This document shows, one piece after another, positions 1 to 38,600 of a DNA stretch of 38,600 nucleotides. Under the pieces are notes generated by a model, which saw nothing but the letters and a program-made list of their open reading frames with translations, made no database searches and was not told where the DNA came from. Positions within the stretch are counted from its first letter, which is position 1. The number at the start of each line of letters is the position of its first letter. The position numbers and the translations under genes are program-made. Source of the stretch: an uncultured Acidobacteriota bacterium (GTDB taxonomy: Bacteria; Acidobacteriota; Blastocatellia; RBC074). The DNA is taken from positions 1-38,600 of the forward strand of contig CAIKMY010000262.1 in assembly GCA_903828635.1 (NCBI GenBank), in the 5' to 3' direction.

Positions 1-177
1 CGCGGCCGGCTGGTGCTCGAATTCTCCAACTCGGCCGATCTGCCCGTCAGGGTCTACGCCAACGAAGGCGTCGCTCAGGTGACCTTCTTCGAATCGGACG
101 AGGATTGCGCCGTCTCCTATGCCGATCGCTCCGGCAAGTATCAGGATCAGACCGGGCTGGTCACGCCGAGGCTATGA
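1..177 (+). CDS. C-terminal end of an unidentified protein (cut by window start)
   Basis: Frame 1 is open from the window edge for 58 codons and stops with TGA at 175-177. The peptide has no motif I recognise; it begins [16 protein letters not shown] and ends GLVTPRL, with a beta-rich, acidic look. Its last two codons overlap the last two codons of recJ on the other strand, so the two genes are convergent and share 6 bp. No terminator hairpin is visible between them. The call rests only on the open frame, its clean end at the recJ end and coding-like base composition, so it is uncertain. Confidence 0.4.
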
Positions 178-2547
178 GTCAGTTTTGTCGCTTTTGTCGT
201 CGGCTTTGCTGATAAAAAGTGATTCCGATCGGGTTCTGCGATAAGCGTCGGTCTCATCAAGGCAGTGTCGGAGGAGAGTCTCGCATTCGCGCCGATCGTG
301 TCCGCCTGCGGGTGTGACGGTATCGGGGCCGTTGGGGCTGACAGTACGAGCCTGGGTACGGGCAAGGATCAGCGTCCCTTGACGATCGCTGGCGAGGCTG
401 ATGGCGCCACTGGCGACGAACCAGGCGAGACCGTGGCGAACGGCATCTTCGCGCTGGGCGACCGCGGCGGCAAGGGCGGCGAGGCTGGTTCTGCCGGCAC
501 GCGAGTTAATGGCATATTTGATCAGTCCGCCAAGCCGCTGCAGGAAGATCTCGGGTGTCAGCCGGGGGGGGCACCAGCCATAAAAGATAACGCGACGAGG
601 TCTGACGCGATCGAGAGCAGCGGTCAATTCGCGCGGGCCGGGCGGCGCGGTCCAGACGACCAGAACCTCGGCCGGATGGAGGTCGGTACGCCCCACTCCC
701 GCAACATTCGAATCCCCTTCATTCCAGACCACGGCATCAGGGCAGCTGGTGAGCACGGCGGCAAGGTGTGCCTGCGGATCAGGCAGATTGCGACAATCCT
801 CGATCGCCAGAGCCGGAACCCCTGAATCAACCCCTGAATCAACCCCTGAATCAACAAGGATCGTGCCGCTCTCATCCGGCTGCAGGTCGACGACTTCGAG
901 CACCAGTTCCGGTGTTTCTCCAAAGCGGCTGATCTCGGGATGAAAGGCGAGGGAGAGGCGCCCGGGTGGCAACTCCGGTTCACGAGCATTCCACCAGAGA
1001 GCCCGCTGGCGGGCGCCAGTATCATCCTCGACGATCAGTTCAAGGTGGTCGCCGCGTCGACCGAGCCGGCGTCGCCGAACGGCGCGCAAATTGCGCGCGG
1101 CGAGCGTCAGTGGCGGGTTGCCATTGCCAAAGGGCGCGAGACGCTTCAAATCGCCCACGAGATCAAACGTCAGCTCCGCAAGTGTGATCGTGCCATCGAT
1201 TGGCAATGGTGGATCAGCGGCCACTCCGGACTCCCCGATCATCGAGCGTACCACCACCGAGAGACGACGCCGAAACTCGAAGAGGTTCTCGCGCGGCAGT
1301 GAGAGACCGGCAGCCATGGCATGGCCGCCAAAGCGATCAACGATATCGGCACAGCGGCTGATTGCCGCAGTGATATTACAGCCGGCCACCGAGCGCGCCG
1401 AGCCACGGAGATGACCATCCTTTTCACCCAGAAGAATGACGGGCCGTCGCCACGTCTCGGCAAGGCGGTTGGCGACGATGCCGACCACGCCTCCGCTCCA
1501 CTCCGGATGAGCGATAACGATCGCCGCATATTCGAGCAGCGAGGGATCCTTATCGATGATGGAACGGGCCCCCTCCTCGACAAGTCGCGATTCGAGCCGG
1601 CGGCGAGCGTTCATTGCCTCCATTTGTGAGGCGAGTTCAGCCGCACGAACCGGGTCATCCGTCGAGAGCAGCTCGACGGCGTCACGGGCGTCTCCGAGCC
1701 TCCCCTGTGCATTGAGCCTGGGCCCGAGCGTAAACCCGACATCACGCTCGTCCAGTTGCAGCGGATCGATCCCGGCCGCCCCGATCAGTGCGCGCAATCC
1801 GGGCCGGCGCGTCAGACGCAGGGCATCGAGTCCGCGCTGCAGGAGGCACCTCGTGTCATTGCGCTGCACGGCGACATCCGCGACGATCCCGAGCGCCACC
1901 AGGTCGAGCAGATCCTCGTGCCCACTTCCCGGCTGAAGCGCGGAGATCAGGCTCCAGGCAACGCCAACTCCCGGCAATTCCCGCAGCTGATGGCCCTCCG
2001 GCAGGAGCATCGGGTTGATCACCGCGCGGGCAGCCGGCAGGCTTTCACCCGGCAGGTGGTGGTCGGTGACAATTACCTCGACCCCGGAGGCCGCCGCCTC
2101 CGCAATCGCCTCGTGTGCCGAGATGCCCGTGTCACAGGTAATGATCAGCCGGATGCCACGCCCGATCCACTCACGCAAGCGTGCCCTCTGCATCCCATGC
2201 CCTTCTCCCTCGCGCAATGGCACGTGCCCCCGGACATTGGCACCCATCCCGCGCAGCGCCGTCAGCAACAGCGCTGTCGCCGTCTGGCCATCCACATCGA
2301 AATCGCCCCAGACAAGAATCGATTCCCGGTCGCCAATCGCCCGCGCCAGTCGCTCGATCGCCTCGCCCATGCCCGGAAGTTCGAGTGGCGAGCTGAGCCG
2401 GTAGCGCGTCGAGTCAAGAAAAGCCTGCGCCTGCCCGAGATCCCTGATCCCCTGCATCGCCAGCCGCTCCGCGACCAGTGGATGACCGCCAACGCCGCGG
2501 CGCAGCTCATCAGAAATCTCTGCCGGTGATCGATACTCCCAGCGCAT
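172..2547 (-). CDS. recJ: Single-stranded-DNA-specific 5'-3' exonuclease RecJ
   Basis: RecJ degrades single-stranded DNA 5' to 3' in recombination and repair. The 791-residue product shows the DHH-family motifs: DFDVDG at residues 82-87, CDTG at about 138-141, DHH at 162-164, an [11 protein letters not shown] segment, and the DHHA1 motif FGGHAMAAG near residue 410. An OB-fold region follows ([18 protein letters not shown]). It is far longer than the E. coli enzyme (577 residues) and resembles the long Bacillus type with an extra C-terminal domain. A 12-bp triplication at 817-855 inserts VDSG repeats at the junction between the core and that extension. The ATG at 2545-2547 overlaps the stop of the nuclease gene upstream as ATGA, so it is the last gene of a coupled operon. 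Family assignment is firm; the C-terminal role is inferred. Confidence 0.95.
817..855. repeat. 12-bp tandem repeat x3 inside recJ
   Basis: The unit aacccctgaatc occurs three times without a mismatch, followed by aac. It is in frame with recJ and encodes VDSG repeats between the OB-fold region and the C-terminal domain. The unit length is a multiple of three, so changes in copy number would keep the frame. Confidence 0.95.
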
Positions 2548-3404
2548 CAGAAGGCGATCTCCTCAAGCTCGTCGAGATCGAGGGTGATCGACTCATCCGC
2601 CTTCGCCTCGTTCAACTCGGAGAGGTCGCCGGCCTCGACTCCGCGTTCACAGAATGACCGGTAACGGCAGAACCGGCAGGCACGCTCATCCGTCGTTGGC
2701 GCAAACTCTGACCTCGCACCAATCTCGCCAATGATCGTCGCCAGCCGCTCCTCCGCCTGCCGCCGACGCTCCTCATCATAACCAAACTCGATCGTCCGCC
2801 CTTCCTCCGCAAACCAGTAGATCATGCGTATCATTTCTGGGCGAATCATTTCGTCGGGGCGAATCATTTCGGGGCTGATAGTTTTAGTGTTGTCCAGCCG
2901 CCCCGCGCTGAGCCAGCCACCGGCGGATGCCAGCACGTAAGGGTAAACGATCGTCTGCATGCGCCCGGCGAGAAGGGCCGCACGGGGCATCCTCCCCGTC
3001 TTCCAGTCAACGATCAGCAGCCCACCATCCTCCATCCTCGCCACCAGATCGTAGCGCGCCATCAGCCGCCGTCCGGCAAGTGGCGTTGAAAGAACGAGCT
3101 CGGCATGTCGTGTCGCCGGCAGGTGATGCTCCTGCCATCCAAGACAGCTTCGCCACCAGCGCAACGTCGTCTCATCGTCGATCGTCGCCTCCAGCGCTTC
3201 AACCGGCACGCCCATCGCCTGCTGATGCAGCAGGTGGTGAAAATCCCGCCCCTGCCGTGCCTGCTCCTCCTGCTCACGTGCCTGTCGCGTCTCCAGTGCC
3301 GGCCACTCGAGTTCGCGCAGATAACGTAACTCAAAGCGGCGCGGACAATCGACATAATCCTGCAGGGCACTCTGGCTGAAGAGAAAATCGGCTGGCAGAC
3401 TCAC
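2547..3404 (-). CDS. RecB-family PD-(D/E)XK nuclease with 4Fe-4S cysteine pattern
   Basis: This 285-residue protein looks like the nuclease domain of AddB made as a separate polypeptide. It has the N-terminal [20 protein letters not shown] segment carrying the first cluster cysteine (C20), [10 protein letters not shown] with the family histidine, a D-x-x-x core at [10 protein letters not shown], the catalytic IVDWKTG, the Q-x4-Y motif in [11 protein letters not shown], and a C-terminal [10 protein letters not shown] (Cx2Cx5C) giving the remaining three cluster cysteines. The ATG overlaps the stop of the UvrD-like helicase by 4 bp and its own stop overlaps the recJ start. It probably cuts DNA unwound by the two helicase-fold partners. 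An imperfect triplication adds [14 protein letters not shown] in a loop after the core. Nuclease fold is clear; complex membership is inferred. Confidence 0.88.
2826..2873. repeat. Imperfect 15/18-bp tandem repeat x3 inside the nuclease gene
   Basis: Units gcgtatcatttctgg, gcgaatcatttcgtcggg and gcgaatcatttcggg lie head to tail. All lengths are multiples of three and the reading frame is kept. They encode repeated EMIR-type residues in the PD-(D/E)XK protein. Confidence 0.85.
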
Positions 3405-5620
3405 GAATCACCTCCCTCTCGCCACTCTCTCCCGCCAACCGCCGCCGCGAGGGCATGCAGCGGGCGTGCCGGCACCAGATCGCCGCGCTTGCCGGTGTTC
3501 CAGGTGATCACCAGCTCGCGTCGCGCTCTCGTGATCCCGACGTAAAGCAGCCGCAGCCGCTCTGAGGCATACTCGACCCGCGCCTCGGCTGTCGCCTCGC
3601 CGATGCGGTAAGTCCCTCCCTCGACCAGCACCCGCAGCTGTGCCAGCCCCTCAGCGCGCAGGTTGAGCCGCTCACGCGCGAAGAAGCTCTCTCCCTGATA
3701 GGAGTCATGCGCATCGGCCGATGGGAAATCATAGTTATTGACCGACATCAGAAAGACCCGATCCCATTCGAGCCCCTTCGCTCCGTGATTGGTCATCAGG
3801 ACCACCTGCCCCGGATAGCGTGATGGATCGAACTGATCGTCATCCTCGCCAAGACCGACAAACTTGCGCTTGCTCTCAGCAATCGCCTTCAGCTCGGCCA
3901 CCAGATCGTCAAACCCGGTTTCCGGTGCGGCTGCAACCATCGAGCGCAGGTGGCCGGCAATCGAGGAGGCAGTGGCAATCTCCGCCGGCGCGGTAAAGAG
4001 ACCGCCCGCCAGCGTCAGAACCAGCTGATCAACCGGCAGCAGCGTTGCCCTCTGCCAGCGGCGCACAACCTCGCGAAATTCCCGCAGGAGATCAGCTGCC
4101 ACTGGCAGCCCGCCACGCGATTCCTCCTCCAGCAGCCAGTCACGATCTCGCGGTGCCAGATACTCCTCGATCCGCGGAATCTTCTTCAATCGTGCGACCG
4201 CTTCGCCAACCGCCGGATCGTCACGCTCGTCACGCAGCCACACCCTGAAGGCCCCGCTCAACGCCCCGCTCTCCGCCGCGTGCGCCAGGCTGTTCATCAC
4301 CCGGTAAAGTGTCCCTGCCACTCGACGTGTCGAGGTCGTCGTCCGCAGCATCTCGATCAACGGCAGATTGAACTCGCGCAGGACCCGGCTCATCTCCGCA
4401 CCAGCCGGATTGGTAGGCACCAGCACCGCGACCGTCCAATCCCGATGCTCCGGTAACCACTCACTCAGCAGGCGCGCAATGTACCTTCGCTCCTCGTCTC
4501 CTGTCATCTTCAGCCCGATCGGAATCGAGATCCCCGAGGGCGTGTCCGGCGGATTCCCCTCCGGCAAGGGGCAGATCTCCGGTGGTGCCAGCGGCTGCCG
4601 CGCCCGCACCCGTGGATGAGGATGATCCGCCGACCAACCAATCAGCCGGTTTGCCAGCGCAATCACCGCCGGAGCGCTGCGCCCGCTCTCCGGCAACTCC
4701 CTCGCCACCACTCCCGGCTCCCGCAAAAAGCTCCGCAGAAATTGCGGACTGGCCGTCGTGAAGCTCTCATAGATCGCCTGGTTCGGATCCCCCACCCGCA
4801 CCCAGTTCCCCGACTGCCCGACAAGCACACGCAGGATCTCCTCCTGCAGGCGGCTGCTGTCCTGCGCCTCATCCTCGAGGATTACCGGCCAGCGATGGCG
4901 CAGCCTCTCCAGAAAACCGGCGTCTTCCTCCAGTGCCTGCAATGCCAGACGGATCAGATCCTGGAAATCGACCGCACCACGATAGCGAAGTCCACGCTCG
5001 TAAGCCTCGTAAACCTGAGTACACATCTCCGCCAGCGGCAGCAATCGCGGATAGGCGGCCAGCGCCTTGCGCAGACTCACCGGCTCGACACGAAAATCCT
5101 TTGCCCGCTTGATGAAGTCGCCGGCAATCTTCTGCGCCTCCTCACGCCACTTCCGCAGCGAGTAGTCCTTATCCCGATGATCCGGCGCAACATACTCCTC
5201 CAGCCCGAAATCGGGCCGCGCACTGAACCAGGCCTGTAGTGCGTCCCCGACGATATCCATCGACTCCGGCTCGTCGATAATCGTGAAGTCGTCTGCCAAT
5301 CCGACCAGCCCCGGCCTCTCGGCGACGATGTCCCGTGCCAGACCGTGGAGCGTCCGCACACGGTAGAGCGTTCCGAGACTCTCCTCCCCAAGAAACTCCC
5401 GCACCTGCTGCTCAAACTTGCCCCGTGCCGCATTGACCAGCGTCACCACCAGCACCTGCTGGCCACGCTCAAGCCGGGTCTCACGCACCAGCTTCGCCGC
5501 CAGCAGCGAGAGCGTCCACGTCTTGCCGCTGCCCGGCACCGCCGCAACTCCCATCCGCCCCCCGGCATACTCCAGTATCCGCGCCTGGCTCGCCCGCGGC
5601 TGTGGCCATGGCTTCGTCAT
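3401..5620 (-). CDS. UvrD/AddA-like superfamily 1 DNA helicase
   Basis: The 739-residue product carries a full set of UvrD-type helicase motifs: Walker A AVPGSGKT at residues 27-34, the DEAQ box at 250-253, motif [14 protein letters not shown], motif [15 protein letters not shown] from about residue 611, and motif [15 protein letters not shown] near 690-702. It should be an ATP-driven 3'-5' DNA translocase. It lacks a C-terminal nuclease domain, unlike AddA or RecB, and the nuclease is encoded by the next gene. The ATG at 5618-5620 overlaps the upstream stop as ATGA, and its own stop overlaps the nuclease start. Together these suggest the motor of a three-subunit AddAB-like complex. Helicase identity is secure; the complex is inferred. 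Confidence 0.92.
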
Positions 5621-7776
5621 GACTCTGCCTCCGGGGATGCTTCCACTTTACGCTCTTCCGGCGACAAATCCCTCAACAGATAATCAAAGATCACCCGCAA
5701 TTCACCAATCTGCTCATAACCGCGCTCGTCATAACGACTGAGTCCCAGGTAGACTTTTCGCCGACATCGCCGCAACAACCCCGCCACTACCCGTGCGAGC
5801 ATCTCCCGTGACGACTCTCGCTCGTGCGCCTCCGTCCAGACATCACCCGCCCGCCACTGTGCACTCAGGACGTATGGCTGCGTCAATGGCTGATAGAGGC
5901 GACGATTCCACGAAGGACTGTCAATGTTGAGCCAGAACTGATAGTCAACCGCACGATTGCTCAGCAGAAAGGTGTAGGCCGGCGCAATCAGGACGCCTCT
6001 CGGCCCTGCTCCCTGCCTTCGAGGCTCATATTGATCCGCCAGAATGCCCTCATCGACCATCCTTGCGTACTCGTTCCCGAGATCGAATCGCGACTCGATC
6101 CCCTCCGCCGACTGGCGAAACGAGCGGGCCGAGTCGATCAGATTCGAGGCGACTCGCGCCGCGTCAAAGTCCTGGTGAAACCCGAAACCCGCCTGCGAAA
6201 GCACTTCGCCAAAGAGGCGCCTCAGGAAAATGTCCAGCGGCTCCGCCTCACCCGCTCGCCGGAAGGCCTCCAGCCAGGCACGCAACCGATCGTAACGCTC
6301 TCCAAAGACCTCCGTGATTCGCTCACGCATCTCGCCATTGGTCACCCGTGTGAAGGGCTGCAACCCCTCCCGGCGATAGAGCACCTCCGCCATCAGCGAG
6401 GCTCGCGTCAGGTCAAGCCCCTCCAGCACGCACATCAGCATCCGCTCGACATCCGTCCTCCCCGGGCGATGGCGTGCTTCCAGCCTCCAATCCGGATGAG
6501 CCAGCTTCGCCAGCGTCATCAGCGATTGTGCCGCCGGCTCCTCCCGCAGCGCTCGCGACGGCCGCAATGTCCACGTCTCCACACCACGCTGCTCCAGGCG
6601 ACTCACCAGTGAATGGCGCAGCGAATCGCCGAGAATCGGTGCCAGAACGACGATTCGCTCCGGCCTTACCCGCTTTCGCTCCACCAGTCCCGCCACCTCG
6701 TCTGCCACCCAGTCAAGCATCTGCGTATGAAACCGACTCCGCGCGGCCGGCGTATGGCCAATCGCCCGCCGCGCCCGCAACCGCTCCGACCGCTCCAGCC
6801 CGCCACCCTCAGCCGCTTCGTCACTCATCGCCCCGACCACCCCGGCCAGCAGAGCCCTCATCGACCGCGTCATCACCCGCGTCCGCCCGAAAACGACCTC
6901 ACGGTCACAGGCTTCCCGCAACCCCAACGCCGAAATGTCGTCAGCTCCGAGAAATTTCCGATACCCCGCCTCCTCGTCACAGATCAGCAGCGCCGACTGA
7001 GACGATGGCACCCACTCACTCAACAGCCGATGTGTTGCCGGGGTGTCCTCCTCCAGGTTATCGACGATCAGATGACGATAACGTCCGATCAGCGCCTCCC
7101 GCGGTGAGGCAAACTTCCAGAGGTGCTGGCAGAAGAGCTCCACCTGCAGCGAAAAGTCGAGCAGATTGTAGCGTCGACAATATTCCCGAAAGAGGCTCGC
7201 ACACGTCTGCGCGTCCTCGAAAATATGCCGCCGCTCCTCTTCCCCCGCAAACGCCGCCGTCAATCGCGCACCGATCGATTCGGCCGGAAATCCGACCACC
7301 GCCGCCTTGTTGAGGTTGTCCGCAATCTGCCCGTAAAGCCGCGCCCGATCGATCGTCACACTGTTGAAGTAGTCCTTCGCGTCGATCTCCGGACCAAGAA
7401 TGCGAAACATCAGGTACTGCACCATCTCCAGCGAGAGGAACCTCGGCCTCCGATTCGGAAACGACCGGCTCAGCCGATTCGTGATCAGCGGCCAGTAGAG
7501 CCCAACCATCCGCCGCGCCAGCCCACCCAGCGTGGTAATCGTCACCTCCGCCCCGGCTCGCCCCGCCGGATCCCGCGCCACTTCGAGGTATGGATCTGCC
7601 AGTCGCCGCTGCGCCACCAACACCAGAATCGAGTGGGCCGAAACACCAGTCTCCAGCAGATGACGCAACCTTCCCGCTCCCGCCGTCGTCTTCCCCGTTC
7701 CCGCCTCACCACGCAGAAACGTCCGCACCCCGGTCGGTGACTCGATGATCGATTGCTGCTCGGCTGAAAGATTCAT
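5617..7776 (-). CDS. AddB/RecC-like helicase-fold protein
   Basis: This 719-residue protein starts like a superfamily 1 helicase, with a Q-motif-like [12 protein letters not shown] and a Walker A of GEAGTGKTT at residues 23-31. Its Walker B site is the variant VDNLEED at about 238-244, and the later canonical motifs V and VI are not recognisable. That mix of an intact P-loop and a decayed second motor half is like AddB or RecC. The start chosen is the ATG at 7774-7776, which puts the P-loop at the usual distance from the N-terminus. A TTG at 7840-7842 in the same frame would add 22 residues and would overlap the stop of the small upstream ORF as TTGA. The gene runs with 4-bp overlap into the UvrD-like helicase. 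Similar proteins are, as I recall, annotated vaguely as recombinase family proteins. Confidence 0.75.
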
Positions 7777-7820
7777 ACCCCCGCCAATGCCATCTCCCTC
7801 ACTGCATCCTGATTGTCCCG

Positions 7821-7838
7821 CCTGCCACGAAAGGCAGG
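7821..7838. other. Perfect 6-bp hairpin at the gene junction
   Basis: CCTGCC and GGCAGG flank a 6-nt loop. The hairpin sits directly after the stop of the 47-residue ORF and ahead of the ATG of the AddB-like gene. It has no T-run, so it is more likely an mRNA feature than a terminator. Confidence 0.4.
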
Positions 7839-7982
7839 TCAATAAAGCCCCGCTCCAACTAATGGAATCATGACGATTGCCACCAGCACCGCCGTCGTCG
7901 CCCGGTCACGCCGCGAACGCAGAATGTCGACGGTGACCATCGCGCTCAGATCAAGATAGCCCGCAATCAGTATGCTTTTCAC
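7839..7982 (-). CDS. Possible 47-residue single-pass membrane peptide
   Basis: A GTG at 7980-7982 follows an AGGCAGGA ribosome-binding-like sequence just after the yqeY stop, with 15 bp between the genes. The frame encodes 47 residues: an N-terminal KSILIAGYLDLSAMV segment, a basic DILRSRRDR middle, and a hydrophobic ATTAVLVAIVMIPLVGAGL end that could cross the membrane. The stop TGA at 7839-7841 overlaps an in-frame TTG of the following AddB-like gene. I do not recognise the family. Position inside a tightly packed operon and a plausible start favour it, while its short length and non-ATG start argue for caution. Confidence 0.4.
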   Translation of the reverse strand: MKSILIAGYLDLSAMVTVDILRSRRDRATTAVLVAIVMIPLVGAGLY

Positions 7983-7997
7983 TCCTGCCTGCTCCGC

Positions 7998-8450
7998 TCA
8001 CCCGCCAACCAGCTTTGACTTCACCAGCTGATTGATCAGCCGGCCATCAACCGCCTGCCCCGCCAACTTCGCCATCACCGCCTTCATCACCAGCCCCATC
8101 TCCTTTGCTGACGTCGCCCCGGTCTCAGCGATCGTCTCGCTCACTATCCGCCCAACCGTCGCCTCGTCCGGCGCCGCCGGCAGATAGGCCTCAATCATCC
8201 CGATCTCTGCCTCTTCCTTTGCCGCAAGATCGTCACGGCCACCCTGACGATACTGCTCGGCACTGTCGCGACGCTGCTTGACCAGTGTCTGCAGCACCTT
8301 GATCGCCTCGGCGTCATCCAACGGCGCCATCTTCTCGATCTCCTTGTTCTTCAGCGCCGTCTTCACCATGCGCAATGTCGAGAGCAGATCCGCCTGCTGG
8401 CTCTTCATCGCATTCTTCAAATCCTCGTTGATCCTCTCAAGAAATGTCAT
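7998..8450 (-). CDS. yqeY: GatB/YqeY domain protein
   Basis: The 150-residue product begins [17 protein letters not shown] and contains [14 protein letters not shown] and [20 protein letters not shown], typical of the YqeY family, then a second helical domain with [17 protein letters not shown] and a [10 protein letters not shown] tail. YqeY resembles the tRNA-binding C-terminal part of the amidotransferase subunit GatB; its cellular role is not settled. The start chosen is the ATG at 8448-8450, preceded by GGAGAG at good spacing; an upstream in-frame start would add 39 unconserved residues. A strong candidate promoter lies about 120 bp upstream, so yqeY is probably the first gene of the operon leading to recJ. 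Confidence 0.92.
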
Positions 8451-8569
8451 TCGACTCTCCTTTGTCTGTATCCGGTATTGTCCTGCATTGCTGGCTGCTG
8501 GCGCTGGCTGTTGCCCCCTCAAGGCTTCCCGCTGATCGGTATCAGCCTCACGAACAACACCCGCCATCG

Positions 8570-8598
8570 GTTATAGGCCGACATTGCCACACTGTCAA
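8570..8598 (-). promoter_or_regulatory. Candidate sigma-70 promoter of the yqeY-recJ operon
   Basis: On the minus strand TTGACA is followed after exactly 17 bp by TATAAC. It faces yqeY, leaving a leader of roughly 110 nt. It is the best match to the housekeeping consensus I found in the window. Confidence 0.55.
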
Positions 8599-8650
8599 AC
8601 CTCTTCCCTGGTTGCGGGGCTGGTGCCAGACTGGTAACTGGTTGCACCAC

Positions 8651-8679
8651 TTGCCGAAATTTGTTAGTCTGACTAATCA
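8651..8679 (+). promoter_or_regulatory. Candidate promoter of the tRNA-Leu gene
   Basis: TTGCCG and TAATCA are separated by 17 bp, and the mature tRNA begins 22 bp downstream. Match is moderate but the placement is right for a tRNA promoter. Confidence 0.45.
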
Positions 8680-8701
8680 TGTCAGATCGGTCATCAAGCC
8701 T

Positions 8702-8784
<83 letters not shown>

Positions 8785-8860
8785 TCGGATCGGCAGGGTA
8801 GCGGGCTTGTCGGATGGCGGAATAGCCGGATAACCTGAAGTCAGCATGATAATAATCTGT

Positions 8861-8890
8861 CGGCATGTTATGAATCGGCATGTTATGAAT
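8861..8890. repeat. 15-bp perfect direct repeat x2
   Basis: The unit cggcatgttatgaat occurs twice head to tail, the first of four different tandem repeats in the gap between tRNA-Leu and tig. Confidence 0.9.
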
Positions 8891-8935
8891 CTTAATGACA
8901 CTAATCTGAATGACACTAATCTGAACGACACTAAT
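8891..8935. repeat. 15-bp tandem repeat x3
   Basis: Units cttaatgacactaat, ctgaatgacactaat and ctgaacgacactaat differ by single bases. They directly adjoin the previous repeat but have a different sequence. Confidence 0.9.
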
Positions 8936-8960
8936 CTGACCAGTCCGGCCCGCGGGGCCG

Positions 8961-8995
8961 TTCAGATTTCAGATTTCAGATTTCAGATTTCAGAT
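8961..8995. repeat. 7-bp tandem repeat x5
   Basis: The unit ttcagat occurs five times without a mismatch, followed by tt. It is in the tig leader region. Confidence 0.95.
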
Positions 8996-8999
8996 TATT

Positions 9000-9035
9000 G
9001 ATAAAGCTCGAACAGCTCGATAAAGCTCGAACAGG
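9000..9035. repeat. 19-bp direct repeat, nearly two copies
   Basis: gataaagctcgaacagctc is followed by gataaagctcgaacagg. It lies about 95 bp ahead of the tig start codon. The remaining 95 bp hold only the ribosome-binding site; the 346-bp gap between the tRNA and tig has no convincing gene. Confidence 0.85.
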
Positions 9036-9130
9036 ATGATGCGCGTCCAGACCAGCGAGCCATCTCCTCCCGGGTCTGCCTCCAGCGGTATGAGACGAAT
9101 ATTCATCAACTGAGGAAAGGTGAGAACATT

Positions 9131-10654
9131 TTGAAGCCAGAAGTAGTCGTGACAGATCTCTCCACAACCAGCAGGAAGGTGGAGATCGGGGTCCCCGCCA
9201 GCGAGGTCAGGGCGGAGTATGCCAAGGCCTGCGAATCGATCTCCAGATCGGTCAGCCTGCCGGGCTTTCGCCCCGGGCGCATCCCGAGCAGTGCCATCAG
9301 GATGAGATTCAGCAAGGAGCTTCGCTCGGAGGTGCTCAGTCACCTCGTGTCTCATGCTCTCTCACACGCCGTCAAAGACCACAACCTCGATGTCGTCGGC
9401 GAGCCGCGAATCGATGATCAGTCACTTGATCTGCGCGATGGCCGCCCTTTCCATTTCAGCGCCGAAGTCGATATCATTCCATCTTTTGAGCTCAAGCCCT
9501 ACTTTGGGATCAGCCTCACCAGACGTATTACGACTGTCACCGACAAGGAGATCGACGAGGCAATCGACGACGAGCGCAATCAACACATCGAATTTGTCCC
9601 CATCGAGGATCGCCCATCCGCCACTGGCGATATTGTCACTATCGACATCACTGGCAAATATGTCATTCCGGATGACGGACCGGCCCCCTCCCCCGCCGAA
9701 TCCGAGGAACTCAAGAGCGAGGACCTCCGGGTCGAACTCGGTGCCGAGGGTGTTCAGGCAGAGTTCAATGAGAACCTGAGCGGGGTCAGACCCGGTGATA
9801 TCCGCGAGTTCCGTGTCGCCTACCCTGCGGAGTTCACCTCGACCGGCCTTGCCGACAAGACACTCGACTTCACCGCCACCGTCAAGGGAGTCCACCGCAA
9901 GGAGATCCCCGAGTTCAATGACGAGTTTGCCGCGACACTCGGCTTCGATGATGCTGCCGCAATGCGCACCTCCGTCCGCGAGAATCTCGAAAAAGCCGCC
10001 CGCCAGCGCGCTGATGACCGCCTCCACGAGGATCTCATCTCTTTTATCATCGACCAGCATCAGTTCGAATACCCACAAAACTATCTCAGGAACCGCCAGC
10101 AGGAGAGTGTCATCGCCTGGTACAGGCAGCTCATCTCCTCCGGCAGATATACGCAGATGAATCTTGGGATCAGTGAGATGCAGGTCCATACCAAACGGAT
10201 CAACAGGTTTGTTGAACGCAAAGAACGAGCGAGCGCTATTCTCATGCGCATCGCCAGTGCCGAATCGATCGAACTCGCCGAAAATGAACTCATGAACGAT
10301 GTCACCCGGCGTGCGCAGGCCGCCCGTGTCAGCGTTGAGGAGATGGCCGACCACTTGACAAAGAATGGCGCCATTTCTACCATCGCCAATGAGCTGCTTG
10401 GTAATAAGGTGCTCGAACTTCTGACGGCCAATGCTGAAATCAGCGTCGAACAGATCTCTGCTGAAGAGGAAGAGAATATCGTCAGAGCGGAAAGAGAGAG
10501 GATGGAGGCGGAGATCGACGCCGAAATTGCGGCCGAACATAGTGAAGCACCAGTCGCGATTACCGGTGAAGCCGGTGATGAGACCGCGGTGGAACCGGCC
10601 GGGGACCAGCCGAAGACAATCGAGAGCGGCGAGACTCCATCGGCCTCTGAGTAG
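9131..10654 (+). CDS. tig: Trigger factor (ribosome-associated chaperone and prolyl isomerase)
   Basis: Trigger factor binds the ribosome near the exit tunnel and shields nascent chains. The 507-residue product begins with the ribosome-binding domain, including the signature region [15 protein letters not shown] (family consensus GFRxGKxP). A PPIase-like domain follows from about residue 155 ([14 protein letters not shown], with [18 protein letters not shown]), then a long helical C-terminal domain and an acidic, glutamate-rich tail that makes it longer than the usual 430-450 residues. The start is a TTG at 9131 preceded by GAGGAAAGGTGAG; the sequence right after it aligns with normal trigger factor N-termini, so the rare start codon is probably real. 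It heads the tig-clpP-clpX-lon cluster. Confidence 0.93.
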
Positions 10655-10671
10655 TGTGCTTTCTAAAAAAT

Positions 10672-11274
10672 ATGATCAATCCACAATCACATCTGGTGCC
10701 AATGGTCGTCGAGCAGACGGCCCGTGGAGAGCGTGCCTTCGATATTTATTCGCGCCTCCTCAAGGATAACATTATCTTTATCGGGACTCCGATCGACGAC
10801 ACGGTCGCCAATCTCGTCGTCGCGCAGATGCTCTTTCTCGAATCGGAGGATCCCGACCGCGAGATTTCGCTCTACATCAATTCACCCGGGGGTTCGGTAA
10901 CTGCCGGCATGGCGATCTACGACACCATGCAGTTCGTTCGTTGTCCGGTGACCACTTTCTGCATCGGTCAGTGCGCCTCGATGGCGGCGGTATTGCTCGC
11001 CGCCGGAACCAAGGGCCGGCGCTTCGCCCTCCCCAATTCGCGGATCCTGATTCATCAGCCATCCGCTGGCGGGATCTCCGGCCAGGCCACCGACATCAAA
11101 ATTGCCGCGGAAGAGATCCTGCGACTGCGCGAGCGACTCAATGAGATCCTTGCCTACCATACCGGACAGGCACTGGAGACAATCGAGCGTGATGTCGAAC
11201 GTGACCGGATCATGAGTGCTACCCAGGCGCGTGAGTATGGCCTGATCGATCAGGTGATCAAACATCGCGAGTAG
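10672..11274 (+). CDS. clpP: ATP-dependent Clp protease proteolytic subunit ClpP
   Basis: ClpP forms the tetradecameric serine-protease chamber fed by ClpX or ClpA-type unfoldases. The product is 200 residues from the ATG at 10672. It has [20 protein letters not shown] at the N-terminus, the [18 protein letters not shown] segment, and the catalytic triad Ser103 (GQCASMAA), His128 (ILIHQP) and Asp178 (ERDRIM). A GTG at 10654 overlaps the tig stop as TAGTG and would add six residues; neither start has a clear Shine-Dalgarno sequence, so coupling from tig is plausible. The Cys beside the catalytic Ser replaces the more usual Ala. Confidence 0.95.
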
Positions 11275-11316
11275 CACCACCAGGAGATTCTGATTTCCGG
11301 GAGTTCGCCACTGGCT

Positions 11317-11721
11317 ATGAAGAGACCGTCTCCAGGCACGCCAGACAGCAGCCACGATCAGCAGCCGCACCAACAGCGGCATGATCCTGCCTGCTGTTCT
11401 TTCTGCAAACTTGGAGAGGGTGAGGTTGCCCGCCTCTTCGAAGGCCGTGCCGGGTTCATCTGTGACGAGTGCGTCGATGTCTGCATGCAGATCATCGCTG
11501 ACTTTGAACAGATGGGTATCGGCCGACCGCGACTCGATCGCCCCTGGTATAGTCGGATCTTTCAGTCGGAAGATGCTGATTCCAATGCCTGCAGCTTCAA
11601 TCTTCACCACCGCAACAATCCACAGGGGTCCCGCCTCTTCCCCGGAGTTGATGCGCAGATTTGTGATAAGTGTGTGCGAGCCTGCATGGTGCTGAAGTCA
11701 ACCATGGTGCTCGGAAACTAG
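11317..11721 (+). CDS. Free-standing protein with two ClpX-type zinc-binding modules
   Basis: The 134-residue protein has no ATPase domain. Residues 27-56 match the ClpX N-terminal zinc-binding domain: Cys27, Cys30, Cys49 and Cys52 have the same spacing as in the ClpX encoded next door, with CSFCKLGEGEVARLFEGR and ICDECVDVC. After a linker, a second copy at 92-123 reads CSFNLHH then ICDKCVRACM; its second cysteine is replaced by Asn and the spacing is two residues longer, though His97 and His98 could supply a ligand. ClpX zinc domains dimerise and bind adaptors, so this could be an intramolecular dimer that competes for or delivers substrates. It lies 42 bp after clpP and ahead of clpX. The ribosome-binding site is weak (GGGAG 14 nt upstream). 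Domain call is firm; function is unknown. Confidence 0.8.
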   Translation: MKRPSPGTPDSSHDQQPHQQRHDPACCSFCKLGEGEVARLFEGRAGFICDECVDVCMQIIADFEQMGIGRPRLDRPWYSRIFQSEDADSNACSFNLHHRNNPQGSRLFPGVDAQICDKCVRACMVLKSTMVLGN

Positions 11722-11778
11722 AGAAGTGGAGAGGGCCAATCTGACACCCTTCTTGCGTGAGCCTCTTCGCTTGTCTAT

Positions 11779-11830
11779 CATTGTCTTCGGGCATTGTCTT
11801 CGGGCATTGTCTTCGGGCATTGTCTTTGGG
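11779..11830. repeat. 13-bp tandem repeat x4 upstream of clpX
   Basis: cattgtcttcggg occurs three times exactly and a fourth time with one change (cattgtctttggg). It lies in the 345-bp gap between the zinc-finger gene and clpX, which otherwise holds no gene that I can support. Confidence 0.95.
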
Positions 11831-12066
11831 TTTCCGATCAGCGGACATCCAACCATCGCGACGCGCCATCCAACGCCGGCAGCCGGGTGACGAAACGAGA
11901 CAGGAGATGTTACCCATTTTATTAATTGTATCCATTTATCCGGGCCGATAACGGCCCCCCTCGCCGGTGAGGTCAGACGAGATCAGAGTTGTTGCCCGGC
12001 GGGATCGAAAGACAAATATCTTTTTGTGAATCATATGAAACAAGTCGGGATGGAGGCTTTTCTGAT

Positions 12067-13293
<1,227 letters not shown>

Positions 13294-13330
13294 AAAGGTA
13301 CAGGCCAGAAGATAAAGGTAGAGATCATCA

Positions 13331-15814
13331 ATGCGAGAATTTCATGACAGTACTCCGGATGATATCGTCAGGTACCCGATGGTGCCCATTCGCGATGTCG
13401 TCGTCTTCCCGCAAACCAAGGCAGCCTTCGTCATCGGTCGTCCCTCATCGGTGCGGGCGATGGAAGAGGCTCTCGCCGGAGATCGCATGATCTTTCTGGC
13501 GGCACAGCATGACGCCACCATCGAAGACCCGCGTCCGGATCAGATCTACCAGGTAGGGACGCTCGCCTACATCGCCAACTCGCTGCGCAAGCAGGACGAA
13601 ACGACGATCAAGGTGCTCGTCGAGGGGCGCGAGCGTGCCCGAATCGTGCGCATCGAAGAGGTCAATGGTGTTGCCATGGCGACGCTCCGCCGAAGCGCGG
13701 ATCCTGCGGGAATGCCCGAGATTGCTGATGAGACCAAACGGCGCAACCAGCTGGCCAATCGGGCAATCTCGCTGACGGAGCAGTATCTCAAGCTGGCGCA
13801 GGATGTCAATCCGGATCAGATCCAGGCCGCGATGCGCATCTCCGATCCCGGGCAGCTTGCCGATCAGCTCGGTGACAAGCTGAAGCTGGAGATTGCTGAC
13901 AAGCAGCGACTGCTTGAGATGTACGCGATCACCGAGCGACTGATGATGCTGATCGAGATCCTCGAAATCGAGATCGACAAACTGAATATCGATCGCACCA
14001 TCCAGACTCGCGTCAAGCGGCAGATGGAGAAGCAACAGCGCGAATACTATCTCAACGAGAAGATCAAGGCGATCCACAAGGAACTTGGACGCAAGGATGA
14101 GCGTGCCGAACTCGACGAATTGAAGCAGAAGATCGACGAGTCAGGCATGACAGGCGATGCCCGCGAGAAGGCGCTGGCCGAGTTGCGGCGGATGGAGCAG
14201 ATGCCGTCGATGTCGGCCGAATCGACGGTCTCACGCAACTACCTCGACTGGCTGCTCGCCGTTCCGTGGAAAAACCGGAGTGAGGAGATTCGTGATATCG
14301 CTCATGCGAGCGAGGTGCTCGATGCCGATCACTTCGGCCTCGAAAAGATCAAGGAGCGGATTCTCGAATACCTCGCCGTGCGTCAGCTCCTTGACGAGCC
14401 GCGCGGTTCGATTCTCTGCTTTGTCGGGCCGCCAGGTGTTGGCAAGACATCTCTCGGGCGCTCAATTGCCAGGGCCACCGGACGCAAGTTTGTCCGTCTC
14501 TCGCTTGGCGGCATTCGCGATGAGGCGGAGATTCGCGGCCATCGTCGCACCTACATTGGTGCTCTTCCCGGCCAGATCATCCAGATGATGAAGAAGGCCG
14601 GGACGATCAACCCGCTGATTCTTCTTGACGAGGTCGACAAGATCGGCTCCGATTTCCGTGGTGATCCGTCGGCCGCACTGCTTGAAGTTCTCGATCCGGA
14701 GCAGAATCATACCTTTCACGACCACTACCTCGATGTCGAGTACGACCTCTCGCAGGTGATGTTCATCGCGACGGCGAACGTTCTTCACACGATCCCGTCG
14801 GCACTCCAGGATCGACTGGAGATCATCCGGCTCGCCGGCTACACCGAACGCGAGAAGACCGAAATCGCTCGTCGCCACCTCATCCGCAAACAGGCCGAGG
14901 CCAACGGTCTCAAGCCGGAGCAGATCGAGCTTGACGAGAGTGGCTTGCAGGCCGTGATCGAGCACTATACACGCGAGGCCGGTGTCCGCAACCTTGAGCG
15001 CGAGATCGGCTCACTCTGCCGCAAGGCGGCCCGGCAGATGGTCGAGAGACTCGCCCACGACAAGGAATCATCCTTTCATCTCAAAATCGATAAAGAGACC
15101 GTCGGGAAGATGCTCGGACCGATCAGGTATCGCGTCCAGCGCGTTGGCAGCCACAATGAGGTCGGCCTTGCCAATGGTCTTGCCGTGACCGAGATCGGTG
15201 GTGATGTTCTCCAGATCGAGGCGACCCTCGTTGAGGGATCCGGTCGGCTGACACTCACCGGGCAGCTTGGTGATGTCATGCAGGAGTCGGCCCAGGCGGC
15301 AATCACCTATGTCCGCTCGCGTGCCAGTACACTCGGGATTCCTGCCGATCTGCACAAGAATTACGATCTCCACGTCCACGTTCCCGAGGGAGCCATCCCC
15401 AAGGATGGCCCGTCGGCCGGTATCACCATGGCCACGGTCATGACCTCCGCCCTGACGCGCATCCCGGTCAATCGGGAGGTGGCAATGACCGGTGAGATCA
15501 CCCTCCGTGGCAAGGTACTGGCGATCGGCGGCGTCAAGGATAAGCTCCTCGCTGCGCATCGTGCCGGCTTGACAACCATTATTATTCCGCGCGAAAACGA
15601 AAAAGATCTGCCGGAAGTCCCGGCTGATGTGCTGCAGACCCTCAACGTCAACCTCGTCGAGTCGATGGATGAGGTACTGCAGGTCGCCCTTGAAAAAATG
15701 CCCACCCCACGGACTGAGACTCCGCTCGAAATCGCTGCCTCTGTCTGGCAGCAGACCGAGGGGCCGGCAGCGACAACGGCGACATCACCGGCCGAAGGTT
15801 CACTGCGTGGCTGA
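13331..15814 (+). CDS. lon: ATP-dependent protease Lon
   Basis: Lon degrades misfolded and regulatory proteins in the cytoplasm. The 827-residue product has the N-terminal substrate-binding domain ([20 protein letters not shown]), a long coiled-coil region ([20 protein letters not shown]), Walker [10 protein letters not shown] at about residues 366-374, the Walker [10 protein letters not shown], and the C-terminal protease with catalytic Ser695 (PKDGPSAGI) and Lys736 (IGGVKDKLL). A tail of about 35 residues rich in Pro, Thr and Ala follows the protease domain. The ATG at 13331 has AAAGGTAGAGA upstream. It sits between clpX and engB (gaps of 37 and 18 bp), probably in one transcript. Confidence 0.97.
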
Positions 15815-15832
15815 GCTGGTCGCTATTCATCA

Positions 15833-16417
15833 ATGAAAGCCAGAAGCGCTCAATTTGTTCGCGCCGCCACCACTCCACCTTCGTTTCCAACGGATCGTCT
15901 CCCGGAGATTGTCTTCATGGGGCGCTCCAATGTTGGTAAGTCGAGCCTGCTCAACAGCCTGCTCGGCGTTGACGGACTCGCGCGCACCAGTTCGACACCC
16001 GGTCGTACCCAGTCGATCAACTTCTTTCTCATAGATCGGCAATTCTATTTTGTTGATCTGCCGGGTTATGGCTATGCCAAGACCTCCAAGGAGAATCGTC
16101 GCCTTTGGGGGCAATTAATTGAAAGCTACCTTGCGGAACGGCCTCAGCTTGTGTTATCTATTCTCCTTGTCGATGCGCGACATGAGCCCACCCCATCAGA
16201 TCTTCAGATGAAATCCTGGCTCCAGCATTACGAGCTTCCCTTTTTGGTGGTCTCAACTAAGGTCGATAAGTTATCGTCAAACGAGCGTCGGAAATCGCAG
16301 CAAAGAGCCATGATCGCCCTCGGTGTTGATCGAGTGATTCCTTACTCGTCGATCACCCGCGAAGGTGCAAGCCAGGTCTGGGAGATCATTCACTCCCGCA
16401 TCAAAGGCACTGACTGA
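15833..16417 (+). CDS. engB: Ribosome biogenesis GTP-binding protein EngB/YsxC
   Basis: EngB is an essential small GTPase needed for assembly of the large ribosomal subunit. The 194-residue product has G1 GRSNVGKSS from residue 30, the G2 region TSSTPGRTQSINFF, G3 DLPGYGYAK, G4 STKVDKL and a G5-like YSSITREG, all in the usual order and spacing. Length fits the family (about 195-210). It starts 18 bp after lon and is likely cotranscribed with it, which is a common arrangement. Confidence 0.95.
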   Translation: MKARSAQFVRAATTPPSFPTDRLPEIVFMGRSNVGKSSLLNSLLGVDGLARTSSTPGRTQSINFFLIDRQFYFVDLPGYGYAKTSKENRRLWGQLIESYLAERPQLVLSILLVDARHEPTPSDLQMKSWLQHYELPFLVVSTKVDKLSSNERRKSQQRAMIALGVDRVIPYSSITREGASQVWEIIHSRIKGTD

Positions 16418-16608
16418 CACTGGCTGATCTGTATTTGCCATGACACCTGCTCAGAACGGGCGTTCTCTCCGTTCACCGGAAGAGCGCCATATTCTGCCAA
16501 TGAACGTGAAAAAGAGTCTTACTCCTCCGTCGTCGACTGTCGTCGCGCTCATCGCCCCCCGCCAGTGCGCGGATCATCGATATATCGGAATATTCTGAGG
16601 TTTATACT

Positions 16609-17952
<1,344 letters not shown>

Positions 17953-18044
17953 CATCCGGCGCATCAGTCAGCGGGCGATGACAAATGAAACCGAAGCCGG
18001 CCTTGAGAGCCGCTCCGGTTCCGGTGCCACGCGGATATGTACTA

Positions 18045-18104
18045 AAAGGGTTGAACTGAATGGGGTTGAACTGAATGAGTAATTCAGTTCAACCCTTTGT
18101 TGTC
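18045..18104 (+). terminator. Hairpin with duplicated 5' arm after rho
   Basis: GGGTTGAACTGAAT at 18063-18076 pairs perfectly over 14 bp with 18082-18095 across a 5-nt loop, and a T-rich stretch follows. A second copy of the left arm, extended by AAA, sits directly upstream and can pair with the same right arm over 17 bp. It lies between the convergent rho and the carboxypeptidase-regulatory-like gene and could act for both strands. Confidence 0.6.
18048..18077. repeat. 15-bp perfect direct repeat x2
   Basis: gggttgaactgaatg occurs twice and duplicates the left arm of the rho-downstream hairpin. Confidence 0.95.
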
Positions 18105-18173
18105 ACCACTCAGCGGCTCCGCCTGAGATAAAGCTGAAGTGGTGTAAGTCCTTGTTCAGGATGTAAGGCGTGG

Positions 18174-18806
18174 CTATTTCTTCTGCAGGGTTATGACGAC
18201 GTTGCGCACCTCGTCGTTTTCGATTGGCAAATCAATTGATGCCGGTTCAAAGCCGGGAGCGCGAGCGGTAAGGCGGTAATTCGCCTTGTCGGCACGGAGG
18301 CGAAAGGCAAACTCGCCGCCTTCGTGTGAAACGGTCTCCATTTTCATCTTCTTTTTACCATCGATTCGCTCAAGGGTAATGGCGGCATTTGGCAGAGTGA
18401 AGCCGACGCCATAGAGCACGGCACCACGAATGACGGCGTAGGGGTCCTCCTCGCGCGCCAGCTCAATCACCTGGCGCAGTCGGACCGTTTCACCGGCAGC
18501 AACGGCCAGTCGTCGAGTATTGAAGCTCTTATATCCGGCCCTGGAGAAGCTGAAAGCATAGTCGCCTGGCGCCAGCTCCTGAAATTGAAACTCGCCGCGG
18601 GCGTCACTCTTCGTCTCATACCGGTGTCCATCGCTACTGGCGATGACAACCACCTCCGACAATGGTCCGCCCTTCTGCTCCCTGACGCGCCCCCTGACGC
18701 TTCCCGTCTGCGCCTCAACCGATTCTCCAGCCAGAACCAGCAAGAGCAGGCAGAATAGCGGCAGCTTCAGGCCGAAACCGACCATCTTCATTGGTATCTC
18801 CATCAT
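18174..18806 (-). CDS. Secreted carboxypeptidase-regulatory-like domain protein
   Basis: The product (about 210 residues) has a signal peptide, LKLPLFCLLLLVLAGESVEA, then a carboxypeptidase-regulatory-like beta-sandwich (GSVRGRVREQKGGPLSEVVV, then GEFQFQELAPGDYAFSFSRA). A second related beta-sandwich follows (GAVLYGVGFTLPNAAITLER, then GEFAFRLRADKANYRLTARA). It should be exported and may be anchored by partner binding; no enzymatic motif is visible. Starts at 18806, 18803 or 18791 are all possible; GGAGG just upstream favours the first two, GGAGATACCA favours the last. It is divergent from the VWA gene and convergent with rho. Confidence 0.75.
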   Translation of the reverse strand: MMEIPMKMVGFGLKLPLFCLLLLVLAGESVEAQTGSVRGRVREQKGGPLSEVVVIASSDGHRYETKSDARGEFQFQELAPGDYAFSFSRAGYKSFNTRRLAVAAGETVRLRQVIELAREEDPYAVIRGAVLYGVGFTLPNAAITLERIDGKKKMKMETVSHEGGEFAFRLRADKANYRLTARAPGFEPASIDLPIENDEVRNVVITLQKK

Positions 18807-18902
18807 GCCTCCGCTGGCCGGGTCTCCGACCGGCAGCCGGTCCTGCCGCAAGAGAGCCGCCAAAGGTCTGAACAAGCACGCCATCACCGGCGACGTTGTG
18901 CG

Positions 18903-18930
18903 ATAATACAAAAAGCTGACAGCGGGTCAG
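18903..18930 (-). promoter_or_regulatory. Weak candidate promoter for the carboxypeptidase-regulatory-like gene
   Basis: On the minus strand CTGACC and TATTAT are 16 bp apart, about 100 bp ahead of the gene. The match is only partial. Confidence 0.3.
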
Positions 18931-19046
18931 TACAAGCAGCAGAGGCAGACAACAGCGCGTCATCACCACATTCTGACGTCGCGCCCATCGCCCCGATCAA
19001 CTCCTCGTCATCGCGGAGGTCAGGGAAGAGAGAGGATGAGATCACA

Positions 19047-20003
19047 ATGATGAGATACACTTTCCTCGTGGCAACAACCCTGCTGCTGAGCTCAGTCGGC
19101 GTCTTTGCACAGGGCCGGACACCAATGCCGATGACTATCCGGCTTGATACCGACCTCGTAGCAATCGATGTCACCGCCGCTGATCAACATGGCAACTATG
19201 TGCGTGATCTGCGCTCCGAAGAGATACAACTCCTCGAGGATGGAAAGCCACGGCCCCTCGACTTCTTTGCCATGACCAATCAATCGTCGCTCTCACGACC
19301 ATTGGCAGTGGTCTTCGCACTCGACCTTTCCGGCAGTCTCAAGCCCGAGGAGACTGTCACCCTCAGGCAGGCGGCCATGAAGTTCGTTGAACTGATGAAT
19401 GGTGATTCGGTCTTCGCCGCGATCACCTTCAATAACGAGGTCAAAATCCGCCAGAACTTCACCGATGATGCACGCAAGCTGACCCGGGCCTTTACCAATG
19501 GCCTGCGCTTCGAGGGCTCAACACGCATCTATGATGCGATTGATCGCGCCGTCGTCATGCTCGATCGTCAGGCCCCCCGAATCCTCAAAGGGCGACCGGT
19601 TCGTCGCGCAATCGTCATTATCAGTGACGGATTCGATTCCGCCAGCACCATCGACCGGCGTGAAATGGTTCGTCGCACACTCGCTGCCGGCGTCACCGTC
19701 TACTCGGTGACGCTTCCATCGTACATGCTCTCCCCAACGAGGCGCGGCGAGCGTGTCCCGACACCACTCGATGCGACTCGCGTCGTCCATGCCACCGGCG
19801 GCAGCGACTTCGCCGCTGATGCCGGTGATTTTACTCCCGTCTTCAGGGCTCTCGCCGAGGAGATTCGTGCCAGCTACGCCATCGCCTTCTACGCAGATCA
19901 GCACGATGGCCGCTATCACGATTTAACCATCAAAACGACCCGCCCCGGCATTCGCCTGCGCCTCAGCCGTACCGGGTATCAGGCCCCGTCAGCAGTCAGA
20001 TGA
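19047..20003 (+). CDS. Secreted VWA-domain protein of the acidobacterial VWFA-related type
   Basis: The 318-residue product has a signal peptide (MMRYTFLVATTLLLSSVGVFA). A short N-terminal beta region reads DLVAIDVTAADQHGNYVRDL and EIQLLEDGKPRPLDFF. The von Willebrand A domain follows, with the metal-ion site D93-x-S95-x-S97 (ALDLSGSLKP), a later conserved Thr in EGSTRIYDAI and a second Asp in IIISDGFDS-type context. The layout matches the VWFA-related domain family that is abundant in Acidobacteria. It is probably exported and binds protein partners. It ends one base from the convergent LysW-like gene. Confidence 0.88.
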   Translation: MMRYTFLVATTLLLSSVGVFAQGRTPMPMTIRLDTDLVAIDVTAADQHGNYVRDLRSEEIQLLEDGKPRPLDFFAMTNQSSLSRPLAVVFALDLSGSLKPEETVTLRQAAMKFVELMNGDSVFAAITFNNEVKIRQNFTDDARKLTRAFTNGLRFEGSTRIYDAIDRAVVMLDRQAPRILKGRPVRRAIVIISDGFDSASTIDRREMVRRTLAAGVTVYSVTLPSYMLSPTRRGERVPTPLDATRVVHATGGSDFAADAGDFTPVFRALAEEIRASYAIAFYADQHDGRYHDLTIKTTRPGIRLRLSRTGYQAPSAVR

Positions 20004-20004
20004 C

Positions 20005-20190
20005 TCAATAGTCATCATCGTCTTCATCATCATCGTAGTCTTCATCAATGCAGCGATCGAGTTCAATCGGATCGAGGCCGACGACCTCAAGTGAAGTCTC
20101 ACACTCCTCGCAGACGAGCAGATCTCCCTTGTCAACATCCTCGTCGACATGAATCTCTGCTTCACATTCCGGACATACTGCAATTGGCAT
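20005..20190 (-). CDS. LysW-like zinc-ribbon protein with acidic tail
   Basis: The 61-residue product resembles LysW, the amino-group carrier of lysine and arginine synthesis in some bacteria and archaea. It has Cys6/Cys9 (CPECEAEIHV), Cys27/Cys30 (CEECETSLEV) and the family phrase EVVGLDPIELD. In true carriers the C-terminus is EDWGE and its final Glu is the attachment site; here the tail is DYDDDEDDDDY, so a carrier role is unlikely. No lysine-synthesis genes are nearby. The start chosen at 20188-20190 has AGGAGG at ideal spacing; an upstream start would run into the tandem repeat. It may be a metal-binding or regulatory relative of LysW. Confidence 0.8.
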   Translation of the reverse strand: MPIAVCPECEAEIHVDEDVDKGDLLVCEECETSLEVVGLDPIELDRCIDEDYDDDEDDDDY

Positions 20191-20202
20191 ATAAATAACC
20201 TC

Positions 20203-20246
20203 CTGACAATCACTGACAATCACTGACAATCACTGACAATCACTGA
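20203..20246. repeat. 10-bp tandem repeat, over four copies, in the LysW-like leader
   Basis: cactgacaat repeats head to tail, with a degenerate fifth unit. It begins within the ribosome-binding region of the LysW-like gene and reads TTGTCA once per unit on the coding strand. Confidence 0.95.
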
Positions 20247-20433
20247 AAGTACTGAAAATTAGTCCACTCATCAAGAACACCAAGAGAATCTAGCGAACTC
20301 CTGATTATTTGGCAATCCTCCCGGGGAAGTGCGCAATGCTGAATGAGAGAACGTCCACGGAAAGGGCCGCCCGAAAGAACTTCAAGCAATCAGAGAAGAC
20401 GGTGTTGCCAGCGTCTTCCCGGCTTCAAAACGC

Positions 20434-20451
20434 GATATCAAAATTGATATC
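20434..20451. promoter_or_regulatory. Operator-like palindrome
   Basis: GATATCAA and TTGATATC are perfect inverted 8-bp arms separated by AA. It resembles a binding site for a dimeric regulator but no nearby regulator or promoter supports this. Confidence 0.3.
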
Positions 20452-20850
20452 AATGAATGGCAGTAGTGCTATCGTTCATTCAACGATCGGCCACGGAGTG
20501 TAGCGAATAATCATCAATAGATTCAAGCTCTTTGCGTGATGTAATCGTCGTTGGCCTTGATCAGCGTGCCATCCGTCGCTGACAATGGAAATAGATGTTG
20601 CACGCCATCCGGCCTTTGGGTTATATTCACGATTGTTGGCGTGCAGGACGATCCTCTCCGTTAACCTGTCAAATCAGGCTTTTGCGGAAGTCCCTGTCAG
20701 ATTCTCATCAGAGCTTTATTGAAGTTTACAGAAGCTCTCTTGTCGGGCTTTTAGTGCTATTTAGCAGCCTTTTTGAACGCATTGCCAAGTGTTATACGGA
20801 TTATTACCGAAGTTACCCGGGAATATTGCTTAAGCAGCATATTCCGCAAT

Positions 20851-20886
20851 GTTTATGTCAGTGTTTATGTCAGTGTTTATGTCAGT
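20851..20886. repeat. 12-bp perfect tandem repeat x3
   Basis: gtttatgtcagt occurs three times without mismatch, 286 bp ahead of the HU start codon. Confidence 0.95.
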
Positions 20887-21053
20887 GGTCTTTTCCACGC
20901 AGGAAGAGAAAATCGGAAACAACTCTTGAGCATAAATCAGGGGAATCGGCCACTCCGGAATCAATTTCGAAGAGACATTCGGCGATCATCAACTGGCCAG
21001 TCAGGTCGGATCGATGATCACCGGGTTTTCTCGTCTGCCCGGTCCGGGGGCAA

Positions 21054-21078
21054 GCCTGAGTGTTTCATCAACTCAGGC
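21054..21078. other. Perfect 8-bp hairpin upstream of the HU gene
   Basis: GCCTGAGT and ACTCAGGC flank a 9-nt loop, with a weaker CCGGG/CCCGG hairpin at 21021-21042 just before it. No T-run follows, so this may be an mRNA leader structure rather than a terminator. Confidence 0.35.
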
Positions 21079-21171
21079 GATGGCGACCAGCCGGTGTGCC
21101 AATAAATATCACCCATAAAACCAATAACTCAATCAGCAGATATTACAAGAGAATATACTGGAGGAAAATAA

Positions 21172-21474
21172 ATGGCAGAAAAGAAGCAGATGACCAAGAG
21201 CCAGCTGGCGGCACACATTGCCGGCAAGTTTGAGATGTCGAAGAAGCAGGCGAACGAGATTCTCGACGAGCTTGCTCAGGTTGCGGTAACGCAGACGAAG
21301 AAGATCGGGGCATTTACGCTTCCGGGGATTGGGAAGCTGGTCAAGGCACATCGCAAAGCGCGCAAGGGTCGGAATCCGGCGACGGGTGCAGAGATCAAGA
21401 TTCCGGCAAAGACGGTGGTCAAATTCCGCATTGCCAAGGCGTGCAAGGAGTCGATCGTTCCGCCGAAGAAGTAG
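21172..21474 (+). CDS. HU-family DNA-binding protein
   Basis: HU proteins are small basic dimers that bend and compact DNA. The 100-residue product has the N-terminal helical hairpin (MTKSQLAAHIAGKFEMSKKQ), the core GAFTLPGIGKLVKAHRKAR, the DNA-binding arm GRNPATGAEIKIPAKTVVKF with the conserved proline at the arm tip, and the end FRIAKACKESI. A short lysine-rich N-terminus and a PPKK tail add charge. GGAGG at normal spacing supports the ATG. A hairpin with T-runs follows after about 40 bp. Confidence 0.95.
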   Translation: MAEKKQMTKSQLAAHIAGKFEMSKKQANEILDELAQVAVTQTKKIGAFTLPGIGKLVKAHRKARKGRNPATGAEIKIPAKTVVKFRIAKACKESIVPPKK

Positions 21475-21514
21475 TCACCGGGCACGACCAGAATACCTGC
21501 CGAAGGAAAAAGCG

Positions 21515-21622
21515 ATGGCGAAGCAGCACGAGTGGGCTAAGTCTCAGCCACAGATGCTCCTTCGCCTTTTCTGTTTTGAAGGAATGAAGGGCTCACAGGC
21601 AAGCAGGCAGGCGAACAGATGA
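21515..21622 (+). CDS. Possible 35-residue leader peptide
   Basis: The ATG at 21515 has AAGGA seven nucleotides upstream, and the frame encodes 35 residues beginning MAKQHEWAKSQPQML. Its stop TGA overlaps the start of the MerA-like gene as ATGA, the same coupling seen in the recJ operon. The terminator-like hairpin lies inside its first half, which is the arrangement expected of an attenuator leader. I recognise no family. It may instead be chance. Confidence 0.35.
   Translation: MAKQHEWAKSQPQMLLRLFCFEGMKGSQASRQANR
21517..21577 (+). terminator. Terminator-like hairpin after the HU gene
   Basis: GGCGAAG at 21517-21523 pairs with CTTCGCC at 21560-21566, with AGCA/TGCT and a GTGG-GCT/AGCCAC inner helix, followed by TTTT and a second TTTT. 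It would end the HU transcript or attenuate reading into the next operon. Confidence 0.55.
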
Positions 21623-23163
21623 GAGGAAGAAGCGATTCATCGAAGGAGGTACTCGAGCGGCTGATCCCGGGGGATGAGGCGGATCGGCGTCTGATTGAGG
21701 CGTGTCATCCACCGGGGCATCGGAATCCTGAGGTGGTGGGCCGATACAATCTGGTGGCGATTGGTGGCGGAGCCGCGGGGCTGGTAAGTGCCGGTGGAGC
21801 CGGCCTGTTTGGGGGGCGGACAGCGTTGATTGAGCGGGTTCTGCTGGGTGGAGACTGCCTGACAACGGGATGTGTGCCATCCAAAGCGCTGCTGCGGGCC
21901 GCGCGAGCCGCCTACGATGCCGGGGAGTCAGGTCGCTATGGTGGAGGGCGAGAGGGGCAGGGGAGGCCGGACTTTGGTGCCGCAATGAGGCGCATGCGCG
22001 AGTTGCGGGCACGGATTGCGGTCAACGACTCGGTGGCGACGATCAGCAGCCGCTACAATGTCGATGTCTGGCTTGGTGGGGGCCGTTTTCTCGGACGCGA
22101 CACAATTGAGGTGGGCGGGGCACGTTTGAGATTTCGGCGGGCGGTGATTGCAACGGGAGCACGGCCAAAGACGCCGTCGATTCCGGGTTTGCGCGAGGCA
22201 GGATTTCACACCAGCGAGACGATCTTCACGCTGACGGAGATTCCACAAAGCCTGATCGTCATTGGTGGCGGGCCGATTGGCTGCGAACTTGCCCAGGCCT
22301 TTCGGCGCTTTGGCAGTGAGGTGGTCATGCTCAACGGAGATGAACGCCTGCTGCCACGAGAGGATAACGACGTTGCAGAGATCATCGAGCGTCAACTGGC
22401 AGGTGAGGGGATGGCGATCAGCCATGGAGTCAGGCTGCTTCGAGCCGGGACGCGGCAATCCCTGAAGCAGATCGTCTTTGTCGACAAGGGCGTTGAGAAG
22501 ACTGTTGAAGGCGAGGTGATCCTGGTGGCGATTGGCCGGCAGCCTAACATCGAGGGCCTTGGTCTCGAAGCGGCCGGGGTCGAATGGAACGAGTCCGGAG
22601 TGAGGGTTGACGATCATTTACGCACTACCAATCGACGAATCTATGCGGCAGGAGATGTCTGCTCAACGATGATGTTCACGCACGCCGCGGACGCCATGGC
22701 GCGAATAGCGGTGCGTAACGCCCTCTTCTTCGGGCATCAGCGAATGAGCCGACTGGTCGTGCCGCGATGTACCTTCACCGACCCGGAGGTTGCGCATGTC
22801 GGATACTCCGCCGCAGAGGCGCAGGCCGACGGCATCGAGGTGCGAACGCTGACGGCATACTTCTCCGACAATGATCGTGCGATCCTCGATGGCGAGGAGT
22901 CAGGAATGGCGCGAATTCATTATGACCGGCGCACGGACAGGATCATTGGCGGGACGATTATCGCGCGGCATGCTGGCGAGATGATTGGCCAACTGACGCT
23001 GGCAGTCACCTCGGGGCTGAAGCTCAGGAATCTTGCCACGACGATTCAGCCCTATCCAACGCTCTCCGAGAGCCTGCGAAGAATAGCGGATAACGAGATG
23101 CTTGATCGAATGCCGGATCTTCTTCGTCGGTTGCTACGCAGCTGGCTGGTGTGGAATCGCTGA
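21619..23163 (+). CDS. MerA-like pyridine nucleotide-disulfide oxidoreductase
   Basis: This 514-residue flavoprotein has an FAD site (NLVAIGGGAAGLVSAGG), the redox-active disulfide Cys80/Cys85 in GGDCLTTGCVPSKALLRA, an NAD(P)H site in VIGGGPIGCELAQAFRRFG, the second FAD segment IYAAGDVCS and the dimerisation domain ending TIQPYPTLSESLR. The N-terminal HPPGHRNPEVVGRYNLV matches proteins commonly annotated mercuric reductase. It has neither the N-terminal heavy-metal domain nor the C-terminal cysteine pair that delivers Hg(II), so mercury reduction is doubtful. The substrate is unknown. The start overlaps a small ORF as ATGA, and the radical SAM gene follows after 29 bp. Confidence 0.85.
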   Translation: MRGRSDSSKEVLERLIPGDEADRRLIEACHPPGHRNPEVVGRYNLVAIGGGAAGLVSAGGAGLFGGRTALIERVLLGGDCLTTGCVPSKALLRAARAAYDAGESGRYGGGREGQGRPDFGAAMRRMRELRARIAVNDSVATISSRYNVDVWLGGGRFLGRDTIEVGGARLRFRRAVIATGARPKTPSIPGLREAGFHTSETIFTLTEIPQSLIVIGGGPIGCELAQAFRRFGSEVVMLNGDERLLPREDNDVAEIIERQLAGEGMAISHGVRLLRAGTRQSLKQIVFVDKGVEKTVEGEVILVAIGRQPNIEGLGLEAAGVEWNESGVRVDDHLRTTNRRIYAAGDVCSTMMFTHAADAMARIAVRNALFFGHQRMSRLVVPRCTFTDPEVAHVGYSAAEAQADGIEVRTLTAYFSDNDRAILDGEESGMARIHYDRRTDRIIGGTIIARHAGEMIGQLTLAVTSGLKLRNLATTIQPYPTLSESLRRIADNEMLDRMPDLLRRLLRSWLVWNR

Positions 23164-23192
23164 GCGGGATGAAATCCCGTGGGAGGACCTGA

Positions 23193-24239
23193 ATGGAATC
23201 GATCTATTACGTCGCGACATTTCTCTGTCATCGCACCTGCCGCCACTGCTATGAAGACCGCTTTCGCCCATACTCCGGGAGCGAGTTGCAAAGTGTGGTC
23301 AGGGAGAGCATCGAGCTGCACCCACGGATTATTGACAACTTTCCTGACCGCATGACGTGGCTCGACCTCGAGGACTGCGATCCGGCAACGGGGCAACCAC
23401 GCGAAAAGACCGGCAGAATAGTCATCTCCGGCGGCGAGATTCTGTTGGAGGCCGTGCGCGAGCCGGTGCTGTATTCGGCACTCGACAGGCTGCATCGCAA
23501 ATATGATGGCCGGGTTGGATTGATCGTCCAGACGACCGGCGATCTGCTCAATGAGCGGATCGTTGACGAACTGCTCGCTCGTCACGTCTGGCAGATCTCC
23601 GTTTCAGGCATCGACGCCCATCACCAGGGACTGGAGACAGTGGAAGCACGCAGCCGTCAGGCAGCACGGCTGACGCGCATCTTTGAATCACGCGGGATGA
23701 TCAATGATCCGCACGTTGCTGAGGATGCGGGAAAAGGATCTTTCGATCGGCGCTATTTCAGCTTCTTTGGTGCCACCGAGGATGAGTGGATCGGCCCGCT
23801 CTGGCCGCGCGGGCGCGCCTGGAAGAATGAAATCTCGCGAGCAACACTCCGCGACAATTTCTGCAATCGCTGGTCGGGTGCGCTCAACTTTCTGCAATAC
23901 CACTACAACGGCTCCGAGGTTAGTGTTGAGCCGAATGGCAATGTCTATCCCTGCTGCATCAAGACGAAGCGGCCAATCGGCTCACTGCTCGATGAGAAGC
24001 TCGAAAAGATCCTCGACCGTCTTGCTGGCAATCCGGTCTATGAAGCCCTCTCGATGGGCCATCCAGAGCGGATGGGCATCGCTCACGGCTGGTCAGTCGA
24101 GAAGTTCATCGAGGCCTCGACCATCAGACTCCCGTCAGGAAAGGTCTATCAGAATTTCTGCATTGGTTGCGATCGCTTTCACGACGAAGTGCTCAGCGAC
24201 TCTTCCGCAGGCCGGCAATCGCCAGCATCGCGGAAATGA
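23193..24239 (+). CDS. Radical SAM protein with SPASM-like C-terminus
   Basis: The 348-residue product has the radical SAM cluster motif CHRTCRHC (Cys12, Cys16, Cys19) very near the N-terminus, a GGE motif in IVISGGEILLEA for SAM binding, and a C-terminal cysteine set (VYPCCIKTKRPIGS and FCIGCDRF) that suggests an auxiliary iron-sulphur cluster of the SPASM or twitch type. Such enzymes often modify peptides, but no precursor peptide gene is evident unless the small ORF at 21515 serves. GGGAGG precedes the ATG at good spacing. It is probably cotranscribed with the MerA-like gene. Its last 47 bp overlap the convergent MFS gene. Confidence 0.85.
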   Translation: MESIYYVATFLCHRTCRHCYEDRFRPYSGSELQSVVRESIELHPRIIDNFPDRMTWLDLEDCDPATGQPREKTGRIVISGGEILLEAVREPVLYSALDRLHRKYDGRVGLIVQTTGDLLNERIVDELLARHVWQISVSGIDAHHQGLETVEARSRQAARLTRIFESRGMINDPHVAEDAGKGSFDRRYFSFFGATEDEWIGPLWPRGRAWKNEISRATLRDNFCNRWSGALNFLQYHYNGSEVSVEPNGNVYPCCIKTKRPIGSLLDEKLEKILDRLAGNPVYEALSMGHPERMGIAHGWSVEKFIEASTIRLPSGKVYQNFCIGCDRFHDEVLSDSSAGRQSPASRK

Positions 24240-25530
24240 AGATGCAGACCGACAGGAACCAGAGCCCTGCGGAGTAGGAGCCGGTGCGGGTGCTCAACTG
24301 TCCGACGATCTGTGGTCCGAGATAGCCGCCAAGGTTGCCGACGGAATTGATCAGGCCGATCGCCGTCGCCGCCGCTGATGTCGTCAGAAAGACCGTCGGC
24401 CAGGTCCAGAAGACTGGCAGGTAGGCGTGGACACCGACACCGACAAGACAGAGAAAGCTGACCGTCAGCGCAAGATAATCACCGAGGACAATGCTCAGTG
24501 CCATGGAGATACCACCGAGGAGCAGCGGCCAGATGGTGTGCCAGCGCCGCTCGCCGGTGCGATCCGAGTGGGCTCCATTGATCAGCATCGTCGCGAAACC
24601 GAAGATGTAGGGCAGCATCGTCACTATCGTCTGGATGGTGACCGAGGTTCCCTTCATCTTTGCTGTAATTGAGGGCAGGAAGAATGTCAGGCCGTAATAG
24701 CCGGTGACGACGAAGAAATAGGTTGCCGCCAGCAGGTAGGTCTGAGGCGTCTTGAAGGCACGGATCAACCCCTGCTGCACCGTCGACTCTCCAGCCGCCA
24801 GTTTCTCGGCACGTTCGCGCGCCAGCTCCGAGACTATCCAATCCTTCTCTTCCTTGGGCAGCCACTTTGCGTGTTCCGGGCGATCCGTCAGCAGGAAGAT
24901 CGTCGTCACGCCAAGAATGATTGACGGGATGCCTTCGAGAATGAAGACCCAGCGCCAGCCGGGCCAGCCCAGCCAGCCGATGTTGTGCATGATGAACTGC
25001 GAGAGCGGCACGCCAACGATCGTGGCGATGGGAATGCCGATCAGGAAGTTGGCCTTCGCCCGGGCGCGATCCTCGGCGCGGAACCAGTGCGACAAGTAGA
25101 CAATGATCCCCGGAAAGAAGCCCGCCTCTGCTGCTCCAAGAATGAAGCGCAGACCGTAAAACTGAGTCGTCAGATCGGTGAAGTTCATCCATTTCGTGCC
25201 GATCAATCCCATGAGCGAGGCGACGATCCCCCACGAGATCATGATCCGCGCAATCCACTTTCGCGCGCTCCAGTTCTCGACGATCAGTGAGCCCGGAATC
25301 TCCAGCATGAAATAGCCGATGAAGAAGATCCCTGCACCAGTCCCGATCATCGCATCGGAAAAACCAAGTTCAGACTTCATCTGCAGCGCCGCGACGCCGA
25401 CATTCGTCCTGTCGAGAAAGGCAATGAAATAGAGCAGCAGCAGATAGGGCATCACCCGGCGGTTGATGCGACGACGGGTTCGCTGTGCAATCGACAGACT
25501 GTCGGCCTGGCTGGAGATGATCTCACTCAT
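24193..25530 (-). CDS. MFS transporter, anion:cation symporter (ACS) family
   Basis: The 445-residue protein has twelve likely membrane segments. The ACS-type first helix reads YFIAFLDRTNVGVAALQM, and LRFILGAAEAGFFPGIIVYL and a cytoplasmic middle loop (TDRPEHAKWLPKEEKDWI) follow. The second half contains GLINSVGNLGGYLGPQIVG. Relatives carry tartrate, phthalate or other organic acids with protons; the substrate here cannot be told. AGGTG precedes the ATG. It is convergent with the radical SAM gene (47-bp overlap) and lies upstream of the secreted amidohydrolase gene transcribed in the same direction. Confidence 0.9.
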   Translation of the reverse strand: MSEIISSQADSLSIAQRTRRRINRRVMPYLLLLYFIAFLDRTNVGVAALQMKSELGFSDAMIGTGAGIFFIGYFMLEIPGSLIVENWSARKWIARIMISWGIVASLMGLIGTKWMNFTDLTTQFYGLRFILGAAEAGFFPGIIVYLSHWFRAEDRARAKANFLIGIPIATIVGVPLSQFIMHNIGWLGWPGWRWVFILEGIPSIILGVTTIFLLTDRPEHAKWLPKEEKDWIVSELARERAEKLAAGESTVQQGLIRAFKTPQTYLLAATYFFVVTGYYGLTFFLPSITAKMKGTSVTIQTIVTMLPYIFGFATMLINGAHSDRTGERRWHTIWPLLLGGISMALSIVLGDYLALTVSFLCLVGVGVHAYLPVFWTWPTVFLTTSAAATAIGLINSVGNLGGYLGPQIVGQLSTRTGSYSAGLWFLSVCIFISAMLAIAGLRKSR

Positions 25531-25556
25531 GACAATTCACCTTGTTGCTGCAATCA

Positions 25557-25578
25557 ATAATGTATCTATAATGTATCT
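25557..25578. repeat. 11-bp perfect direct repeat x2 ahead of the MFS gene
   Basis: ataatgtatct occurs twice head to tail about 27 bp upstream of the MFS start, in the likely promoter or leader region. Confidence 0.9.
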
Positions 25579-25703
25579 ATGCGTTGCCGCACGGACAGCG
25601 GCGATGAATGCTATACCCGAATGTGCATTATGTCCAGATAGAATGCAAAATGAGAACAAAGGCGTCGAGGCTCCAGACGGCTTCTCTTACTTTTGCTCAT
25701 TTC

Positions 25704-27164
25704 TCAACGCCTGATGGCCACGCCGGGTTTGACACCATCGACCAGTTTCTGGTCACGGACAACAAACTGCCCGTTGACGAGGACGTGATGAATGCCTTCA
25801 GAGTATTGCGCGGCATTCTCAAAGGTAGCGCGATCAGTGACGTGATCGGGATCGAAAAGGATCAGATCGGCGACGGCGCCCACCCTGACACGACCGCGAT
25901 TACGCATCGATGGCACGGCCTTCTCAAGCCGTTGGGCCGGCAGCAAAGACATCTTGCGCAGTGCATCCATCAGGGAGATCACCTTCTGCTCGCGGACATA
26001 GCGACCAAGAACGCGGGCATACGATCCGGCGCCGCGAGGATGGCCCTTGCCATTGGTGATCAGACCATCGCTGGCGATCATGATCGATGGATGGCTGACG
26101 GCGAGTCGGGCAATGCGCTCGGGGATCGAATGAATGACGACGAGGCCACCCTCTTTGCGATAACGGGCAAAGGTCTCGGCGGTGAGCCGCTCACCGGTGG
26201 CCACCCACTGGAGATCCCCATAACCGACGCCGAGCTTCTGCTGCCACCCCTCATCGAAGATGGCGGTTTCGAGGCCGGTCATCGCGGCGGTATAGGGATA
26301 GGCTTCGGTGGTGACGTCGATGCCGCGCTGGCGGGCACCATCGATCAGGGTAAGACATTCGGGAGTCTGAATCAACCCGGTGCTGGTGACGTGAACGATG
26401 TGGAGTGAGGCCCCGGTGGCCACTGCATCGGCAACCACCTCCTGCATTGCTTCGAGAGCGCTGCCGGGCTCAACAGCGCCGTGAGAACGAACGTGCGTGA
26501 AACAGGTGACACCTCGTTCGGCGGCGAGCCGAAAGATCGACATGATCTCTTCGCGCCTCGTTGCCGGCACGTAAGCGATGCCAAAGCCGATCCCGATCGC
26601 GCCATCATTGAGCCCCCTGGTGATTATCTCACCGATGCGACGATTCTCATCGGCAGTCGCCGGCGTGGCAATCGCCCGATCACGAGGCAGCCACGAACCG
26701 GAATCGCCCATGACTTTCATTTTTACCGGAACGTGGCCGACGGTTGCGCCGAAATTGATCAGCGATCTGCCGGTACGCTCGGCATACCATGCCGGGATGT
26801 CGGCCGTACCGACTTCGAGTTCAAGCGCGGTCGTCACCCCATCACGTGCCTTGTAACGGTAATTCTCCTCATCCTGGCCGTGTGAATGGAGGTCAATCAG
26901 GCCTGGCGCCAGCACCAGCCCCTTCGCATCGATCACCGTCTTTCCCGTGAGAGGCCTGGTGGTGATCGCGACGATCGAACCGCCCCGCAGACCAACGTTG
27001 CGCACCGCATCGAGCCCCGACTCAGGGTCCATCACCCGGGCACCGGAAAAGACGATATCGAGGCTGACGTCACGCTGCCCCTCGACCGTCGCCCACTGCG
27101 GTCCAATGATGATTACCAGCAGAAGCGCCAGCACGACAATCCGACTGAAGATCTGTTTCGACAT
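25704..27164 (-). CDS. Secreted D-aminoacylase-like amidohydrolase
   Basis: The 486-residue product has a signal peptide (FSRIVVLALLLVIIIGPQWA). The amidohydrolase beta-sandwich strand DIVFSGARVMDPESGLDAVR is followed by the metal-binding DLHSHGQDE, an ALELEVG segment with the family glutamate, FTHVRSHG and LHIVHVTSTG with later metal histidines, and the catalytic Asp in IMIASDGLITNGKGHPR. This pattern fits N-acyl-D-amino-acid deacylase. It may free D-amino acids from acylated or peptide forms outside the cytoplasm. I chose the ATG at 27162-27164; a GTG three codons upstream is possible. It is divergent from the S15-type hydrolase across about 145 bp. Confidence 0.88.
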   Translation of the reverse strand: MSKQIFSRIVVLALLLVIIIGPQWATVEGQRDVSLDIVFSGARVMDPESGLDAVRNVGLRGGSIVAITTRPLTGKTVIDAKGLVLAPGLIDLHSHGQDEENYRYKARDGVTTALELEVGTADIPAWYAERTGRSLINFGATVGHVPVKMKVMGDSGSWLPRDRAIATPATADENRRIGEIITRGLNDGAIGIGFGIAYVPATRREEIMSIFRLAAERGVTCFTHVRSHGAVEPGSALEAMQEVVADAVATGASLHIVHVTSTGLIQTPECLTLIDGARQRGIDVTTEAYPYTAAMTGLETAIFDEGWQQKLGVGYGDLQWVATGERLTAETFARYRKEGGLVVIHSIPERIARLAVSHPSIMIASDGLITNGKGHPRGAGSYARVLGRYVREQKVISLMDALRKMSLLPAQRLEKAVPSMRNRGRVRVGAVADLILFDPDHVTDRATFENAAQYSEGIHHVLVNGQFVVRDQKLVDGVKPGVAIRR

Positions 27165-27309
27165 GGACTTCACACCCCTGTTGAGTAATATTGTGGACTC
27201 CGATAAACAGTCTTGCCCGATAGCAGCCCGATCGGGCCTTGTTGCAGCTCGATGCGCTGCAGAATCGATGGTTCAAACCAAAATGACCCAATCCAAAATG
27301 GATCAAAGC

Positions 27310-29187
27310 ATGAAAAAGAAAATCACAAAGACCCTGGTAATTGCGATGCTGCTAATGATGATCGCGACCGGAGCCGGACGTGAACTGTTCGCCTCGCAGG
27401 AGGGGGCACGGTTCAATCTCAACGCCGTCATGATACCGATGCGTGACGGCATCAGGCTCAACACTCATATCTTCGTGCCAGCCGGCTTTGACGGGAAGAA
27501 AGAATCGCTCCCGATCATCCTCGAGCGAACCCCCTACCAGGCACCGGCCACGGCGCGCAACTGGTCCGAGGGAAAGTACAAATCCCTCGCCGCCGACGGC
27601 TACATCTTCGTCATTCAGGACATCCGCGGGCGTTACAAATCGGAAGGGCGCTTTGTCATGCAGCGCGCCCCGGAGTCACTGCGCCGCGACAAACCCGATC
27701 CACAGGTCGTTGACGAGGTGACCGATGCCTGGGACACCATCGAGTGGCTGACCAGCAACATCCCCGGCAATAACGGCCGCGTTGGCATCATCGGCATCTC
27801 CTATCCGGGATGGACGGCGGCGATGGCGACGCTCAAACCACATCCGGCGCTCAAGGCTGCCTCGCCACAGGCCTCCCCCGCCGATATGTTTATCGGCGAC
27901 GACTTTCATCACAATGGCGCCTTCCGCCTGAGCTACGGCTTTGAGTACGCCACCATGATGGAGACCAGCAAAGAGAGCTACCGCTTCACCTTCGATCGCT
28001 ACGACACCTTTGACTGGTACCTTGCCCTCGGATCGCTCAACAACGTCAACCGACATTACCTTCACGGCAAAATTCCCACCTGGAACGACTTCGTCGAGCA
28101 CCCAAACTACGATGCCTTCTGGCAAACCCAGGCGATGGCCGGTTACCTGCAACAGGTCAATATCCCGATGCTCAACGTCGCCGGCTGGTGGGACCAGGAA
28201 GACTTCTACGGGCCACTCAAAATCTATGAGGCTCTCGAAAAGCACGACACCCGGCGAATCAATTACCTTGTCGCCGGTCCGTGGAATCACGGAGGCTGGG
28301 CACGCGGCGAGGGTTCGAGTCTTGGTCGGATCGCCTTTGACAGCCCAACGGCCCGTCACTATCGCGAACAGATCGAGGCCCCGTGGTTTGCCTTCTGGCT
28401 CAAGGATCGCGGGCGCCCCGGGATCACCGAGGCAATCACCTTCCGCACCGGCGCCAATGAGTGGCGCAGCGATGACCAGTGGCCGCCGGTTGCCAGCAGC
28501 CGAAAGCGCCAGCTCTACCTTCACGCCAATGGCCGGATCTCATTCGACCCGCCAACAGAAAGCGGCAGCGCCTTTGACAGCTATATCTCTGATCCGGCCA
28601 ATCCGGTACCTTACCGGGCGCGCCCGATCGAGCCGACCTACTCGCCACGCGGATCGGGCTGGTCAACCTGGCTTGTCGAGGATCAGCGTTTTGCCAATCG
28701 GCGACCAGACGTCCTCAGCTGGCAGACCGAGCCGCTCACCGAAGAGGTAACGATTCAGGGAGAGGCGATCGCGCACCTCTTCGCCTCGACCAGCGGAACT
28801 GACAGCGACTGGATCGTCAAGCTGATTGACGTCTATCCCGAAGAGTATGACAAAGATCCGAAGATGGGAGGCTTCCAGCTCATGGTCGCCAACGACGTCA
28901 TGCGCGGTCGCTTCCGGCGTGGCTTCATCAAACCGGAACCGATGGTGCCCAATCGACCGACCGCAATCGATATCGATCTGCACCACCTCAACCACCGCTT
29001 CGGGCGCGGCCACCGGATCATGGTGCAGGTTCAGAGCACCTGGTTTCCGGTCATCGACCGCAACCCGCAGCGGTTCGTTCCGAATATCTTCAAGGCGGTC
29101 GAGAGCGACTTCATCCGGACCACACAGCGGATCCACCGCTCCAAATCAGCCCCCTCACACATCGAAGTCAGCGTGGCGATCAGGTGA
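27310..29187 (+). CDS. Secreted CocE/NonD-type alpha/beta hydrolase (peptidase S15 family)
   Basis: From the ATG at 27310 the product has 625 residues with a signal peptide (KKKITKTLVIAMLLMMIATG). The S15 fold shows MIPMRDGIRLNTHIFVP, the nucleophile Ser164 in GIISYPG-like context (IGISYPGWTAA), Asp295 in WWDQEDFYG and His327 in GPWNHGGWARG. The C-terminal jelly-roll domain contains VTIQGEAIAHLFASTSGTDS and ends near THIEVSVAI. Relatives cleave X-Pro dipeptides or ester bonds; the exact substrate is unclear. Starts at 27268, 27283 and 27298 are also in frame, within a short AAAATG-rich repeat. It ends 29 bp from the convergent ExuT-like gene. Confidence 0.87.
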   Translation: MKKKITKTLVIAMLLMMIATGAGRELFASQEGARFNLNAVMIPMRDGIRLNTHIFVPAGFDGKKESLPIILERTPYQAPATARNWSEGKYKSLAADGYIFVIQDIRGRYKSEGRFVMQRAPESLRRDKPDPQVVDEVTDAWDTIEWLTSNIPGNNGRVGIIGISYPGWTAAMATLKPHPALKAASPQASPADMFIGDDFHHNGAFRLSYGFEYATMMETSKESYRFTFDRYDTFDWYLALGSLNNVNRHYLHGKIPTWNDFVEHPNYDAFWQTQAMAGYLQQVNIPMLNVAGWWDQEDFYGPLKIYEALEKHDTRRINYLVAGPWNHGGWARGEGSSLGRIAFDSPTARHYREQIEAPWFAFWLKDRGRPGITEAITFRTGANEWRSDDQWPPVASSRKRQLYLHANGRISFDPPTESGSAFDSYISDPANPVPYRARPIEPTYSPRGSGWSTWLVEDQRFANRRPDVLSWQTEPLTEEVTIQGEAIAHLFASTSGTDSDWIVKLIDVYPEEYDKDPKMGGFQLMVANDVMRGRFRRGFIKPEPMVPNRPTAIDIDLHHLNHRFGRGHRIMVQVQSTWFPVIDRNPQRFVPNIFKAVESDFIRTTQRIHRSKSAPSHIEVSVAIR

Positions 29188-29216
29188 AGGCCACTAACGA
29201 GAGGGCTGCGCGGTTG

Positions 29217-30512
29217 CTAACTGATATCGATCTTCGCCGGTTCGAGCCTCGGCGCCAGCAAGTGGACAATCACGAAAGCGATCAGATAGGCCGAGCCGGC
29301 GATGATGAAGATTGGCACGTAACTTCCGGTCCACTCAAGAATGTAGCCGATAACCTTGGCGATCAGCATTCCGCCGATCGCTCCGCACATCCCTCCAATA
29401 CCGATCACCGAGCCGATGGTGCGCCGCGGGAACATGTCAGAGGCGATGGTGTAGATATTGGCCGACCAGCCCTGATGGCCCGCAGCGGCAAGACCGACCA
29501 GCAGCACTGCCACCCAGACATTGGAGGCCTTCGCCGCAAAGACGATCGGCGTTACCGAGACCGCGCAGATCAGCATCGCCGTCTTTCGCGCCCGATTGAC
29601 CGGGACTCCACGATTGATCATCGCCGAGGAGATCCATCCGCCGGCGATACTCCCGAGATCCGAGATCAGGTAGACAGCAATCAGCGGAAGTCCCACCGTC
29701 TTCAGATCAATCGCGTAGTTGCGATTGAGGAAATCGGGCAGCCAGTAGAGATAGACCCACCAGATAGGATCGGTCATGAATTTGCCGACAGCCACGGCCC
29801 ACGTCTGACGATGCGGGATAAGCTTCAGCCACGGAATCTTCACCTGAGGATCCGGCGGATCGCTCTGAATCAATTGCCGCTCCTCAGTAGAGAGGTTGGG
29901 ATGCTCATCAGGATGTCGATAGAGCCTCCACCACAGGATCAGCCAGACAAAACCAACTGCCCCGGTGACGATGAAGGCCCACTTCCAGCCGTAGTTCAGC
30001 GTGATCGGTGGAACCATCGCCGCCGCCACCAGCACACCAATGTTGGTACCGGAATTGAAGATCCCGGTCGCCAGTGCCCGCTCCCTCTTCGGAAACCACT
30101 CAGCCACCGTCTTGATTGACGCCGGGAAGTTGCCGGATTCGCCAATCCCCAGTGCGAAGCGGGCTGTGATGAAACCACTGACGCTTCCCGCCAGCGCGTG
30201 CGCCGCTGCCGCCAGACTCCAGAAGATCACCGCCAGCGAGAAGCCCTTGCGCGTCCCCAGCCAGTCCATGACGCGACCAACAACCAGCAACCCAAGGGCA
30301 TAGGCCGCCTGAAACCAGAAAACGATATTGCTGAAATCGATCTCGCTCCAGCCGAACTCCTTCTGCAGCGTCGGCTTGAGGATGCCGATGACCTGACGAT
30401 CAAGATAGTTGATCGTTGCCGCAAAGAAGAGCATGGTGCAGATATACCAGCGCAGATGTTTGATCGTCTTGCCGCTGGCGGCAATCCCCCGTGCAGTGGC
30501 GTCTTCCCTCAT
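29217..30512 (-). CDS. MFS transporter, hexuronate-type (ExuT-like)
   Basis: This 431-residue protein has about twelve membrane spans and the sequence INYLDRQVIGILKPTLQKEF in the first. The segments FWFQAAYALGLLVVGRVMDW and FALGIGESGNFPASIKTVAE follow, then EWFPKRERALATGIFNSGTN. These are hallmarks of the ExuT branch of the ACS family, which takes up galacturonate, glucuronate or related sugar acids with protons. AGGGAGG lies at ideal spacing ahead of the ATG. A candidate promoter sits about 70 bp upstream. No uronate catabolism genes are visible in the window. Confidence 0.9.
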   Translation of the reverse strand: MREDATARGIAASGKTIKHLRWYICTMLFFAATINYLDRQVIGILKPTLQKEFGWSEIDFSNIVFWFQAAYALGLLVVGRVMDWLGTRKGFSLAVIFWSLAAAAHALAGSVSGFITARFALGIGESGNFPASIKTVAEWFPKRERALATGIFNSGTNIGVLVAAAMVPPITLNYGWKWAFIVTGAVGFVWLILWWRLYRHPDEHPNLSTEERQLIQSDPPDPQVKIPWLKLIPHRQTWAVAVGKFMTDPIWWVYLYWLPDFLNRNYAIDLKTVGLPLIAVYLISDLGSIAGGWISSAMINRGVPVNRARKTAMLICAVSVTPIVFAAKASNVWVAVLLVGLAAAGHQGWSANIYTIASDMFPRRTIGSVIGIGGMCGAIGGMLIAKVIGYILEWTGSYVPIFIIAGSAYLIAFVIVHLLAPRLEPAKIDIS

Positions 30513-30579
30513 TGAGCCTCCCTGTCAGAGTCGTAGTTTGATTTCCGGTCTGCTGTCATCGATGCGAAAAAGCGGGCAT

Positions 30580-30608
30580 AGCATAATCCAAGGTTGACAC
30601 TGCTTCAA
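30580..30608 (-). promoter_or_regulatory. Candidate promoter of the ExuT-like gene
   Basis: On the minus strand TTGAAG and TATGCT are 17 bp apart. It overlaps a plus-strand promoter candidate at 30594-30623. Confidence 0.4.
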
Positions 30609-30623
30609 TGGTTTTACGATAAT
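30594..30623 (+). promoter_or_regulatory. Candidate plus-strand promoter toward the first TonB-dependent receptor
   Basis: TTGACA and GATAAT are 18 bp apart. The receptor start is 457 bp further on, so a long leader containing two tandem repeats would result. The 568-bp gap at 30513-31080 holds no supported gene. Confidence 0.35.
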
Positions 30624-30711
30624 TCCAATTCGCGGATAATTTCGGCTCTGCGGTGCGGGATAATTCCGGTGCCTTTCTCAGGTGTGATTCCAACCAGAGC
30701 CGGAACTATGT

Positions 30712-30758
30712 GAGAAAACGATCGGAGAAAACGATCGGAGAAAACGATCGGAGAAAAC
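30712..30758. repeat. 13-bp tandem repeat, 3.6 copies
   Basis: gagaaaacgatcg occurs three times in full, followed by gagaaaac. No mismatches. It lies in the leader of the first receptor gene. Confidence 0.95.
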
Positions 30759-30887
30759 AAGAGAAGCAGTCAAACAAAAGACTGCCTTCTGCGGATTGGC
30801 CGCGGCTTTGGCGGGGGAGCCTGGCAATCCTGTCAAGCGAGATATTTATCCCATTCCAAAAAATAATGAACAGCCTTGCGATGCAAT

Positions 30888-30921
30888 GATCCGCCACAAA
30901 GGCGATCCGCCACGAAAAGGC
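30888..30921. repeat. 16/18-bp imperfect direct repeat x2
   Basis: gatccgccacaaaggc is followed directly by gatccgccacgaaaaggc. Confidence 0.8.
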
Positions 30922-31080
30922 AGTCAGACAGCTTGGGGAAAAACTTCAGGAAGAGATCAGCGGGTTGAAAGACGACTGCGCGTCCGGAGTCTGCCCGGCT
31001 TGACTCGTTCGAGACGGGTGGATATTGGATTTGACGCTGTTGGCCCGATGTTCCACCTAATAATCACGGAGGTAATAAAC

Positions 31081-34518
<3,438 letters not shown>

Positions 34519-34553
34519 ATACAAACAGCCGACTTCGGTCCATGACCATCACG

Positions 34554-34604
34554 GGCGGCGGCCTCACGGAGCTCTCTCCGGACAGGCTGCCGCCTTTTTC
34601 TTTC
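34554..34604 (+). terminator. Rho-independent terminator after the first receptor gene
   Basis: GGCGGCGGCCT at 34554-34564 pairs with AGGCTGCCGCC at 34584-34594 with one G-U, and an inner GGAG/CTCC helix closes the loop. TTTTTCTTTCT follows. Confidence 0.75.
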
Positions 34605-35042
34605 TCCCAACATCACCCACCTCTCCTCTCTCCAAAAATTCAGAAGGATTCCAGAAATTTGGATGGAAGAGAAACAGCCAGCCAGACCACCGCATGTCCT
34701 GGACGGAACTAAGTCATTGATTATCAACCTGCTGGAGGCCGGCAGCCCAAACGGCATAAATCGGCACAATTATTGCCTTAACTAGAATTCCATTTCATCA
34801 TCGTAACGATAAAGATCGAGGGGATCTGACATCCCGAGATCATGTTGATTGCAGGTTTTATCCATCAGGCATTATCAGCACCAATCACAAAGTGACCTCG
34901 GCAGGATGGGGTCAATCTGTTTCACCCTTGGTGTTATACCGATTTTGGAGGCCGATTCGGCCGCCATCGGAGAGTGCAGGCTCCGACCATCGTCAGGTTG
35001 GAAGCAGGAAAATCATCAGAATTCTAATCAGGAGGTATGAAT
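34605..35042. other. Intergenic region between the two receptor genes
   Basis: About 440 bp hold no gene with a ribosome-binding site and recognisable product. The only features I see are a sigma-54-like element at 34761-34777, a weak GGGAT/ATCCC hairpin near 34820, and the GGAGGT of the second receptor at 35031-35036. Confidence 0.5.
34761..34777 (+). promoter_or_regulatory. Sigma-54-like -24/-12 element
   Basis: CGGCACAATTATTGCC keeps GG and GC exactly 10 bp apart and matches GGCAC and TTGC of the sigma-54 consensus. The second receptor starts 266 bp downstream. No sigma-54 activator gene is in the window, so the call is weak. Confidence 0.25.

Positions 35043-38600
<3,558 letters not shown>

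Follow-up and report, generated by a model that had tools for sequence, protein, structure and literature searches.

A conserved protein with two ClpX-type zinc modules encoded between clpP and clpX in Blastocatellia

Introduction

Some ClpX substrates are chosen via the zinc-binding domain (ZBD) of the unfoldase and via adaptors, which are usually unrelated to ClpX. The ZBDs of ClpX form dimers (PMC7804408), and adaptors and trigger factor dock at this domain in other species (PMC7804408, PMC7647994). F16 and I46 of E. coli ClpX are required for the effect of trigger factor on ClpXP (PMC7804408), and the adaptor-docking loop of human CLPX has been examined with PDIP38 (PMC7647994). On standalone ClpX-type zinc proteins, nothing relevant was found in the literature searched.

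Here we describe a gene, designated zf, in a 38,600-nucleotide stretch of DNA (the window) from a metagenome-assembled genome (MAG) of Blastocatellia (Acidobacteriota), where it sits inside a tig-clpP-zf-clpX-lon cluster. The sequence comparisons indicate that zf is real and conserved, and it was absent from the literature searched; from them we infer that the protein probably serves ClpXP as an accessory component or a regulator. If this is true, ClpXP would be tuned in a different way, through a separately made, operon-encoded ZBD copy with a changed loop, a role that is testable with purified proteins.

Results

The zf gene (11317–11721, forward strand) was recognized from the ORF call with its ATG start, the Pfam matches and the orthologues, and encodes a protein of 134 residues. 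As the sequence-only reading of this DNA had placed it, the gene lies between clpP (10654–11274) and clpX (12067–13293), starting 42 bp after the clpP stop codon, with about 345 bp left to the likely start of clpX at ATG 12067. The gene order on the forward strand is tig (trigger factor, 9131–10654), clpP, zf, clpX, lon (13331–15814), engB and rho. The names of clpP and clpX are backed by Pfam, while tig, lon, engB and rho were named from their translations; tig and lon are also kept as neighbours in relatives. The mechanically called clpX ORF opens upstream at TTG 11989 (11989–12066), and relatives, with which the N-terminal 10 residues are common, point to ATG 12067. In the gap between zf and clpX, a 13-bp unit occurs four times in tandem at 11779–11830 (CATTGTCTTCGGG). 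Scans of 10500–12200 found no promoters or terminators.

The Pfam scan of zf returned solely PF06689 (zf-C4_ClpX; E = 2.9e-15), matched over two stretches, and neither an AAA+ ATPase domain nor the SspB fold (PF04386). This agrees with the earlier description of the protein as two ClpX-type zinc modules without an ATPase. The whole protein scored 56.3 bits against PF06689, above the curated cut-off of 27 bits, and 42.1 bits against the ClpX equivalog model, far under the cut-off of 359 for a full-length ClpX. PF06689 occurs at two places in the genome at E ≤ 0.001, namely zf and ClpX, the latter bearing its own normal ZBD. Module 1 (aa 25–61, 11389–11499), delimited by its PF06689 match and by superposition, scored 46.2 bits alone, above the cut-off. 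Its four cysteines (C27-x2-C30-x18-C49-x2-C52) have the exact ClpX spacing previously claimed for them, and the C-x2-C-x18-C-x2-C pattern was found in module 1 of 11/11 orthologues.

AF2 was run on 11 sequences; the best model had a mean pLDDT of 70.7 and the remaining four had values of 42–52. In the predicted full chain, both modules adopt a hairpin-helix arrangement (strands at 40–42 and 47–49 and a helix at 50–66 in module 1; strands at 107–109 and 114–116 and a helix at 117–132 in module 2). Foldseek placed modelled module 1 on the E. coli ClpX ZBD at 0.6–0.8 Å over 37–38 residues, so that the predicted fold is that of the solved ZBDs. The matches to 2ds5–2ds8 had probabilities of 0.99–1.00 and E-values of only 0.02–0.06, probably because the domain is short. 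The linker (11500–11589), which contains a Pro-Trp-Tyr motif at aa 76–78 in the 11-member alignment, is predicted by AF2 to form a short helix. The pLDDT of module 2 was about 72–83 within the full chain versus 54.9, an unreliable value, when it was modelled alone.

Module 2 (aa 92–134, C92-x4-H97-x18-C116-x2-C119, 11590–11718) was assigned as a degenerate ClpX ZBD by alignment and profile comparison. On its own, the window's module 2 matched PF06689 with E = 3.2e-4 and 20.9 bits, under the 27-bit cut-off, and that of the orthologue in genome G007 scored 28.2 bits, over it. The hhalign probability of the module 2 profile was 94.6 against ClpX ZBDs and 97.0 against module 1, and the window's module 2 scored above 500/500 of its own shuffles. 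These profile scores and the shuffle control ruled out a chance likeness. Because module 2 is closer to module 1 than to ClpX ZBDs and the motif R[LV]FxG is common to both modules, internal duplication is the likely origin of module 2.

The second cysteine of module 2 is replaced in 10/11 orthologues, by Asn in nine and by Ala in one. These ten also have two inserted residues and a histidine, which lies two residues past the lost cysteine position and restores the spacing of exactly x18 to the third ligand. His97 is present in 10/10 orthologues without the second cysteine, the window's own included. The G007 protein keeps the second cysteine and has neither the insertion nor the histidine, and its module 2 is the sole C4-spaced one of the 11. 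The final x2-C is present in the C-x4-H-x18-C orthologues except that of G002, where it is out of frame. Since the histidine occurs only where the second cysteine is missing, this either-or pattern supports His97 as a predicted zinc ligand, and the suggestion that a histidine may stand in for the lost cysteine comes out stronger than originally put. Among ClpX-type zinc modules, module 2 may be regarded as a candidate for a naturally occurring exchange of a Cys ligand for His.

The sequence-only reading had named absence of the gene from all close relatives as evidence that would count against it. An orthologue was found in 11/11 family genomes examined (the window's own included), under purifying selection. 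The order clpP-zf-clpX is conserved in 10/11 of them; in G007, tig, clpP and zf remain together and clpX-lon is on another contig beside other genes. Close to its end, the G002 copy runs out of frame, which a sequencing error may explain. Residues C27, C30, C49, C52, C92, C116, F29, F94 and P76-W77-Y78 are invariant over the 11 aligned sequences; variation is greater outside the modules, in the N-terminus and linker. For the closest pair (L006/L010, of one genus), dN was 0.059 and dS 0.85 over the whole gene, and the module-wise dN and dS were 0.019 and 1.04 for module 1 and 0.020 and 0.76 for module 2; dS was saturated in several other family pairs. These values indicate strong purifying selection on both modules. 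Among ten zf proteins for which isoelectric points were computed, nine are acidic (pI 4.4–6.4), one is neutral (pI 7.0) and none is basic.

In the alignment, the position of E. coli ClpX F16 is Phe in all zf members and that of I46 is Ile or Leu. The stretch corresponding to ClpX A29–V33 reads EGx[SA]G in zf module 1 throughout the family versus AGPTV in the genome's own ClpX. We take the PDIP38-docking loop of human CLPX to align to this stretch.

A further 26 clpP-clpX intervals from Blastocatellia were read, and a ZBD-only, single-module ORF was present in the slot in 13/26 and absent in 13, a ratio that is not a frequency because the loci were picked partly for extra PF06689 matches. The single-module ORFs are ClpX-like in G067, G080, G084 and G147, and carry a 16-residue insertion in the docking loop in G141, G131, G135, G136, G138, G142, G053, G134 and G148 (L090, L106–L112 and L119). 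The closely related pairs of insertion-bearing copies that were tested gave dN/dS values of about 0.02–0.14. In a tree, the insertion-bearing genes form one clade (99/97), the single module of G067 adjoins its own ClpX (87/71) and a 98/99 branch parts module 1 from the single-module genes and ClpX; with an alignment of just 45 columns, the tree is compatible with one or several origins of ZBD-only genes.

Outside the class, the 129 sampled Acidobacteriota genomes (≥90% completeness) contain few standalone PF06689 matches, and none among those listed shares a contig with a ClpX-sized match. A scan of genome contigs with short conserved peptides, which diverged relatives could escape, found two-module relatives solely in Acidobacteria MAGs, one of them recorded as Blastocatellia; the remaining inspected matches were ClpX-sized frames plus one 528-aa frame. 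The phylum search gave 4/396, all inside the zf family, so that neither search found a two-module protein beyond this family. The idea that the double form came from a virus or mobile element was rejected: 11/12 matches on viral contigs were full-length ClpX, the twelfth (L136) was a 257-aa frame with no recognised ATPase motif, and phage records gave partial matches alone, covering 25–32% of the query.

Other ClpX-type modules were observed in passing. Frames of 230 aa (L091, G099) and 147 aa (L092, G081) between lon and engB contain a ClpX-type zinc module, and a 196-aa frame (L093, G031) has such a module and, after it, another that is Cys-rich, with no clp match within 6 kb around it. Genomes of family f8 have a second ClpX-sized gene (L103 in G036:C74, and also in G054).

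Discussion

Family-wide presence, selection and linkage to the clp cluster make a functional tie of zf to ClpXP likely. The sequence-only reading had drawn such a link from the location, and it gains from the order kept in 10/11 genomes and from the eleventh, where the gene stays with clpP and clpX has moved. This last arrangement indicates that zf need not adjoin clpX and, as clpX is apart from zf there, that zf may be tied to clpP or trigger factor rather than to ClpX. We suggest, with confidence a little short of even, that zf is a dedicated accessory ZBD of the ClpXP/trigger-factor system, an extra docking platform with altered specificity. A ClpX ZBD would have given rise to module 1, and an internal duplication to module 2, and the same-strand gene order suggests that the protein is co-produced with ClpP. 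The predicted product retains the ZBD fold and the hydrophobic partner-binding positions and differs in the adaptor-docking loop. Its most likely targets would be the ZBD dimers of ClpX itself and perhaps also trigger factor, and it could alter which substrates or adaptors get to ClpXP. The superposition of module 1 on the E. coli ClpX ZBD, the retained F16/I46-type residues, the presence of tig in the same cluster, the conserved loop change and the ZBD-only genes at the equivalent place in sister Blastocatellia were counted in favour of the accessory role; against it, the AF2 confidence is moderate, and a two-module chain could dimerise internally and never contact ClpX.

Such a chain, with modules 1 and 2 as a covalent ZBD dimer, might have peptide partners of its own (e.g. 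associated with ClpP, trigger factor or the ribosome) and act independently of ClpX. Dimerisation of ClpX ZBDs (PMC7804408), the possible supply of a dimer by one chain with two modules, the pLDDT of module 2 (about 72–83 in the full chain and 55 alone) and the G007 gene beside clpP with clpX elsewhere are in line with this idea, but divergence of the linker and module 2 and the use of single modules in sister lineages speak against it, and we regard it as unlikely. A free ZBD pair might instead compete for the adaptors or trigger factor of ClpX and lower adaptor-dependent degradation, given that these factors dock on the ClpX ZBD in other species (PMC7804408, PMC7647994) and that zf retains the hydrophobic pocket residues. 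If zf were a decoy for those adaptors, however, their docking loop would be expected to stay intact, whereas this region departs by a conserved change from that of the ClpX encoded in the same genome and is interrupted by the 16-residue insertion in sister lineages; in addition, no SspB homologue was found in the zf genome. The changed module 1 loop weakens the adaptor-blocking idea of the sequence-only reading and would fit a docking platform better than a decoy, which we consider improbable.

Reuse of zinc modules is common, and zf could have been co-opted outside proteolysis, for operon-regulating nucleic-acid binding or zinc storage. This is very unlikely for proteins that are acidic or neutral, with none of ten basic, that retain the ClpX pocket residues and whose gene remains in the clp cluster. 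Partial duplications of clpX may occur in the class, as the tree would allow by placing the G067 module next to the ClpX of that genome (87/71), and zf might be what remains, without a function, of a duplicated clpX 5' end. Presence in 11/11 genomes (out of frame near the end in G002), low dN/dS, invariant motifs and the compensated ligand swap leave this explanation almost no probability, and conservation and dN/dS ruled out a clpX relic.

For the class as a whole, it is conceivable, though on balance doubtful, that Blastocatellia repeatedly encoded the ClpX ZBD alone in the clpP-clpX slot with a reshaped docking loop. The products would be ATPase-free accessory docking subunits that form mixed ZBD dimers of new specificity, with the double-module protein as the most elaborate. 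The single-module genes of Blastocatellia share with zf the slot, the domain, the lack of an ATPase and purifying selection (in the pairs tested); they differ in having one module, often with the 16-residue loop insertion, and are not joined with zf in the tree, which is nevertheless compatible with a single origin.

Compared with the ClpX ZBD (PDB 1ovx, 2ds5–2ds8), zf module 1 is alike in C4 spacing, fold and the F16 and I46 positions, and the strand/helix order of module 2 matches in the full-length model. Unlike ClpX, zf is without the AAA+ domain and has two modules per chain, C-x4-H in module 2 and a changed docking loop. The phage ZBD-only proteins (PHROG 6797 and 12435) are also small proteins having a ClpX ZBD without an ATPase, as in Escherichia phage PhiR41_1 (XSB42465.1, L104:1309–1632), whose 107-aa protein has the ClpX-type ZBD at its end. 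In contrast to zf, they have one module behind an unrelated N-terminal stretch and a phage context with no clp cluster. SspB, trigger factor and PDIP38, which act at the ClpX ZBD, may be functional analogues of zf, but they are unrelated folds that bind this domain from outside, whereas zf is itself a ZBD.
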